Shown one piece after another: positions 1-64,000 of a stretch of 64,000 bases of DNA (its first letter is position 1; each line of letters begins with the position of its first letter). The position numbers and the translations under genes are program-made. The notes beneath the pieces are model-generated. The model saw only the letters and a list, made by a program, of their open reading frames with translations, was not told the DNA's origin and searched no databases. The stretch covers positions 1 through 64,000 of the forward strand of contig JAJRRU010000022.1 in NCBI GenBank assembly GCA_024279135.1. Reading direction: 5' to 3'. This stretch comes from Alphaproteobacteria bacterium. GTDB taxonomy: Bacteria > Pseudomonadota > Alphaproteobacteria > Rhodospirillales > Casp-alpha2.

Positions 1-786
1 CACGTCTTTCTCGGCCTGGCGGAGCAGGACCTGGATACCGGCGTCGCTGACGCGGATCAGATCATCGAAGGTGAACATCAGGTTCTTGATGCGCTCGGCG
101 GACTCGCGGTTACGTTCTTCCAGCGCGCCCATAAAACGAGTTTCGGTGTTGCGGTCAAACGAGTTGAAAATATCGGCCATCATTTCATGGCTGTCGCGCT
201 TGGCGGTGCGCGCCAGATTGGTCATGAACTCAGAGCGCAAAGTCCTTTCAATATGATCGAGCACTTCCTTTTGCACCGATTCCATGCGCAGCATACGCAT
301 GATGACCTCCAGCGCGAAGTTTTCCGGCAAGATGGCCAGCACCCGCGAGCCATGATCGGGCTTGATCTTGGACAGGATCACTGCCACGGTCTGGGGGTAT
401 TCGTTCTTCAGATAGTTGGCCAGTACGCTTTCGCTCACGTTGCCTAGCTTGTCCCACATGGTACGGCCCGCAGGTCCGCGGATTTCTTCCATGATGTTGG
501 CGACCCGGTCGCCGCCCAGGGTGTCGCGCAGCAGGCGTTCGGTGGAATCAAATGAGCCGACCAGACCTCCGGCCGAACTGAGGTGTTCGGTAAATTCAAC
601 GAACAACCGTTCGATGATGTTGGCGTTGATGGTGCCGAGCAGGGACATGTGCTGTGAAAGCTCACGGATTTCCTCGTCATCCATGCGCTCAAACAGGCGG
701 GCAGATTGTGATGGTCCGATAGCCAGCATGAAAATGCCAGCTTTTTGCGGGCCCGACAGGCTGCGGTAATCGTCACGTACGGCCAT
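1..786 (-). CDS. fliG: Flagellar motor switch protein FliG, N-terminal part (cut by window edge)
   Basis: The reverse strand reads 262 codons from the ATG at 786 to the window edge without a stop; the rest lies outside. FliG is the rotor protein that joins the MS-ring protein FliF to FliM and interacts with the stator. The N-terminal domain starts with [15 protein letters not shown] (residues 10-24), typical of FliG. The middle domain carries EYPQ (129-132), a variant of the EHPQ motif that contacts Fli[10 protein letters not shown] (235-243) marks the link toward the C-terminal domain. Full-length FliG is about 340 residues, so roughly 80 are missing. It is divergent from the gene at 884. 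The identification is firm. Confidence 0.95.
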
Positions 787-883
787 TCAGATGTCTCGGT
801 TTAGTGTTTTGTTAACCATAAGGATACACACTAATAATTATGAATAAAATATATTTTCAAAATGTTTTGGAGTCGAGATCACA

Positions 884-1963
884 ATGATGGTTAGAAACAT
901 CACTGGTTTTATAGCTGTGTTATGTCTGACGTTTATATTTTATAACGTGACATCACCGGCAAATGCGCAAAACAGCCTTACAAATCAAGGCACTGGCGTT
1001 ACCTACCAACGCTACACCCACCCCACAAAAGGCTTTGCCCTGAATTTTCCATCCAACGCCGAGTTGGTGGAAAGGGAGGCGCCGGTCGATATTTCAATTA
1101 ATTCAAAATCGGGTTGGGGAATGACCGTGCAATCATCCGCCACGAATCCTGGGCTGACACTGAATGATCTTGCCGCGAGGCTTGAGGCACATTATCTGGG
1201 CAAGCAAAAACCGTGGTCGCAGAAAATTACTGGCAGCCATGTGCTGTTCAAGCAGTTCAAAGCCTATGATGCCATGTATGAAGGTTCAGGAATGCGCGTT
1301 CGGGTGCTTATTATACGCACCCCGGCGTTTGATTTTGTGTTGATGTTTATCACCCCAGCAGAAATATTTATCAGTGTAAAACCTGTCATTGATACCATTT
1401 TATCCAGTTTCCAGCCCATTGCCATTGCCCGGCCTGCCCCCGATGTTACTCCCCCCAGTGCCCCGGTTCAGGCAGCCTCGCCACAAATGGATTACCTCAA
1501 GGTACATGAGGCCTCGCTTGGATATTCCATCAAATACCCGGAAAGTTGGCAGATCGGCAAACCAGATGATTATACCCTTGTTATTGCCGGACCCAAACAG
1601 GGCCGAGCTGCCGAAGCGGCCGTAACAATCCAGAATGTAGCTTCACCGGTTGAAGCACCACCGGAACAGCGGGCACAAGCTGTCCTGCAACAACTGCGAA
1701 CCCAGATGGCGTATGGCATCCCCAATGTTCGCCATGTTGGTGGGGGCTCGGTCGTTGTCGCTGGCATTCAGGGGCTTCAACTGGTATCGGATTTCAACCG
1801 GGTTTCCATACCTTACAGGCAATGGACAATTGTTTTGCCACACCCCAGCGGAACGGTTGTTCATATCTGGACTTACACGGCACCGCTTGACCGGTTTAAT
1901 GAATTTAGGGACATTACCGAGACCATGATTAACTCGTGGCGGATGGAGATTGTTCCGCAATAA
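884..1963 (+). CDS. Exported protein with two PsbP/DcrB-like domains, function unknown
   Basis: This is a 359-residue protein with a hydrophobic N-terminus (residues 4-22) and a likely signal-peptidase site after ANA (about residue 28). Two similar segments follow, about 38-165 and 205-355. Each opens with a pattern of the type 'glycine-aliphatic-x-aliphatic-x-(F/Y)-P' (GFALNFPSN and GYSIKYPESW), as seen in PsbP/DcrB/Mog1-fold proteins. A proline-rich linker (about 175-200) separates them. I cannot assign a biochemical role. It is 24 bp upstream of a DUF2927 protein and just before a type I secretion module, so a periplasmic role linked to it is possible but only inferred. ATG at 884 is followed directly by a second ATG. 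Confidence 0.75.
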   Translation: MMVRNITGFIAVLCLTFIFYNVTSPANAQNSLTNQGTGVTYQRYTHPTKGFALNFPSNAELVEREAPVDISINSKSGWGMTVQSSATNPGLTLNDLAARLEAHYLGKQKPWSQKITGSHVLFKQFKAYDAMYEGSGMRVRVLIIRTPAFDFVLMFITPAEIFISVKPVIDTILSSFQPIAIARPAPDVTPPSAPVQAASPQMDYLKVHEASLGYSIKYPESWQIGKPDDYTLVIAGPKQGRAAEAAVTIQNVASPVEAPPEQRAQAVLQQLRTQMAYGIPNVRHVGGGSVVVAGIQGLQLVSDFNRVSIPYRQWTIVLPHPSGTVVHIWTYTAPLDRFNEFRDITETMINSWRMEIVPQ

Positions 1964-1987
1964 TTTCTGCAGGTACAGGGATTGGGT

Positions 1988-2737
1988 ATGTTCAGGCCGA
2001 GATTGTTTATTGCCATCGCCGTCATCGTGCTGGTGGCCATATTATTGTATACTGGAAATTCCCCTGTCCCGGTGACAAACACCAGGCCACCGGTTGATGT
2101 ACTGGTTCGTTTTTTCGAGAAAGTGGTTTTCGGCAATGAGCTTGAACCATCCAAGTCGAGCCCGACCCTGGCCCGCTGGAAAGTACCCATAATCTACCGG
2201 GTTGACGGGAAGCCGAACCCACAGCACCTGGAAATCCTGCAACGCCATATAGCGCTTGTTACCCGACTGACAAACCTGTCCATCAAACCGGTATCGCAGA
2301 GTACCGCCACAGAGAATATGACGATCCTGTTCTTAACCGGCGCACAGATGTCTACCATGAAGTTTGAGAATGTGCCCCCGGTGGTTAGCAATATTTTATC
2401 GGCCCAGCACACCTGTTATTTTTTAATAGAGCGCAAACAGCCAGCGCAAATCAGCCGTAGTTATATCGTGGTCAATATAGAACGAAAGCCGGAAGTCATC
2501 GAACACTGTCTGCTTGAGGAATTTGTCCAGAGTCTCGGGCTGCCCAATGACAGCGATATGTTGCGACCGTCCATATTCAGCGATGCCGATGAATTACGTG
2601 AGATGTCGCGTCATGATGAAATAATGCTCCGAACCCTGTATGATAACCGCTTGCAGGATGGACTTGGGCGGGAAGAAATCATGAAGATGGCTCATGATGT
2701 CATAAAAGACTGGGACAGTCGTTTAGCCAATCCATAG
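1988..2737 (+). CDS. DUF2927-family membrane-anchored protein, possible zincin-like peptidase
   Basis: From the ATG at 1988 (AGGG at 1977-1980 serves as ribosome site; an in-frame TTG lies at 1982) this is 249 residues. Residues 5-21 form one hydrophobic anchor or uncleaved signal, so the body is periplasmic. The C-terminal half has the DUF2927 pattern: HCLLEEFVQSLGL (173-185), LPNDSD (185-190), PSIFSD (194-199) and a following LRTLYD. The EE-x2-Q element suggests a zinc-peptidase relative, but activity is not shown for this protein. It sits between the PsbP-like protein and the ABC genes. Family assignment is good; function is open. Confidence 0.75.
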   Translation: MFRPRLFIAIAVIVLVAILLYTGNSPVPVTNTRPPVDVLVRFFEKVVFGNELEPSKSSPTLARWKVPIIYRVDGKPNPQHLEILQRHIALVTRLTNLSIKPVSQSTATENMTILFLTGAQMSTMKFENVPPVVSNILSAQHTCYFLIERKQPAQISRSYIVVNIERKPEVIEHCLLEEFVQSLGLPNDSDMLRPSIFSDADELREMSRHDEIMLRTLYDNRLQDGLGREEIMKMAHDVIKDWDSRLANP

Positions 2738-2869
2738 CCGGTTGGTACACACATACGACCCGCTAGTCTGAATAACGGTTTTTTAACGTCATGCGGACTA
2801 TATTTGTACAGTGTGTCTTGTTATGCGCTCTGTTTTGTTGTGCCTATTGGAAATCAGGGAAATATATAT

Positions 2870-4606
2870 ATGCCTGCCGCCCGCATCCGCAATATTTTTA
2901 ATCGCTCCCAGGGTGATGATACCGTGGCACTGGGGGCCTTCGCCTACATGCCCGGCGGGGTCATTGATATTGTTCTGGCGTCCATATTCATCAATATTCT
3001 GGGCCTGGCTTTGCCCCTGACGCTGTTACAGGTTTATGATCGCATTATTCCCAATGATGCCTTGCAGACCTTGATGCTTCTTGTGCTGGGGGTCGGCTCA
3101 GCCCTGATCCTTGATGCGACGCTCAAAATGAGCCGCTCCTATGTGAGCAGCTGGATGGCTGCGCGGTTCGAACACCTTGCCGGTTGCCGGGCCATGGAAC
3201 GTTTGCTGGGTACCCCGATCGTTGAATACGAGAAACAAGGCGCCGGTGTTCATCTGGAACGTATCAATGCGCTGGGCACCCTGAAAGAGTTTTATGCCGG
3301 ACAGGCGGTTCTTGCCATCGTCGATCTGCCCTTTGCCGTAATCTATCTGGGTGCTGTGTATTATCTGGCCGGTTATCTGGTTCTGGTTCCAATCGTCTTG
3401 ATCATTGCGTTTTTTATCTTTGCGGCCTTGGTCGGGAAGAAACTGAAAAAGTCCCTTGAAAACCGCATGATGGCCGACGACCGGCGCTACAATTTCATCA
3501 TTGAGGTGCTTGGCGGTATTCACACTATCAAGGGCCTGGCCATGGAAGAACAGATGCAGCGCCGCTACGAGAAGTTACAGGAAACCTGTGCAGACTCGCA
3601 GCGTCTTGTTGCCCTGAACGGTGCCAATGCCATCGGCGTTGGGGCGTTGTTTTCACAATTGACCATGTTTACCGTGGTCGGTTTTGGCTCCGTCTATGTG
3701 ATCGACGGTATTTTAACCATAGGCGGACTTGCCGCGTGTACCATGCTCGCCGGTCGCTCCATGCAGCCCTTACAGCGCGCCGTCGGGATCTGGACACGGT
3801 TCCAGTCGGTAACGCTGGCCCGCGACCGTTTGCAGGAATTATTTAAAATGAGCCAGGAAACCGAAAAGGGGTTACCTGGCCTAACCGAGATCCACGGTGA
3901 TATCGAAGTTGAAAATGTTAGTTTTCATTTTGGCAAGAACCGGGATGGTGATGAAAATCCGCCAATATTCGTCAATGCTTCCATGTCAATTCCGGCCGGT
4001 ACCATCGTTGGGGTAAAGGGAGCAAATGCCAGTGGCAAGACCACGTTATTGAATTTGATAAACGGTATGGTCCAGCCGAACACAGGCAGAGTCCTGCTCG
4101 ATGGGGTTGATGTCAATACCTATGACCGGGTTTCGGTACGGCTTAATATCGCCTATCTGCCACAGGAAGGCATCCTGTTCAAAGGCACCCTGGTGGAAAA
4201 TCTGACCATGTTCCGAGATGAACTGAATACCGTAGCCTTTGATATGGCGAGGCTGCTCGGGCTGGATCAGGTTGTTGCTCACATGCCCATGGGTTATGAG
4301 ACTATCGTTGGCGATGGTGCTGGCGAGACCATGCCCAGTGGTATCGTGCAACGCATCGCCATTGCGCGGGCCCTGGTCAACAAACCCAAAATCATCTTGT
4401 TTGATGAAGCCAATTCATCCATGGACAGTGCCGGTGATGAAATGCTGAAAGACCTGTTGGGTCGTCTGAAGGGGCGGGTGACGATGGTCCTGGTTACAGC
4501 GAGACCATCCTTGTTATCGCTGGCTGACACGGTTTACCAGATTGATGATTGCGGTCTTGTTATACTGGATGATCCCCATAAAAGGCCCGGGGGTCCGCCA
4601 AAATGA
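2870..4606 (+). CDS. Type I secretion ABC half-transporter without C39-like domain (subunit 1)
   Basis: This is 578 residues from ATG 2870 (CAGGGA at 2855-2860). An earlier in-frame TTG at 2804 has no good ribosome site. It has a type-1 ABC transmembrane domain (about 35-320) and a nucleotide-binding domain (about 350-578), the PrtD/HlyB layout without an N-terminal peptidase-like domain. Walker A is GANASGKTT (about 384-392) and Walker B is IILFDEA (about 506-512). The signature LSGGQ is degenerate (MPSGIVQR, about 488). The H-loop histidine is replaced: VTARPS instead of the usual THR. Its stop overlaps the next ATG (ATGA), which points to translational coupling and a heterodimer with the next ABC protein. 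The cargo is not visible. Confidence 0.9.
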   Translation: MPAARIRNIFNRSQGDDTVALGAFAYMPGGVIDIVLASIFINILGLALPLTLLQVYDRIIPNDALQTLMLLVLGVGSALILDATLKMSRSYVSSWMAARFEHLAGCRAMERLLGTPIVEYEKQGAGVHLERINALGTLKEFYAGQAVLAIVDLPFAVIYLGAVYYLAGYLVLVPIVLIIAFFIFAALVGKKLKKSLENRMMADDRRYNFIIEVLGGIHTIKGLAMEEQMQRRYEKLQETCADSQRLVALNGANAIGVGALFSQLTMFTVVGFGSVYVIDGILTIGGLAACTMLAGRSMQPLQRAVGIWTRFQSVTLARDRLQELFKMSQETEKGLPGLTEIHGDIEVENVSFHFGKNRDGDENPPIFVNASMSIPAGTIVGVKGANASGKTTLLNLINGMVQPNTGRVLLDGVDVNTYDRVSVRLNIAYLPQEGILFKGTLVENLTMFRDELNTVAFDMARLLGLDQVVAHMPMGYETIVGDGAGETMPSGIVQRIAIARALVNKPKIILFDEANSSMDSAGDEMLKDLLGRLKGRVTMVLVTARPSLLSLADTVYQIDDCGLVILDDPHKRPGGPPK

Positions 4607-7353
4607 CAGATCTTACGCGGATAGAAGGCACCGGCCCGCCAACAGGTGATGTTCCATCGTCCTCGGTTGGCCTGCCCACGGGTGCCATCCATCCGTCACC
4701 GCAAATCGAGCCCGTTAAACGTAAAAAAACAACGGCCCAGCGAAAACGCGAACAAAAAAAACAACACGATGGTGGCTCAGCCGACCCACAGGAAGTCGAA
4801 ACACCTGAGATCGTAATGCCGGTTTCGTCCAAAATGACGGAGGCGAAAACCTTTCGCCTGCCGGAACTCCAGGTCTCTGAGCCTGAATTGCCCGTAACAC
4901 CGGTTGAAGAACCCGCACCAGATCATGCGGGGTGGGTTGCAGACCCCGATATTGAGGAACCCGTTGAGGCGGCCCCGGTCGTGCAAGCCCCTGATGAGGA
5001 CGCCCCGGCCACTGAGCCTGCGGTTTCTGCTCCGGCCAAGGGTGATTTGCCGGTTATTGATGTTGCCATGGATATTGCCGCTGATATTACCACGAATATT
5101 GCTTCAGATGGTGATACCCCCCCCGATAAAGAGGTTTCGCCCAAACCGGAACTCGAAAGTCCGGAGCCTGAACAGACTTCTGAACTGGCGGAAGTCCCCG
5201 AGCCGGATATTCTGGTCAAACGGACACTCTATGACGCCATGCACGGGCTTACACTCAAAACGGATTTATCCAATTGTTTGATACCCTTGCTAGATTCTAT
5301 TGGCTGGATCGGCCATCCGCGGCATGTTGCCGAGGCAATCCCCCATTTTATCGATAATCTGGATATTACGTCTTTTCGGAATATCATGGCCAACCTGAGA
5401 TTCGAGAGTTGGCCGATTAATATTTCACTGCGCAAAATCGATCAGCGATTGATGCCATGTATTTTTCTGCCAAATAAAGGCCCGGCCCTGGTGGTTAAAA
5501 AAATCGAAGGCAAGGTCATTTATGTTTTTAACGGGGAAACCCTGGAACATGAGGAGATATCGGGCAAAAGAATGACCGGTACGGCCTATGTCTTCAAAAA
5601 GCTGGACGCCGATATAGCCCAGGCAATCAAATCCAAGCTTGGCTGGTTTCGCGCGGTCATCGAACGGTTCAGGGGGCTGACCTATCAGGTTCTGATACTG
5701 ACGCTCATTCTGAACTTGCTGGCCTTATCCACGCCGCTGTTTGTCATGGCGGTTTATGACAAGGTTATCGCTTCCCGTTCCATGGAGACATTGGCGTTTT
5801 TTGCCGTCGGGGTAACACTTGCCCTGTTCTGCGACATGGTGTTGCGCGGAATCCGTGCTCGCATTTTGGCCTTTATCGGTGCCAGATTGGATAACATTGT
5901 CGGTAATGCAGTTTTCCAGCGTATCTTGTTGTTACCAGCAGCCCTGACCGAACGCTCGACGGTCGGTTCGCAGGTTGCCCGTATCAAGGATTTTGAAAAC
6001 GTCCGTGAATTTTTTACCGGCCAGATCGCCATGACGTTCATTGAGCTTCCTTTTGCCATTATATTTGTCATCGTCATCGCCATTCTCGGTGGCCCGGTGG
6101 CTTTTGTACCGCTGGTCATGGTTGTTTTGTTTGCCATACTGGGCTTGGTGATGATGCCCTTGATACAACAAAGTGTTACCAAAGCCGGTCGGGGCGCTTC
6201 GCGACGTCAGGAACTGGTCGTTGAGACACTTAGTTCCATGCGTACCGTCAAGGCTTCAGGCAGCGAGGATACCTGGCTGGAGCGTTACCGTGAAGATTCC
6301 GCACTGGCATCACTCAACAGTTTTTACACGTCCCTTTATGGATCACTGGTGCAAACCATCTCGGGTGTAATGATGACGGCTGCGGGTATGGCGACGGTTG
6401 CCTTTGGGGTGTTCAGGGTTCTCGATGGTAACATGACAATCGGCGCGCTGGTGGCTTGTATGATGCTTGTATGGCGCGTTCTCGGGCCATTGCAAATGAC
6501 TTTTGTCTCACTTGCCCGGCTGACCCAGGTTAAATCCAGTATCACACAAATCAACGGTCTGATGGGAATGCGGGTTGAACGCGAACCCGACAAAACGGTC
6601 TTGCCCCTGCCGCGCCTGAGCGGGGCGGTCTCGTTCGATCGTGTATCCATGCGCTACAGTGCCGATACGGACCCGGCACTGGTAGGTGTCACTTTCGATG
6701 TGGAACCCGGCGAGGTGGTTTGCATTATTGGCGGCAATGGTTCGGGTAAATCGACCCTGTTAAAAATTATAGCCGGACTGTATTTCCAACAGGCTGGCAG
6801 TGTACGGATCGATGATCAGGATTTGCGACAACTGGATTTGATCGAAGTTCGCCACGCCATATCTTATGTGCCCCAGATCATTCAATTTTTCTATGGTACA
6901 ATCGCCCAGAACATGCGCCTGACACGGCCCACAGCTTCGGATGAAGACTTACAGTGGGCGGCGCAGGAAGCCGGTGTTCTGAAAGAAATTCTGGATATGG
7001 AGCAGGGCTCTGGAAAGTGGAAGCGATCCGGATTTGGTATTCGCATCGGTGACGCCTCGGCGGCGTCCATGCCGACCAGTTTTATGCAACGCCTCAACCT
7101 GGCACGGGGATATCTGAAACAGTCGCCGATTATGTTGTTTGACGAACCCGGTAATGGCCTCGACTATGAAGGGGATCAGACATTTATGAAAAAAATCGAC
7201 AGGTTACGAGGCGGCACGACAGTCTTTATCGTTACCCACCGGCCCAGTCATTTGAAACTGGCAGACAAGATTGTCTGGATGGAAGGCGGGCACCTGAAGG
7301 TATATGGCCCGGCAGCAGATGTATTGAAGCAAATCCCGAAAAATTTCCTGTAG
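4603..7353 (+). CDS. Type I secretion ABC half-transporter with C39-like domain and long N-terminal extension (subunit 2)
   Basis: A 916-residue protein. Residues 1-205 are rich in Pro, Glu, Ala and Lys and look disordered. Residues about 205-345 resemble the C39-like domain of HlyB/LapB transporters, without an obvious catalytic Cys-His pair, so they would bind rather than cleave a substrate. The transmembrane domain spans about 355-620. The nucleotide-binding domain has Walker A GGNGSGKST (about 709-717), Walker B MLFDEPGN (about 843-850) and an intact H-loop THRPS (about 878). The LSGGQ position reads MPTSFMQR and is degenerate. It overlaps subunit 1 by four bases and is followed 7 bp later by an HlyD-type protein. 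The best parallel is the RtxB/RtxE two-ABC exporter. Family certain, pairing inferred. Confidence 0.9.
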   Translation: MTDLTRIEGTGPPTGDVPSSSVGLPTGAIHPSPQIEPVKRKKTTAQRKREQKKQHDGGSADPQEVETPEIVMPVSSKMTEAKTFRLPELQVSEPELPVTPVEEPAPDHAGWVADPDIEEPVEAAPVVQAPDEDAPATEPAVSAPAKGDLPVIDVAMDIAADITTNIASDGDTPPDKEVSPKPELESPEPEQTSELAEVPEPDILVKRTLYDAMHGLTLKTDLSNCLIPLLDSIGWIGHPRHVAEAIPHFIDNLDITSFRNIMANLRFESWPINISLRKIDQRLMPCIFLPNKGPALVVKKIEGKVIYVFNGETLEHEEISGKRMTGTAYVFKKLDADIAQAIKSKLGWFRAVIERFRGLTYQVLILTLILNLLALSTPLFVMAVYDKVIASRSMETLAFFAVGVTLALFCDMVLRGIRARILAFIGARLDNIVGNAVFQRILLLPAALTERSTVGSQVARIKDFENVREFFTGQIAMTFIELPFAIIFVIVIAILGGPVAFVPLVMVVLFAILGLVMMPLIQQSVTKAGRGASRRQELVVETLSSMRTVKASGSEDTWLERYREDSALASLNSFYTSLYGSLVQTISGVMMTAAGMATVAFGVFRVLDGNMTIGALVACMMLVWRVLGPLQMTFVSLARLTQVKSSITQINGLMGMRVEREPDKTVLPLPRLSGAVSFDRVSMRYSADTDPALVGVTFDVEPGEVVCIIGGNGSGKSTLLKIIAGLYFQQAGSVRIDDQDLRQLDLIEVRHAISYVPQIIQFFYGTIAQNMRLTRPTASDEDLQWAAQEAGVLKEILDMEQGSGKWKRSGFGIRIGDASAASMPTSFMQRLNLARGYLKQSPIMLFDEPGNGLDYEGDQTFMKKIDRLRGGTTVFIVTHRPSHLKLADKIVWMEGGHLKVYGPAADVLKQIPKNFL

Positions 7354-7360
7354 GTAAACA

Positions 7361-8722
7361 ATGAGTGACAAAAACAACAATTCTAATCAAAAAAATAACC
7401 AAGGTGTCCGCCGGGGTGACCGCCAGACCCGCTACCTTGCCCAGTCTGTCATTCTGGAAGAAGCCGGTAGCTCCGGTCTGGTTCGTATCGCCGTAATCAC
7501 GGTAAGCGGAGTAATCTGTGCCTTTATTATCTGGGCCGCCCTGACCGTGGTTGATGAGGTTGCGGTAACCTCGGGAGAAGTCGTGCCCACAGGCCGGGTG
7601 CAGGTTATCCAGCATCTGGAAGGCGGGATTGTCTCGAAAATTCTGGTCAAGGATGGCGACATCGTCGAAGCGGGCCAGATACTGATGTCGCTGGACCCGG
7701 CAGCAGCCGTTGCCGAACTGACCCAGAACCGGGCCCGCCTGACATCTCTGGAATTACAGGGTGAGCGATTGCGTGCCATGGGGGAAGGCCGGGAACCTGA
7801 TTTTTCATTCGTTGGACCTGGGTTTTCTAATCTGGTGGCAGACCAGAACAGAATATTTGAATCGTCCGTCAATGCAGGCATCAACCGCCGAATTGTCCTG
7901 CGTGACCAGATCAAACAGCGCGAAGCCGAATTGTCCATTTTCCGAGAGGAAGAAGAGACACTGCTGCGAAATTTGCAGATTCTTGAAGAAGAATTCGCCA
8001 TGCGTGAAGCCCTTTACGCAAAAGGATTGACCTCCAAAATGGTTTACCTGGATGTTCAGCGTGACCTGAATGATGGTATCGGCGATCTCGCCAAGCTGAC
8101 AAGTGAGCGCATAAAGACTGCGGAAGCCTTGAAAGAGTCGCTCAATAGATTGATCGAAGTCGATACGAATATGCGTGAAGCTTCCATGGGTGAAATGGGC
8201 GATTTGATGGCCGAGACGGCTTCCTTGAGGGAATCAATCCTGCGTTCGGAAGACCGGGTTAACAGGCTCGATATCCGATCCCCGGTGCGTGGTATCGTCA
8301 AGGGGCTCGAAGCCAATACCATCGGCGGTATCATCCCGCCGGCCGGGGTGCTCATGGAAGTGGTCCCGCTCGATGAAGAATTGATAATCGAAACCCGGAT
8401 CGTCACCCGTGACATCGGACACATCAGAACCGGACAGGGGGTTACGGTCAAGGTAACCACGTACGACTTTGCCCGGTATGGCGGAATTAATGGCACATTG
8501 TTTGACGTTTCGGCGACAACATACATGGATGAAGAAGGTGCTCCGTACTACAGGGGATTAATCAGGGTCGAGAAAAATTTTGTCGGTACGGATGATACGC
8601 GCAATCTGATACTGCCCGGCATGACCGTTCAGGCTGACATCAAAACAGGTGACAAGACCTTGCTGGAATATCTGTTGAAACCGGTTGTTTCATCGGTCAA
8701 TGAGTCATTCCGCGAGCGTTGA
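7361..8722 (+). CDS. HlyD-family type I secretion membrane fusion protein
   Basis: A 453-residue periplasmic adaptor that would join the inner-membrane ABC pair to a TolC-type outer-membrane channel. A short polar cytosolic N-terminus (residues 1-38) precedes a single membrane helix (about 42-64). A lipoyl half-motif follows (QHLEGGIVSKILVKDGDIVE, about 84-103), then a long charged coiled coil (about 120-300). The second lipoyl half and beta-barrel carry RSPVRGIVKG near residue 307. Length and order match HlyD/PrtE/LapC. It lies 7 bp after the second ABC gene, so it is in the same operon. No TolC homologue is present in the window. Confidence 0.93.
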   Translation: MSDKNNNSNQKNNQGVRRGDRQTRYLAQSVILEEAGSSGLVRIAVITVSGVICAFIIWAALTVVDEVAVTSGEVVPTGRVQVIQHLEGGIVSKILVKDGDIVEAGQILMSLDPAAAVAELTQNRARLTSLELQGERLRAMGEGREPDFSFVGPGFSNLVADQNRIFESSVNAGINRRIVLRDQIKQREAELSIFREEEETLLRNLQILEEEFAMREALYAKGLTSKMVYLDVQRDLNDGIGDLAKLTSERIKTAEALKESLNRLIEVDTNMREASMGEMGDLMAETASLRESILRSEDRVNRLDIRSPVRGIVKGLEANTIGGIIPPAGVLMEVVPLDEELIIETRIVTRDIGHIRTGQGVTVKVTTYDFARYGGINGTLFDVSATTYMDEEGAPYYRGLIRVEKNFVGTDDTRNLILPGMTVQADIKTGDKTLLEYLLKPVVSSVNESFRER

Positions 8723-8800
8723 TGGGATAATATTTTTGCTTGTCAGACTGCAAACGTGATAAGTGTTGGGTCTGAGAAAGTCACGTTACACAGATGTGTA

Positions 8801-8806
8801 TATAAT
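8801..8806 (+). promoter_or_regulatory. Candidate -10 box for the cyclic-nucleotide-binding gene
   Basis: TATAAT stands 16 bp before the ATG at 8823, in the 100-bp gap after the HlyD gene. No good -35 hexamer is seen at 16-18 bp (AAGTCA at 8778 is poor). It suggests the small sensor gene may have its own start as well as read-through. Confidence 0.25.
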
Positions 8807-8822
8807 ATACAGGTAGTACCCC

Positions 8823-9182
8823 ATGTCTGCAGAACTTCTTGAACGTAAAACCCTGGCCGCAGGCACAGTGGTTTTTAAAAAAGGCGATCAGGCTGGCTGT
8901 GCCTTCATTGTGCAGGATGGAACCGTCGAGATATACATCGGTGAAAAAGGCAGCGAGACGGTTCTTGCGACCATTCCCAAAGGTGGAATATTTGGTGAAA
9001 TGGCCCTGATTGACGATTCGCCCCGAATGGCGGGGGCCAGAATGTCCCATGGCGGCACGTTGGTTATAATCAAGCGCAATACAATCGACCAGAAACTTGC
9101 CAAGGCCGACCCGTTTATCCGTACCTTGCTGAATATATTTGTACAAACAATTCGCAGGCTTTCCGACGAACAAAAAAAATAG
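8823..9182 (+). CDS. Single-domain cyclic-nucleotide-binding protein
   Basis: A 119-residue protein made almost entirely of one cNMP-binding (CRP/PKA-like) beta-roll. The phosphate-binding cassette FGEMALIDDSPRMAGA (residues 57-72) keeps the Gly-Glu pair (58-59) and the phosphate-contacting Arg (68). There is no DNA-binding helix-turn-helix and no membrane segment. It therefore could act by binding a partner in response to cAMP or cGMP; this is inferred from the domain, not shown. It lies 100 bp after the HlyD gene and about 80 bp before a DUF502 gene. Similar stand-alone domains occur in many Proteobacteria. Confidence 0.85.
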   Translation: MSAELLERKTLAAGTVVFKKGDQAGCAFIVQDGTVEIYIGEKGSETVLATIPKGGIFGEMALIDDSPRMAGARMSHGGTLVIIKRNTIDQKLAKADPFIRTLLNIFVQTIRRLSDEQKK

Positions 9183-9261
9183 CCCAAGTATTTCCTGAAT
9201 ACACGGTTTATTGCTTTTCCTGATGTTGTGTTTTGCCTGATAAAATGGTCTATCAGTGCTC

Positions 9262-10095
9262 ATGGAACCACACGATCACCCCAAACAGAAAAAAATAATG
9301 TCTGTGTCACAGCGTATTCGGGCGTATTTTTTTACCGGCGTTCTGGTAACGGCACCTTTGTTTCTGACTTATTATCTGGCCGTGCTGTTCATCAATTTTG
9401 TCGATAGCAACATCACCCCGTTGATACCGCAGAAGTATAACCCCGAAACATACCTGCCATTTGCCCTGCCGGGATTGGGGTTGCTGGTATTATTTATCGC
9501 GTTGACCCTGACCGGCATGTTTATGGCCGGCATGGTAGGGCGGTTCCTGATCCAGACCAGTGAGAGAATTCTTAACCGGATGCCGGTGGTGCGCAGCGTC
9601 TATAGTGCCATCAAGCAAATACTCGAAACCGTGCTGGCCCAGCAATCCAACGCTTTCCGGGAAGCCGTTCTGGTTGAATATCCCCGCCGTGGCATGTGGG
9701 CCGTTGCTTTTATTACCGGCAGTACCAAAGGCGAGGTTCAGAATATCACCGAAGACGAATGTATCAATATTTTCCTGCCTACGACCCCGAATCCCACATC
9801 GGGATTTTTGCTGTTTGTGCCCAAACAGGACCTTATTCCGCTTACTATGGATGTAGAGGAAGCCATCAAGATGGTCATATCCGGCGGCATCGTGACCCCG
9901 CCTGACCGTCGCCCCAAAGCCGAACAGGAAGTTCCCCTGACCCATGCAGCAATATTCGAAGATCTGGATATCCTGCGCGAAAAGGAAGGGGTGCCCGTGT
10001 TGATTCCAAAAGGCAGCCGCCCGGCAGAAAAACTGAAAGAGTCCTCTGGCCGCGAGATACATCCTAACGGAAATACCGAGAGCGAGAAGCTGTAG
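9262..10095 (+). CDS. DUF502-family inner-membrane protein
   Basis: A protein of about 277 residues from ATG 9262; an in-frame GTG at 9256 and an ATG at 9298 are alternatives because no clear ribosome site distinguishes them. Two strong membrane segments occur near residues 23-48 and 70-97. They are followed by the DUF502 core with NRMPVVRSVYSAIKQ and a soluble domain containing PRRGMWAVAFITG. The C-terminal 70 residues are charged and probably cytosolic. In alphaproteobacteria DUF502 genes are often found next to recG, as here, where recG ends 3 bp away in the convergent direction. The function is not known. Confidence 0.88.
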   Translation: MEPHDHPKQKKIMSVSQRIRAYFFTGVLVTAPLFLTYYLAVLFINFVDSNITPLIPQKYNPETYLPFALPGLGLLVLFIALTLTGMFMAGMVGRFLIQTSERILNRMPVVRSVYSAIKQILETVLAQQSNAFREAVLVEYPRRGMWAVAFITGSTKGEVQNITEDECINIFLPTTPNPTSGFLLFVPKQDLIPLTMDVEEAIKMVISGGIVTPPDRRPKAEQEVPLTHAAIFEDLDILREKEGVPVLIPKGSRPAEKLKESSGREIHPNGNTESEKL

Positions 10096-10098
10096 ATT

Positions 10099-12186
10099 TT
10101 ACCCGGAACGTAAATTCTTCACCGCCGCGTCACATTCAAATAAATATAACAAAACCCGCAGGGCCTTGCCCCGCTCGCTGCTTAATTCCGGGTCACGTTC
10201 CAAAATCAGTTGCGCGTCGCGCCGGGCCGTGGCCAGCAGATCGCCATGGTTGGCCAGATCAGCTATATGAAATTCCGGCAGACCGCTCTGGCGGGTGCCG
10301 AGCAATTCGCCTGCCCCGCGCAGCCTTAAGTCCTCCTCGGCTATCAGGAAGCCATCTTCGGTTTCGCGCAATATTTTCAAGCGTTTTTTTGCCATGGCTC
10401 CCAGCGGACTGGCGTACAATAACAAACACACGCTGGTGCCTGAGCCCCGTCCAATTCGGCCGCGTAACTGGTGTAACTGTGACAACCCATACCGTTCTGC
10501 GTGTTCGATAACCATGATGGTGGCTTCGGGCACATCCACGCCGACCTCGATTACCGTGGTGGCAACCAGAATATCCAGATTGCCGGTCTTGAAATCGGCC
10601 ATCACAGCGTCCTTTTGTGCACCTTTCAGACGGCCATGGACCAGGCCAACACGCGGAATGCCAAATTGCGAGACCAGATATTTGTGACGCTCTTCGGCCG
10701 CCGCCGCATCGATTTTTTCCGACTGTTCGACCAGCGGACACACCCAATAGATACGTGCACCGGTTTCGATGGATCGTCGCAGCCCGTCGATCACATGGTC
10801 GAGCCGTTCGATGGGCATGACCCGGGTATCAACAGGCAGCCGTCCGGCGGGTTTTTCCGTCAATCGCGAAACCTCCAGATCACCATAGGCCGTTAACATC
10901 AACGTGCGTGGTATGGGTGTCGCCGTCATGACCAGCATATCAACGGCGCGCCCCTTGGCGGCCAGCGTCAGGCGCTGGTGCACGCCGAAGCGGTGCTGTT
11001 CGTCAATCACCGCGAAGGCCAGATCGAAAAATTCAACATCGTCCTGAAACAGGGCGTGGGTGCCAATGATGATGTGGGCTGTGCCGCTGGATATGCTTTC
11101 GAGTACGGATTTTCGTGTCTTGCCTTTCTCCCGGCCGCTCAGAAATACCACGTTCAGGCCGCAGGCCTCAACCAGGGGGGTGATGGTGGAGAGATGTTGG
11201 CGGGCGAGAATTTCCGTTGGTGCCATGATGGCACTTTGGTGCCCGGCCTCAATGGCACCGAGCATAGCGAGCAGGGCGACAATGGTCTTGCCACTGCCCA
11301 CATCACCCTGCAACAGACGCAACATCCGCTCATTGCCGGACATATCGGTTGAGATTTCCTCCAGAGCGGTGATTTGTGACGGGGTTAGCTGGAAGGGTAG
11401 TGCACCGAGAACAATTTCGCTCAGTTTGCCGGTTGTCTTGATCGCGCGGCCTTTTTGTCGGCGCAAGGTTCGCCGCACCACAGCCAGTGCCAGTTGATTG
11501 GCCAACAGTTCATCATAGGCCAGTCGCAGGCGCGGCGTGGCGTTTGGTTCAAGGGCACTCGAGCCATCCGGGTTGTGTGCTTCCAGCAAGGTGGCCTTCC
11601 AGCCCGACCAACCCTGTTGGGAACATTGCGCCCCATCGAGCCATTCGGGAAGTTCGGGCACCATGTCGAGGGCCGCCCGTATGGCCTTGCTGATGGTCTT
11701 CAGGGTTAATCCCGCCGTTAGTCCATAGACAGGTTCAATAGCCTGCAGTTTTTCGATGTCCTCCAGCGTGCCAATATGATCGGGGTGGGTCATTTGCAGG
11801 GCACCGCTGAAATTTTCGACAATACCGCTGACCACCCGGGTTTCGCCTTCGGGCAGCACTTTTCGCAGGTAGTCCTCGTGGGCGTGGAAAAAGACCAGTG
11901 TCAGCTTACCCATGTCATCGCCACACTCGACCTTGTAGGGTGCGCGGCGGTTGGGGGATTTTTTGTGTTTGAGTACCTGGACCGTTATTGTCGCCACAAT
12001 GCCGGTTTGGGCCTCGGTTATTTTCGGGGCGTACCGGCGGTCGATGATGTTAACCGGGAGGTGCCATAACAGATCAACCAGTCGATTGCCGCCTGTTGCA
12101 TTTTCCAGCGTTACCGCGTTGCGCGGGCCCACACCTTGCAAGGATGTAACCGACTTGAACAGGTCAAAAAGAATTTCCGGGCGCAT
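10099..12186 (-). CDS. recG: ATP-dependent DNA helicase RecG
   Basis: A 695-residue superfamily 2 helicase that remodels stalled replication forks and branched recombination intermediates. The N-terminal wedge/OB domain (about 1-160) precedes the motor domains. Walker A is GDVGSGKT (294-301) and the DExH box is DEQH (395-398). The C-terminal helicase domain contains HGRLKG and an arginine-rich motif VI (QLRGRIGRG). Length matches the family (about 690). It is convergent with the DUF502 gene and divergent from sdhE, the usual alphaproteobacterial arrangement recG/sdhE/mfd. Confidence 0.97.
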   Translation of the reverse strand: MRPEILFDLFKSVTSLQGVGPRNAVTLENATGGNRLVDLLWHLPVNIIDRRYAPKITEAQTGIVATITVQVLKHKKSPNRRAPYKVECGDDMGKLTLVFFHAHEDYLRKVLPEGETRVVSGIVENFSGALQMTHPDHIGTLEDIEKLQAIEPVYGLTAGLTLKTISKAIRAALDMVPELPEWLDGAQCSQQGWSGWKATLLEAHNPDGSSALEPNATPRLRLAYDELLANQLALAVVRRTLRRQKGRAIKTTGKLSEIVLGALPFQLTPSQITALEEISTDMSGNERMLRLLQGDVGSGKTIVALLAMLGAIEAGHQSAIMAPTEILARQHLSTITPLVEACGLNVVFLSGREKGKTRKSVLESISSGTAHIIIGTHALFQDDVEFFDLAFAVIDEQHRFGVHQRLTLAAKGRAVDMLVMTATPIPRTLMLTAYGDLEVSRLTEKPAGRLPVDTRVMPIERLDHVIDGLRRSIETGARIYWVCPLVEQSEKIDAAAAEERHKYLVSQFGIPRVGLVHGRLKGAQKDAVMADFKTGNLDILVATTVIEVGVDVPEATIMVIEHAERYGLSQLHQLRGRIGRGSGTSVCLLLYASPLGAMAKKRLKILRETEDGFLIAEEDLRLRGAGELLGTRQSGLPEFHIADLANHGDLLATARRDAQLILERDPELSSERGKALRVLLYLFECDAAVKNLRSG

Positions 12187-12322
12187 GGTTGAACTCTTCG
12201 GGGTTTTGTTGTTGCCCCCGCTGGTTTATGGGGTATATCAGGCTGACAAGTTGCTATTAACCCCTTATACCCTGTCAGTGAGGTCGATACATTGCTTTTT
12301 ATCACATGACGGAGACTTGAAC

Positions 12323-12574
12323 GTGGATGACAGATGCAAACGATTGTTATATCGCAGCCAGCATCGCGGCATGAAGGAAACCGACATGCTGATGGGGAAT
12401 TTTGCAAAATTACATCTGCCAACCATGAACGAGGCAGAACTTGTTGAGTTCGAGCAACTGCTTGATGAAGGCGATAACGACCTGTTGAACTGGATATTGC
12501 AACACGACGAACCACCCAGGCGGGTACATGGCCCGGTTTTGAGCAAGTTAATAGAATTTAGAAAGTCGCTTTAA
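12323..12574 (+). CDS. sdhE: FAD assembly factor SdhE (succinate dehydrogenase flavinylation)
   Basis: An 83-residue protein starting at GTG 12323, with GGAG at 12311-12314. SdhE helps attach FAD covalently to SdhA and so matures respiratory complex II. The family core is clear: KRLLYRSQHRGMKETDMLMG contains the RGxxE motif (RGMKE) that contacts FAD and flavoprotein. It is followed by the conserved acidic helix ELVEFEQLLDEGDNDLLNW. It lies 4 bp before mfd and is transcribed divergently from recG, as in many alphaproteobacteria. Confidence 0.92.
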   Translation: MDDRCKRLLYRSQHRGMKETDMLMGNFAKLHLPTMNEAELVEFEQLLDEGDNDLLNWILQHDEPPRRVHGPVLSKLIEFRKSL

Positions 12575-12578
12575 TACA

Positions 12579-15500
12579 GTGTCCAACAATCATTCTGCCA
12601 TTATTGACGGTATACTCAATGCTTCGGCGCGTGTGGAAATCGGTGCTACACCGGACGGTTTTGATGCCCGGTTATTATGTACCCTGGCCCACCGGGTTGG
12701 CCGGGTGCTGGTCATCGTTGCCGATGATGTGGCGCTGGCCCGCACATCTGCGGCACTGGCTTTCTTTGACCCTGATATAGACTGTCTGGCGTTCCCGGCC
12801 TGGGACTGTTTGCCTTATGACCGGGTCTCGCCCAGTGCGGACGTGGCAAACCAGCGCATCAGTGTGTTGTCACGATTGCTGGACAAACGACAGGCCAATG
12901 AGCGACGGATCGTGGTCACCACGGTTTCGGCCTTTTTGCAACGGATCATACCGCGTAGCGCCCTCGACGGGCGATCGCTCACTATCGAAAGCGGTGCCAT
13001 CCGTTCGCCGGACCATATCATCGGCTTCTTGGGACGCAACGGCTATGTTCATGCCGATACGGTTATGGAGCCTGGCGAATATGCCCGGCGTGGCGGGATT
13101 CTCGATATATTCCCAGCCGGCAGCCAAACGCCGTTCAGGCTCGACTTCTTCGGTGATGAGATCGAGACCATACGCATATTCGATGCCCAGTCACAACGCA
13201 CCACAGGTAAAACCGACAAGCTGCATATTATCCCGCTTGGCGAGGTTTTCCTCGATGAAGATGCCGTATCGCGATTTCGCAGTAACTACCGGGAATTGTT
13301 TGGCGTAACCGGCGACAATGACCCGCTCTATGCATCCATATCGGCGGAGCGGCGGTATCTGGGTATGGAACACTGGTTGCCGCTGTTTCACGACCGGTTG
13401 GAAACCCTGCTGGATTATACCGGTGATATAACGGTTGTTTTAGCCAATCAGGCGATTGCAGCCCGCGACGCCCGGATTGACCTGATCGAGGAATATTTTG
13501 CTGCCCGGCAGGCCGTCGACGGCAGCAAATCAAGCCTGGGTGGTTCACCCTATCATCCGGTTCCCAGCAAACGCCTTTATCTGGACAGCGATGAATTTGA
13601 TACCTTGCTGGCCCCCTTGCCGGGCGGGCAGATATCGCCTTTTGATTTACCCCAAAGCGATGTCGCCACCACCATTAATGGTGGCGGTCATACGGGTCGG
13701 GATTTCGCCGATGTACGGGTCAGCAACGAGGGCAACCTATTCGCCGTGGTCACCGATCATATCAGTGAGCTGCTGTCCCAACGTCGGCGCGTGGTCATAA
13801 CGGCCATGAGTGACGGATCACGCGAAAGGCTGCGCAAGGTCTTTATTGAACACGGACTGCCCATGGGCGCCGATGTGGAAAACTGGGCGGATGTGGGTGC
13901 CACAAAGCTCAGGTCTTGCAGTATCGCAGTAGCGGCCTTCGAGCGGGGCTTTGTCAGTGACGACATGGCGTTGATTACCGAGCAGGATATTCTCGGTGAA
14001 CGCCTGTCGCGTCCGCACGCCCGCAAGATCAAGGCCGAGAACATCATTACCGATGCCATGGCCCTGAACCCCGGCGACCTGGTGGTGCATGTGGATCACG
14101 GCATCGGGCGGTTCGATGGACTGTCCATCATTGAGGTCAGCAGTGCACCCCATGACTGCCTGCAACTGACCTATCATGGTGATACCCGGCTTTATTTGCC
14201 GGTGGAAAATATCGAGCTGATCTCCCGTTATGGCTCCGATGATACCGGCGCCCAGCTAGACCGTTTGGGTGGTGCAGCGTGGCAGGCCCGCAAAGCACGC
14301 CTGAAAGAACGGATCGCCGAAGTCGCCGATGCACTGATCAAGGTTGCCGCAGCCCGCGAATTACAGGCCGGTGAGCGGATAGTTCCCGAACCTGCGAGCT
14401 ATGAGGAGTTCTGTGCACGTTTCCCTTATGTCGAAACACATGACCAGAAATCGGCTATCGATAGTGTCATGGCTGATCTGGCCAGCGGTCGAAATGCCGA
14501 CCGGCTGGTGTGCGGCGATGTGGGCTTCGGTAAAACCGAGGTTGCCCTGCGGGCGGCGTTTGTTACGGCCATGGATGGCAAGCAGGTGGCTGTTGTGGTG
14601 CCCACAACGTTGCTGTGTCGCCAGCACTATCTTAATTTTGTCGAACGGTTTCGCGGCTTCCCCGTTAAAATCCGCCAACTGTCGAGATTCGTGACCGCGA
14701 AAGAGTCCAAAGACACCAAACACGGACTGGACAAGGGCACGGTGGATATCGTTATCGGTACCCACGCCTTGCTGGCCAAGGATATCGCCTTTCGTGATCT
14801 GGGATTGCTGGTGATCGACGAGGAACAGCATTTCGGTGTGACCCATAAGGAACGCCTGAAAAGCCTGAAGGCTAATGTTCATGTGCTGACTCTGACCGCC
14901 ACCCCCATACCGCGCACCTTGCAACTGGCACTCAGTGGGGTCCGGGAAATGAGCCTGATTGCCACACCGCCTGTGGACCGGTTAGCGGTGCGAACCTACA
15001 TCCTGCCGTTTGATCCGGTGATTATCCGCGAGGCAATCCTGCGCGAACGCTATCGTGGTGGTCAGACTTTTTATGTCTGCCCGCGGATCGCCGATCTGGA
15101 CAGGGTCGAGCGACAAATTCGCGAATTGGTACCGGAAGTTTCCATGGTGGTGGTTCATGGCCAGATGCCGCCAGCAACCATGGAAGAAACAATGACGTCC
15201 TTTTACGATGGCAATCATGACGTTTTATTATCGACAAACATCATTGAGAGCGGCATCGATATGCCACGGGTCAATTCCATTATCATCCATCGCGCCGACT
15301 TTTTCGGGTTATCGCAACTCTACCAGTTGCGCGGGCGGGTCGGTCGTTCCAAGGCCCGTGCCTATGCCTACCTGACATTGTCGCCGGGTAAAAAGCTGAC
15401 ACCGGCTGCCGAAAAACGACTGGAAGTCATGCAAACCCTCGATCATCTGGGGGCGGGGTTCTCGCTTGCCAGTCATGATCTGGATATTCGCGGCGCGGGA

Positions 15501-16088
15501 AACTTGCTGGGTGATGAGCAGTCAGGCCATATTCGCGAAGTCGGCATCGAATTGTACCAACAGATGCTGGAAGAAGCGGTTGCCCAGGCCCGTGGTCTGG
15601 AGGGGGCAGACGGTACCAGCGACAAGGCGTGGAGCCCACAGATCAATATTGGCCTGTCTGTCCTGATCCCCGATTATTATGTGTCAGAATTATCCGTGCG
15701 AATGGGGCTCTATCGGCGCATTGCCACCCTGACCAATCGGACGGAAACTGATGAGCTGGCGGTCGAAATGATTGACCGTTTTGGCCCGTTGCCCCATGAG
15801 GCTGAAAATTTACTGCAAAGTGTTGTGATCAAACAACTGTGTCGCGAAGCCGGGTTGGAAAAGGTCGATGCCGGACCCAAGGGAGCCATTATTGCTTTTC
15901 GCAACAACAGTTTCGCCAATCCGGCGGGGCTGGTCGGTTTTATTCAGGAAAATCGCGGTACGGTTAAGCTGCGCCCGGACCATACACTGGTCTATAAGCG
16001 GGCCTGGGATGATACACAGACCCGCCTTGCGGGGGTTCGTACGATGATGAAAAAATTGTCAGAAACGGCGCGCAGCCAGCAACCCTGA
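12579..16088 (+). CDS. mfd: Transcription-repair coupling factor Mfd
   Basis: A 1169-residue translocase that removes RNA polymerase stalled at lesions and recruits UvrA. It starts at GTG 12579, four bases after the sdhE stop. It has N-terminal UvrB-like domains (about 1-330), an RNA polymerase interaction domain (about 490-560) and the RecG-like motor. Walker A is GDVGFGKTE (from residue 646) and the DExQ box is DEEQHFG (near 747). The TRG motif region and C-terminal UvrA-binding domain follow. Length matches the family. It is convergent with the small secreted protein downstream. Confidence 0.97.
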   Translation: MSNNHSAIIDGILNASARVEIGATPDGFDARLLCTLAHRVGRVLVIVADDVALARTSAALAFFDPDIDCLAFPAWDCLPYDRVSPSADVANQRISVLSRLLDKRQANERRIVVTTVSAFLQRIIPRSALDGRSLTIESGAIRSPDHIIGFLGRNGYVHADTVMEPGEYARRGGILDIFPAGSQTPFRLDFFGDEIETIRIFDAQSQRTTGKTDKLHIIPLGEVFLDEDAVSRFRSNYRELFGVTGDNDPLYASISAERRYLGMEHWLPLFHDRLETLLDYTGDITVVLANQAIAARDARIDLIEEYFAARQAVDGSKSSLGGSPYHPVPSKRLYLDSDEFDTLLAPLPGGQISPFDLPQSDVATTINGGGHTGRDFADVRVSNEGNLFAVVTDHISELLSQRRRVVITAMSDGSRERLRKVFIEHGLPMGADVENWADVGATKLRSCSIAVAAFERGFVSDDMALITEQDILGERLSRPHARKIKAENIITDAMALNPGDLVVHVDHGIGRFDGLSIIEVSSAPHDCLQLTYHGDTRLYLPVENIELISRYGSDDTGAQLDRLGGAAWQARKARLKERIAEVADALIKVAAARELQAGERIVPEPASYEEFCARFPYVETHDQKSAIDSVMADLASGRNADRLVCGDVGFGKTEVALRAAFVTAMDGKQVAVVVPTTLLCRQHYLNFVERFRGFPVKIRQLSRFVTAKESKDTKHGLDKGTVDIVIGTHALLAKDIAFRDLGLLVIDEEQHFGVTHKERLKSLKANVHVLTLTATPIPRTLQLALSGVREMSLIATPPVDRLAVRTYILPFDPVIIREAILRERYRGGQTFYVCPRIADLDRVERQIRELVPEVSMVVVHGQMPPATMEETMTSFYDGNHDVLLSTNIIESGIDMPRVNSIIIHRADFFGLSQLYQLRGRVGRSKARAYAYLTLSPGKKLTPAAEKRLEVMQTLDHLGAGFSLASHDLDIRGAGNLLGDEQSGHIREVGIELYQQMLEEAVAQARGLEGADGTSDKAWSPQINIGLSVLIPDYYVSELSVRMGLYRRIATLTNRTETDELAVEMIDRFGPLPHEAENLLQSVVIKQLCREAGLEKVDAGPKGAIIAFRNNSFANPAGLVGFIQENRGTVKLRPDHTLVYKRAWDDTQTRLAGVRTMMKKLSETARSQQP

Positions 16089-16097
16089 ACGGTCAGC

Positions 16098-16496
16098 TCA
16101 GGAGCTGCACTTGACCGAAACATCAGCCTGATGCTTGCGGGGGATTTGCTTGCTATCAATGAACAAGCCGATCTGATCGGGAATTATCGCTGCATTCTTG
16201 ACCTTGAAGGTCGCGGTCTGGCCTTTGTTCAGACTCATGCGGCGTTTGGATACGACCAGGTTCTGGCTGACCTTGAACAGTTTGAAATTCAGGGATTTGA
16301 GTTTATTGGCACCAACATTACGGACCTGAAAGACCGCAGAGCCATCAACGCACTTGCTCGTTACATAAAGATCAAGCGAGCGGATAAGTGTCTGGTTTAA
16401 CTGTTGTGCTTCGGCGGTACGAGGATGCAGGGCTACAACACTGACCAGTCCGGCAAGAGCGGATAAGATAACGAAACCTTTTAGACTTTTAAGCAT
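16098..16496 (-). CDS. Small secreted protein of unknown function
   Basis: A 132-residue protein with a clear signal peptide: basic start MLKSLKG, a hydrophobic core (8-23) and a cleavage site after AEA (about residue 30). The mature part of about 100 residues is rich in Lys, Val and Ser. It contains two Cys (in SKCVDG, near 54, and in VKCSS at the end) that could form one disulfide. The repeated VRNVG/FKVKN-type strands suggest a small beta-sandwich. I recognise no family. It ends 9 bp from the convergent mfd stop. AGGA upstream of the ATG and a good promoter at 16527-16554 support expression. Confidence 0.7.
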   Translation of the reverse strand: MLKSLKGFVILSALAGLVSVVALHPRTAEAQQLNQTLIRSLDLYVTSKCVDGSAVFQVRNVGANKLKSLNFKLFKVSQNLVVSKRRMSLNKGQTATFKVKNAAIIPDQIGLFIDSKQIPRKHQADVSVKCSS

Positions 16497-16526
16497 TTTG
16501 ATGTTTCCTAGTTTATTTGTGCGTTG

Positions 16527-16554
16527 TGTATATCAACTATTTTCAATCATGCAA
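16527..16554 (-). promoter_or_regulatory. Sigma-70-type promoter for the small secreted protein
   Basis: Reading the reverse strand, TTGCAT (16554-16549) and TATACA (16532-16527) are 16 bp apart and lie about 30 bp before the ATG at 16496. Both hexamers are near consensus. Confidence 0.45.
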
Positions 16555-17157
16555 CAGTAAAGTTAATTTTTTACTATGATTTATAGTATTAAAATATTTT
16601 TTTAATAATAATGATTATTAATTCAATAGGTAGTTATATGGTAAATTTATTATTAAAAGCAAAGCTAAAACAAGCTGTTAGCAAGCAGAAGTAGAAAATT
16701 TAAAATAAATATTTATAGAAGAAATTTTTTTTATGGATAATCCAGGCTGTGCGTAGTCACAGGCATAGCTTAAATTAAAATGCAATCATTCAGAGATTAA
16801 ACTGAATGAATTAAGTATTAATTATAATATTACTGTACATGTTAATACAAATAACGATTGATTTTAAATATAAATCAACAAGTAGCATAAAAATTTGACC
16901 TGATTGGTTTCAATTCAGGTGTAATTTTATATAGTTCATATATGCTTATTGCCATGAATTGAACCATCCACAGGTTCGATTTCGGGGGCAGGATAAAACA
17001 TTGTTACTGAATTTTATTTGTAAAATTTTATGTTTTTTGCCTGTCCGGCGCTAAAGATTACGAATATTGACCAGGTTATTGGTAAACGGCTGTCCTGAAC
17101 GAACAAGATTCGTGGCGTGTGGATTGTTCCTGTCGGATCTGGTCTGGCTAATCGCCC
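16555..17157. other. AT-rich intergenic region, about 600 bp, no clear gene
   Basis: The stretch is strongly AT-rich over 16555-16900, unlike its neighbours. It holds one hairpin: ACCTGA at 16898-16903 and TCAGGT at 16915-16920, with extra TTG/CAA pairing inside. An 18-codon reading frame at 16638-16694 encodes a basic amphipathic peptide and has AGG 7 bp before its ATG, but nothing else supports it. From about 17040 base composition returns to normal. No tRNA, known RNA or longer reading frame was recognised. Confidence 0.5.
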
Positions 17158-17625
17158 CTAAAAGATTCCGGCTTCCAGCCCGGCAGCCATGGTGGTGCCC
17201 AGATCTTCACATTGTTTGACGAATAATGCCGCATCATAGGTACCGCAACAGATCAAGGGCGGTTGAATGGCCCGCCAGCGGAGGCCCGTAACGATGGTCT
17301 CGATGGCGCGTTTGGTTCCCGTGCCATCATGTCCGGCCCGGATATAGACGCCATATGGCAACCCCTGGGTTTCTTCGAGGCAGGGGTAATAAATCCGGTC
17401 AAAAAAATCTTTCAGGGCACCGCTCATGTATCCAAGATTTTCTGTGGTCCCGAGAATAATTCCTTGGCACGACAACACATCCGCTACATCGGCTTCAAAG
17501 GGGGTGCGAACCAAAACATCGATCCCGTCCACATCGCGGTGACGTGCGCCACGGTTGAGCGCATCGCACAATTCGCGGGTGTTGGGGGAAGGGATATGGG
17601 CAACAATCAGTAATTTTTTACTCAT
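17158..17625 (-). CDS. Flavodoxin-fold NAD(P)H-dependent oxidoreductase-like protein
   Basis: A 155-residue protein with the flavodoxin-like start [20 protein letters not shown] (residues 4-23), where the SPNT segment would hold the FMN phosphate. Later [20 protein letters not shown] (about 58-77) matches the second FMN loop and dimer helix of NADPH-dependent FMN reductase/NAD(P)H:quinone oxidoreductases. It may reduce quinones or flavins in the cytosol; the substrate is unknown. It stands alone, divergent from proS. Family assignment good, function general. Confidence 0.8.
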
Positions 17626-17775
17626 GGTGGTTATAGTGCCACAGATAAAACAAAAATAAACATCAACATCAGCCCCAAGTATGGCTCTGGCCCATGGACT
17701 TTATTGATCCAGTCTCATAAAGTCCGCCTACGCTTTTGCCATTACAATCATTCTTTATATAAGGATTACGTTTCC

Positions 17776-19089
17776 ATGCGGCTGTCACGATATTTCCTGC
17801 CAACCCTGAAAGAAACCCCGAGCGAGGCCCAGATCGCCTCTCACCGTTTGATGCTGCGGGCCGGCATGATCCGCCAGTCCAGTGCCGGTATCTATTCGTG
17901 GTTACCGCTTGGCCATCGGGTCTTGATGAAAATCCAGGCCATTGTTGAGGAAGAACAGGACGCCATGGGTGCCCAGCAGATTCTCATGCCGACCATCCAG
18001 CCCGCCGATCTGTGGCGGGTGAGCGGGCGGTATGATGCTTACGGTCCGGAAATGCTGCGAATCAAGGATCGACACGACCGCGACATGCTCTATGGCCCGA
18101 CCAACGAAGAACAGGTCACGGAAATATTTCACGACTGTGTACGCAGCTATAAAGACCTGCCCAAGATGCTTTATCATATTCAATGGAAGTTCCGTGACGA
18201 GGTCCGGCCCCGGTTTGGCATTATGCGTGGACGCGAATTTCTCATGAAGGATGCCTATTCTTTTGATCTGGATATGACTGAAGGCCGCCGGAGCTATAAC
18301 AAATTTTTTATCAGTTACCTGCGTACCTTTGCTCGTCTGGGATTAAAGGCGATCCCCATGGCCGCCGATAGTGGGCCCATCGGGGGTGACATGAGCCATG
18401 AATTTCTGGTCCTCGCCGAGACCGGGGAAAGTGAGGTGGCCTGCCACCGTGACTTGCTGGAAATGGACTGGTCCGACAAACCCATCGATTACGAGGCCGA
18501 CCTCCAACCTCTGGTGGATAGCTTTACCGCCAAGTACGCCGCCACGGATGAGAAACGTGACGCCGAACAGGAAGCCGCGCTGGGTGATGATCTGGTCACG
18601 GCCCGTGGTATCGAGGTTGGTCATATTTTCCATTTTGGCACTAAGTATTCGGTACCATTTGAGGCCAATGTAACGACCAGCGATGGCGGTGAGGTCGCAG
18701 TTTCCATGGGATCATATGGTATCGGTGTATCGCGACTGGTGGGCGCTATTATCGAAGCCTTTCACGACGATGACGGGATCATCTGGCCCGAGGTCGTCGC
18801 CCCGTTCAAGGTCGGCCTGATTAACCTGAAGGTTGGTGATGAGACATGCGATGGGGCCTGCGAGGGTATTTATAACGACCTGACAGAGGCCGGAGTGGAA
18901 GTGCTCTATGACGACCGCGATATTCGTGCCGGTGGTAAATTCGCCGATATGGACTTGATCGGCCTGCCGTGGCAGATCATCGCCGGACCGCGGGGATTGA
19001 AAAACGGCATGGTTGAATTGAAAAGCCGGGCAACCGGCGAGCGCGAGGAAATCAGCCTTGAAGCCGCGCTCTCGCGGATGGCGGAGTAG
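17776..19089 (+). CDS. proS: Prolyl-tRNA synthetase, short alphaproteobacterial type
   Basis: A 437-residue class II aminoacyl-tRNA synthetase that charges tRNA-Pro. ATG 17776 with AAGGA at 17761-17765 is chosen over an in-frame ATG at 17704. The start [13 protein letters not shown] and the motif 2 region [18 protein letters not shown] are standard. The protein is about 130 residues shorter than E. coli ProS because the editing insertion between motifs 2 and 3 is absent, as is usual in alphaproteobacteria. Motif 3 [13 protein letters not shown] and an anticodon-binding domain finish it. It is 5 bp upstream of the LolC/E-type permease. Confidence 0.97.
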
Positions 19090-19094
19090 CGGGA

Positions 19095-20339
19095 ATGTTT
19101 TCTGCCTTTGAATGGATGCTGGCCATGCGCTATCTGCGGGCACGCAGACAGGAGGGGTTTATCTCGGTTATCGCCTGGTTTTCCCTGCTTGGCATTGGGT
19201 TGGGCGTTGCCACGCTGATTATTGTCATGTCGGTCATGAACGGGTTTCGGGCCGAACTGCTGGGCCGTATCCTGGGCATCAACAGCCATTTGAGCGTATC
19301 AAGCCATACTCAGGTCCTGATGAATTATCAGGGCCTGGCTGATAAACTGGTGCAAATTCCCGGCGTTGTCAGTGTGGCCGCCATGGTCGATGGTCAGGTT
19401 ATGGCATCGATTAACGGCGCGTCGCAAGGTGCCGTCGTGCGCGGTATATCACCCGTCGATATACAAAAACGCAAATTGGTATCGGATAATATCGTGGCGG
19501 GCAGTCTGGACGATTTTGCCGGTAATGATGCCATTGCCATCGGCCAGCGCATGTCATTCAAGCTCGGGGTGCGGGTCGGTGATGCCATCAACCTGATATC
19601 ACCAAAGGGCAATGTTACGGCCTTTGGTACGGTTCCGCGTGTGCGGGCTTACAAGGTGGTAGCTTTATTCGATATCGGCATGTTTGAATACGACTCGAGC
19701 TTTATCTTTATGCCCCTGGAATCCGCCAAAATCTATTTTTTAACAAATGGCGGGGTCACCAATCTGGATGTGTTCGTGGACGATCCCGACAAGGCCAGTG
19801 CCATGATACCGGAAATCCACCGGATCGCCGGTCCGGGTACGCGGGTTCACGACTGGAAGCGCGCAAATGCCAGTTTTTTCAATGCCATCCAGGTCGAACG
19901 CAATGTGATGTTTCTGATCCTCACCCTGATCATAGTGGTCGCCGCCTTCAATATTATTTCATCCATGATCATGCTGGTTAAGGACAAGGGCCGTGATATC
20001 GCCATCCTGCGTACCATGGGGGCTACCCGTGGCACCATCATGCGGGTGTTTTTCATCAGCGGCAGCAGTATCGGCGTGATCGGAACCTTCGGCGGACTCG
20101 CCCTGGGGCTGGCATTCGCCAAGAATATCGAAACCATCCGCCAGTGGATACAAGGCTTGTCAGGCAGCGACCTGTTCGCCGCAGAAATTTATTTCCTGTC
20201 CCAGTTACCCGCCAAGGTCGACCTGGGTGAGGTTACCGCTATCGTGCTGTTGGGTCTGGGATTGTCCATACTGGCCACTTTGTACCCGGCCTGGCGTGCC
20301 GCCCGTCTCGATCCGGCAGAGGCGCTGCGTTATGAATAA
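19095..20339 (+). CDS. lolC: Lipoprotein-releasing ABC transporter permease (LolC/LolE family)
   Basis: A 414-residue inner-membrane permease with one N-terminal helix (about 22-48), a large periplasmic domain (about 50-265) and three C-terminal helices (about 275-400) of the FtsX domain. With LolD it lifts outer-membrane lipoproteins from the inner membrane to LolA. The N-terminal signature [20 protein letters not shown] is characteristic. Only one permease gene is present, so it may form a homodimer, as in many alphaproteobacteria; that makes the LolC/LolE choice arbitrary. Its end overlaps the lolD start by 8 bases. Confidence 0.93.
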
Positions 20340-21084
20340 TTCCTTTGAAGCGAGTAAGGAAATCGGCAAGGAAACGGACGCGGGTGCAGTTTTATCGCTT
20401 GATGGTATCAAACGAACCTTTAAACAGGGCCGAACCGAACTGGAAGTCCTGCGTTCGATTACCCTGTCGATCAGGCCGGGTGAACTGGTGGCACTGGTGG
20501 GGCCGTCGGGCTCGGGCAAGTCGACCCTGTTGCATATCGCCGGGTTGCTGGAAAACCCCGATGGTGGTGAAATCGTCATCTGCGGCGAAAATTGTAATGG
20601 CATGAACGATGATGAACGGACCCGTGTGCGGCGTGAAAACCTGGGTTTTGTCTATCAATATCATCACTTGCTACCGGAATTCAACGCCCTGGAGAACATT
20701 GTCGTGCCACAGATGATCGCCGGGCTATCCAAACAGAAAGCCCGTCAGCGGGCCACTGAATTGCTCGAGTATATGGGACTGAGCGAGCGGGCAAAACACC
20801 GTCCGGCAAGGCTTTCCGGCGGCGAGCAGCAACGGGTCGCCATTGCGCGCGCGCTGGCCAACGTGCCGCGTATCCTGCTGGCCGATGAACCAACGGGAAA
20901 TCTGGACCCCGACACGGCAGGCGAGGTTTTCAAGCTGTTTGTCAGTATCGCCCGTGGAGCCGGTCTGGCGGCCTTGATTGCCACCCACAATGCGGATCTG
21001 GCGGCCTCTATGGACCGGATTGTCAGACTGGAACACGGCGAGTTGATCGAGGTTATACCAAGGAGCACTAATACTGACTCATAG
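20332..21084 (+). CDS. lolD: Lipoprotein-releasing ABC transporter ATPase LolD
   Basis: A 250-residue ATPase from ATG 20332, overlapping the permease stop. Walker A is GPSGSGKST (57-65), the signature LSGGEQQR lies near 162, and the Walker B aspartate-glutamate is in LLADEPTGN. The Lol-type loop [20 protein letters not shown] is present. It powers release of lipoproteins to LolA. An oddity: codons from about 21055 to the TAG at 21082-21084 (IPRSTNTDS) lie inside the left arm of a compound palindrome, so the last nine residues look acquired. The catalytic domain is complete before that point. Confidence 0.95.
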
Positions 21085-21317
21085 AGACGGTTTCCCAAGG
21101 TTTTCGGCAAGGAACGTGCGGCGTGGCGATGCGGTGCATCGCGAGACGGGCGCGACGCTGTCCGAAAGCCTTGGGAAACCGCTGGTTCGGTCACCCATGC
21201 GGCCCGCCGGTGGGCGTCAGAAACGCTTGACGATACACCGCATCGCCAGCACGTTCCTTCCTACCCGGCAGACCGCATGGGTGATCTCTATCGGTCAGTA
21301 TTACTGCCCCTTGGTAT
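21055..21317. repeat. Compound palindromic element (MITE-like), about 261 bp
   Basis: Four complementary arm pairs are seen. Outer arms 21055-21087 and 21285-21317 match at 29 of 33 positions. Arms 21088-21107 and 21162-21181 match at 19 of 20. Arms 21111-21136 and 21236-21257 match over 22 bp with a 4-base insertion. Arms 21191-21202 and 21273-21284 match at 12 of 12. The second and third pairs interleave, so not all can form in one simple hairpin. A local hairpin (GCGATGC at 21126-21132, GCATCGC at 21136-21142) is also present. TTA occurs just outside both ends (21053-21055, 21317-21319), which may be a target duplication. It encodes no transposase. It lies between convergent lolD and azlD and supplies the lolD stop codon. 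Confidence 0.8.
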
Positions 21318-21616
21318 TAAATAAGCCCGCGCAACACAACCACGCTAACCACACCACAGATAATGGCGACCAGCGTTGGCAAGCGCCAGGCCGCCAGTAA
21401 GGTGACAACAGCCGCCAGGGTTTCTGCCGGCCCCGTCGCCAGCACCATGGGGGCGATGATCGCCGTCAGCACAGAAACCGGGACGGCTTCGAGAATGGAT
21501 TGGGTGCGCGCACTCAGGCGGTAATTTCCCAATATCCAGTACCCGGTAAAACGGGTCAGCACGGTGACTGCGGCCATGCCCACGATGACCATCCAGGGCT
21601 CCATATCAGCGCTCAT
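21317..21616 (-). CDS. azlD: AzlD-family branched-chain amino acid exporter small subunit
   Basis: A 99-residue membrane protein from ATG 21616 (also possible at 21625 or 21604), with three to four hydrophobic helices. The early segment VTVLTRFTGYWILG and the end LPTLVAIICGVVSVVVLRG match AzlD. It pairs with AzlC to export branched-chain amino acids or analogues; the substrate here is unproven. The start overlaps the end of azlC (ATGAGCGCTGA), showing coupling. Its stop codon TAA at 21319-21317 abuts the palindromic element. Confidence 0.85.
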   Translation of the reverse strand: MSADMEPWMVIVGMAAVTVLTRFTGYWILGNYRLSARTQSILEAVPVSVLTAIIAPMVLATGPAETLAAVVTLLAAWRLPTLVAIICGVVSVVVLRGLI

Positions 21617-22322
21617 GATTTTCATCTTTTTTATAACTGAGGGCTGCCGCTGCAATGCCTGCCAGCGCACCGATAAAGATGTACCAGGTGCCGGGCAACA
21701 GGTACTGGACGATCAGCGCGGTACAGGCACTGGTAATTATGGGCGACAGGCGACGGTCAGTCTTCCAGAACCCGAACACCAGGAGCAGGAAAACTACGGT
21801 AAAAACATAATCAAAACCAAGGCTTTCCGGATTTTCGATCAGGCCACCCAGTTGCGTGCCCAGATAGCTCCAGAGCTGCCAGTTGAGATAAAACGGAACG
21901 GTCAGCCCCATGACGTAGGCAACGCTCAGGGACTTGTGGCTGATGGCACGGCGCATATACATGGCCCAGTTCTCATCGGCCATGGCAAACAGGAAAACTG
22001 TGCGCGGTGCAGTGGGCATTTTTTTAACGTAAGGGGCGGCCGCCGCTCCCATGAGCACATGGCGAAGATTGACCATCAGGGTGGTGGCGATGATGGTAAA
22101 GCCGGGCAGGGGGCTCTGCCACATATCCAGAGCAATAAATTGTGAAGCCCCGGCAAACACTGCTCCGTTCATGAGCATGATTTCCCAGGTCTCCAGACCG
22201 GCCTGTTTGCCCATGGCCCCGATCAACAGGCCAAACGGCACCATGCCGATTAACATGGGAAACATATGGATCAGCCCGGCAATAAAACTTGTGCGGATGG
22301 TCTCAGGCGTTTGTGATGACAC
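21606..22322 (-). CDS. azlC: AzlC-family branched-chain amino acid exporter large subunit
   Basis: A 238-residue integral membrane protein with about six helices. The AzlC pattern is clear: GLIHMFPMLIGMVPFGLLIG (residues 15-34), then FAGASQFIALDMW (about 56-68) and LRHVLMGAAAAPY (about 86-98). Together with AzlD it forms an exporter for branched-chain amino acids. No AzlB-type Lrp/AsnC regulator is adjacent. It is divergent from the aldolase gene. Confidence 0.9.
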   Translation of the reverse strand: MSSQTPETIRTSFIAGLIHMFPMLIGMVPFGLLIGAMGKQAGLETWEIMLMNGAVFAGASQFIALDMWQSPLPGFTIIATTLMVNLRHVLMGAAAAPYVKKMPTAPRTVFLFAMADENWAMYMRRAISHKSLSVAYVMGLTVPFYLNWQLWSYLGTQLGGLIENPESLGFDYVFTVVFLLLVFGFWKTDRRLSPIITSACTALIVQYLLPGTWYIFIGALAGIAAAALSYKKDENHER

Positions 22323-22398
22323 GGATTACCCCTTGCTGTGTTGCCCTGATTTTTTTTATGTTATGATGTTCTATCCTGAAAGCGATCGTAAAGGAATA

Positions 22399-23169
22399 AT
22401 GATGTCAGTTTCTAGCCTTAAAAACCGCCCAAATGAGCTGGAGAGCGATCCATTATACCAGCAACGGGTCGATCTGGCGGCGGCCTTCCGGTGGACCGCA
22501 CGATTGGGGATGCACGAATCGGTTGCCAATCATTTCTCTCTGGCGGTCTCAGACGATGGCACCACGTTTCTGGTTAATCCCAGTGGTCGACACTTCAGCC
22601 GCATACGGGCCAGCGAATTGTTGTTGCTGGATGCCAATGACGATACCACCATGGATCAGCCCAACGCTCCGGACCGCACGGCCTGGGCCATCCATGGCGC
22701 CATGCACCGAAAATTACCGCAGGCCCGTTGTTTGTTACATGTGCACCCTAAATATGTCACGGCCCTGGCTGGCCTGAAAGACAGCTCCATGCCGCCCATT
22801 GACCAGAACACCGCACGGTTTTATGGCCGGGTTGCCATCGATGACGGATATGGCGGTATGGGTCTGGGGCAAGAGGCCGAACGCCTGACCAGCACCCTGG
22901 GCAACAAGTCGATCCTGCTCATGGGTAATCATGGCGTAATGGTTACGGCCAACAGCGTGGCTCAGGCTTTTGACGAGCTTTATTATTATGAGCGGGCCTG
23001 TGAGACCTTGATTACCGCCCTGTCGAGCGGTCGTGAACTCAGGATAATGAGCCCTGAAATCGCCAGCCTGACCGCCCAGCAGTGGATCGATTATCCCAAA
23101 GGTGCGGAACCGCATTTCGACGCCATCAAGGAAATTCTCGACGCGGAAGAGCCCGAATATCGCACCTGA
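22399..23169 (+). CDS. Class II aldolase/adducin-domain protein
   Basis: A 256-residue cytosolic protein from ATG 22399 (AAGGA at 22391-22395; a second ATG follows at 22402). The fold of L-fuculose-phosphate aldolase relatives is recognised: an N-terminal WTARLGMHESVANHFSLAV, the metal-site LLHVHPKYVTAL (HVH) and LMGNHGVMV, with a third ligand His expected later. The family includes aldolases and decarboxylases that use a divalent metal, plus proteins with no known activity. No sugar-catabolic partner is nearby, so the substrate cannot be named. It is convergent with the LysR gene. Confidence 0.88.
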   Translation: MMSVSSLKNRPNELESDPLYQQRVDLAAAFRWTARLGMHESVANHFSLAVSDDGTTFLVNPSGRHFSRIRASELLLLDANDDTTMDQPNAPDRTAWAIHGAMHRKLPQARCLLHVHPKYVTALAGLKDSSMPPIDQNTARFYGRVAIDDGYGGMGLGQEAERLTSTLGNKSILLMGNHGVMVTANSVAQAFDELYYYERACETLITALSSGRELRIMSPEIASLTAQQWIDYPKGAEPHFDAIKEILDAEEPEYRT

Positions 23170-23192
23170 TAACCGCACCTGACAAGCGGCCT

Positions 23193-24080
23193 TCAGTCTG
23201 CCTGGGTTGCTGTTTCGATCAATATTTCCCGTAACCGTCTGGTCGCCGGACCGAGGCTTTCTGTTGGCTGGGAAACCAGATAGAGGGTTATCTGACGTTC
23301 CGGTATATCGGCCAGCTCAATGCGGCCCAGTCGTCCGGTATGAAGATCTTCGCGAACCATCCAGAGCGGCAACCAGGCAAAGCCCGTACCTTGCAATACA
23401 AGATTTCGAGCCGCCTCGAAGTTTGGCATACGCCAACGTTGCTGTGCCCGCAACCAGCCGATTTCCTGCTGGTCGGGTTGGCTGGCCGTATCGGCAATAG
23501 ATATCTGTAACGACAGGGCCAGGGCGGCCTGTGTTATTGGGCTGGTTTCCAGGCACAAGGGATGGTCTGGTGCGGCAATAGGGACCAGTGATATTTGAAC
23601 CAAAGGGTGGCCCAGTTTACCGCTGGGAACGATCGGTGTGACGACCAGGTCGGCATGATTTTTTTCAATGGCTTCGGCGGCGCCAAATAATACAGCGTCT
23701 TCGACCTGTACCGTGGTTCCCTGACTTTCCGGGGCAAATTTGCTTAATACTGTGCTTAACAGTTCACGAGGGAAGGCGATTTCCACAACAAGCCGGACCC
23801 GGCTTTCCCAACCCTGACCAATCGTTCTCGCCAATCCTTCAATTTGTAGCGCATCTTCCAGCAAATGGCGGGCTCGGCGCGCCATAACTTGTCCGGCTTC
23901 TGTGGGCACAACGTTGCGCCCCTGTGGCTGTAATAACTGTAATCCGATCTGGTCCTCCAGCTTCCGCACCGCATGATTAAGCGCAGAATGGGACCGGTTA
24001 AGGGCATTGGCGGCGGCCACGTAACTGCCGTGCTCGATAACGGCACAGAAAAAACGCCATTGATCCAGGGTGGATGGCAT
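23193..24080 (-). CDS. LysR-family transcriptional regulator
   Basis: A 295-residue regulator with an N-terminal winged helix-turn-helix (residues 4-62, including VAAANALNRSHSALNHAVRK) and a C-terminal effector domain of periplasmic-binding-protein type (about 90-290). It is divergent from doxX, with 132 bp between them, so control of the doxX/GSH-hydroquinone reductase pair is likely. In E. coli the LysR protein YhaJ controls yqjF (DoxX family), a parallel to this layout. The effector is unknown. Confidence 0.92.
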   Translation of the reverse strand: MPSTLDQWRFFCAVIEHGSYVAAANALNRSHSALNHAVRKLEDQIGLQLLQPQGRNVVPTEAGQVMARRARHLLEDALQIEGLARTIGQGWESRVRLVVEIAFPRELLSTVLSKFAPESQGTTVQVEDAVLFGAAEAIEKNHADLVVTPIVPSGKLGHPLVQISLVPIAAPDHPLCLETSPITQAALALSLQISIADTASQPDQQEIGWLRAQQRWRMPNFEAARNLVLQGTGFAWLPLWMVREDLHTGRLGRIELADIPERQITLYLVSQPTESLGPATRRLREILIETATQAD

Positions 24081-24212
24081 AGGTAACCTTTCGAATAAAT
24101 AGTAAGATATGTCCGATATTACGCGTTTTTATATCATAAAAATATCTATTATACAGAAAGTGTATTCGGATAACCACATCATTAATCGCTGCGTATTGAG
24201 GGAGAGCCAACA
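24081..24212. promoter_or_regulatory. Divergent LysR/doxX control region
   Basis: This 132-bp AT-rich gap contains TCCGA near 24112 and TCGGA near 24176 as distant inverted halves, and several AT-rich ATA-N-TAT stretches of the kind LysR regulators bind. TATTAT near 24147 could be a -10 for doxX. The exact operator cannot be fixed by eye. Confidence 0.3.
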
Positions 24213-24623
24213 ATGTTGAACCAAATATTAGATCGTTTCGCCAATCCGCTGGACTTGCTGGGGCGGGTTTTAATTGCCTTTGTTTTTGTGTCTGCTGGAT
24301 TTGGGAAGATCGGTGCCGGTTTTGAAGGAACGCAGGGCTATATGGATGCAATGGGTGTGCCTGGTGGGCTCCTGCCCCTGGTCATTTTGCTGGAAATTGG
24401 TGCCGGAGTCTTGATTGCTATTGGGCTTTTTATCCGACCTGCGGCGATCCTGCTGGCTGGATTTTGCGTGGTATCGGCCGTGCTGTTCCATTATGACCCG
24501 GAAAATCAGATGCAGATGATCATGTTTTCCAAGAATCTCGCCATTGCTGGCGGTCTCCTGGCATTCGCCGCCAGTGGTGCCCGTGGCTGGAGTCTCGATG
24601 AGCGTCGGGCCGCCGCATCGTAA
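24213..24623 (+). CDS. DoxX-family membrane protein
   Basis: A 136-residue protein with four hydrophobic helices (about 14-35, 48-72, 76-97 and 107-125). The DoxX features LGRVLIAFVFVSAGFGKIG and MGVPGGLLPLVILLEIGAG are present. DoxX proteins are linked to quinone or redox-stress functions but the biochemistry is poorly defined. It is followed 107 bp later by a glutathionyl-hydroquinone reductase, matching the yqjF-yqjG pairing in enterobacteria. Its last codons and stop lie in the first unit of a 20-bp tandem repeat. Confidence 0.9.
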   Translation: MLNQILDRFANPLDLLGRVLIAFVFVSAGFGKIGAGFEGTQGYMDAMGVPGGLLPLVILLEIGAGVLIAIGLFIRPAAILLAGFCVVSAVLFHYDPENQMQMIMFSKNLAIAGGLLAFAASGARGWSLDERRAAAS

Positions 24624-24683
24624 GTCGGGCCGCCGCATCGTAAGTTGGGCTTCCGTATCGTAAGTAGGGCCTCCGCATCGTAA
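24604..24683 (+). repeat. Tandem repeat, four 20-bp units over the doxX stop codon
   Basis: Units begin at 24604, 24624, 24644 and 24664. The first two are identical (GTCGGGCCGCCGCATCGTAA). The third and fourth differ at about four and two positions. Each ends with TAA, and the first TAA is the doxX stop. Confidence 0.9.
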
Positions 24684-24730
24684 TTCGGCTGCACAATAAG
24701 AAGGCCTTATTATTAAACAGGAGATCAGAT

Positions 24731-25720
24731 ATGCTTGTGAATGGAATATGGCAGGGTGAATGGGATCCGGTTCAGGCCAAGGATACCGATGGCCGGTTTG
24801 TTCGCCAGACATCGAGCTTCCGCAATTGGGTGCACAGCGACCATAAGGCCGGACAAACCGGGTCCACTAAACCCGACGAAACGAGTGGTTTCACCGCCCA
24901 GCCCGGACGTTATCACCTGATTGTCGGGCTGATCTGTCCGTGGGCATCACGGACCCTGATGGTGCGCAAAGTCAAAGGGCTTGAAGAGATGCTGCCAGTA
25001 ACGGTCATCGACCCGGTCATGACGGAGCAGGGCTGGCGGTTTTCCCAGGATGATCAGTCCATCACCGCGTTGTTCGGTGATGTTGTCTATCTCCATGAAA
25101 TCTACACCCGGGCCGATCCGAACTTCACCGGGCGGGCCACGGTGCCGGTTCTGTGGGATAAACAGCAACAGACCATCGTAAACAACGAGTCGGCCGATAT
25201 CATGCGGATGTTAAATATTGCCTTCGATGAGTTTGTTGGTGATAGCGTCGATCTCTACCCTGAGGACCTGCGCCCGCAGATCGACGCACTCAGCCAGCAT
25301 TTGTATGAAAACTTTAACAACGGGGTTTATAAAGCCGGGTTTGCCACGAGCCAGTTCGCCTATGATGAGGCCGTCAGCACGGTCTTTACCATCATGGACG
25401 AGTTGGAGGAACGTCTGGCGAAAGGCAAAAATGATGGGTTTCTGTTTGGTGAGCGTTTGACCGAAACCGATATCAGGTTATTCGTGACACTCATCCGTTT
25501 TGATGCAGCCTATCATGGACAGTTTAAATGCAACCTGTGCCGCCTGATCGACTACCCGCGGCTGTGGGCATATACCAAAGCTATCCATGATCTGCCGGGG
25601 ATCGCCGAGACGGTGAATATGGACCATATCAAACGGGGGTATTACAGTCTGAATAAACTCAACCCCTTTGGGATCGTTCCCGCTGGTCCTGAAGATTTAT
25701 TTACGGCAGCAACCGCATAA
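24731..25720 (+). CDS. Glutathionyl-hydroquinone reductase (YqjG/Xi-class GST)
   Basis: A 329-residue cytosolic enzyme that removes glutathione from glutathionyl-hydroquinones. The catalytic Cys is in CPWA (69-72), inside the family context GLICPWASRTLMVRKVKGLE. The C-terminal helical domain contains GERLTETDIRLFVTLIRFDA and FKCNLCRLIDYPRLWAY, both typical. Length (320-330) is normal. AGGAG at 24718-24722 sets the start. It lies after doxX, under probable LysR control, which suggests a role in quinone or electrophile stress. Confidence 0.93.
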   Translation: MLVNGIWQGEWDPVQAKDTDGRFVRQTSSFRNWVHSDHKAGQTGSTKPDETSGFTAQPGRYHLIVGLICPWASRTLMVRKVKGLEEMLPVTVIDPVMTEQGWRFSQDDQSITALFGDVVYLHEIYTRADPNFTGRATVPVLWDKQQQTIVNNESADIMRMLNIAFDEFVGDSVDLYPEDLRPQIDALSQHLYENFNNGVYKAGFATSQFAYDEAVSTVFTIMDELEERLAKGKNDGFLFGERLTETDIRLFVTLIRFDAAYHGQFKCNLCRLIDYPRLWAYTKAIHDLPGIAETVNMDHIKRGYYSLNKLNPFGIVPAGPEDLFTAATA

Positions 25721-25753
25721 GTGCATAAGTTATAGTCCCGGTGTCTGCCTGGA

Positions 25754-26410
25754 TCAGTCAATTTCGTCCATGGCGATGACCCATGTTTCCTGCTGGGCCG
25801 CGGCTTCCCATTGCCGGTAAGCCTCGGTGTCCAGCACGGCCTCGCAATAGGCCTGTGATACAGGGTCCAGGGTGACACCAAACGTCTTGAAACGGGACAC
25901 CACGGGTGCGAACATGGCATCGGCATTGCCGAACGGGCCGAACAGAAAGTCGCCGCCCGGGGCAAACTGGTCTCGGCACTGGTTCCAGATATGACTGATC
26001 CGGTTAATGTCTTCGGCCACACCCGGCCCCATGCCCCGTCCGCTGTGGTCTTTGCGGATATTCATGGGCATGTGGTTGCGCAAATTTGTAAATCCCGCGT
26101 GCATTTCGCTTGAGATTGCGCGCGCCATGGCTCTGGCGTGGTTATTTTGCGGCCAGAAACCCTTGTCTGGGTAGCGTTCATGCAGGTATTCCAGAATGGC
26201 CAGAGTTTCGTGGATGATAATATCGCCATCGATTAGCACCGGCACCTTCTTGGTGGGTGAGTATTCAGCCACTGCCTGATCCCAGTTGTCATCAAACAGG
26301 GGGATCAGTTTTTCAACAAAAGGAATCCCGGCTTGCTTCATGGCGATCCATGGACGCAGAGACCAGCTCGAATAATTTTTGTTTCCAATGACCAGTATTG
26401 GTTCGTTCAT
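25754..26410 (-). CDS. Glutathione S-transferase family protein
   Basis: A 218-residue protein with an N-terminal thioredoxin-fold domain: PILVIGNKNYSSWSLRPWIA (residues 4-23) holds the probable catalytic Ser in the SSWS loop, and KVPVLIDGDIIIHETLAI supplies the glutathione-binding Val-Pro and the downstream acidic residue. The C-terminal domain is all-helical. The substrate is unknown. It is convergent with the hydroquinone reductase gene, so glutathione chemistry is clustered here. It is divergent from dnaE. Confidence 0.9.
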   Translation of the reverse strand: MNEPILVIGNKNYSSWSLRPWIAMKQAGIPFVEKLIPLFDDNWDQAVAEYSPTKKVPVLIDGDIIIHETLAILEYLHERYPDKGFWPQNNHARAMARAISSEMHAGFTNLRNHMPMNIRKDHSGRGMGPGVAEDINRISHIWNQCRDQFAPGGDFLFGPFGNADAMFAPVVSRFKTFGVTLDPVSQAYCEAVLDTEAYRQWEAAAQQETWVIAMDEID

Positions 26411-26465
26411 GGTGGAAATCCTCGTGATGCAGGGCCAGTATGGCAGATCACTAAATATAATTTAA

Positions 26466-26474
26466 TTATCCACA
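26466..26474 (+). promoter_or_regulatory. Perfect DnaA-box 9-mer upstream of dnaE
   Basis: TTATCCACA, the consensus DnaA box, lies 65 bp before the dnaE ATG in an AT-rich spot. A small hairpin (CACAT at 26493-26497, ATGTG at 26502-26506) follows. One box alone does not make an origin; control of dnaE by DnaA is possible. Confidence 0.4.
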
Positions 26475-26538
26475 GCATACTAGTGAAATGGCCACATAAG
26501 AATGTGACTCGCCGCTCGATATGTGGGATTTTATAATC

Positions 26539-29500
26539 ATGTCAGCCCAACCAGAATTCATCCACCTGAGAGTCCATTCGGCCTATTCCCTGTCCGAAGG
26601 GGCGGTGCGTCTGGACGACCTGGCCGAGATGTGCCGAAAACTGACCATGCCTGCGGTGGCGATTACCGATACCAATAACCTGTTTGGTGCCATGGAGTTT
26701 TCCGGCAAATTATCGGGTGCTGGAATTCAACCTGTTATCGGCTGCCAGCTACGAGTGCACATATCGTCACAGGACGCTGGCTCAAAAATTGAGTTCGAAG
26801 GCTCATTTGTTTTCCTGGTGCAAAATCAAACCGGCTATCTGAACCTGCTGAAATTACTCAGCATCGCGTATATGGACACCGACGAAAGCCTGGAACCCCA
26901 CGTCACCGTGGCAAACATGGCTGAGTATAACACCGGCCTGATCGCCCTGAGCGGTGGCCCGGGCGGGCTGCTTGGTGACATGCTGCTGAAAGGCAATAAA
27001 CAGCTAGCCAGCGAGCTAGCCAGTGAGCTCAAGGGTATCTATGGCGACCGGATTTACCTGGAAATCATGCGTCACGGCACCGAGCATGAGAGAAACACCG
27101 AACAGGCTTTTCTGGACTTTGCCTATGATCTTGATATTGCCCTGGTTGCCACCAACGAAGTGTTCTTTCCGACCCGTGATATGTACGAAGCACACGATGC
27201 GTTAATCTGTATTGCCGCCGGTCGCCGGGTCTCCGAAGTTGAGCGCCGCCGGTTGACACCCGAGCATTATTTCAAGACCGCCCGTGAAATGAAGTCATTG
27301 TTTAAAGATTTGCCTGAAGCTGTTGATAATACAGTAATTATTGCCAAGCGATGTTCATTCATGGTGCCCCGAATTGATCCTATTCTGCCGCCTTATGATT
27401 GTGGTGAAGGGTGTTCGGAAACCGATGAATTGCGAGCCCAGTCAGAACGGGGCCTGGATGGTCGCCTGGCCGATCATGTGTACCGCGATGAGATGGATGA
27501 AGAGGCCCGCAAGCAGGCTGCCCAACCTTACCGCGAACGGCTGGATTACGAATTATCCGTTATTCATGATATGGGGTTTCCCGGCTATTTCCTGATCGTT
27601 GCCGATTTTATCGGCTGGTCAAATGAACAGGGCATTCCGGTCGGTCCGGGCCGTGGTTCGGGCGCGGGCTCGGTGGTGGCCTGGGCATTGACTATTACCG
27701 ATCTGGATCCCTTACGGTGGGGCTTGTTGTTCGAGCGTTTCCTTAACCCCGAACGGGTTTCCATGCCGGATTTTGATATCGATTTCTGCCAGGATCGCCG
27801 TGATGAAGTCATCCGTTATGTGCAGGGCAAATATGGCCGCGATCGTGTCGCCCAGATTATCACGTTTGGCAAGTTACAGGCCCGTGCCGTGCTGCGCGAT
27901 GTGGGGCGTGTGCTCGATATGTCCTATGGCAAGGTGAACGATATTTGTAAGATGATCCCCAATAATCCGGCTGATCCGGTCGATCTGAACGGGGCGATTA
28001 ATGGTGAACCGGAATTGCGTCGATTGATCCGCGAAGACAATGAGGTGTCCCGCCTGGTCACCATCGCCAAGCAACTGGAAGGCCTCAACCGTCACGCCTC
28101 GACCCATGCCGCCGGGGTTGTGATCGGTGACCGCCCGCTGGACCGCTTGATACCGCTTTATCGCGATCCGCGATCCGATATGCCGGTTACCGGGTTTAAT
28201 ATGAAATTTGTCGAGTCTGCCGGGTTGGTGAAATTCGATTTTCTGGGCCTGAAAACCCTGACCGTCCTGGCCAAGGCGCAGGATCTGGTACGCCAGCGCC
28301 CAGGCTGCGGTGATATAGATGTATCGAAGATACCCCTCGATGACCGGGCGACCTTTGAGATGATCAGCGAAGGTCACACCGTGGGTGTCTTCCAGTTGGA
28401 AAGTGCCGGCATGGTGGATGTGCTGCGCAAGTTAAAACCCGACGTGTTCGAGGTCATTATCGCTGTGGTCGCGCTCTATCGGCCCGGTCCCATGGACAAT
28501 ATTCCAAGTTTCATCCGGCGCAAAGACGGTACCGAGAAAATAGACTATCTGTATCCCACACTGGAGGGCATCCTGAGCGAGACCTTCGGGGTGATTATCT
28601 ATCAGGAACAGGTCATGCAGATCGCCCAGGAATTATCGGGGTATTCCCTGGGCAAGGCTGATCTGCTGCGTCGCGCTATGGGTAAAAAAGACAAGGCCGG
28701 TATGGACGAACAGCGTCTGGCCTTTGTGAATGGCGCCAAGGCCAAGGGAGTCAAAGAACAGCGCGCATCGGAAATTTTCGATCTGGTGGGCAAGTTTGCC
28801 GGTTATGGTTTCAATAAATCCCACGCCGCAGCCTACGCCATGGTGGCCTACCAGACGGCTTATATGAAGGCCAATTATCCGGTCGAATTTCTCGCCGCGT
28901 CCATGACCCTCGATCTTGGTAACACAGACAAGCTCAATATATTCCGCCAGGAACTTGACCGGCTTGGCATCGCGTTGCTGAAACCCGATATAAACCGTTC
29001 CCAGGCGGTTTTCTCGGTCGAACCGCACGACAAGACCGAAAAACTGTCCATCAGATATGCCCTTGGGGCGATCAAGAATGTTGGCTCGGCGGCCATGGAA
29101 GCGTTGATAGGCGAGCGCCGGGAAAATGGTCCTTTCAAGGATCTCGGGGATTTTATCAATCGTCTGGGCGATACCCACGTCAATAAACGACAGATGGAAA
29201 ACCTCATACGAGCCGGAGGCCTGGATTGTTTCGGTTATAATCGCAAGGAACTGTTTGGCAGTATTGAGATGATCATGCGTCATGCCCATCTTGCCCTGCA
29301 TGAACGAAACGATAATCAGATGGGCCTGTTCGGTGGAGAGGCCGCCCCGGTTCAGGAAATTGACATACCACAGCATACCGAATGGGACCCCATGGATCGG
29401 CTGAAGGAAGAATTCGATGCCATCGGGTTTTATCTTTCCGGTCATCCGCTGGACGCATTTGGATCATTGCTGAAGGGGCTGCGGGCACGTCCCATAAAGG

Positions 29501-30027
29501 AGATTATGGACGCCGGAAAGGACTGTGCCATTTCCATGGCCGGTACGGTCATTGCCAAGAAAGAACGTATATCGGCCAAAGGCAACCGGTACGCCTTTAT
29601 ATCCCTGTCGGATTCTTCCGGCTCATGCGAGGTAACGGCTTTCTCCGATGCTCTGGCTCAGGCCCGTGATTATCTTGAAATCGGGCAAAACATCTTTATC
29701 AAGGGGGGGGTAAAATTTGAAGATGAGACCCCGCGTTTTACGGGTAATACCATCGAGTCTCTCGATAACAAGGCGGCTAATACGGTGTGTTCCATGCGGG
29801 TGGTTATTGCCCAGCAAAACGCTATCGATGTGATCAGCCAAATTCTGGAACGTGAGGGCAAGGGTAACAGCACCGTTGAAGTCATGATCCGGATACAAGA
29901 CGGCAATCAACAAGGCAACGGCGAGCGGGACGTTATTGTTCGTCTTAAAAGACGTTATGCCATTTCTCCGGCGGTCATGCAGGCGGTTCGCTCGGAACGT
30001 GGCATACTGGACGTTCAGGAAATCTGA
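26539..30027 (+). CDS. dnaE: DNA polymerase III alpha subunit DnaE
   Basis: The replicative polymerase catalytic subunit, 1162 residues from ATG 26539 (an in-frame ATG lies at 26521). The PHP domain opens with FIHLRVHSAYSLSEGAVRL (residues 6-24). The polymerase active site includes the PDFDIDFCQDRRDEV segment with catalytic aspartates, and GPGRGSGAGSVVAWAL precedes it. Fingers, a helix-hairpin-helix region and a C-terminal OB fold (about 990-1070) follow. Length matches DnaE1. In alphaproteobacteria it usually follows lolD directly; here 5 kb of other genes intervene. Confidence 0.97.
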   Translation: MSAQPEFIHLRVHSAYSLSEGAVRLDDLAEMCRKLTMPAVAITDTNNLFGAMEFSGKLSGAGIQPVIGCQLRVHISSQDAGSKIEFEGSFVFLVQNQTGYLNLLKLLSIAYMDTDESLEPHVTVANMAEYNTGLIALSGGPGGLLGDMLLKGNKQLASELASELKGIYGDRIYLEIMRHGTEHERNTEQAFLDFAYDLDIALVATNEVFFPTRDMYEAHDALICIAAGRRVSEVERRRLTPEHYFKTAREMKSLFKDLPEAVDNTVIIAKRCSFMVPRIDPILPPYDCGEGCSETDELRAQSERGLDGRLADHVYRDEMDEEARKQAAQPYRERLDYELSVIHDMGFPGYFLIVADFIGWSNEQGIPVGPGRGSGAGSVVAWALTITDLDPLRWGLLFERFLNPERVSMPDFDIDFCQDRRDEVIRYVQGKYGRDRVAQIITFGKLQARAVLRDVGRVLDMSYGKVNDICKMIPNNPADPVDLNGAINGEPELRRLIREDNEVSRLVTIAKQLEGLNRHASTHAAGVVIGDRPLDRLIPLYRDPRSDMPVTGFNMKFVESAGLVKFDFLGLKTLTVLAKAQDLVRQRPGCGDIDVSKIPLDDRATFEMISEGHTVGVFQLESAGMVDVLRKLKPDVFEVIIAVVALYRPGPMDNIPSFIRRKDGTEKIDYLYPTLEGILSETFGVIIYQEQVMQIAQELSGYSLGKADLLRRAMGKKDKAGMDEQRLAFVNGAKAKGVKEQRASEIFDLVGKFAGYGFNKSHAAAYAMVAYQTAYMKANYPVEFLAASMTLDLGNTDKLNIFRQELDRLGIALLKPDINRSQAVFSVEPHDKTEKLSIRYALGAIKNVGSAAMEALIGERRENGPFKDLGDFINRLGDTHVNKRQMENLIRAGGLDCFGYNRKELFGSIEMIMRHAHLALHERNDNQMGLFGGEAAPVQEIDIPQHTEWDPMDRLKEEFDAIGFYLSGHPLDAFGSLLKGLRARPIKEIMDAGKDCAISMAGTVIAKKERISAKGNRYAFISLSDSSGSCEVTAFSDALAQARDYLEIGQNIFIKGGVKFEDETPRFTGNTIESLDNKAANTVCSMRVVIAQQNAIDVISQILEREGKGNSTVEVMIRIQDGNQQGNGERDVIVRLKRRYAISPAVMQAVRSERGILDVQEI

Positions 30028-30082
30028 AAAAATAACCCTTGCAAACCGTGAAAGGGGGGGCTAAGACAACCTCAAATTCGCA

Positions 30083-30190
30083 CGCAGACATGTGGCACCC
30101 GGCGCAAATTCGTCGGAATTGTCACTCCGGTGTCGACCCATGGTGGGGAGACTAAGGTCTGCGGAGGCATAACCGGAAAAGGAATAAAAA
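30083..30190 (+). promoter_or_regulatory. Structured rpsB leader (candidate S2 autoregulatory region)
   Basis: CGCAGAC (30083-30089) and GTCTGCG (30157-30163) can close a domain of about 80 nt. Inside it, AATTC/GAATT (around 30097-30120) and CCCA/TGGG form smaller helices. AAGGA at 30179-30183 is the ribosome site. The rpsB-tsf leader is known to be autoregulated by S2 in E. coli; that this leader works alike is inferred. Confidence 0.4.
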
Positions 30191-31309
30191 ATGGCATTGC
30201 CATCATTCACCATGCGTCAGCTGCTCGAAGCTGGTGTTCACTTTGGTCATAGTACCCGCCGCTGGAACCCCAAAATGGCCCCGTTCCTGTTTGGCGACCG
30301 CAACAACATTCACATTATCGATCTGCAACAGACGGTTCCCTTGCTGCACAGTGCCATGCAGGCCGTGCGCGATGTGGCCGCAAGTGGTGGCCGGGTTCTG
30401 TTCGTTGGAACAAAGCGTCAGGCTTCCGAACGGGTCGCCGCCGCCGCCAAGCGTTCCGGTCAGTATTTCGTCAATCACCGCTGGCTCGGTGGCATGATGA
30501 CAAACTGGCAGACCATTTCAAAATCCATCCGCCGCCTGAAAGACCTGGAAGAACAACTTCAGGGTGACGCCCTGGCCGGTATGACCAAAAAAGAATTGCT
30601 CAACCTGACCCGCGAGCGTGACAAGCTGGAAAGGGCACTGGGCGGCATCAAGGAAATGGGTGCATTGCCGGATATCCTTGTGGTAGTTGATACAAACAAG
30701 GAAAAAATTGCCGTTGACGAAGCCAACGTGCTGAAAATCCCGGTAATCGGCATCCTGGATTCAAACAGTGATCCCAGGGGCATTTCACACCCGGTTCCGG
30801 GCAATGATGATGCCATTCGTGCTATCGAAATGTACTGTGATTTATTATCCGGTGCCGTACTCGACGGCATTCAGACGCAAGTCGGTTTAAGCGGTGGTGA
30901 TCTTGGCGAAGCCGAGGTGGTTCCGGTTGAAGAGTTGCCCAGTGAAGCAGAAGTCGCCGATGTTGCCGCTGCTGCTGAAGCTGCCCCCGAAGCTAAAGCG
31001 GCCCCCGAAGCTAAAGCGGCCCCCGAAGCTAAAGCGGCCCCAGAAGTTAAAACGGCTCCCGAAGCAGAAGCTGCCCCTAAAGCAGAAGTGGCTCCTGAAC
31101 CAGAAGCTGCGCCTGAAGCCAAAGTTGCTGCCAAGGAAGAAACTGCCCCTAAAACCAAGGTTGCAGCCAAGGAAAAACCTGCTGAAAAAGCCAAGCCTGC
31201 CGCCAAGGCTAAAGTCGCTACAAAAGCTAAAGCGGACACCGAGGCTGAGCCAAAAGCTGACGCGGCACCAGAGGAAGACAAAGAGGCTGATAAAAAAACC
31301 TCAGCATAA
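30191..31309 (+). CDS. rpsB: 30S ribosomal protein S2 with long Ala/Pro/Glu/Lys-rich C-terminal tail
   Basis: A 372-residue protein; residues 1-235 are an ordinary S2 ([20 protein letters not shown] at 8-27, then [10 protein letters not shown], and the DSNSDP region). S2 binds the 30S head-body junction and recruits S1. The usual length is about 240-260, so about 135 residues are extra. The tail is low complexity, with repeats of the unit APEAKA encoded by 18-bp DNA repeats at 30983-31054, then more Lys-Ala-Pro blocks. Alphaproteobacterial S2 proteins often have short tails; this one is long. It is co-transcribed with tsf, 51 bp downstream. Confidence 0.97.
30983..31054 (+). repeat. 18-bp coding tandem repeat in rpsB
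   Basis: Three perfect copies of GCCCCCGAAGCTAAAGCG (30983-31036) and one degenerate copy (31037-31054) encode APEAKA-type units. Further related but diverged units follow to about 31120. Confidence 0.9.
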
Positions 31310-31360
31310 AGTCTTTTTTCAAGACGTTAGATTGAACAATTAAAGTAAAGGTTTAGGCAC

Positions 31361-32287
31361 ATGACTGTAATCACCGCTGCATTGGTGAAAGAGCTGCGCG
31401 AGAAATCCGGCGCGGGTATGATGGACTGTAAAAAAGCACTGACCGAAACCGGTGGTGATCTGGAACAGGCCGTTGACTGGTTACGTACCAAAGGGCTGGC
31501 TTCCGCCGCCAAGAAGGCTGGTCGAACTGCTTCCGAAGGACTGGTCGCGGTTTATGTTGACGGCAAGTCCGGTGCCATGGTGGAGATAAATGCGGAAACA
31601 GATTTTGTCGCCCGCAATGAGATTTTTCAGGAATTCGTCCTGAACGTTGCTAAAATTGCCATGGACGTGGGTGAAGATATTGATGTCATTGCCGCGGCTG
31701 CCTATCCGGGCGAAGATCGAACCGTAGCCGAACAACTGACCCAGTTGATCTCTACCATCGGTGAGAACATGTCGCTGCGCCGGGCTCGTTGCATGAGCGT
31801 TGGCGAAGGGGCCATGTCTTGTTATGTCCACAACCAACTGGCCCCCGGACTGGGTAAGATCGGCGTTTTGGTCGGTCTTGAATCAACCGGTGATGTGACC
31901 GTTCTCGGTGGTCTTGGCAAACAGATTGCCATGCATATTGCGGCCTCAAAACCGGTCTCGGTATCCCGTGATGATCTGGATCAGGCTTTGGTTGAGCGGG
32001 AACGTAAATTCCTCTCCGATCAGGCCCGCGACAGTGGTAAACCAGAGGCTATTATCGATAAAATGGTCGAAGGCCGTCTGCGCAAGTATTTTGAAGACGT
32101 TTGTCTGCTCGACCAGACTTTTGCCATCGATGGTGAAAACAAGGTTTCAACTGTTTTGGAGAACACCGCCAAGGAAATTGGTGCACCCCTGAAAGTTGCC
32201 GGATTCGCCACGTTCATTCTTGGCGAAGGCATCGAAAAGAAAGAAGAAGATTTTGCGGCTGAAGTAGCGGCTGTAGCCCAGGGTTAA
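31361..32287 (+). CDS. tsf: Elongation factor Ts
   Basis: A 308-residue nucleotide exchange factor for EF-Tu. The N-terminal UBA-like domain ([20 protein letters not shown] at residues 8-27) is followed by the EF-Tu contact region [16 protein letters not shown] (about 72-87) and two core subdomains with a coiled-coil. Length is normal. It forms an operon with rpsB and ends in a strong terminator at 32313. pyrH, normally next, is separated here by an opposite-strand gene. Confidence 0.97.
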
Positions 32288-32312
32288 TTCACCCCGTTGA
32301 TTTTGCTGAAGG

Positions 32313-32343
32313 CGCACGGCTCATAGTGGACCGTGCGTTTTTT
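32313..32343 (+). terminator. Rho-independent terminator after tsf
   Basis: CGCACGG (32313-32319) and CCGTGCG (32331-32337) form a 7-bp GC-rich stem, followed at once by six T residues (32338-32343). Confidence 0.85.
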
Positions 32344-32364
32344 GCTGTCTGCCTGGTATTGTGA

Positions 32365-32970
32365 TCAGGGTTTTCCGGTGTCTGATTTTTCTGTCAGATT
32401 ACCCCACCGCCAAAATGCCAGCACGATCAGGGGCTGGTCATCTGATCTGACGCTGTGCCAGACCCTGGACGGGTGATGAACGATTGATCCGGGTGGGCGC
32501 AAGATATAGTTGGCGCCATTTTTACGGCCCTTCATGCACAGGGCATTGCCAGCCAGCGGCAGGTAATTTTCGTCAGCTACATGGCGATGGGGCGGGTAGG
32601 TGTTGTGGGGACCGATAACCAGAAAGGATATGAGCAGCTTTGTGCTGTAATAATATCCACGCTCGCCGACCAGTTCGACCCAGCCATAGCGCTGTAGAAA
32701 GTCTTCACCAAAATCTTCCGCCGTGTAGGTCTGGTCCCAGGCAAACCCGTGCACGCCCTCTAAAAAAGCATCGATGACGGGCCTGGTTGTTGCTGAACAG
32801 GTCAGATCACTTTTTAACAGATAGTCACAAACCGGCAGGGTCCGTGTCGGTAAATCCCGCTCGCGGCAGGTTTCTGGCGGCAGCAACTCAAGGAATTCGT
32901 TGAGCTGGGGATCGTCGATTGCGCGCAAGGCCTGTTTAGTGATTTCATAAAGCTGACTGATTTTCGTCAC
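32365..32970 (-). CDS. DMSP-lyase family cupin (DddQ/DddL-like)
   Basis: A 201-residue protein of the dimethylsulfoniopropionate lyase cupin family, which cleaves DMSP to dimethyl sulfide and acrylate. The family block [20 protein letters not shown] (82-101) precedes the cupin motif [14 protein letters not shown] (128-141), which supplies metal ligands His128, His130 and Glu134 and a possible catalytic Tyr136. The second cupin motif [14 protein letters not shown] (159-172) adds a His ligand. The end LAFWRW is also typical. Family membership is well supported; DMSP as substrate is not proven, since close cupins can differ. It interrupts the usual tsf-pyrH order on the opposite strand. No other DMSP genes are nearby. 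Confidence 0.75.
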
Positions 32971-33123
32971 AGGAAACGTCCTTTGTATTCGATGACTGTT
33001 GACTGCCGGCCGGTGAGAAAAACAAGAGTGGTAAAATGTGGAAAATGTCCGGGACGTTTATTTATCCGTAGTGTAATATCCGCCGTGTCATACATTAATC
33101 AATCAATAAATGCGGGAACAGCC

Positions 33124-33840
33124 ATGTCGTCAATTACGTCCTATAAAAGAGTCCTGTTAAAATTGTCGGGTGAAGCCTTGATGGGGGACCTTGAATACGG
33201 TCTTGATACACCAACCGTTAAACGTATTTGCGAAGAAGTTAAAACGGTTCACTCCGTCGGTGTTCAAACGGCCCTGGTGATCGGTGCCGGTAACATCTTC
33301 CGTGGTGTGGTCGGGGCGGCCGCCGGTATTGAACGGACCACGGCAGATTATATGGGAATGCTGGCCACCGTGATTAACGCACTGGCCGTCCAGAGTATGC
33401 TCGAGAGCATCGGTGTTCATACCCGGGTTCTGTCGGCTATCCCCATGTCATCAGTTTGCGAGGCCTATATTCGCAGGCGCGCCATCCGGCATATGGAAAA
33501 GGGCAGGGTGGTTATTTTTGCTGCCGGTACGGGCAATCCGTTTTTTACCACCGATACGGCGGCGGCTCTGCGGGCCGCGGAAATGGGCTGCGAGGCTTTG
33601 ATCAAGGGAACCCAGGTCGATGGTGTTTATGACAGTGATCCCAAGACCAACCCGGATGCCGTTCGTTACGAAAATTTGAGCTATCAGGAAGTCTTGTCCA
33701 AGAATTTGCGGGTTATGGATACCTCTGCCGTGGCGCTGTCGCGTGAAAATAATATTCCTATCTTGGTGTTTTCCATTCATAATCAGGGGGAATTTGGCAA
33801 GGTAGTCAGTGGCAAGGGAACCTTTACAAAAATATCATAA
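33124..33840 (+). CDS. pyrH: Uridylate kinase (UMP kinase)
   Basis: A 238-residue hexameric kinase that makes UDP from UMP for nucleotide and sugar-nucleotide synthesis. ATG 33124 is chosen because the family start [16 protein letters not shown] follows at residue 7. GAGNIFRG and the [20 protein letters not shown] segment (nucleotide sites) are present, and [13 protein letters not shown] is typical. Amino-acid-kinase fold. Upstream in-frame codons (from 32983) have no good ribosome site. frr follows. Confidence 0.96.
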
Positions 33841-33914
33841 TTGTCAGAGTGGCTGTATTTATTTCAGCAAATATTGTAAGCACAGGGCTCTGGACGAACA
33901 TAGGGGAGATCATC

Positions 33915-34484
33915 GTGTCTGATTTTAAATTTTCGGTGCAACAAAAAGATATTAAACGCCGAATGGAAGGTGCCGTCGATATACTGCACAAGGAGTTCGC
34001 CGGGCTGCGCAGTGGACGTGCCGCGACCAGCCTGCTTGAACCCATAATGGTGGATGCCTATGGCAGTCCCATGCCATTGAACCAGGTGGGCAATATTGGC
34101 GTACCTGAGCCGCGTATGTTATCGGTTCAGGTCTGGGACAAGTCGTTGGTTTCGGCTGTTGAAAAAGCCATTCGTGAATCAGACCTTGGACTGAACCCTC
34201 AGACAGAAGGCCAGACTATTCGGATTCCAATTCCGGCTTTAACGGAAGAACGCCGAACCGAATATGTTAAAATAGCCGGTAAATACGCCGAAGATGCTCG
34301 CGTTGCCGTACGCAATATCCGCCGACATGGCATGGATGATCTGAAAAAAGCAGAAAAAGATAACGAGATCAGCGAAGACGAACATCATGATTATAGTCAA
34401 GATATACAGGAATTAACCGATACCTATGTTGGCAAATTAGATACCGCGTTTGCCAATAAAGAAGAAGAAATTATGCAGGTCTGA
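33915..34484 (+). CDS. frr: Ribosome recycling factor
   Basis: A 189-residue factor that splits post-termination ribosomes with EF-G. GTG 33915 with AGGGGAG at 33902-33908 is the start; an in-frame GTG at 33849 has weaker context. The three-helix bundle pattern is clear: [20 protein letters not shown] (about 25-44), [19 protein letters not shown] and [20 protein letters not shown]. Length is normal (185-190). It lies between pyrH and uppS in the translation/envelope supercluster. Confidence 0.96.
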
Positions 34485-34487
34485 TTT

Positions 34488-35225
34488 ATGATGAAAACGG
34501 CACCGCAAAAAGCTGGGGGTGGCTCACAGCCACCGTATCATGTTGCCATTATAATGGATGGCAATGGCCGCTGGGCCCGCGCCCGTGGTCTGCCCCGGGT
34601 CGAAGGACATCGCCGAGGGGCCGATGCGGTTCGAAAGGTCATCAATGCGGCGGCATCTTCCGGGGTTTCATGTCTTACGCTGTTTGGTTTTTCTTCGGAG
34701 AACTGGAAACGCCCGGCCGATGAGGTCAATGACCTGATGGGCCTGCTGAAATATTATCTTCGCAAGGAAATTGCCGAGCTTCATAAAAACAATGTCTGTT
34801 TCATGGTAATCGGTGACCGCTCCAAACTGGAAGATAATATCGTCCGCTCAATAGAAGAAGCCGAAAAAATGACCAGCGGCAATCATGGCCTGAAATTAAT
34901 TCTCGCCCTGAGTTACGGTGGACGAGCCGAAATTACCACCACCGTAAAATCCATTGCTGAAAGTGTTGTATCAGGCAAACTGTCGCTGGATGACATCAAT
35001 GAGGATACGGTGACTGAGCGGTTATTCAGTGTGGGTGTTCCTGATCCGGATTTGTTGATTCGCACCAGTGGTGAGCGTCGTATCAGTAATTTTTTGTTAT
35101 GGCAATTGGCCTATGCCGAACTCCTGTTTGTGGAAACCTTGTGGCCGGACTTTACCGAAGATGATTTTTACATGGCTATCAGGGAATATCAGTGCAGGGA
35201 TCGCCGTTACGGTGCCATTCGCTGA
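34488..35225 (+). CDS. uppS: Isoprenyl transferase, undecaprenyl diphosphate synthase
   Basis: A 245-residue cis-prenyltransferase that builds the C55 carrier for peptidoglycan and LPS. HVAIIMDGNGRWARARGLPR (residues 17-36) contains the catalytic Asp of MDGNGRWA. LFGFSSENWKRP (about 66-77) and the dimer-interface DLLIRTSGERRISNFLLWQ are present. It starts 3 bp after the frr stop with a double ATG. The next gene is cdsA. Confidence 0.97.
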   Translation: MMKTAPQKAGGGSQPPYHVAIIMDGNGRWARARGLPRVEGHRRGADAVRKVINAAASSGVSCLTLFGFSSENWKRPADEVNDLMGLLKYYLRKEIAELHKNNVCFMVIGDRSKLEDNIVRSIEEAEKMTSGNHGLKLILALSYGGRAEITTTVKSIAESVVSGKLSLDDINEDTVTERLFSVGVPDPDLLIRTSGERRISNFLLWQLAYAELLFVETLWPDFTEDDFYMAIREYQCRDRRYGAIR

Positions 35226-35249
35226 TATTGTGGCGGCTGAGGATTTAAT

Positions 35250-35936
35250 GTGAGTAAGTTAATGGTGCGTACTCTATCGGCGTTAATACTGGCGCCGGTG
35301 GTTCTTGCTGCGGTCTATGTGGGCGAGATGTTGTTCCATGTTCTGATTGCTGTTGCCTTGGTTGCTGGCCTGTGGGAATGGCTGAAAATGTGTCGACGTA
35401 CAGCTCAGCCGGACAAAACTTCATCGACGAGCGTGGTCTGGTTGCTGGGCGGTGCGGGCTATATCATTGCGGCCATGGGTGCCCTGGTCTGGTTGCGTAG
35501 CTATAACGAGCAGGGCGATATTATCCTGTTTTGGTTGCTGGGTCTTGTCTGGGCGGCAGATACCGGGGCTTATCTGACAGGTTCCACACTTGGCGGGCCA
35601 AAATTCGCACCGCGCATCAGCCCCAACAAAACCTGGTCTGGCTTTATTGGCGCCATAATATTCTCCACGCTGGTGGGGTGGGTGACAGGCTACATTCTCG
35701 GTAAAGCGGCTCTGGATTGGGACCTGATTTTGATCAGTTCAGCCATCGGGGCCGTATCGCAAATGGGTGATTTGCTTGAATCATTTGCCAAACGCCATTT
35801 TGGTGTTAAGGATAGCGGCACGATTATCCCCGGACATGGTGGTATACTGGATCGAATTGATGGCCTGATGGCAGCCGCTATCTGTGCTGCCCTGGTACTT
35901 TATCTAAATACTGGAGTCGAACTGTCATGGGGGTAA
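35250..35936 (+). CDS. cdsA: Phosphatidate cytidylyltransferase
   Basis: A 228-residue multi-pass membrane enzyme that makes CDP-diacylglycerol from phosphatidic acid and CTP. GTG 35250 follows GAGGA at 35239-35243. The family signature is DSGTIIPGHGGILDRIDGLM (about residues 188-207), with the metal-binding Asp residues. Six or seven hydrophobic helices are visible. It is shorter than E. coli CdsA (285) at the N-terminus, as many alphaproteobacterial forms are. It overlaps dxr by 10 bases. Confidence 0.95.
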   Translation: MSKLMVRTLSALILAPVVLAAVYVGEMLFHVLIAVALVAGLWEWLKMCRRTAQPDKTSSTSVVWLLGGAGYIIAAMGALVWLRSYNEQGDIILFWLLGLVWAADTGAYLTGSTLGGPKFAPRISPNKTWSGFIGAIIFSTLVGWVTGYILGKAALDWDLILISSAIGAVSQMGDLLESFAKRHFGVKDSGTIIPGHGGILDRIDGLMAAAICAALVLYLNTGVELSWG

Positions 35937-37126
35937 ACCCTCAACTCAAGATTTCTACGAATCCAAAGACAGTCACCGTATTGGGGGCTACGGGATCGGT
36001 TGGCTGCAATACGGTTGATCTGATTGAACGGACACCGGAACACTTCCAGGTTATTGCCCTGACGGCAAATACCAACGTGGCGTTGCTCGCCCAGCAGGCC
36101 CGCACACTGGGGGCTGAAATAGCCGTGGTCGCCGATGAGGGGTGTTATGGTTCCTTGAAAGACGCACTGTCTGGCTCCGGTATTGAGGCCGCCGCCGGTG
36201 AACAGGCTATTGCTGATGCGGCGCAACGTCCGACGGATATTATCATGGCGGGCATTGTCGGTGCGGCAGGCCTGGAACCGGCCCTGACTGCTGTACGGCG
36301 GGGGGCGACCATCGGGTTAGCCAACAAGGAATGTCTGGTTGCGGCGGGCGATTTGTTTATGGCCGAGGTCAAAGCCCACAAGGCGACGCTGTTGCCGGTG
36401 GATTCAGAACACAACGCCATCTATCAGGTTTTCGATTTTGAACATCCCCATCGTGTCGAGAAAATTATTCTGACCGCATCGGGCGGCCCGTTTCGGACCA
36501 GTTCCAAACAGCAAATGGAAGCCGCCACAGTGGAACAGGCGCTGGCCCATCCGGTGTGGAAAATGGGAACCAAGATTTCCATTGACTCGGCAACCATGAT
36601 GAACAAAGGGCTGGAACTCATAGAAGCCTATTATCTGTTTCCCGTAGAACTGGACCAGATCGAGATTCTGGTCCACCCCCAATCGGTCATCCATTCCATG
36701 GTAGGATACGTCGATGGCTCGGTTCTGGCCCAGTTGGGCTCGCCCGACATGCGGACGCCGATTTCCTATGCTCTGGCCTGGCCGGATCGTATCGAAACCC
36801 CGTCCCCGCGACTGGATCTTGCCGACATTGCCACCCTCACGTTCGAGGCCCCTGATATGGAACGTTTCCCGGCCCTGAAACTGGCCAGGGAAAGCCTTCG
36901 TGCTGGTGGTTGCAGGCCGTGTGTGCTAAACGCAGCCAACGAAATTGCGGTACAGGAATTTCTGGATGGCAATATCGGCTTCCTGGATATAACCCGTGTC
37001 GAAGAACAGGTTCTGGCAGACAGTGATGTGCGTCCGGTCAATTCACTGGAAGATGTTCATGAGGCGGACCGGGATGCCCGCCGCAAGACGTCTGCCTTAA
37101 TTAAATCTCAATTTATGGGTAGATAG
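35927..37126 (+). CDS. dxr: 1-deoxy-D-xylulose 5-phosphate reductoisomerase
   Basis: A 399-residue enzyme that makes 2-C-methylerythritol 4-phosphate with NADPH, the committed step of the MEP isoprenoid pathway that feeds UppS. The NADPH loop VLGATGSVGCNTVDLI (near 19-34) and the metal/substrate motif PVDSEHNAIYQ (near 157-167) are present, then TASGGPFRT and STMMNKGLELIEA. Length is normal. It is translationally coupled to cdsA by a 10-base overlap. Confidence 0.97.
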   Translation: MGVNPQLKISTNPKTVTVLGATGSVGCNTVDLIERTPEHFQVIALTANTNVALLAQQARTLGAEIAVVADEGCYGSLKDALSGSGIEAAAGEQAIADAAQRPTDIIMAGIVGAAGLEPALTAVRRGATIGLANKECLVAAGDLFMAEVKAHKATLLPVDSEHNAIYQVFDFEHPHRVEKIILTASGGPFRTSSKQQMEAATVEQALAHPVWKMGTKISIDSATMMNKGLELIEAYYLFPVELDQIEILVHPQSVIHSMVGYVDGSVLAQLGSPDMRTPISYALAWPDRIETPSPRLDLADIATLTFEAPDMERFPALKLARESLRAGGCRPCVLNAANEIAVQEFLDGNIGFLDITRVEEQVLADSDVRPVNSLEDVHEADRDARRKTSALIKSQFMGR

Positions 37127-37176
37127 CTTGTTGGTTTTCTCTTGTTTTATCAATAATTAGTGTGTGGTTGTATTGA

Positions 37177-38307
37177 ATGGAAATTTTTAATTTTGCCTGG
37201 ACGTATATTGTCCCTTTCCTGATCGTCCTGACGATTTTGGTCTATGTTCATGAGCTTGGACATTACTGGGTTGCTATTCGTGCCGGTGTGCGGGTCGAAA
37301 CCTTTTCTATCGGATTTGGGCCTGAAATTTATGGCTGGAACAATAAAGCCGGTACCCGGTGGAAAATCAGCGCCATACCCATGGGCGGTTATGTGAAAAT
37401 GTTCGGTCAAAGCGACACCGAACCCGATGGCAAGGACGAAGAGCAAGAACCCTTGAGCGATGAAGAAAAAGCCGTTTCCTTTGCCCACAAAACACTGGGC
37501 CAGCGCACGGCCATCGTTTTTGCCGGACCGTTGGCTAATTTTATCTTTGCCGCCGTGGTGTTTTTCCTGCTGGCCTGGACCGTCGGTTCACCGGTGCCGT
37601 TGTCCGGCATTGGGTCGGTTATGCCCGACAGTGCGGCAGAGCAGGCGGGTTTACAGCAAGGCGATCAAATCGTTGTTATCGATGGCCAGGAAATCCGACT
37701 TTTCAGTGATTTGCAGAAGGTTATCCGCAGCAGCCCCGGCGTAGAGCTGAAGGTGGTTATTGTTCGTGAAAACACTGAAATCTCGCTTAATGTAACGCCT
37801 CGAACGATTAGCGGTGCATCGGGTGATAATTACGGACAATTGGGCGTTACCCCGGATCCGGAACAGATCGACTATGAAAATGTCGATTTTTTCCCGGCCC
37901 TTTGGTTCGGTGTAGAACGCACGGCCGGTATGGTTAGCGGTATTCTTTCATACCTGGGTGATGTGTTTACCGGTGATCGTGGCACCGAAGATTTAGGTGG
38001 TCCGTTGCGCATTGCCCAAATTTCCGGGGATATGGCCCAGGGCGGGATCATCAATCTGATAATCTTTATGGCGGCTTTATCCGTTAATCTTGGACTTATT
38101 AACCTTTTCCCCATACCAATGCTCGATGGTGGACATTTGGTATTCTACGCTGCGGAATTCGTTCGTGGTAAACCCGTTAATGAGCGGATTCAAGAATATG
38201 GTTTCGGTTTTGGCATGATTTTGCTGATAATGATATTCGGTTTTGTTACCTGGAAAGATCTCCAGCACTTTCAAATATTCGAATACATAAAGAACCTTAT
38301 CTCTTGA
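37177..38307 (+). CDS. rseP: Site-2 intramembrane metalloprotease RseP
   Basis: A 376-residue inner-membrane protease. The zinc motif HELGH is at 25-29 in the first helix; the third zinc ligand lies in LFPIPMLDGGH near the C-terminus. One PDZ domain (about 125-205, including GLQQGDQIVVIDGQEI) is seen, against two in E. coli. It cleaves anti-sigma factors and remnant signal peptides in regulated proteolysis. The usual position between dxr and bamA is kept. Confidence 0.95.
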   Translation: MEIFNFAWTYIVPFLIVLTILVYVHELGHYWVAIRAGVRVETFSIGFGPEIYGWNNKAGTRWKISAIPMGGYVKMFGQSDTEPDGKDEEQEPLSDEEKAVSFAHKTLGQRTAIVFAGPLANFIFAAVVFFLLAWTVGSPVPLSGIGSVMPDSAAEQAGLQQGDQIVVIDGQEIRLFSDLQKVIRSSPGVELKVVIVRENTEISLNVTPRTISGASGDNYGQLGVTPDPEQIDYENVDFFPALWFGVERTAGMVSGILSYLGDVFTGDRGTEDLGGPLRIAQISGDMAQGGIINLIIFMAALSVNLGLINLFPIPMLDGGHLVFYAAEFVRGKPVNERIQEYGFGFGMILLIMIFGFVTWKDLQHFQIFEYIKNLIS

Positions 38308-38338
38308 TTCTAAAGAATTAGTTTGAGATTATCCATCA

Positions 38339-40621
38339 ATGCGCATTGCGAGCTTGATAATACTGTCTTTGTTACTGGTGGTTTCAGCCCCGAGCGGCGG
38401 AATTGCGTCTGTTCAGCTTGCCCAGTCTACCGCCATCATCAATTCTATTGAGGTTGAAGGGGCCAACCGGGTTGACCCCGAAACCATCGAGACATATCTG
38501 CAATTCAAGGCGGGCGATGTTTTTGATCCTGCAAAGATCGATAAATCATTAAAAACCATGTTTGCGACGGGCCTTTTTGCCGATATCAGCTTTACCAGAA
38601 AGGGTCAGGTACTGGTCATCACGGTTGTTGAAAACCCCATTATCAACCAGATAGCCTTCGAGGGTAACAGCGACGTCAAGGATGATAGAATTGAGCCGGA
38701 AGTTACCTTGCGACCACGCATTATTTATACCCGGACCAAAGTACAAAATGATGTTCAGCGCATCCTGACGTTATACCGTCGTTTGGGGCGCTTTGCTGTT
38801 TCTGTTGAGCCGAAGATCATTCAACTGCCGCAAAACAGAGTTGACCTTATTTTTGAGATCCATGAAGGCGACCCCACGGATATCAGTAATATCAGGTTTG
38901 TCGGCAACAGGGAGTTTGATGATGATGATCTTCGCGGCATCGTTCAAACCAAGGAATCGCGCTGGTACAGATTTCTTTCATCCGATGATGTTTATGACCC
39001 TGATCGTCTGACACTGGACCGCGAACTGTTACGGCGGTTTTATCTACAGGAAGGTTATGCTGATTTCCGGGTCATGTCGGCGATTGCTGAACTGACCCCT
39101 GACCGGAAAAACTTCTTCATTACCTTTACCGTTGACGAAGGCCAGCGCTATACCTTCGGAGAGTTGAGTGTCAATGCTCGGCTGCGAAATCTTGATGGCG
39201 ATGTCTTACAGGCGCAAATAGAACCCCAGGAAGGTGACTGGTACAGTTCAGACGTGCTCGATGATACCATTACCATGCTGACCGACGAGGTTGGCAGCCT
39301 GGGTTATGCATTTGTCGACGTGCGCCCGAAAATAAACCGTGATCGCAGCGAAAAGACAATCGATATTGTTTTTGAAATTAACGAAGGCCCGCGTGTCTTT
39401 ATCGAACGCATTGAAATCTCCGGAAACGTGCGCACGGTTGATAAAGTAATACGGCGCGAAATGGGGCTTGTAGAAGGCGATGCATACAGCACGGTAAAAT
39501 TACGCAACTCGCGCAAGAATATTCGCAATCTGGATTTCTTTGAGAAGGTCAATGTGCAACGTATCGCTGGCAGTGATACGGATAAAACCTCTATCAAAGT
39601 TGATGTTGAGGAAAAATCTACCGGATCGTTAAGCCTTGGTATTGGTTATTCGACAGACACCGGTGTTTTGGGTGATGTGGGCATCCGTGAACGCAATTTC
39701 ATGGGCCAGGGTCAGGATCTGTCACTGAATTTCCGGTTGTCTGCGCAAAGCTCACTTTTGAATCTTTCCTTTACGGAACCATATTTTCTTGACCGTAATG
39801 TTTCGGCAGGATTTGATATATTCCGCGATATTGAAGACAATCAAAATGCAAGCTCATTCGATTCAGAAGAGATTGGCGGGGCCTTGCGCATGGGATACAG
39901 CCTGACGGAGCATCTCACGCAAAGCTGGAAATATCTGTATACCGTTCGCAATGTTACCAGCATCAACAGCGATGCATCGATTTTCATTCTGGCCCAGGCC
40001 GGAAAAGAAACAACATCGCAAATCACCCATGTTCTGGCTTATGACCGTCGAGATTCTTCAGTCAATCCCACCAAAGGCTATTATACTTCCCTGACCAATG
40101 AACTGGCCGGGTTTGGCGGAACATCAAACTTCATGACAAACGTTATAAGGGGATCGTATTATTATCCCCTTACGGATAAGTTTATTCTCAGTGTTAAGGG
40201 CAAAACGGGTATCGTGACCGGATTGGGTGAGGACGTGGGTCTGTTGGACCGTTTCTTTATTGGCGGGAACGACCTGCGTGGTTTTGTTTCGGCTGGTGTC
40301 GGACCTCGTGATACAACAACCAGTGATGCGCTGGGTGGAGAATGGATGTATACCGGATCGGTGGAAATGAGAGTTCCACTGGGCTTGCCCGAGGAATTGG
40401 GTGTGGCTGGTCGGGTATTTTCTGACTTCGGTTCTTCGGGTAAGCTTGCAGACAAGACATCGGTTGTTAAAGATACAGGAAGTATGCGCGTCTCTATCGG
40501 AACAGGTGTTACATGGGGATCACCCTTTGGTCCCATTGGTTTTGATGTGAGCCTGCCGTTGGCGAAGGAAAGTTTCGATACTACCGAAACCCTTCGTGTT
40601 AATTTTGGAACACGGTTCTAG
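38339..40621 (+). CDS. bamA: Outer-membrane protein assembly factor BamA
   Basis: A 760-residue outer-membrane protein that folds and inserts beta-barrel proteins. A signal peptide (about 1-27) precedes five POTRA domains (about 34-420), the first beginning IEVEGANRVDPETIETYL. The Omp85 barrel follows (about 450-760) with the conserved loop-6 region VGPRDTTTSDALGGEWMYTG near 658-677 and ends in F, the usual barrel C-terminal residue. rseP lies upstream and an OmpH/Skp gene downstream. Confidence 0.97.
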   Translation: MRIASLIILSLLLVVSAPSGGIASVQLAQSTAIINSIEVEGANRVDPETIETYLQFKAGDVFDPAKIDKSLKTMFATGLFADISFTRKGQVLVITVVENPIINQIAFEGNSDVKDDRIEPEVTLRPRIIYTRTKVQNDVQRILTLYRRLGRFAVSVEPKIIQLPQNRVDLIFEIHEGDPTDISNIRFVGNREFDDDDLRGIVQTKESRWYRFLSSDDVYDPDRLTLDRELLRRFYLQEGYADFRVMSAIAELTPDRKNFFITFTVDEGQRYTFGELSVNARLRNLDGDVLQAQIEPQEGDWYSSDVLDDTITMLTDEVGSLGYAFVDVRPKINRDRSEKTIDIVFEINEGPRVFIERIEISGNVRTVDKVIRREMGLVEGDAYSTVKLRNSRKNIRNLDFFEKVNVQRIAGSDTDKTSIKVDVEEKSTGSLSLGIGYSTDTGVLGDVGIRERNFMGQGQDLSLNFRLSAQSSLLNLSFTEPYFLDRNVSAGFDIFRDIEDNQNASSFDSEEIGGALRMGYSLTEHLTQSWKYLYTVRNVTSINSDASIFILAQAGKETTSQITHVLAYDRRDSSVNPTKGYYTSLTNELAGFGGTSNFMTNVIRGSYYYPLTDKFILSVKGKTGIVTGLGEDVGLLDRFFIGGNDLRGFVSAGVGPRDTTTSDALGGEWMYTGSVEMRVPLGLPEELGVAGRVFSDFGSSGKLADKTSVVKDTGSMRVSIGTGVTWGSPFGPIGFDVSLPLAKESFDTTETLRVNFGTRF

Positions 40622-40630
40622 GAGAAGTTG

Positions 40631-41206
40631 TTGGCTCATTTATGCAGGTATATATTCGGTCTTGTTTTAGGCGCTTTTATCCTAACATCAAATCCTGTTG
40701 ATGTTCGGGCTCAAGAAACGGGGCAAACTGTCTCCAATTTCGAAATAGCCATCCTTAATATGAAGGCTGTGCTACAGAAATCGAGCGCTGTTGAAAGCAT
40801 TCACAAACAAATCAATGATTACCGTTTGGGTTTCCATAGTGAAATCCAGAACGAAGAAGACCAACTTCGTAAAGCACGTCAGGAATTGTCGCGCCAACGC
40901 AATATTCTCAGCCCGGAAGACTATGCCGAAGAAACCAAAAAATTTGAGGCCCGGGTCGCCGAAGTGCAACATATAGTCCAACTGCGCCGCCAGGAACTGG
41001 GACAGGCAAGAAACAAGGCCATGTCAGAAGTCCAGGTGTCGTTGAATAAAATCATCAGCACCATAGCCCAGGAAAAAGGACTGTTACTGGTTCTGCGACG
41101 CGAACAGACCGTTCTTTCAAGCCTGTCGCTCGAGATCACCGACGAAGTCATCAAACGTTTGAATGAGAAATTACCGAATATCACGGTACCACAGCCTGGA
41201 AATTAG
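40631..41206 (+). CDS. ompH: OmpH/Skp-family periplasmic chaperone
   Basis: About 191 residues, starting at TTG 40631 (AGGAG at 40620-40624 gives six-base spacing; TTG 40628 is the alternative, and no ATG is available). A signal peptide (about 1-28) ends near VRAQ. The mature part has long charged helices (about 60-150) that make the tentacle coiled coils of Skp, and a short beta core. Skp holds unfolded outer-membrane proteins for BamA, the gene just upstream. Sequence similarity is moderate, but the position between bamA and lpxD is diagnostic. Confidence 0.9.
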   Translation: MAHLCRYIFGLVLGAFILTSNPVDVRAQETGQTVSNFEIAILNMKAVLQKSSAVESIHKQINDYRLGFHSEIQNEEDQLRKARQELSRQRNILSPEDYAEETKKFEARVAEVQHIVQLRRQELGQARNKAMSEVQVSLNKIISTIAQEKGLLLVLRREQTVLSSLSLEITDEVIKRLNEKLPNITVPQPGN

Positions 41207-41209
41207 CCC

Positions 41210-42232
41210 ATGGCTGACAAACGTTTTTTCACAGTATCTGAGCCCATAAGCTTAGAAAAACTAGCGGAAATTGCACAAGCAGATATGGCCGGAAATATAT
41301 CCGCGCAAGCCTTGTATCGTGATGTGGCAGCCCTTTCCGACGCCGTTGAAGATCAGGTCAGTTTTCTCGATAATAAAAGTTATATAAAGGCTTTCTCCAC
41401 GTCGAAAGCCGGGGCCTGTCTGGTCGATCCTGATTTCGCCGACCGTGCCCCGTCGGGCATGGCCTTGTTGTTGACAAAACAGCCCTATCACGCCTATGCC
41501 CGTATCGCCCAGGCTTTCCATCCCGACAGGGTTTATGTATCGCAACACCACGCCAGTGCTTCCATCGATCCTTCCGCTGTGATTGGCAAGGATGTCACCA
41601 TAGAGCCTGGTGTGGTTATCTCGGAGAACGTAACTATCGGCCAGGGCACCAGAATCGGAGCCAATACGGTGCTGGAACGAGCGGTCACCGTGGGAGCCCA
41701 TTGTAATATCGGCGCCAATGTTGTTGTGCAGTGTTGCCTTATGGGTGACCGGGTCATTCTGCATCCGGGCATCTGCATCGGACAGGACGGGTTTGGCTTT
41801 GCACTTGGTGCGGGCGGGCACCTGAAAGTCCCGCAACTGGGTCGGGTCGTGATCGAGAACGACGTTGAAATCGGTGCCGGTACAACCATCGACCGGGGGG
41901 CCGGACCCGACACGGTCATTGGTGAAGGTACAAAAATCGATAATCTGGTACAGATTGGCCATAACGTAACCATTGGCAAGGCCTGCGTTGTCGTGGCCCA
42001 GGCCGGTATATCCGGCTCAACAAAAATTGGAAATTTTGTCATCATCGGTGGCCAGGTAGGTATTGCGGGGCATCTGAAAATCGGTGATGGTGCCCAGATT
42101 GCCGCCAAGAGCGGCCTGATGCGTAATGTAGAGGCTGGCAGTAAAATCGCCGGCATACCGGGCAAACCCATTAAGGAATGGTTTCGCGGTATCGCGACCT
42201 TGGATAAACTAACCAGGAAAAAGAAAGGATAA
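41210..42232 (+). CDS. lpxD: UDP-3-O-acylglucosamine N-acyltransferase LpxD
   Basis: A 340-residue enzyme that adds the second acyl chain in lipid A synthesis. The N-terminal uridine-binding domain (about 1-105) contains [14 protein letters not shown] left-handed beta-helix of hexapeptide repeats follows (about 110-310), with [10 protein letters not shown]-like context and the catalytic His in [11 protein letters not shown] (near 251). A C-terminal helix ends the protein. It lies 3 bp after ompH and 7 bp before fabZ. Confidence 0.96.
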
Positions 42233-42239
42233 GCCGCTC

Positions 42240-42704
42240 ATGGGGGATGCATCCAATCCGGATAACTTTATTGCTGAACTTGATGTCATGCAGATCATGT
42301 CCATGATACCGCATCGTCATCCGTTTTTACTGATCGATAAAATACGCGAAATTGTGCCTGCCGAGCGTGCCATTGGTATCAAGAATGTATCCATAAACGA
42401 ACATTTTTTTGACGGTCACTTTCCGGGTAATCCCATTATGCCGGGCGTGCTGATTATCGAGGCCATGGCCCAGACAGCCGGTGTGACGGTTCTGACCGCC
42501 CAGAGTGAGTCAGACGTGCAACGCATGGTTTATTTCATGACGGTGGAATCCGCCCGCTTTAGAAAACCCGTTGTGCCGGGGGATGTGCTGGAACTGCACG
42601 TCGAGAAAATCCGTTCACGTTCCAACGTGTGGAAATTTAAGGGCCGAGCCATGGTTGGTGACGTGCTCAAGGCCGAAGCGGTCTTTTCTGCAATGGTTAC
42701 CTGA
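42240..42704 (+). CDS. fabZ: 3-hydroxyacyl-[acyl-carrier-protein] dehydratase FabZ
   Basis: A 154-residue hot-dog-fold dehydratase of type II fatty acid synthesis. The motif IPHRHPFLLIDK is at about 21-32. The catalytic His and Glu are in FFDGHFPGNPIMPGVLIIEA (His near 61, Glu near 75). By acting on 3-hydroxyacyl-ACP it competes with LpxA for substrate, so the pairing with lpxA balances phospholipid and lipid A. Its TGA shares an A with the lpxA ATG. Confidence 0.97.
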   Translation: MGDASNPDNFIAELDVMQIMSMIPHRHPFLLIDKIREIVPAERAIGIKNVSINEHFFDGHFPGNPIMPGVLIIEAMAQTAGVTVLTAQSESDVQRMVYFMTVESARFRKPVVPGDVLELHVEKIRSRSNVWKFKGRAMVGDVLKAEAVFSAMVT

Positions 42705-43507
42705 TGATGGCTGGTATACATCCTACAGCCATTGTTTCGGAAGGGGTCGTACTCGGTGATAACGTAAAAATCGGTCCCTATTGTATTGTCGGTGACGAGG
42801 TAAGCCTTGGTGATGGTGTCGAGCTTATTTCACACGTTGTTGTGGAAGGGTTGACCTCAATTGGCGCCAACACGCGTATTTTCCCCTTTGCCTCTATTGG
42901 ACATATCCCGCAGGACTTGAAATATGCGGGCGAAAAATCTCGCCTTGAAGTGGGACAGAACTGTATCATCCGTGAACAGGTAACCATCAACCCAGGCACC
43001 CAGGGCGGCGGTATGCTGACCAGTGTGGGGAATAATTGTTTGTTGATGGTCGGTGCCCATGTTGCCCATGACTGTATGATTAAAGATCATGTTATCCTGG
43101 TCAATAATGCCACTCTGGCCGGTCATGTGGAAATTGGCGAATTTGCCATTGTGGGTGGACTTTCGGCGGTCCACCAGTTTGTCAGGATAGGCCGCCACGT
43201 CATGATCGGCGGTATGAGTGGTGTTGAAAATGATGTCATTCCCTATGGTTCGGTGCTCGGTAACAGAGCACAACTTATCGGATTGAACCTGATTGGTATC
43301 AAACGACGAAATTTTCCCCGCCAGGTCATCCACGAATTGCGCAAAGCCTATAAACAGCTTTTTTCTTCCCATAGCACCCTGAATGAGCGACTGACTGATG
43401 TTGCCGGACAGTTTGCCGATAACGAGCCTGTTCGGGAAATTGTCGAATTCATACAAACCGATTCCAGCCGTGCAATCTGTCAGCCCATGTCGGAAAATGG
43501 CGACTGA
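42704..43507 (+). CDS. lpxA: UDP-N-acetylglucosamine O-acyltransferase LpxA
   Basis: A 267-residue first enzyme of lipid A synthesis. The hexapeptide beta-helix starts at IHPTAIVSEGVVLGDNVKIG (residues 5-24) and includes VGAHVAHDCMIKDHVI with the catalytic His. The C-terminal helical domain starts near residue 195 with GIKRRNFPRQVIHELRKAY. Length matches the family (about 265). It is coupled to fabZ upstream and overlaps lpxI by 11 bases. Confidence 0.97.
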   Translation: MMAGIHPTAIVSEGVVLGDNVKIGPYCIVGDEVSLGDGVELISHVVVEGLTSIGANTRIFPFASIGHIPQDLKYAGEKSRLEVGQNCIIREQVTINPGTQGGGMLTSVGNNCLLMVGAHVAHDCMIKDHVILVNNATLAGHVEIGEFAIVGGLSAVHQFVRIGRHVMIGGMSGVENDVIPYGSVLGNRAQLIGLNLIGIKRRNFPRQVIHELRKAYKQLFSSHSTLNERLTDVAGQFADNEPVREIVEFIQTDSSRAICQPMSENGD

Positions 43508-44396
43508 ACCGCAAAAAAATACGCTTGGAATTTTGGCCGGTGGCGGGCAATTACCGGGCCTGATTATCGAGGCGTGCCGCGCATCGGGGCGGGCTTATTA
43601 TGTCATCGCCTTTAAGGATCAGGCCGACCCGGAGGTTGTTTCAGATAGCCCCCATACCTGGATGCGTCTGGGGGCGGCGGGTCAGACAATTACCATATTG
43701 AAGGAACACGGCGTGAAGGAACTGGTTTTTGCCGGTGCCATCAGCCGACCCAGTATGAGCCAGATATACCCCGATATGTGGGCTGCCAGGTTTCTGGCAA
43801 AATCGGGGGTTCTCGCCCTGGGCGATGACGGGTTTCTTAAAACCCTGATTAAAACCCTTGAGCGCAATCTGAATTTTTCCGTTGTCGCCCCGGAAAGCCT
43901 GGTACCGGGACTGCTTGCCGATGCTCAATTGATTTCTTCCGCGAAACCCTCTGTACAAGACCAGAACGATATAAAGATCGCTGTATCTGCGGCCCTGAAA
44001 CTGGGGCTGCTTGATAAAGGTCAGGCAGCCATAGCGTGTCAGGGCCAGGTGCTGGTGCTGGAAGATGCAAAAGGCACCGATGCCATGCTGGGCCGTGTTG
44101 CCAAGGCTCGATCAGACCCGCAATCGAAGCCCGAACTGAACAACCTGACGGGTGGTGTATTGGCTAAAGTCGCCAAACCCCAGCAAGAATTACGCATCGA
44201 TTTGCCGACCATTGGTGTGCAGACCGTGAACGGTGCGGCTCAGGCAGGATTGAACGGAATTGTTATTGAGGCCGGACGCGCCCTGATCATTGACAAGTCG
44301 GCTGTTTTTGCCCGTGCCGATGAGTTAGGCCTGTTTGTTCTGGGTGTGGATGTAAGCCAGATAATGGCTGCCGTGCCGGAGGTTGATGATGACTAA
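43497..44396 (+). CDS. lpxI: UDP-2,3-diacylglucosamine pyrophosphatase LpxI
   Basis: A 299-residue enzyme of the DUF1009 family that hydrolyses UDP-2,3-diacylglucosamine to lipid X. It replaces LpxH in alphaproteobacteria. The N-terminal LGILAGGGQLPGLIIEACR (residues 9-27) and the C-terminal NGIVIEAGRALIIDKS are family features. ATG 43497 overlaps the end of lpxA by 11 bases. It is followed by lpxB, whose start overlaps its stop. Confidence 0.95.
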   Translation: MATEPQKNTLGILAGGGQLPGLIIEACRASGRAYYVIAFKDQADPEVVSDSPHTWMRLGAAGQTITILKEHGVKELVFAGAISRPSMSQIYPDMWAARFLAKSGVLALGDDGFLKTLIKTLERNLNFSVVAPESLVPGLLADAQLISSAKPSVQDQNDIKIAVSAALKLGLLDKGQAAIACQGQVLVLEDAKGTDAMLGRVAKARSDPQSKPELNNLTGGVLAKVAKPQQELRIDLPTIGVQTVNGAAQAGLNGIVIEAGRALIIDKSAVFARADELGLFVLGVDVSQIMAAVPEVDDD

Positions 44397-45597
44397 GGAT
44401 GGGTCTGCCCAGCACCCCGCTAACCCAGCAGGCTCACCGCTGATATTCCTGATTGCGGGTGAACATTCCGGAGACCTGTTGGGTGCATCACTCATGCAAG
44501 GTTTGCTGGCCCTGGATCCTGATATTCGTTTTGCCGGTGTCGGTGGTCCTGCCATGCAGGCGTTGGGTTTCAAGAGCCAGTTTGCCATGGATGACCTGTC
44601 GGTCATGGGACTGGTTGAAGTCCTGCCACGGTTGCCTTTGCTGATCCGGCGGATCAACCAGACAGTAAGTGACATAAAATCCATGCGACCCGATTGTGTG
44701 GTGAGCATTGATGCCCCGGATTTTTGTTTCCGGGTTGCAAAAAAACTGCGCGGGCAGGGGATTCCCCTGGTTCACTATGTGGCACCAAGTGTCTGGGCAT
44801 GGCGACCGGGGCGGGCAAAGAAAATCGCCGGGTTTCTGGACCATTTATTGGCGCTGTTACCATTTGAGCCGCCTTATTTTGAAGCCGTAGGCCTGAAATG
44901 CAGTTTTGTCGGACACCCTGTTCTCGAAAGTGACCTGGACCAGGGAGATCCAGAGGCCTTTCGGACCCGTCACAAAATACCAGCAGATGCTCGATTGCTG
45001 TGTATGTTGCCGGGCAGTCGCCGTGGGGAAATCGAGCGATTGTTCCCGGTGTTTTGCGAGACGGTTATTTTATTGAAAGTGCTTTTTCCAAACTTGCATG
45101 TTGTCATACCGACGGTTTCAACGACCTGTGATCTGGTTAAAACCATGGTCGGGAAGAACGGTCTCAGCGGGGTTACCGTTCTCGGTGATGGGGCGGAAAA
45201 AGCCGACGCATTCAGTGCCTGTGAGGTTGCTTTGGCGGCTTCAGGTACGGTTGCACTGGAATTGGCCTTTGCCGGTGTGCCAGCCGTTATTAGCTATAAA
45301 TTATCGCCCCTGACGGCTTTTATTGCCCGGTTATTGTTAAAGATTTCCTATTATTCTCTCATCAATCTTACCCTGGATCGGCTGGTTACACCGGAACATA
45401 TGCAAGTCGAGTGCAGGACCGAGAACCTGGTACCTGATTTATCGAAGCTTTTCACCGATCAAGCGGCTCGTCAATGTCAGTTGGACGGCTATGAAGAGGC
45501 TTTGGTGAAGCTGGGAAAAGGGAGTGTTTCGCCCGGTGAAACGGGTGCCAAGCGCATTTTAGAGACCATTCGCACGACAAGGCCTGATCGGACCTGA
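44389..45597 (+). CDS. lpxB: Lipid-A-disaccharide synthase LpxB
   Basis: A 402-residue GT-B glycosyltransferase that joins lipid X to UDP-diacylglucosamine. ATG 44389 has GGAGG at 44378-44382; ATG 44386 and TTG 44383 are alternatives. FLIAGEHSGDLLGASLMQG (about 20-38) is the family start. PSVWAWRPGRAKKIAGFLDH and the late ALAASGTVALELAFAGVP (nucleotide-sugar site) are typical. It closes the lipid A operon and is convergent with the DsbA-like gene. Confidence 0.96.
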   Translation: MTKDGSAQHPANPAGSPLIFLIAGEHSGDLLGASLMQGLLALDPDIRFAGVGGPAMQALGFKSQFAMDDLSVMGLVEVLPRLPLLIRRINQTVSDIKSMRPDCVVSIDAPDFCFRVAKKLRGQGIPLVHYVAPSVWAWRPGRAKKIAGFLDHLLALLPFEPPYFEAVGLKCSFVGHPVLESDLDQGDPEAFRTRHKIPADARLLCMLPGSRRGEIERLFPVFCETVILLKVLFPNLHVVIPTVSTTCDLVKTMVGKNGLSGVTVLGDGAEKADAFSACEVALAASGTVALELAFAGVPAVISYKLSPLTAFIARLLLKISYYSLINLTLDRLVTPEHMQVECRTENLVPDLSKLFTDQAARQCQLDGYEEALVKLGKGSVSPGETGAKRILETIRTTRPDRT

Positions 45598-45615
45598 TAG
45601 GATATCGTACCATGG

Positions 45616-46260
45616 TTATGGGGTCGTATTGCCCGATACTGTGGCCATCAGGTCGATCATGTGTAACAGGGTCTCGGAATTCTGTGCCCCGGATATGATG
45701 TTCTTACCCGCAAATAGAAATGAAGGAATGCCATTCAGACCTATACGGTGGATATGGGCGTTCTCGTTCATAATATAGTCATGACGGTCTTCATCGCTTA
45801 ATACAAAACGGATATCGCCTTCTTCCAGGCCAGTTCTAACGGCCAGCTCCACAAGGACTTCCGGGTCGCCAATGTCTAGGCCAAGAACAAAGTGAGCATT
45901 ATAAACCGCTTCAGCCATGGGCACCGTAAGACCATGGCGCCCGGCCAGCAGGATGACGGTGTGTGCATTGATGGAACTGGGGGTGACCTTTGAAATTTCA
46001 GTATTAAACTCAATGCCAACCGTTCTTCCAATAGTTACGATTGATTTTTGAAAGTCCTTTATGCGGGTTTCATTGCCAAACATGTGTTCCAGGTGCTGCA
46101 ATCGGTCCATGCCGCCATCAGGCAATTCCGGGTTTAACAGAAATGGCCGCCAGATAAGTTTCACGGTATAGTCCGGGCGCAGGGCAATGGCTCGTTTCAG
46201 CCGCTTTATACCAATAAAGCACCAGGGACATGTTACATCAGCGATAAAATCTACCAGCAT
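45616..46260 (-). CDS. DsbA-family (FrnE-like) thiol oxidoreductase
   Basis: A 214-residue protein with a thioredoxin fold interrupted by a helical insertion. The redox motif CPWC is at residues 11-14. The cis-Pro region is IGLNGIPSFLFAGKNIISGA near the C-terminus. No signal peptide is present, so it is probably cytosolic, as FrnE and HCCA-isomerase relatives are. Its role may be disulfide or oxidative-stress chemistry; the partner is unknown. It has about 380 bp of non-coding DNA upstream. Confidence 0.88.
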   Translation of the reverse strand: MLVDFIADVTCPWCFIGIKRLKRAIALRPDYTVKLIWRPFLLNPELPDGGMDRLQHLEHMFGNETRIKDFQKSIVTIGRTVGIEFNTEISKVTPSSINAHTVILLAGRHGLTVPMAEAVYNAHFVLGLDIGDPEVLVELAVRTGLEEGDIRFVLSDEDRHDYIMNENAHIHRIGLNGIPSFLFAGKNIISGAQNSETLLHMIDLMATVSGNTTP

Positions 46261-46455
46261 TTTGTGTGTTTTATTTCTTTAAATTATACTTAAAGTTGAA
46301 TATTATAGGGGGGATTATAATCTTTCGATGTGTTAATGCATAAAAACATTGCATAAAGTGGGCTTTCTGTGAATTTTTACGGTTATATTTTGAATTCAAT
46401 TATGATATATTGATTACTTGAGTTGACACTCATTCTTTTTTCACATTCTGATTTT

Positions 46456-46469
46456 GGGGTTTAAACCCC
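46456..46469. promoter_or_regulatory. Perfect 14-bp palindrome, candidate operator
   Basis: GGGGTTTAAACCCC reads the same on both strands. It is about 28 bp downstream of a TTGACA hexamer and 175 bp upstream of the zinc-ribbon ATG. A role as repressor site is inferred only from symmetry and position. Confidence 0.35.
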
Positions 46470-46560
46470 TTTACAAGTCAGTAGAAAACAAGCAAATGCT
46501 GCGGTGCACAATAAATACTATAATTTTTTACAAGAATGTGCTATCAATAGCAATAGATCG

Positions 46561-46605
46561 TGACATATATGTGCTTTGTGCAACCCACGAGGTATATGTA
46601 TGTCA
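46561..46605 (+). promoter_or_regulatory. AU- and GU-rich leader hairpin
   Basis: TGACATATATGTGC (46561-46574) can pair with GTATATGTATGTCA (46592-46605) over 14 bp if G-U pairs are allowed, with a 17-nt loop. It ends 24 bases before the ribosome site of the zinc-ribbon gene. Confidence 0.4.
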
Positions 46606-46643
46606 TGAGTAATGTAAACGTAAATTTTCAAGGAGACAGCCGG

Positions 46644-46811
46644 ATGTCGTCTTCCCGCGATACCAAGAAACCAACAGCAGACTATACTGATCAGAAGAAG
46701 TCACGCAAATGTCTTATGTGCGGCGATAAATTCGCCTCAACACATTATGGCGAGCGTGTATGTTCGGCCTGTAAAGGCACCGCAGCCTGGCGTGAAGGGC
46801 AGGCAGCATAG
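46644..46811 (+). CDS. Small zinc-ribbon protein of unknown function
   Basis: A 55-residue protein from ATG 46644, with AAGGAGA at 46629-46635 as ribosome site (an in-frame ATG lies at 46605). It has a short polar basic N-terminus and then a zinc ribbon: CLMC and CSAC, 18 residues apart, in the order KCLMCGDKF...ERVCSACKG. Such small ribbons are common in alphaproteobacteria but have no agreed role; nucleic-acid or protein binding is likely from the fold. It is monocistronic, with a long leader and a strong terminator, which suggests high or tightly controlled expression. Confidence 0.75.
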   Translation: MSSSRDTKKPTADYTDQKKSRKCLMCGDKFASTHYGERVCSACKGTAAWREGQAA

Positions 46812-46838
46812 TATAACCTCTGTATAAACTAGCTTTAC

Positions 46839-46868
46839 AAGCCCCCTACTTTTTTTGGTAGGGGGCTT
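46839..46868 (+). terminator. Terminator after the zinc-ribbon gene
   Basis: AAGCCCCCTAC (46839-46849) pairs perfectly with GTAGGGGGCTT (46858-46868) around a T-rich loop, followed by TGTTGTATTTATT. The stem is 11 bp and GC-rich. Confidence 0.8.
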
Positions 46869-46932
46869 TGTTGTATTTATTGGCCTGTATTTTCAATACG
46901 TTAAGTAGAGTGTTTTTATTAAATATAATTAC

Positions 46933-46961
46933 TTGCAATATCTAGACAACTTGTATATAGT
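46933..46961 (+). promoter_or_regulatory. Candidate promoter for the 103-residue protein
   Basis: TTGCAA (46933-46938) and TATAGT (46956-46961) are 17 bp apart, about 54 bp before ATG 47015. An inverted repeat TAGAC/GTCTA (46943-46947, 46963-46967) overlaps it. Confidence 0.35.
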
Positions 46962-47014
46962 AGTCTACGTATAAATATAATTTTTTTCACGCCTTTGTGT
47001 AAAGGTCTATGAAA

Positions 47015-47326
47015 ATGTTAGATAGAGTCGATAACATTGAGCGGACAGGACAACCGAGCGTTGCAGTTGCAGCACTCGATACTGTCATTCGTCGGCAAGG
47101 TGCTCTGGATGTTGAAGCGGAACGCAAACGTGAAGTTGAGCGTCTGGCTGCGGCTGAGCAGAAGAGATCGGCTATCTCTGATAACGCTCGTGATTCATCA
47201 TCAAATTCATCGCAAGTTAATGCGTCCAGTGAAAGTAATGATAACTTCCCCGAAACTTATGGTAGTTCCGGCGCTGAGAATGCGTCTGCTCAAGGCGTTG
47301 GGGGGCAGATAGACTTCAGGGTTTGA
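47015..47326 (+). CDS. Hypothetical small protein with charged helix and Ser/Asn-rich tail
   Basis: 103 residues from ATG 47015 (AAAGG at 47001-47005, nine-base spacing; ATG 47009 is the alternative). No signal peptide or membrane helix. Residues 28-55 form a charged, probably helical stretch (DVEAERKREVERLAAAEQKR). The last 45 residues are rich in Ser, Asn and Gly and look disordered. I recognise no family. It has a promoter-like region and its own terminator, so it is probably a real monocistronic gene. Confidence 0.5.
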   Translation: MLDRVDNIERTGQPSVAVAALDTVIRRQGALDVEAERKREVERLAAAEQKRSAISDNARDSSSNSSQVNASSESNDNFPETYGSSGAENASAQGVGGQIDFRV

Positions 47327-47355
47327 TTTAATTCAAGATTATTATCTTGTTGTGG

Positions 47356-47379
47356 ATCGGCTTGAGCCGGTTTTTTTTT
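47356..47379 (+). terminator. Terminator after the 103-residue protein
   Basis: CGGC TTGA GCCG (47358-47369), with extra A-T and G-T pairs at its base, is followed by nine T residues (47371-47379). Confidence 0.75.
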
Positions 47380-47507
47380 GTCGAATCGTGATTGATTTAC
47401 ACATAACATATCACCGGCTCAAATGCGGAAGTTATTACATTTTAATGTGAACGGGTAAATTCAGGTGCTGGGTCAAACACCACTGTGTCAGGCTTTACAG
47501 ACCTTCA

Positions 47508-47714
47508 TCAGTTGATAATGGCATCCTTGGGTAAGGTTTCATCATCGGTGATTTCTTCGATACAGCGCGCAACCTGTAACCATGTGAGGTTGCCATCATG
47601 GTCGCCAGTATGCAGGCATTGATCGGCTTTAAGAGTTGCCCCAACGGTTGCCATTTCACCGTAAGCCTCAATCAGAAGAGTTGCTGTTTTATATATTTCT
47701 GATGTTATATGCAT
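47508..47714 (-). CDS. Small alphaproteobacterial protein of unknown function
   Basis: A 68-residue soluble protein. The pattern IYKTATLLIEAYGEMATVGA, then CLHTGDHDGNLTWLQVARCI, resembles a family of short helical proteins common in alphaproteobacteria (two helices, a Gly-Asp turn and a conserved Trp). The role is unknown. It lies 24 bp after fliN on the same strand and may be co-transcribed with it. Confidence 0.6.
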   Translation of the reverse strand: MHITSEIYKTATLLIEAYGEMATVGATLKADQCLHTGDHDGNLTWLQVARCIEEITDDETLPKDAIIN

Positions 47715-47738
47715 GTCAATTCTGCCTGTAATGGATCA

Positions 47739-48023
47739 TCAGGTTGCTAACTTTGTCGCACTGCTTTTTACGATTTCGGTCAGGTTCACGCCCAGCATTT
47801 CATCCAGAACCACGATGTCGCCGCGTGCTACCAGCAGGTTATTGGCGCGCAATTCAATGTTCTCGCCAACCCGTCTGTCCAGTTCAACAACAGCGCCACG
47901 GCCCAGTTTCAGTATCTGGCTGATGGGCATCATGGATGTGCCAAGAATTGCCGTTATTTCAATGGTAACTTCGTAAATTGATCCGGATCTGGCATCCTTA
48001 CCGGATGTGTTATTGTCGGCCAC
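47739..48023 (-). CDS. fliN: Flagellar motor switch protein FliN
   Basis: A 94-residue C-ring protein of the flagellar switch, made almost wholly of the SpoA (surface presentation of antigens) domain: VTIEITAILGTSMMPISQIL (about 19-38), LGRGAVVELDRRVGENIEL and LVARGDIVVLDEMLGVNLTEI. It works with FliM and FliG. The gene is not beside other flagellar genes here; fliG is 47 kb away. It follows modC on the same strand, with 56 bp between. Confidence 0.93.
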   Translation of the reverse strand: MADNNTSGKDARSGSIYEVTIEITAILGTSMMPISQILKLGRGAVVELDRRVGENIELRANNLLVARGDIVVLDEMLGVNLTEIVKSSATKLAT

Positions 48024-48079
48024 CTGTTTACTCCTGTTATCTAAGTGTTAAAATTTAGACCAACATGGTTTACATTTTG

Positions 48080-49234
48080 TTAATGCAAATGTTCGTGGGT
48101 CTCGTCCCCGGAATCATTTTCGTCCCCGTTATCAATCGGATTTGTTCTGGCATATCCAGTGTTACGACGATCAATGGCTGCCGCCTTGATCATAGCATAG
48201 ACTGTGGAGCCGGGTCTCAATTTTAATTCATTACAGGATCGACGGGTTATGCGGGCGATCAGGGGAACGCCGATATCGATCAGGAAATCAACATGGGGTG
48301 AAGGCCCCATGGGACTGATTTGTGTAATAACGCCTTTGAATACGTTTAGAACACTGGTCGAGTTGGGTTTGTCGAGGGCCAGTGAAACGTCACGTGCGCG
48401 AACCCGCAAGCGGATTTTGCTTCCCAGATCAACGTAGATTCTCGGCAACAGGAAATTCCCAGCCGCACATCCAAGGCTCGTCAGCCCATCATGATCGTCA
48501 TGACCCTGCACAACTGTATTGATCACCGCACCAGCTTCATAACGTCCGGTCAACGGGTGCAGATCGAGGCGGGACATGACATCTTCGACCGTTCCCTGGG
48601 CGGCGATCTCACCGTCTGACAGTAATGCCATGGTATCGGCCAGACGAATAACCTCCTCAATGGAATGGCTGACATAGATTATGGGCAGGCCTGTTTCATC
48701 GCGCAGCCTTTCAATGAACGGCAGTATCTCTTCTTTGTGTATGGCATCAAGCGATGCCAGTGGTTCATCCATCAGCAATAACCGCGGGCTGGATAACAAG
48801 GCCCGGCCAATGGCGATCCGTTGTTTCTCGCCACCGGAAAGGGTTGCCGGATAGCGCTCCAGCAGGTGTGCAATAGACATTAAATCGACGATTTCTTCCA
48901 CGGTATGTCGGCGCTGGTTGGCGGGCAGTAACGCCATGCCATAGGTAAGGTTCCGTTTTACCGACAGGTGGGGAAACAACCGGGCTTCTTGAAAAACGTA
49001 GCCGATCCGGCGTTGTTCCGGCGGCAGGTTAATACCTTTTTGTGTGTCGAGTAATACCTGGTCATTGATAACGATGCGCCCCTGGCTAATCTGTTCCAAA
49101 CCGGCCACGGCATCGACCAGCTTGGTTTTCCCACTGCCCGAGCGGCCAAACAGGGCGGTCAGGCCGGGACCAAAGGAAAAGTCCATTTTCAGGCGAAACG
49201 TACCAAAGGTATTATCGATGGAGACCTCGATCAC
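48080..49234 (-). CDS. modC: Molybdate ABC transporter ATP-binding protein ModC
   Basis: A 384-residue ATPase. Walker A is GRSGSGKT (30-37), the signature LSGGEKQRIAIGRAL lies near 133-147, and Walker B is LLLMDEPLAS. Unlike most transport ATPases it has a C-terminal Mop domain (about 290-355; RDVSLALDKPNSTSVLNVF) that binds molybdate and feeds back on transport. The last 20 residues are acidic with a short His-containing end. It is in a modA-modB-modC operon with 3 bp or less between genes. Confidence 0.96.
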   Translation of the reverse strand: MIEVSIDNTFGTFRLKMDFSFGPGLTALFGRSGSGKTKLVDAVAGLEQISQGRIVINDQVLLDTQKGINLPPEQRRIGYVFQEARLFPHLSVKRNLTYGMALLPANQRRHTVEEIVDLMSIAHLLERYPATLSGGEKQRIAIGRALLSSPRLLLMDEPLASLDAIHKEEILPFIERLRDETGLPIIYVSHSIEEVIRLADTMALLSDGEIAAQGTVEDVMSRLDLHPLTGRYEAGAVINTVVQGHDDHDGLTSLGCAAGNFLLPRIYVDLGSKIRLRVRARDVSLALDKPNSTSVLNVFKGVITQISPMGPSPHVDFLIDIGVPLIARITRRSCNELKLRPGSTVYAMIKAAAIDRRNTGYARTNPIDNGDENDSGDETHEHLH

Positions 49235-49237
49235 GAT

Positions 49238-49924
49238 TTATCCTTTCAGGGTCTTGTTAACCCGTTTTGCCAGGATTTCCGAAGCAATCAGGGCCAGCAA
49301 TGACAGGCAAATGGCGGCAATCATCAGGCGGAAGGCACCATCGTCTCCACCGGGGGTGTTGATCAGTGAATAGAGCGCCAGTGGTATGGTTTGGGTTTCT
49401 CCTGGAATGTTGGATACAAACGTAATGGTTGCACCGAACTCACCCAGGCTGCGGGCAAAGGATAACAGGCAACCGGTGATCAGGCCGGGCAGGGTCAAGG
49501 GCAGGGTGATGGTCAGAAATACCTTCCACGGGCTTGCGCCAAGGGTGCGTGCCGCTTGTTCTATGCCCCGGTCTACACCATCGAGGGATAAAATTATGGC
49601 CCTGACCATAAGGGGAAAGGCCATGACGGCAGCCGCCAAAGCTGCACCCTGCCAGGAGAAAGCAAATGAAATGCCCAGCACATCATGGAGAAACTGGCCA
49701 ATAACACCCCGTTTCCCAAGCATTACCAGGAGTATGTAACCCACCACAACTGGTGGTAAAATGAGCGGGAGGTGAACAACCGCATTGAGGATGATCTTGC
49801 CGGGAAAAGAAACCCGTGCCAGCAACCAGGCAATAAGGATTGCAAACGGCAGACTGAAAACCGTTGCCAGGGTGGCGACCCGGACGCTTAACCAAATTGC
49901 TTCGCTTTCCATAGGGCTGAACAT
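49238..49924 (-). CDS. modB: Molybdate ABC transporter permease ModB
   Basis: A 228-residue inner-membrane permease with five to six helices. The EAA loop contacting ModC is EQAARTLGASPWKVFLTITL (about 142-161), followed by SFARSLGEFGATITFVSNIPG, a ModB/CysT family feature. The start immediately follows the modA stop. It carries molybdate across the inner membrane. Confidence 0.95.
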   Translation of the reverse strand: MFSPMESEAIWLSVRVATLATVFSLPFAILIAWLLARVSFPGKIILNAVVHLPLILPPVVVGYILLVMLGKRGVIGQFLHDVLGISFAFSWQGAALAAAVMAFPLMVRAIILSLDGVDRGIEQAARTLGASPWKVFLTITLPLTLPGLITGCLLSFARSLGEFGATITFVSNIPGETQTIPLALYSLINTPGGDDGAFRLMIAAICLSLLALIASEILAKRVNKTLKG

Positions 49925-50749
49925 TCAGTTTGCCTGACTTTGCTGAGCCGGTGGTGCTAACAACCCATGGTTTTTCAGAATGGAACGGGCGCTGTCGGAG
50001 GATAGAAATTCCATGAAAGACTGGACGCTCCGGGTATGCCCGTTATCCAGTGCAGCAGCGGTATAAATAATCGGATCATGGCTGTTGAGTGGCAACAGTC
50101 CAACCATGGAAATGCTGTCGCTATAGCGGATATCGCTGGCGTAGACAAAACCAAAGGGTGTCTCGCCGCGCTCTACCATGGCCAGTGCCGCGCGCACATT
50201 GGCCGTTCCGACAAATTGTCCGCGAAGCGCCGCCCACAACCCGGATTTTTGCAGGGATTGGCGGGTATAGATCCCGGCCGGAACATGGTTGGGATCAGCG
50301 ATTGCCACATATTGGCCGCCCAGCACATCGATCAGGGGGTATTGCTTGTCGATGATGCCATTGGGCGGGGTACGCCAGCCGGACGGCTCATAAGCGACCA
50401 GGGCAATACGGTTGGTTGCAATAATCCGTCTGCTTTGGAGGATCAGCAGGTCGTCGCGTTCTATTTCATCCATCCATAGCTTATTGGCTGATATGTAGAT
50501 ATCGGCCGGGGCACCATTGATGATCTGGCGGGCCAGGACCGAGCTGGCGGCGAAGGAATATTTGATTTCATTGCCGGAAATTCTGGTATATTCGGAAAAC
50601 AGCGCCAAACTACTTTCCGTCAGGCTGGACGCTGCATAAACCGTGATGATGTCGGCTCGTGAAGGCGCGGCAAATCCACCTATCAATACGCTAACCACCA
50701 TCAGCATACGAATACCGGGGAAACTTGCCCTATGGTGGAAAACAAACAT
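49925..50749 (-). CDS. modA: Periplasmic molybdate-binding protein ModA
   Basis: A 274-residue protein. A signal peptide with an extended N-terminus ends near SRAD (about residue 33); ATG at residue 15 or 17 could be the true start. The mature protein begins IITVYAASSLTESSLALF, the ModA oxyanion-binding pattern with adjacent Ser residues, and has AASSVLARQIINGAPADIYI and PFGFVYASDIRYS later. It captures molybdate or tungstate for ModBC. Confidence 0.93.
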   Translation of the reverse strand: MFVFHHRASFPGIRMLMVVSVLIGGFAAPSRADIITVYAASSLTESSLALFSEYTRISGNEIKYSFAASSVLARQIINGAPADIYISANKLWMDEIERDDLLILQSRRIIATNRIALVAYEPSGWRTPPNGIIDKQYPLIDVLGGQYVAIADPNHVPAGIYTRQSLQKSGLWAALRGQFVGTANVRAALAMVERGETPFGFVYASDIRYSDSISMVGLLPLNSHDPIIYTAAALDNGHTRSVQSFMEFLSSDSARSILKNHGLLAPPAQQSQAN

Positions 50750-50809
50750 GGCTAACTATACATCCCCAAACAACGGCGCGACAAATCATTCATGGTCAGC
50801 CGGCTAGAT

Positions 50810-51244
50810 TTATTCTTTTGTATCGGATGATCCGTATAAAACCGACGGATCGGTCTCCACCTTGGCCAGGATCACCGGGCCATCTTCCCGCAGGGCATTA
50901 TAAAAACAATGCCGCCTGCCTGTATGACAGGCCACCCCGGTCTGGTCGACCTGGATAAGGATTGTATCGCCATCACAGTCCCAGCGGAAATCGATCAGGT
51001 TCTGGACCTGGCCCGAGGTTTCACCCTTTCGCCACAAGGCCTGTCTGGAGCGTGACCAGTAACATACCCGCCCGGTAACCAGGGTTTGCCGGATAGCTTG
51101 TTCGTTCATCCAGGCCATCATCAGGACCTCGCCCGTGTCATGCTGTTGGGCTATGGCCGGGATTAAACCGTCATCGTTGAACAACAGGTCGCCGATCAGG
51201 TTTTCCACATCTTGCGGCAACAATTGCGGTCTTGGGTTTATCAT
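50810..51244 (-). CDS. hisI: Phosphoribosyl-AMP cyclohydrolase HisI
   Basis: A 144-residue enzyme that opens the adenine ring of PR-AMP in histidine synthesis. GLIPAIAQQHDTGEVLMMAW (about 26-45) is the family start. DFRWDCDGDTILIQVDQTG and ACHTGRRHCFY carry the Zn cysteines and Mg aspartates. The HisE function is not fused. No other his genes are in the window. It is divergent from znuC. Confidence 0.96.
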   Translation of the reverse strand: MINPRPQLLPQDVENLIGDLLFNDDGLIPAIAQQHDTGEVLMMAWMNEQAIRQTLVTGRVCYWSRSRQALWRKGETSGQVQNLIDFRWDCDGDTILIQVDQTGVACHTGRRHCFYNALREDGPVILAKVETDPSVLYGSSDTKE

Positions 51245-51266
51245 TATCTTTCCTATAAGATATTAT

Positions 51267-51282
51267 TAGGCTGCTGAGCCTA
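51267..51282. promoter_or_regulatory. Inverted repeat between hisI and znuC
   Basis: TAGGCT-GCTG-AGCCTA lies 58 bp before the znuC ATG and 23 bp before the hisI ATG. It does not match the AT-rich Zur boxes I know, so its role as operator is only possible. Confidence 0.3.
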
Positions 51283-51339
51283 TGATCTATAGTATATAAA
51301 GCCATTGGCAAAACACCATTTTTTCTGACAAGGCACCCC

Positions 51340-52188
51340 ATGATGAATGATCCGTTGAGCATACCAAACGGTGCCTTGGTTGTGGCTAATGATATTGTAT
51401 ACACCATCGATGAGCGCCAGATACTGGATCATGTGTCAATTACCATCAACAACAGTGAAATCGTCACCCTGATTGGCCCCAACGGGTCGGGTAAAACCAC
51501 CCTGATTCGTATCATGCTGGGATTGTTGCAGCCTTTGGGCGGCACGGTGAAACAGAAACCCCATTTGCAGATTGGCTATGTTCCCCAGCGCTTGCAGATC
51601 GAACCATCCCTGCCGCTTTCCGTTGGCCGGTTTCTGAAATTCGGGGTGCCCAAAGGACCCAACCGGCAAAAAGGCCGTCGCGCCACTGTGCTGGCAGAGG
51701 TTGGCATGGAAACCATGTATGATGCCAGTATTCATTCCCTGTCGGGTGGTGAGTTACAGCGTGTCATGCTGGCCCGTGCCTTGTTGCGTGATCCGGAATT
51801 ACTGGTGCTCGATGAACCCATGCAGGGCGTGGATATTACCGGCCAGAACGAGATCTATGACCTGATTGCCCGGATCAGGGATGCCCGGCAATGTGGCATC
51901 GTCATGGTATCTCACGATCTGCACATCGTCATGGCATCGACGGACCGGGTCATCTGTCTGAACCACCATGTGTGTTGTGAAGGCAAGCCCGAAACGGTTG
52001 CCCGCGATCCGGCATTCGAGACAATATTCGGCAAGCAGGCCGCAGCCCGTCTGGCGATCTATCAGCACAATCACGACCATACCCATGACAGCCACGGCCA
52101 TACCGTTCCCAATGATCAGAACATATCGGACCAGACACCAGTTGAGCTTTCTGGTACACAATCGGGGGAAACACCTCATGGCCGGTGA
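51340..52188 (+). CDS. znuC: Zinc ABC transporter ATP-binding protein ZnuC
   Basis: A 282-residue ATPase. Walker A GPNGSGKTT lies near 47-55, the signature SLSGGELQRVMLARAL near 132-147, and Walker B LLVLDEPMQGVD. The C-terminal 60 residues contain a His-rich stretch (HNHDHTHDSHGH, near 248-259) that could bind zinc, supporting zinc as substrate over manganese. It overlaps znuB by 11 bases. No ZnuA-type binding protein is in the window. Confidence 0.92.
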   Translation: MMNDPLSIPNGALVVANDIVYTIDERQILDHVSITINNSEIVTLIGPNGSGKTTLIRIMLGLLQPLGGTVKQKPHLQIGYVPQRLQIEPSLPLSVGRFLKFGVPKGPNRQKGRRATVLAEVGMETMYDASIHSLSGGELQRVMLARALLRDPELLVLDEPMQGVDITGQNEIYDLIARIRDARQCGIVMVSHDLHIVMASTDRVICLNHHVCCEGKPETVARDPAFETIFGKQAAARLAIYQHNHDHTHDSHGHTVPNDQNISDQTPVELSGTQSGETPHGR

Positions 52189-52996
52189 TTTTATGATACC
52201 TGATTTCATGGTGCGTGCCTTGCTGGCCGGTTTGGGTGTTGCGGTGGTTGCCGGTCCGCTGGGTGTTTTCGTGGTGTGGCGGCGGATGGCTTATTTCGGC
52301 GAGGCTTTGGCCCATTCCGCACTTTTGGGTGTGGTACTGGGGGCTGTTCTCGGGGTTCTGCCCTGGCTGGTTATTATAGCGGTGTGCAGTGCTGTTGCCC
52401 TTATCCTGTTCGCCCTGGAACGGTCATCGGGCCGTGGTTCGGACGCCGCTATCGGCCTGATAGCTCAGGGGTCATTGGCGTTCGCTCTGGTTATATTGGC
52501 TTTTATGGAGAGCGAACGGATCGACCTGTTTGCCTATCTGTTTGGTGATATTCTGGCCGTGACCCGGTTTGATCTGTGGTTGATTTATGGCGCTGGGTTG
52601 GTGGTGCTGAGCGTCATGGCACTGATCTGGCAATCCATGCTCAGCATGGTCGTCAACGAAGACGTGGCCCGGGTCGAAGGAGTTAATGTGACCGCCACAA
52701 AAATACTCCACTTGCTGTTGCTGGCTTTGTTTGTCAGTGGTGCCATGAAAATAGTCGGTGTCCTGCTGGTGGTGGCCATGCTGATCATCCCGCCATCGGT
52801 TGCCCGGCTACTGGCCCGCTCACCGGAAAGCATGGTGATCATCTCGATTTGTGTCGGAATGCTGTCCATTTGTGGTGGGCTGTGGGCTTCCTACAGCGCA
52901 GACACGCCCGCCGGACCATCCATCGTGGTTACGGCTATCGGCATATTCCTGGTTACCCTGATAATCCGCCCACGGGGTGTAAGCCAGAAACAGTAA
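52178..52996 (+). CDS. znuB: Zinc ABC transporter permease ZnuB
   Basis: A 272-residue permease from ATG 52178 (GGGGGA at 52164-52169). It has eight or so hydrophobic helices. The start GLGVAVVAGPLGVFVVWRRM and the following YFGEALAHSALLGV are ABC-3 family features, as is MKIVGVLLVVAMLIIPPSVA. It is coupled to znuC. It carries zinc through the inner membrane with an as yet unseen ZnuA. Confidence 0.93.
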   Translation: MAGDFMIPDFMVRALLAGLGVAVVAGPLGVFVVWRRMAYFGEALAHSALLGVVLGAVLGVLPWLVIIAVCSAVALILFALERSSGRGSDAAIGLIAQGSLAFALVILAFMESERIDLFAYLFGDILAVTRFDLWLIYGAGLVVLSVMALIWQSMLSMVVNEDVARVEGVNVTATKILHLLLLALFVSGAMKIVGVLLVVAMLIIPPSVARLLARSPESMVIISICVGMLSICGGLWASYSADTPAGPSIVVTAIGIFLVTLIIRPRGVSQKQ

Positions 52997-53007
52997 ACCT
53001 GTGTTCC

Positions 53008-53631
53008 TTATGTCCGGCGCATAAAGGCCAGCGCCAACCCTGTGCCGATCATCAGGCTGCCGGTGATGCGATTGCGCACCCGGCCACTCTTTGCATTGGA
53101 CAGAAACGGACGCAGTCGCCCGCACAGCAGGGCGTAACAACTGTCGAGCGTCGTGGCGATGACAAAAAAGGTGATGCTCAGGGTTAATAATTGCGGTCCT
53201 GTGGGCAAGGCAGGGTTGATAAACTGCGGGAAAAATGCGGCATAAAACAGAATTGATTTGGGGTTGGTTATGGAAACCATAAAACCCTGCCAGAAGATGC
53301 TTTTTTTGTCCCCCGCCGGGTGCCCGTCATCGCCCAGTGACACCGGTTTGGCCCGCCACATCTGGATACCGAGAAAAACCAGATAGGCGGCACCCAGCCA
53401 GCGCAGCCATTCAAACCATTGCGCCAGCAAGGTAAAGGCCGATGCCATGCCTAAACCGCCGACCAATAACAATAACACCGTTGCGGTGCTGGTCCCTATA
53501 ACCGTTTGCAGACCCTGGCGGGTGCCGTATGACAAGGCATTGGCTACGGTCAGTGTGACAACCGGTCCCGGCATCAATATCAGCAGAATTGTCGCCAGAA
53601 CAAACGTTATATACAGCTCTGTTTCGATCAT
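53008..53631 (-). CDS. LysE/RhtB-family amino acid exporter
   Basis: A 207-residue membrane protein with six hydrophobic segments. The family start LILMPGPVVTLTVANALSYG (about 17-36) and LRWLGAAYLVFLGIQMW (about 75-91) are clear. It exports amino acids or analogues; the substrate cannot be told from sequence. Its ATG overlaps the stop of the HAD gene upstream (ATGA), so both are translated together. Confidence 0.92.
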   Translation of the reverse strand: MIETELYITFVLATILLILMPGPVVTLTVANALSYGTRQGLQTVIGTSTATVLLLLVGGLGMASAFTLLAQWFEWLRWLGAAYLVFLGIQMWRAKPVSLGDDGHPAGDKKSIFWQGFMVSITNPKSILFYAAFFPQFINPALPTGPQLLTLSITFFVIATTLDSCYALLCGRLRPFLSNAKSGRVRNRITGSLMIGTGLALAFMRRT

Positions 53632-54266
53632 CGTATCAGCCCGTGTTGCGAGAGCACGCGTCGCGCCCCGTCCGGCTCCCTCGCCACATGGGCATTGAAA
53701 CCACAGGCCCGGGCCGCTTCCACATTAATGATATTATCATCAATGAACAAAATGGCCCCCGGATCACAGTCCAGTTCCGCAGAAACATGGTGGAAGGCTT
53801 CATTATCCGGTTTCACATGTCCCATAATGTGGGATAAAAAATGGATATCGAACAGGCCGTGAATTTCCTGATTGCACGGATGAGACCAGTGCACATCATT
53901 GGTGTTGGAAAAACACCCGGTACGCACATGACCGACCACGTCGTTTACCACTTGCCGGGCACCATCAAAAAGGCCATCAGGCCAACTGGCAAACGAGGCC
54001 AGAAATTCATGGTGTGCAACGGGCAACTGGTGGGTGTCAATCATCCGGCGGGCAAAATCATCAGCCGAGCAATGGCCCCGCTCATAGTCCCTGACCACGG
54101 GGCATTCCAGCCAGCGTCGCCAGATTTCGGCTTCATCGCTGACGCCCGTCATCTCTCCCCAGACGCCAACCCCGGCCAATCGAATGAGTATGCCGCCCAC
54201 ATCAAACAAAACCACCTCGGTGGATTGTGTACTCATGGTTTGAGAACTCATGGTTTGTGAATTCAT
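53628..54266 (-). CDS. HAD-superfamily hydrolase
   Basis: A 212-residue cytosolic protein. Motif I is LFDVGGIL with the nucleophile Asp; the second position, usually Asp, is Gly, as in the FDxGG/FDLGN subgroup. Motif II and III residues are in CFSNTND and KPDNEAFH, and motif IV is ILFIDDNIINVEAARACG. It resembles YihX/epoxide-hydrolase N-domain type HAD phosphatases. The start is odd: three ATG codons spaced 15 bp apart (54266, 54251, 54236) head three near-identical five-residue units. ATG 54266 overlaps the GNAT stop. Confidence 0.9.
   Translation of the reverse strand: MNSQTMSSQTMSTQSTEVVLFDVGGILIRLAGVGVWGEMTGVSDEAEIWRRWLECPVVRDYERGHCSADDFARRMIDTHQLPVAHHEFLASFASWPDGLFDGARQVVNDVVGHVRTGCFSNTNDVHWSHPCNQEIHGLFDIHFLSHIMGHVKPDNEAFHHVSAELDCDPGAILFIDDNIINVEAARACGFNAHVAREPDGARRVLSQHGLIR
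54222..54266 (-). repeat. Three 15-bp repeats, each starting with ATG, at the HAD gene start
   Basis: Units at 54266-54252, 54251-54237 and 54236-54222 encode MNSQT, MSSQT and MSTQS. All three ATG codons are in frame. Confidence 0.85.
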
Positions 54267-54811
54267 GGGCTGTTTTCCTCATTATCCTGGATCACCACAG
54301 GGGCATCAATATCAACCGTTTCCTGAGCATAGACCACGAAACCGGCTTTTTGATAATTCGACAGGGCAACCGGGTGATCTTCCGTGCAGGTATGGACCCA
54401 AACCCAGTCCGGATGGTAGCTCCAGGCCTGATCGATGGTCCAGCGCAGAAAATACTTGCCGATGCCGCGCCCGATGAAGTCTGCCATCAGGCCGAAATAA
54501 GCCACTTCGACCATCCCGCGTTCGCGGCAATCCAGCTCACAATACCCGGCCGGCACGCCGTGTATGTAGAGCACGAAAATCTTTACTCCATCATCATGGA
54601 TTATCGCTAGCAGGTCGCTATCGCTCATGAGGGTGCGTTCCCACCAAAACCAGTCCTGACCAACGCCGTTATAGAGAAACCGGTAAAATGCCGGGGTCGG
54701 GTTTTCCGCCCGCATGATGGCGATTTTTTCGGCGGGCATGGGCGGTGTGGGCGACGTTGGCTGGCTCGTCATCTCCAGATAGGTGATGATGCTGTTAATT
54801 TTATTAGTCAA
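54263..54811 (-). CDS. GNAT-family N-acetyltransferase
   Basis: A 182-residue protein with the acetyl-CoA-binding motif GLMADFIGRGIGKYFLRW (about 107-124; the Gly-rich loop is GRGIG). The beta strands before it (VKIFVLYIHGVPAGYCELDC) and the late Asn-Tyr-x-Lys-Ala-Gly-Phe segment are normal GNAT features. The first 30 residues are Pro/Thr-rich. The substrate is unknown. It is in a GNAT-HAD-LysE operon with four-base overlaps. Confidence 0.9.
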   Translation of the reverse strand: MTNKINSIITYLEMTSQPTSPTPPMPAEKIAIMRAENPTPAFYRFLYNGVGQDWFWWERTLMSDSDLLAIIHDDGVKIFVLYIHGVPAGYCELDCRERGMVEVAYFGLMADFIGRGIGKYFLRWTIDQAWSYHPDWVWVHTCTEDHPVALSNYQKAGFVVYAQETVDIDAPVVIQDNEENSP

Positions 54812-54817
54812 AATCCA

Positions 54818-55675
54818 TTAATCCGTTTCGATGGGGCATGTGTGGTCACTTCCCCATTCGGTCCAGGACCCGTCATAGACGGCAACCTCGTCGTGACCGA
54901 TCAGGTGCAGGGCGAAGGCCAGACCGCACGCCGTTACACCCGAGCCACACGACGCTATAACCGGTTTTGTGAGGTCCAGACCGGCGCTTTCGAATATCGT
55001 TTTTAAGTCATCTGCCGGGCGCATGGTGGCATAAGGGTCGGCCTCAAAAATTTTCGGGAAAGGTACGTTCAGGCTGCCGGGAATCCTTCCGGAACGAAGA
55101 TCGGTCCTCGGTTCTGCGTCGGTGCCATTGAATCGTCCGGGGGGACGCGCATCGATAACCTGTGCCCGGCCGGTTTCCAGGTTTTTCAATACCTGATCAC
55201 GATTTCGCAATCGTGTATGATCGAAATGGGCGGTAAAATGTTTGGGGGTCGGGCGATCGCTCAGGTCTGCCAGGGGTCTGTCTTCGGCAATCCATTTCTT
55301 TAATCCGCCATCCAGAACGGCCACATCACTGTAACCAAAAACCCTGAAAGACCACCACGCCCGACAGGATGCCATGCCATTATTATTGTCGTAGATGATG
55401 ATACGGTTTCCATCACCCAGACCCAGCTTTCGCACCATGCTGGAAAATTTTTCGGGGCTGGGCAGCATGTGGGGCAGGTCAGAGTCTGTATCGACAATAT
55501 GGTCGATACTGTAATACACGGAGCCCGGGATGTGTTGATCTTCAAACTCGGCTAAGGGGTCACGATTTGCGGCGGGCATAAACCAGGAAGCATCAACCAC
55601 ACGGACATCCGGTGCGTTCATATGATCGGCAAGCCACGCGGTCGAAACAAGGGAGTCCGGATTGGCGTAATTCAT
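54818..55675 (-). CDS. sseA: 3-mercaptopyruvate sulfurtransferase
   Basis: A 285-residue protein with two rhodanese domains (about 1-145 and 155-285). The active Cys is 243 in CGSGVTA, the loop that favours 3-mercaptopyruvate over thiosulfate. The N-terminal domain is inactive, with VDASWFMP in its first strand. It transfers sulfur to thiols or cyanide and links to cysteine breakdown; the neighbouring cysteine synthase fits. No signal peptide. Confidence 0.93.
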   Translation of the reverse strand: MNYANPDSLVSTAWLADHMNAPDVRVVDASWFMPAANRDPLAEFEDQHIPGSVYYSIDHIVDTDSDLPHMLPSPEKFSSMVRKLGLGDGNRIIIYDNNNGMASCRAWWSFRVFGYSDVAVLDGGLKKWIAEDRPLADLSDRPTPKHFTAHFDHTRLRNRDQVLKNLETGRAQVIDARPPGRFNGTDAEPRTDLRSGRIPGSLNVPFPKIFEADPYATMRPADDLKTIFESAGLDLTKPVIASCGSGVTACGLAFALHLIGHDEVAVYDGSWTEWGSDHTCPIETD

Positions 55676-55714
55676 GGTATGGGCCTTATGGTTATACTGT
55701 TTGTAAAAAAGGGG

Positions 55715-56719
55715 TTAAACCAGCCACTGGGGTACCGGCAGGTTCTTGGAGCGCAGGAATTCAGGGTTGAACAGTTTACTCTGGTAGCGTGTTCCGCTGT
55801 CGCATAATACGGTGACGATTGTATGGCCCGGCCCCATTTGTTTGGCCAGACGGATGGCACCGGCCACATTGATGCCGCTGGAACCGCCCAGACACAGGCC
55901 TTCTTCCTGAACCAGGGAAAACACCATGTCCACGGTTTCATCATCCTTGATCATGTAGGCTTCATCGATCACGCAGCCTTCAAGGTTTGCGGTAACACGA
56001 CCCTGACCAATGCCTTCGGTGATGGACGAGCCTTCGTTGGTCGCCAGGGCACCATTTTTGTAATAATTGTACAGGGCCGCACCCGGCGGATCGGCGATGG
56101 CTATTGTGATGTTCTCGTTGCGTTGTTTCAGGGCCATGGAGACCCCGGCCAGGGTTCCGCCGGTTCCTACCGCGCAGACAAATCCATCAACCTTGCCATC
56201 GGTTTGCTGCCAGATTTCCGGCCCGGTTCCTTCAAAGTGGGCGAGCCGGTTTGCCACGTTGTCAAACTGGTTGGCCCAGATCGCACCGTTCGGCTCGTTG
56301 GCGGCGATCTCTTCGGCCAGCCGACCGGAATATTTCACATAGTTATTGGGGTCTTTGTATGGCACGGCGGGAACCTCGCGCAGCTCGGCACCGGCCAGAC
56401 GGATCATATCTTTCTTTTCCTGACTCTGGGTATTGGGAATGACGATCACGGTTTTATAACCCAGCGAACTGGCCACCATGGCCAGGCCGATCCCGGTATT
56501 GCCAGCGGTGCCTTCGACCACAACGCCGCCTTTTTTGAGTAAGCCGCGCTTTTCGGCGTCGCGGATAATATAGAGTGCGGCACGGTCTTTGATGGAACCA
56601 CCGGGATTAAGGAATTCAGCCTTGCCCAGTATTTCGCAGCCGGTTTCTTCCGATGCCCGGTTTAACCGGATCAGGGGGGTGTTACCGATGGTGCCTGTGA
56701 AGCCGTCGCGAATATCCAT
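55715..56719 (-). CDS. cysK: Cysteine synthase A-type PLP enzyme
   Basis: A 334-residue PLP enzyme that makes cysteine from O-acetylserine and sulfide. The PLP Lys is 44 in GGSIKDRAA. The substrate loop is TAGNTG (71-76, more often TSGNTG), and the PLP phosphate loop is AVGTGGTLAG near 185-194. The C-terminal part has LCLGGSSGINVAGAIRLAK. Fold type II beta-family. The product could also be an O-phosphoserine or cystathionine-type synthase, but the match to cysteine synthase is best. Confidence 0.88.
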   Translation of the reverse strand: MDIRDGFTGTIGNTPLIRLNRASEETGCEILGKAEFLNPGGSIKDRAALYIIRDAEKRGLLKKGGVVVEGTAGNTGIGLAMVASSLGYKTVIVIPNTQSQEKKDMIRLAGAELREVPAVPYKDPNNYVKYSGRLAEEIAANEPNGAIWANQFDNVANRLAHFEGTGPEIWQQTDGKVDGFVCAVGTGGTLAGVSMALKQRNENITIAIADPPGAALYNYYKNGALATNEGSSITEGIGQGRVTANLEGCVIDEAYMIKDDETVDMVFSLVQEEGLCLGGSSGINVAGAIRLAKQMGPGHTIVTVLCDSGTRYQSKLFNPEFLRSKNLPVPQWLV

Positions 56720-56770
56720 GATGCGTCCTGATAAATTGTGAAATAAATTACTGAAGTCACTATAGAGGGT

Positions 56771-57409
56771 TCAAGCCCACCGTTGTTGTAATTTTTTATG
56801 ATTCAATACAAACCACTGCAAAGCGACGATCGTCATGCCGTTTGTTAATTTATTACTGTCCAGCCAGTCCATTACGGTTTCCGGGGTAACGGTGAAAACC
56901 CGGATATCTTCATTTTCATGGTCCAGTCCGTGAATGCCTTGCGCGGTGGAGCTGTCCACATTGGCACAATAAAAAGCCACCGGTTCGTTGATGGCGCCGG
57001 GCGAGGCGTGCCAGGTGTTGACATGAAAGATATCCAGTGCCTGGCAATTTGCCTCTTCCATTAATTCCCGACAGGCCACGTCTTGCGGCGGCTCGCCGTC
57101 TTCTACAACCCCGGCGACGCATTCGATCTGCCAGGGGGATTCTGTAGTGTCCAGAATAATATCGTCGTTGATGGCAGCATAGGCACCAATTCTGAATTGT
57201 TCGATCAAAACCAGCCGGTCGCGTTTGGCGTCATAGGGCAAAACCGCAACCACAGGACCGCGTTGAAAGACTTCACGTGACATGGGGCCGACCCAATCTC
57301 CCGCGTGGCTGCGGTGACGCAACTGGTACTCGCTCATGCGAAAATAGCCATCAAATACCGTATGCTTGCTGATGACTTCAACGTCATTTATTTTTTTATC
57401 GAAAGTCAT
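56771..57409 (-). CDS. ADP-ribose pyrophosphatase-type Nudix hydrolase
   Basis: A 212-residue protein of the NudF/ADPRase subfamily. The Nudix box GVVEDGEPPQDVACRELMEE lies near 115-134 and keeps the catalytic RE..EE residues; the usual last Gly is Ala. The domain-swapped N-terminus (FDGYFRMSEYQLRHR) and the SPGAINEPVAFY segment after the box are typical of ADP-ribose hydrolases. It cleaves ADP-ribose to AMP and ribose 5-phosphate. It is divergent from the CDGSH gene. Confidence 0.92.
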   Translation of the reverse strand: MTFDKKINDVEVISKHTVFDGYFRMSEYQLRHRSHAGDWVGPMSREVFQRGPVVAVLPYDAKRDRLVLIEQFRIGAYAAINDDIILDTTESPWQIECVAGVVEDGEPPQDVACRELMEEANCQALDIFHVNTWHASPGAINEPVAFYCANVDSSTAQGIHGLDHENEDIRVFTVTPETVMDWLDSNKLTNGMTIVALQWFVLNHKKLQQRWA

Positions 57410-57576
57410 GGATCGTTTCCCATTTGTGCAAAAAACCCTATTGTTTTTGTGGACGAGAACGGCGCGTCAGACAAGGCCTAAGTGACAAATTAATCTCCAT
57501 TGGTGGCAACTTTACCTTTGCATCAGTATGACTTATACAGTCAACTCTTACTGCATAATTTTATGGGGAGTTTTAA

Positions 57577-57831
57577 ATGTCTGATCCGGTAATCGTTGAA
57601 CGCAAACCTCTTGGCGTCGAGCTTGAAGCGGGTAAAAATTATTTTTGGTGTGCCTGTGGCTTATCGAAAAAACAACCTTTTTGTGATGGTAGCCATGCTT
57701 CAACAGATATCAAACCGGTCAAGTTTACGGCTGAGAAAGACGGCGTAGCAAACTTGTGTATGTGCAAACACACCGCCAACAACCCCTTTTGTGATGGCAG
57801 TCATGCCAAGCTTCCAAGTGAGCCCGGCTAA
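57577..57831 (+). CDS. CDGSH iron-sulfur domain protein
   Basis: An 84-residue protein with two CDGSH motifs: CACGLSKKQPFCDGSH (near 27-42) and CMCKHTANNPFCDGSH (near 64-79). Each supplies three Cys and one His for a [2Fe-2S] cluster, so the protein should hold two clusters. There is no membrane anchor, unlike mitoNEET. Role in redox or cluster transfer is probable from the family. TGGGGAG upstream gives the ribosome site. Confidence 0.94.
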   Translation: MSDPVIVERKPLGVELEAGKNYFWCACGLSKKQPFCDGSHASTDIKPVKFTAEKDGVANLCMCKHTANNPFCDGSHAKLPSEPG

Positions 57832-57985
57832 GGATTTCAAGGGTGGTTGCTTTACCCTAGTGACAGTATGGCAGCCACGCTAAATTTCCCAGGGAAACCA
57901 GTATTCCTTTTAAGCTTTGCGAAAACTATCAGACATTCACAAACCGGTTCTGTACAAAGCCACTAATTCCAGTCACGATTCAGTC

Positions 57986-59488
57986 ATGAAAAACAAAACC
58001 GACTGTGTCCTGCTTGGTGTGGCTGAAATGATGCGCGCCGATGAGCTGGCCGTAGAGGCAGGCATAGCCGGCAATGCATTGATGGAAAATGCCGGTCGGG
58101 CCGTGGCGGAAACCGCTATGTCACGGTGGCGCGATGCCCACGACGTTGTGGTGTTGTGCGGTCCGGGAAATAACGGCGGTGATGGTTTTGTCGCTGCGCG
58201 GTATCTGAAACAGGCCGGATGGACTGTGAACCTGCATTGTCTGGTGCCTGTGGAAAAACTTGCAGGCGACGCAGCCCATCACGCCCGGCGCTGGCTGGAT
58301 GAAGAAAACGGTCTCATTCAGACCTTGCAAAGCCTTAGCCTGGATCAAGGCCCGCTTGTCATTGATGCGTTGTTCGGTGCCGGATTAGCCCGCCCTGTTG
58401 AGGGTGAACTGGCCGCGATAATCCAACAGGTCAATAAAAATACTGGCGGCTGCCTGAGTGTGGATTTGCCCAGCGGGGTTTCTGGCGATACCGGGGATAT
58501 TTTGGGCACCGCCATACGGGCTGATTGCAGCGTTACTTTTTTTCGTCTGAAACCGGGCCATTTGTTATATCCCGGCGCCCCATTGTGTGGCCAGGTTATC
58601 GTTGCCGATATCGCCACTCCACCGGATGTTCTCGAAATAATCAAACCATCAACCTTCCATAACGATCCGGTGCTTTGGTGGGACGGGTTTCCGGTCCCCG
58701 GTGCTGATGGGCATAAATATGATCGTGGCCATGCCGTAGTTTATGGTGGCGATGCCATGATCGGTGCAGCCAGACTGGCGGCGCGCGCCGCGCGCAGGGC
58801 AGGGGCAGGGGTATCTTCCATTATCTGTACACCAGAGCGGTTTGATTTATACAGCGCGGCCGATCCGGGCACGATTGTCGAGCCGGTTGAGCATGTGGCT
58901 GCTTTTTGCGAACTGCTGGCCGACAAGCGGCGCAATTGCATCGCCATTGGCCCCGGGGCCGGGGTGAATACGCGGACCCGGGATTTTACCATAGCCGCTT
59001 TGCAATCGGGCAAGCCGGTGGTACTGGACGCCGATGCCATGAGTGTTTTTTCCCATGACCCGGCTGAATTGTTCGCGCTGTTACATGCCAACTGTATCCT
59101 GACACCCCACGATGGGGAATTCGCCCGGTTATTTTCGAGCGATGGCGATAAACTGGCTCGGACCCGGCGAGCGGCAGTACAATCGGGCGCCGTGGTTATC
59201 TTAAAGGGTGCCGATACGGTGATCGCAGCCCCCGCAGCCTCCGCAGCCTCCACAGGCCGCGCGACGATCAATACCAACGCGCCACCTGATCTGGCCACCG
59301 CCGGGGCCGGTGATGTTCTGGTCGGCATCATTGCCGGTCTGTTGAGTCAGAATATGGAGACTTATGCTGCGGCGTGCGCCGGGGTCTGGATACATGGTCA
59401 ATGTGCAAACCTTTTGGGACCGGGGCTGATTGCCGAAGATTTATGTGAGAAACTGCCCGTTGTGCTGCATGAATTGCGGTCAGAATGA
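57986..59488 (+). CDS. nnr: Bifunctional NAD(P)HX epimerase/dehydratase Nnr
   Basis: About 500 residues from ATG 57986; an in-frame TTG at 57917 is less likely, and no strong ribosome site is seen. The N-terminal YjeF-N epimerase domain (about 10-215) has MMRADELAVEAGI and GPGNNGGDGFVAARYL. The C-terminal ADP-dependent dehydratase domain (about 230-500) has YGGDAMIGAARLAARAA, TPHDGEFARLF and the ATP-site NAPPDLATAGAGDVLVG. It repairs damaged NADH and NADPH hydrates. An eight-residue Ala-rich insertion encoded by GCAGCCTCC repeats (59225-59253) lies before NAPPDL. Confidence 0.94.
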   Translation: MKNKTDCVLLGVAEMMRADELAVEAGIAGNALMENAGRAVAETAMSRWRDAHDVVVLCGPGNNGGDGFVAARYLKQAGWTVNLHCLVPVEKLAGDAAHHARRWLDEENGLIQTLQSLSLDQGPLVIDALFGAGLARPVEGELAAIIQQVNKNTGGCLSVDLPSGVSGDTGDILGTAIRADCSVTFFRLKPGHLLYPGAPLCGQVIVADIATPPDVLEIIKPSTFHNDPVLWWDGFPVPGADGHKYDRGHAVVYGGDAMIGAARLAARAARRAGAGVSSIICTPERFDLYSAADPGTIVEPVEHVAAFCELLADKRRNCIAIGPGAGVNTRTRDFTIAALQSGKPVVLDADAMSVFSHDPAELFALLHANCILTPHDGEFARLFSSDGDKLARTRRAAVQSGAVVILKGADTVIAAPAASAASTGRATINTNAPPDLATAGAGDVLVGIIAGLLSQNMETYAAACAGVWIHGQCANLLGPGLIAEDLCEKLPVVLHELRSE

Positions 59489-59535
59489 GCCAATTTAAGG
59501 CTATATTGAATATTTATTGAAAAAACTTACAAAAA

Positions 59536-59550
59536 GCCTGTCTGACAGGC
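59536..59550 (-). terminator. Small hairpin with T-run on the minus strand
   Basis: GCCTGT-CTG-ACAGGC is preceded by A-runs on the plus strand, so on the minus strand it reads as a stem followed by TTTTTG and later six T residues. It would stop antisense transcription entering nnr; a role for nnr itself is unlikely. Confidence 0.35.
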
Positions 59551-59635
59551 CCAGTCGTAATTGACACATCAAGCTTATTGTATAGAGTGTCGCACCGCAA
59601 ATATGTCGTGACGTTACGGGTACCAGCGGCTATTA

Positions 59636-59720
59636 GCGGGCGTGGTGAAATTGGTAGACACGCAGGTTTTAGGTACCTGTGGAGCAATCCGTGGGGGTTC
59701 AAGTCCCTCCGCCCGCACCA
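59636..59720 (+). tRNA. tRNA-Leu (anticodon UAG)
   Basis: An 85-nt class II tRNA with CCA encoded. The acceptor stem pairs GCGGGCG (59636-59642) with CGCCCGC (59710-59716), the discriminator is A59717, and CCA is 59718-59720. The D-arm contains TTGGTAGACAC, the anticodon stem CAGGT/ACCTG frames the loop TTTAGGT (anticodon TAG), a variable arm follows and the T-loop is TTCAAGT. TTGACA at 59561 may be its -35, with TATAGA 14 bp later (short spacing). Confidence 0.95.
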
Positions 59721-59796
59721 GTCGAAAGATGTATTTAGTTATTTATTGCCGCCCGACGGGTGGTACAGTCAGAACAATATTATTTGTTGAGGAATT

Positions 59797-61287
59797 ATGC
59801 AGGTAACAGAGATCAATAACGAAGGACTTCACCGGGAATTCAAGGTAGAAGTACCGGCTAAGGACATAGAAAAAAGAATTAGCGCTCGTCTTACAGAAAT
59901 AGCCAAGACGGTTAAAATGCCGGGGTTCCGCCCTGGCAAAGTACCAACTTCGTTATTACGCAAGCGTTATGGCGCTTCCCTGCGTGGAGAGATTCTGGAA
60001 CAGGCGGTCAATGACACCACCAAACAGACCATTTCCGAACGGGATTTGCGTCCGGCCGGCCAGCCGAAAATCGAAGTCGTGTCCTTCGAAGACGGTGGTG
60101 ATCTGGAATATACCATTGGATTCGACATCATTCCCGAAATCACCCCGTGCGATTTCAGCAAGTTGAAACTGGAACGTATGGTGGTGAAAACCGCCGACAA
60201 GGATCTTCAGGAAACCCTTGAACGGCTTGCGTCCATGCATAAATCTTCCGCACCCATCAAGGCTAAGCGCAAGAGCAAGGCCGGCGATGTGGTCGTTATT
60301 GACTTTGTTGGCAAGGTCGATGGCGAAGAGTTCCCCGGCGGGGCTGGCGAAGATTTTGAACTGGAACTGGGCTCAAACAGCTTCATTCCCGGTTTCGAAG
60401 ATCAGCTCATCGGTGCCAAGCCCGGTGACCATGTTGATGTTAAGGTAACTTTCCCCAAGGAATACGGGGCCGAGGACCTGGCTGGCAAGGACGCCGAGTT
60501 CGCTGTGGATATCAAGGAACTGCGCGAGACCCAGCCATCCAAAATTGATGATGAACTGGCCAAGAAATTCGGCAAAGACACCATTGATGAACTGAAGCAG
60601 GCAATCGGTGAAGACCAGCAACGGGAATACGCACAAGTGTCACGTTTGCGTCTGAAACGCTCCTTGCTGGATGAATTGTATGCGTCCCACGATTTCGAAT
60701 CACCGCAAAGCATGATTACCGAAGAATTCGATGCTATCTGGCATCAATACGAACACGCCCGTGATGAAGGCAACCTCGATGACGAAGATAAGGAAAAGAG
60801 CGATGATGAGCACAAGGCAGATTTCCAGGAAATCGCCAACCGCCGTGTCCGTCTTGGTCTGTTGCTTTCCGAAGTCGGCCGCCTCAATAACATTCAGGTT
60901 TCCCAGGATGAAATAAATCAGCGGTTGTTTGAAGAGGCCCAGAAATATCAGGGCAAAGAACAACAGGTTCTGGAATACTACCGTAACGATGCCCAGGCCA
61001 TGCAGTCCCTAAGCGCACCGCTTTATGAAGATAAAGTCGTTGATTTTATCCTAGAACTGGCAAAAATTACGGATCGAACCGTATCGCTGGAAGAGCTGAC
61101 GACAAACCCCGACGAAGACAAACCTAAAAAAGCCGCCAGCAAAAAAGCCACGGCCAAAAAAACGGCAACCAAGAAAACCACCACGAAGGCTGCTGCCACC
61201 CCAGCGGCGAAAAAACCTGCGGTGAAAAAACCAGCGGCTAAAAAACCAGCGGCGAAAAAACCTGCGACGAAAAAAGCCAAAGATTGA
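59797..61287 (+). CDS. tig: Trigger factor with Lys/Ala/Pro-rich C-terminal tail
   Basis: A 496-residue ribosome-bound chaperone and prolyl isomerase. The ribosome-binding domain has MPGFRPGKVPTSLLRKRYG (about residues 41-59, including the GFRxGKxP contact). The FKBP domain starts near 162 with AGDVVVIDFVGKVDGEEFPG. The chaperone arms end near residue 437. From 438 to 496 the protein is low complexity with KKPA/KKTA repeats; standard trigger factors lack this. TGAGGA sets the start, and clpP follows 52 bp later. Confidence 0.96.
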   Translation: MQVTEINNEGLHREFKVEVPAKDIEKRISARLTEIAKTVKMPGFRPGKVPTSLLRKRYGASLRGEILEQAVNDTTKQTISERDLRPAGQPKIEVVSFEDGGDLEYTIGFDIIPEITPCDFSKLKLERMVVKTADKDLQETLERLASMHKSSAPIKAKRKSKAGDVVVIDFVGKVDGEEFPGGAGEDFELELGSNSFIPGFEDQLIGAKPGDHVDVKVTFPKEYGAEDLAGKDAEFAVDIKELRETQPSKIDDELAKKFGKDTIDELKQAIGEDQQREYAQVSRLRLKRSLLDELYASHDFESPQSMITEEFDAIWHQYEHARDEGNLDDEDKEKSDDEHKADFQEIANRRVRLGLLLSEVGRLNNIQVSQDEINQRLFEEAQKYQGKEQQVLEYYRNDAQAMQSLSAPLYEDKVVDFILELAKITDRTVSLEELTTNPDEDKPKKAASKKATAKKTATKKTTTKAAATPAAKKPAVKKPAAKKPAAKKPATKKAKD

Positions 61288-61339
61288 GATAGATGAGAAT
61301 ACATAACGATATTAATTTATGCAGGAATGGTAGACGATC

Positions 61340-61993
61340 ATGAGAGATCCAATTGATACCTATATGAATACGCTGGTGCCCATGGTGGTGGAAACCACCA
61401 ATCGCGGTGAACGGTCCTATGATATCTACTCTCGCCTGCTCAAGGAACGGATCATCTTCCTGACCGGCGCGGTAGAGGATTATACGTCCAGTCTTATCTG
61501 TGCCCAGTTGCTTTATTTGGAATCGGAAAATCCCAATAAGGATATTTCCATCTATATTAATTCCCCCGGCGGTATTGTGACCTCTGGCCTGGCAATTTAT
61601 GACACCATGTCCTATGTCCGCCCGGAAATTTCGACTGTTTGTATTGGCCAGGCCGCCAGTATGGGGTCGTTGCTGTTGTGTGCCGGTGCCGAGGGCAAGC
61701 GGTTTGCGCTGCCCAATGCACGTGTGATGGTGCATCAGCCTTCCGGCGGTTTTCAGGGGCAGGCTACAGACATTGAAATCCATGCCCGTGAAATCATCTC
61801 TCTGCGTGAACGGCTGAATAATATCTATGTTCACCATACCGGACAGTCCTATAAGACCATCTCCGATGCTCTTGAGCGCGACAAATTCATGTCGCCGGAA
61901 GATGCCGTTGAATTTGGTCTGGTGGATCAGGTGGTGTCTAACCGGCCCGTGCTGGACAGCGATGAGGAAGATCAGGACAATAAGGACGATTGA
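61340..61993 (+). CDS. clpP: ATP-dependent Clp protease proteolytic subunit
   Basis: A 217-residue serine protease that forms the 14-mer chamber used by ClpX and ClpA. The catalytic triad is Ser107 ([10 protein letters not shown]), His132 (VMVHQPSGG) and Asp181 ([11 protein letters not shown]). Length and spacing are normal; the acidic C-terminus ([12 protein letters not shown]) is slightly extended. It lies between tig and clpX. Confidence 0.97.
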
Positions 61994-62220
61994 TCCAACT
62001 CCGGGTTGATACCGGATTAATATAGGGTTGATATAATCGGTGATATGGGTGGGCAATCGTAATTGCCCGGCATTTTGGAACCGAAAATATTATATCCTGA
62101 ACCCTGTCTGGCAATCACACAAATACGCGAACGTGCAATTAAGTGTTTGTCCGAACCGCTGGACAGTGTCTATGATAATTAAGAACATAAGAGTATTTGT
62201 GCTAAAATGACGGAGCATAC
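61994..62220. promoter_or_regulatory. clpP-clpX intergenic region with hairpin
   Basis: The 227-bp gap has two copies of GGGTTGATA (near 62001 and 62025) and a perfect hairpin GGGCAAT-CGTA-ATTGCCC (62051-62068) followed by GGCATTTT, a possible weak terminator of clpP. The rest (62090-62215) is AT-rich and probably holds the clpX promoter; no clear hexamers were fixed. Confidence 0.4.
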
Positions 62221-63489
62221 ATGAGCAAGAATAGTAGCAGTGATACGAAGAATACCTTGTACTGCTCATTTTGTGGCAAGAGTCAGCATGAGGTTCGCAA
62301 ACTGATTGCCGGACCGACCGTATTCATCTGTGATGAATGTGTCGAATTGTGCATGGATATTATCCGTGAAGAACACAAAACCAATCTGGTTACGACCAGT
62401 GATGGCATTCCGGCCCCAATGGATATCTGCACGGTACTAAACGATTATGTCATTGGTCAGTTTCATTCCAAACGGGTTTTGTCGGTTGCGGTGCATAACC
62501 ACTATAAACGCCTGAACCACATCCAGAATGCATCCGATGTGGAATTGTCAAAATCAAATATTTTGCTGATCGGCCCGACTGGTTGCGGTAAGACGCTGCT
62601 TGCCCAGACGCTGGCGCGAATTTTGGATGTGCCGTTTACCATGGCCGATGCGACCACACTGACCGAGGCCGGCTATGTTGGCGAAGATGTGGAAAATATC
62701 ATTCTGAAATTGTTACAGGCTGCGGATTATAACGTGGAACGCGCCGAGCGCGGCATTGTCTATATTGATGAAGTGGACAAGGTATCGCGCAAATCGGACA
62801 ACCCGTCGATAACCCGTGATGTATCGGGCGAGGGCGTTCAGCAGGCCTTGTTGAAAATTATGGAAGGCACGGTTGCCAGCGTTCCCCCGCAAGGCGGACG
62901 TAAACATCCCCAGCAGGAATTCCTGCAAGTCGATACCACCAATATCTTGTTTATCTGTGGTGGGGCATTTGCCGGGCTGGAAAAAATTATCGCCGATCGG
63001 GGCAAGGGAACCAGCATCGGATTCGGTGCCGATGTGCGCTCAAGCGATGAACGCAAGACCGGTGAAATTTTGCGTGAAATAGAACCGGAAGACCTATTGA
63101 AATTCGGCCTGATCCCTGAATTTGTCGGTCGTATGCCCGTCCTTGCTACGCTTGAAGATCTGGACAAGGATCATCTGGTGGAAATCCTGACCAAGCCCAA
63201 AAACGCACTGGTCAAACAATACCAGCGTTTGTATTCCATGGAGAATGTCAATCTGAGCTTTACCGATGGTGCTCTCGATACCATTGCAGAGAAGGCTGTT
63301 GAACGCAAAACCGGTGCCCGTGGACTGCGTTCCATTATGGAAACCATTCTGCTTGATTCGATGTTTGAACTGCCCAGTACGGATAATGTGGAAGAAATTG
63401 TAATCAACCAGGAAGTCGTTGAAGGCAATGCCGAGCCCATGTTTATCTACGGTGAACGCAGAGATGAAGTCGAAAGCAGCGCTTCCTGA
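62221..63489 (+). CDS. clpX: ATP-dependent Clp protease ATP-binding subunit ClpX
   Basis: A 422-residue AAA+ unfoldase. The N-terminal zinc domain has Cys15, Cys18, Cys37 and Cys40, which bind substrates and adaptors. Walker A is GPTGCGKT (118-125), Walker B is IVYIDEVDK and the pore loop region follows [10 protein letters not shown]. The ClpP-binding loop with the IGF motif is expected in the 260-280 region (the local sequence reads TSIGFGAD). Length is normal. Confidence 0.97.
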
Positions 63490-63518
63490 ACGAATATACG
63501 CATTTCTCACGTGCAAGC

Positions 63519-63547
63519 CTTGAAATATCCATCAAACTGAACCATCT
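63519..63547 (+). promoter_or_regulatory. Candidate RpoH (heat-shock) promoter for lon
   Basis: CTTGAAA (63519-63525) is followed after 14 bp by AACCATCT (63540-63547), close to the sigma-32 consensus CTTGAA-N13-15-CCCCATNT. It lies about 140 bp before the lon ATG. lon is a known sigma-32 target in E. coli. Confidence 0.45.
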
Positions 63548-63683
63548 TTCTGTTCGTACATGCTGATACACGGCAGGAAGTCCGGTTTTAAAGAATGTTT
63601 AAGGCCTTTCGTTGTTATATGATCCCATGCGATAGGTGATATCCGTGAATTGGGATTAAAAAATCCGTATAAAAGGGACTAAA

Positions 63684-64000
63684 ATGAGTTCAATTACGCC
63701 CCCGAAATCTTATCCTGTTCTTCCTTTGCGCGACATCGTTGTGTTTCCGCACATGATCGTCCCGTTATTTGTTGGCCGCGACAAATCCGTCCGCGCCCTG
63801 GAAGATGTCATGAAGGATGACAAGCAGATTCTCTTGGTTGCCCAGCGAAACGCGACCCAGGATGAGCCCGAAACCGATGACATTTATGACGTTGGAACGG
63901 TGTCGACGGTTCTGCAATTGCTGAAACTGCCCGATGGAACCGTCAAGGTTCTGGTCGAGGGAACCCAGCGTGCGCGTATTGAACGCTACGATGACAATCC
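63684..64000 (+). CDS. lon: ATP-dependent protease Lon, N-terminal part (cut by window edge)
   Basis: The first 105 codons of lon, running off the window. It starts at ATG 63684 after AAAAGGGACT. The LON substrate-binding domain is clear: [20 protein letters not shown] (residues 9-28), then [20 protein letters not shown] and [12 protein letters not shown]. The AAA+ and protease domains lie outside. It follows clpX, the usual tig-clpP-clpX-lon order. Confidence 0.97.

Follow-up and report, generated by a model that had tools for sequence, protein, structure and literature searches.

A mobile element inserted between convergent lolD and azlD in an alphaproteobacterium carries a core of two inverted homologous hairpins that recurs with different ends

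MITEs are usually viewed as deleted transposons in which the ends are the only working parts. Passages on bacterial MITEs in PMC2229807, PMC10969869, and PMC3733652 cover Correia/NEMIS, RUP, ERIC, and Nezha; the RUP ends are described there as matching the ends of a resident IS, and for other bacterial repeats a stem-loop is described in which the 5′ end pairs with the 3′ end (PMC2229807). Within the Alphaproteobacteria, the CcrM-associated intergenic repeats (CIR) of Caulobacter and Brucella (Chen and Shapiro 2003, as cited in PMC2229807 and PMC10969869) are summarized in those passages as about 110 bp long, with two arms and a linker, no terminal inverted repeats, no pairing between the 5′ and 3′ ends, and a GANTC site at an arm's terminal loop. 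A search of the open-access literature, which leaves out most subscription journals, turned up no description of the element reported here and nothing relevant on the RIME repeats of Rhizobium.

The window (the whole stretch of 64,000 nucleotides that was analyzed) contains between lolD and azlD a sequence that the initial annotation had described as a compound palindrome of about 261 bp, with arms in the order A-B-C-B′-D-C′-D′-A′. All four arm pairs are present where it had placed them, and the order is correct. The outer pair, A (21055-21087 with 21285-21317), is 33 nt long and 88% matched; B (21088-21107 with 21162-21181) is 95% matched and D (21191-21210 with 21265-21284) 90% matched. The C/C′ pair, within 21105-21141 and 21231-21267, does consist of 22 bp and a 4-base insertion (GGCG); in C, GGAACGTGC stands at element position 57 and TGGCGATGCGGTG at position 70, with their complements at 195 and 182, respectively. 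TTA is present on either edge, at 21053-21055 on the left and 21317-21319 on the right (plus strand). Because this flanking pair is the target site duplication, the element proper runs from 21056 to 21316, which is 261 bp, and reads TACCAA...TTGGTA. Its terminal inverted repeats of about 32 bp occupy 21056-21087 (A, plus strand) and 21285-21316 (A′, minus strand), as judged from arm pairing and from the same repeat pattern in other genomes. The predicted RNA fold has an energy of −146 kcal/mol, compared with −94.7 ± 4.8 kcal/mol in 200 dinucleotide shuffles (z = −10.6), and the z score of the DNA fold is −9.3; the real fold was equaled by 0 of 200 shuffles as RNA and by 0 of 200 as DNA.

Copies of the element are dispersed. 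Used as a DNA query, it matched 14 of 61 genomes, its own included, and of 14 genomes picked among these matches, 13 contain the pattern of its end repeat; a reversed control pattern gave 0 matches. Searching loci for pairs of ends gave 78 copies, not all of them independent (the insertions at L039 and L104 are orthologous, others look orthologous, and one copy at L187 occupies two rows). Forty-eight of the 78 have an equal span of 263 bases, which is the 261-bp element plus one flanking A and one flanking T; the others are longer or shorter. An identical 3-bp TNA stands on both sides of TACCAA/TTGGTA in 42 of 77 scorable copies (TAA in 24, TTA in 12, TCA in 4, and TGA in 2), and control triplets shifted outward were identical in 0 to 3 of 76. 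Short forms include a single-hairpin copy of 160 bp at L038 and copies reduced nearly to the ends, of 67 bp in G016 and of 57 bp in G050 and G015. At G065:C202:11231-11306, two end repeats lie in tandem, 39 bp apart, probably as one element inside another. Insertions avoid open reading frames (ORFs). Of the 40 copies flanked by 700 bases on each side, 18 sit at sites that, once the element is removed, are spanned by an ORF of 150 amino acids or longer. For positions chosen at random, the corresponding count is 1289 of 1600, and for random TNA positions it is 617 of 800. The random-position control was added because the count of spanning ORFs is noisy in G+C-rich DNA. In the ORF list for the window, only ORFs that cross an edge touch the element, and no transposase gene lies inside the 261 bp. 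The element thus has the makings of a MITE: terminal inverted repeats common to dispersed copies, a short target duplication, an empty site, and no internal transposase.

Inverting the right half and aligning it to the left revealed that the interior consists of two homologous hairpins of about 104 nt each, H1 (B-loop-B′; 21088-21181, plus strand) and its inverted homologue H2 (D′-loop-D; 21191-21284, minus strand). Between the paired ends, these would make a single strand fold into a Y. Each hairpin has a lower stem (B/B′ or D/D′) and an internal loop in which AGGA on the 5′ side faces GAC on the 3′ side, at 21110-21113 and 21154-21156 on the plus strand for H1 and at 21259-21262 and 21216-21218 on the minus strand for H2. 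Beyond an upper stem lies an apical GCGATGC..GCATCGC; in H1, the apical hairpin CGATGC-GGT-GCATCG (21127-21141, plus strand) is the conserved core of arm C. AGGA is invariant or nearly so in alignments A2 and A4, and AGG is conserved at 90% or more class-wide; the conserved AGGA and GAC could form tandem G.A pairs. Since H1 and H2 are inverted homologues, each strand carries exactly one hairpin in sense form, and C and C′ are complementary because the loops of the two hairpins are homologous and inverted. On this point the initial annotation is not supported. It had proposed that the interleaving of B/B′ and C/C′ could let an RNA or cruciform switch between folds or form a pseudoknot, but in the 48 full-length copies the pairing of C with C′ is no better, or hardly better, within copies than between copies (5′ part, 0.718 in the own copy versus 0.719 across copies; 3′ part, 0.814 versus 0.786).

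The stems, in contrast, covary. In 34 aligned halves from 17 elements, the AGG, GAT, and AT positions are invariant, while two-sided changes occur at 31 of the 36 pairs. A structure-free alignment of 26 whole elements, picked by hand from the 48 full-length copies to limit near-identical rows, has 94.1% of its cells paired. Two-sided changes are seen at 67 of its 105 pairs, whereas shuffles average 33 and none of 500 reaches 67. The covariation score of these 26 elements is 0.360; shuffling gives 0.135, with none of 500 shuffles reaching the real score, and slid structures do not exceed 0.08. In alignment A4, lower-stem pairs changed on both sides number 14 of 21 in H1 and 18 of 21 in H2. When 82 rows were aligned to R1, a covariance model of one hairpin built from 34 rows, two-sided changes were seen at 36 of 36 pairs (29 on average in shuffles, with 0 of 500 reaching 36), in an alignment that is fitted to the model, leans towards structure, and includes some antisense hits among its rows. 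Each of the three stems shows strong covariation, and the recurrence of the folded core in many alphaproteobacteria, within elements whose ends differ widely, suggests that the preserved unit is the fold itself.

R1 also served to map the distribution of the core. In the window, it matched H1 at 21083-21186 on the plus strand (99.2 bits; E = 1.5e-22) and H2 at 21186-21289 on the minus strand (104.2 bits; E = 8.6e-24), both of which belong to the 34 rows used to build R1. At the threshold of E ≤ 1e-4 used for the order-wide search, 109 of 317 genomes of the order had matches. In the class sample, R1 matched 38 of 385 genomes, and 35 of the 38 lie outside the order; in the phylum sample, whose share outside the class is unstated, it matched 10 of 398, nine of them in the class and the tenth as a lone hairpin. 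Copy numbers per genome are lower bounds, with 10 to 12 candidates scored in each. Of 38 selected loci, the majority from outside the order, 32 had a plus and a minus hit with a common midpoint; L150, L222, L255, L256, L260, and L265 have one sense hairpin only. Carriers include Rhodospirillaceae and Rhodospirillales metagenome-assembled genomes. At the DNA level, Agrobacterium sp. MA01 has a plasmid-borne copy with a 263-base span and TCA on both sides, and Ensifer adhaerens has a reduced copy. The window genome itself has a decayed one-hairpin copy at G000:C12:42355-42447 (L002) and a weak R1 match at G000:C10:194103-194206 (L261; E = 4.6e-5). In a genome of a non-alphaproteobacterial class (G1018), L257 is a lone R1 hairpin (E = 1.8e-9; AGAGCGGCTAACACAGCGC...) that may reflect chance, convergence, or a distant relative.

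The same core is bounded by different ends. Besides TACCAA/TACCAC, we found GTGTGGTG, GAGCCTG, AGAGCATT/AGAGCCTA/AGAGCGTC, GGGTCCG/GGGTCTG, GCACCCAC/GTGCCCAC with AGTACT, GGTGCC (perhaps a drifted TACCAAGG), and AGGACC (probably a variant of GGGTC). A shuffle test on 300 pairs of ends gave 11 single-linkage clusters, with one weak link joining TACCA and CCCAC/AGTACT; merging by eye on the outer bases reduced these to about six types, namely, TACCA, CCCAC/AGTACT, GTGTGGTG, GGGTC with AGGACC, GAGCCTG, and AGAGC, and the last two could be one type. CTAG adjoins many of the non-TACCA copies, at one end or at both. Two end types can occur in one genome: TACCAA and AGTACT in G065, TACCAA and AGGACC in G974 (where one hairpin alone of the AGGACC copy scores), and, in the window genome, TACCAA at C31 and TAGAGCATTTCC at C17. 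The C17 copy (G000:C17:75829-75935; L223) has a Y core with ends quite unlike those of the window element. In a tree of 46 cores, chosen by hand and with the orientation of 5 ambiguous, cores with like ends tend to group together (9 groups require 11 changes, versus a shuffled mean of 17.7), although the deep forks are open. The sole well-supported pair with differing labels, L112 and L204, may reflect drift of one end from TACCAAGG to GTGCCAAGG. A core kept by paired changes, with freely drifting stems and with about six types of ends, points to a structured module under selection and not to a passive relic of one transposon. With considerable confidence, we regard the window element as a MITE of a class-wide superfamily whose members share a selected Y-shaped core.

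In the lower stem of the 48 copies, read on the hairpin's own sense strand, G.T outnumbers A.C by 48 to 12 in H1 and by 46 to 8 in H2, whereas the two are balanced in the end stem (36 to 34). The G.T pairs are concentrated: a single H1 column holds 34 of the 48, and two H2 columns hold 27 of the 46. Leaving these columns out gives ratios of 14:11 and 19:5. An excess of G.T in the sense strand favors single-strand folding over a symmetric DNA cruciform, and such folding is the best-supported clue to the role of the core. Each strand would display one sense hairpin, with AGGA facing GAC and the GCGATGC-GCATCGC cap, and the core would most likely act as folded RNA or single-stranded DNA from either strand, perhaps protecting or promoting the element itself. 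One plausible reading, though not one we would put first, is that the core is an RNA with a function for the host or the element, such as a 3′ end stabilizer, a read-through insulator, or a trans-acting RNA, carried as cargo by MITEs of several transposon types. The covariation with free stem sequence and the conserved internal-loop and apical motifs fit an RNA of this kind, as do the tolerance of G.U in each hairpin's sense strand, the intergenic preference of the insertions, and the presence of one sense hairpin per strand, so that either insertion orientation yields one. On the other side, Rfam gave 0 matches at E ≤ 1 in the window region and only three microRNA hits, far below the cutoffs, at 14 other loci. 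We rejected membership in a known Rfam family on these grounds. An essential host role also fits poorly with the patchy distribution in the order and with the absence of the element from orthologous sites of close relatives. Slightly more tentatively still, we suggest that the Y module has been carried through the Alphaproteobacteria in differently ended MITEs, which probably rely on different transposases, and that the fold, not the ends, is the lasting unit, selfish or host serving, for example as an RNA or single-stranded DNA handle for a conserved host factor.

Paired changes could also arise without selection if template switching during replication (quasi-palindrome correction) copied one arm onto the other. 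This would make arms coevolve within copies with no function needed, and in the 48 full-length copies own-copy pairing does exceed cross-copy pairing in A (0.967 versus 0.858), B (0.977 versus 0.867), and D (0.929 versus 0.806). However, such correction should erase mismatched loops, and the AGGA/GAC loop and the apical stem are nearly unchanged class-wide. In addition, the excess of G.T over A.C tracks each hairpin's own sense strand, and in 26 of 48 copies position 25 of the terminal inverted repeat lacks a Watson-Crick partner. We therefore judge template switching an unlikely account of the covariation and retain selection on the core.

A MITE without its own transposase would have to be moved in trans, here presumably by an enzyme that reads the ends of about 32 bp and cuts TNA targets. 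No transposase with TACCAA ends was found at 39 loci in six genomes (25 PF01609 and 14 PF13358 matches, all scanned) or in plasmid, phage, and viral collections, and the exact end pattern had no match in viral contigs. L117, L130, and L154, which are among the PF01609/PF13358 loci, hold separate MITE copies; at L117, the MITE lies beyond the far side of the end. TACCAA ends were likewise absent from 30 of 32 PF13340 loci, and only G065, G066, and G594 among the TACCA-type carriers had PF13340 genes, which makes this negative result a thin one. In a second set of ten genomes, in which 30 of 42 PF01609 matches were covered, the only end match of use was a fragment belonging to another Y-core MITE in G065. 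We rejected the idea that the window copy came from a plasmid or phage, as the element is unmatched in the plasmid and phage collections. L253 (G619:C33), also a PF01609 locus, is bounded by 18-bp inverted repeats that match exactly and begin with CTAGGGCCTGTGGACAAT, in a style like that of other Y-core MITE ends.

Other end types gave closer matches, in each case between two different genomes. L278 of G648 reads CTAG GGTCCGTACTCAATTAG ... CTAG and encodes ORFs of 129 and 179 amino acids with PF13340 and PF01609. The GGGTC-type MITE end of G894 has 3 to 4 mismatches in 22 positions to the ends of L278, of L292 (G648), and of L275 (G266; PF13340), while the best of 100 shuffles of G894 ends had 6. 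Beside a PF13340 gene in G594, the end at L286 has 3 mismatches in 21 positions to the AGGACC MITE end of G974; shuffled G974 ends reached 6 at best, in shuffles run on L278 and L275 only. The G912 and G608 MITE ends had 5 mismatches to IS5-like ends, which equals the shuffled minimum, and the window end had 7 in 22 at best, with a shuffled minimum of 6. IS5-family groups use CTAG-like or TNA targets. The loci with PF13340 and PF01609 would belong to that family by their domains, and the mobilizing enzyme is most likely an IS5-family DDE transposase, a suggestion that draws on end matches for a minority of end types.

Methylation is one way in which such movement might be timed. GANTC occurs at positions 22 to 26 of the terminal inverted repeat in 21 of 48 copies, 11 on the left, 10 on the right, and 0 on both, and just two other GANTC sites occur in all 48 copies; the window copy has GACTC in the left repeat only (21076-21080, plus strand). 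This one-sidedness is weak, because about 2 copies with both would be expected by chance. Dam methylation times the transposition of some IS elements, and by analogy GANTC (CcrM-type) methylation could time transposition here.

The two inverted hairpins, which are homologous and keep an internal-loop motif, also resemble paired REPs, and single-hairpin copies exist; both observations speak for a REP/BIME-like element whose single-stranded hairpins are processed by an HUH (RAYT/IS200-type) transposase. HUH transposition would not be expected to leave precise inverted-repeat ends or a 3-bp target duplication, and the element has both; moreover, another of the end types matches the ends of DDE transposons. 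We consider this origin very improbable and a MITE moved by a DDE enzyme the better reading.

The window copy itself lies between convergent genes, lolD on the plus strand (20332-21084; start inferred) and azlD on the minus strand (21317-21670). The LolD frame enters the element and stops at 21084, so that its final nine codons, encoding IPRSTNTDS, and its stop codon come from the insertion; the stop codon of azlD is the right-hand TTA. In two relatives, G001 from the same genus and G002 from the same family, azlC-azlD is likewise convergent with lolC-lolD, but the element is absent, LolD ends ..EV-stop, and the stop codons of lolD and azlD overlap. The azlD/lolD gene order of the window recurs at L032 and L033. 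Removal of the element and one TTA would leave lolD ending EVK-stop, with the azlD frame unchanged. The empty junctions in relatives, together with the reading frames, identify the window copy as an insertion into a compact stop-codon junction; it would have entered at a TTA in that junction and duplicated it. The nonautonomous mobile repeat suggested by the initial annotation is accordingly borne out by dispersed copies with the same ends, by the TNA duplication, and by empty lolD-azlD sites in two relatives, so that copies, empty sites, and the TTA duplication were all found. The outcome that the annotation had named as refuting, one copy only, kept at the lolD-azlD junction even in distant species, did not occur. 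A structured bidirectional terminator or RNA proper to this junction is scarcely credible, because despite the position between convergent genes and the very stable fold, the sequence is missing where the G001 and G002 stop codons overlap directly, has dispersed copies elsewhere, and is entered by the LolD frame. The empty sites rule out such a function as its primary identity, although a secondary termination activity is possible; the palindrome is a real, inserted mobile element and not a terminator.

The insertion accounts for a local oddity, the LolD tail of the window genome, whose nine residues exist because the insertion supplies the codons. More broadly, the interior of a MITE is here conserved by compensatory change across a class and about six end types, while the ends vary. 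Whether the success of a MITE depends on a folded RNA or DNA becomes directly testable, and the R1 covariance model can annotate many repeats that are now unmarked.

Among described systems, the bacterial MITEs Correia/NEMIS, RUP, ERIC, and Nezha, as far as the cited passages portray them, resemble the element in being short, in having terminal inverted repeats, a target duplication, no transposase, and a strong fold, and in being mostly intergenic. The window element differs from them as there portrayed in its Y with two inverted homologous hairpins and in a core common to differently ended MITEs. CIR come closest to it among the repeats described in the open-access literature searched, being similarly alphaproteobacterial and intergenic, with two arms and GANTC sites. 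The description of CIR in those passages sets them apart from an element of 261 bp with paired 32-bp ends and a target duplication, in whose family GANTC lies in the end repeat of some copies and not at a terminal loop. REP/BIME sequences, in the portion of PMC3733652 that concerns them, likewise form inverted pairs of related hairpins, but a REP is given there as 20 to 40 bp, compared with a unit of about 104 nt here that comes with ends and a target duplication. IS5-family IS elements with PF13340 and PF01609 resemble the GGGTC-type Y-core MITE of G894 in their ends and CTAG-type flank, and the AGGACC MITE of G974 in its end; they differ in that two ORFs fill their length, and the ends of none examined match the TACCAA of the window element.
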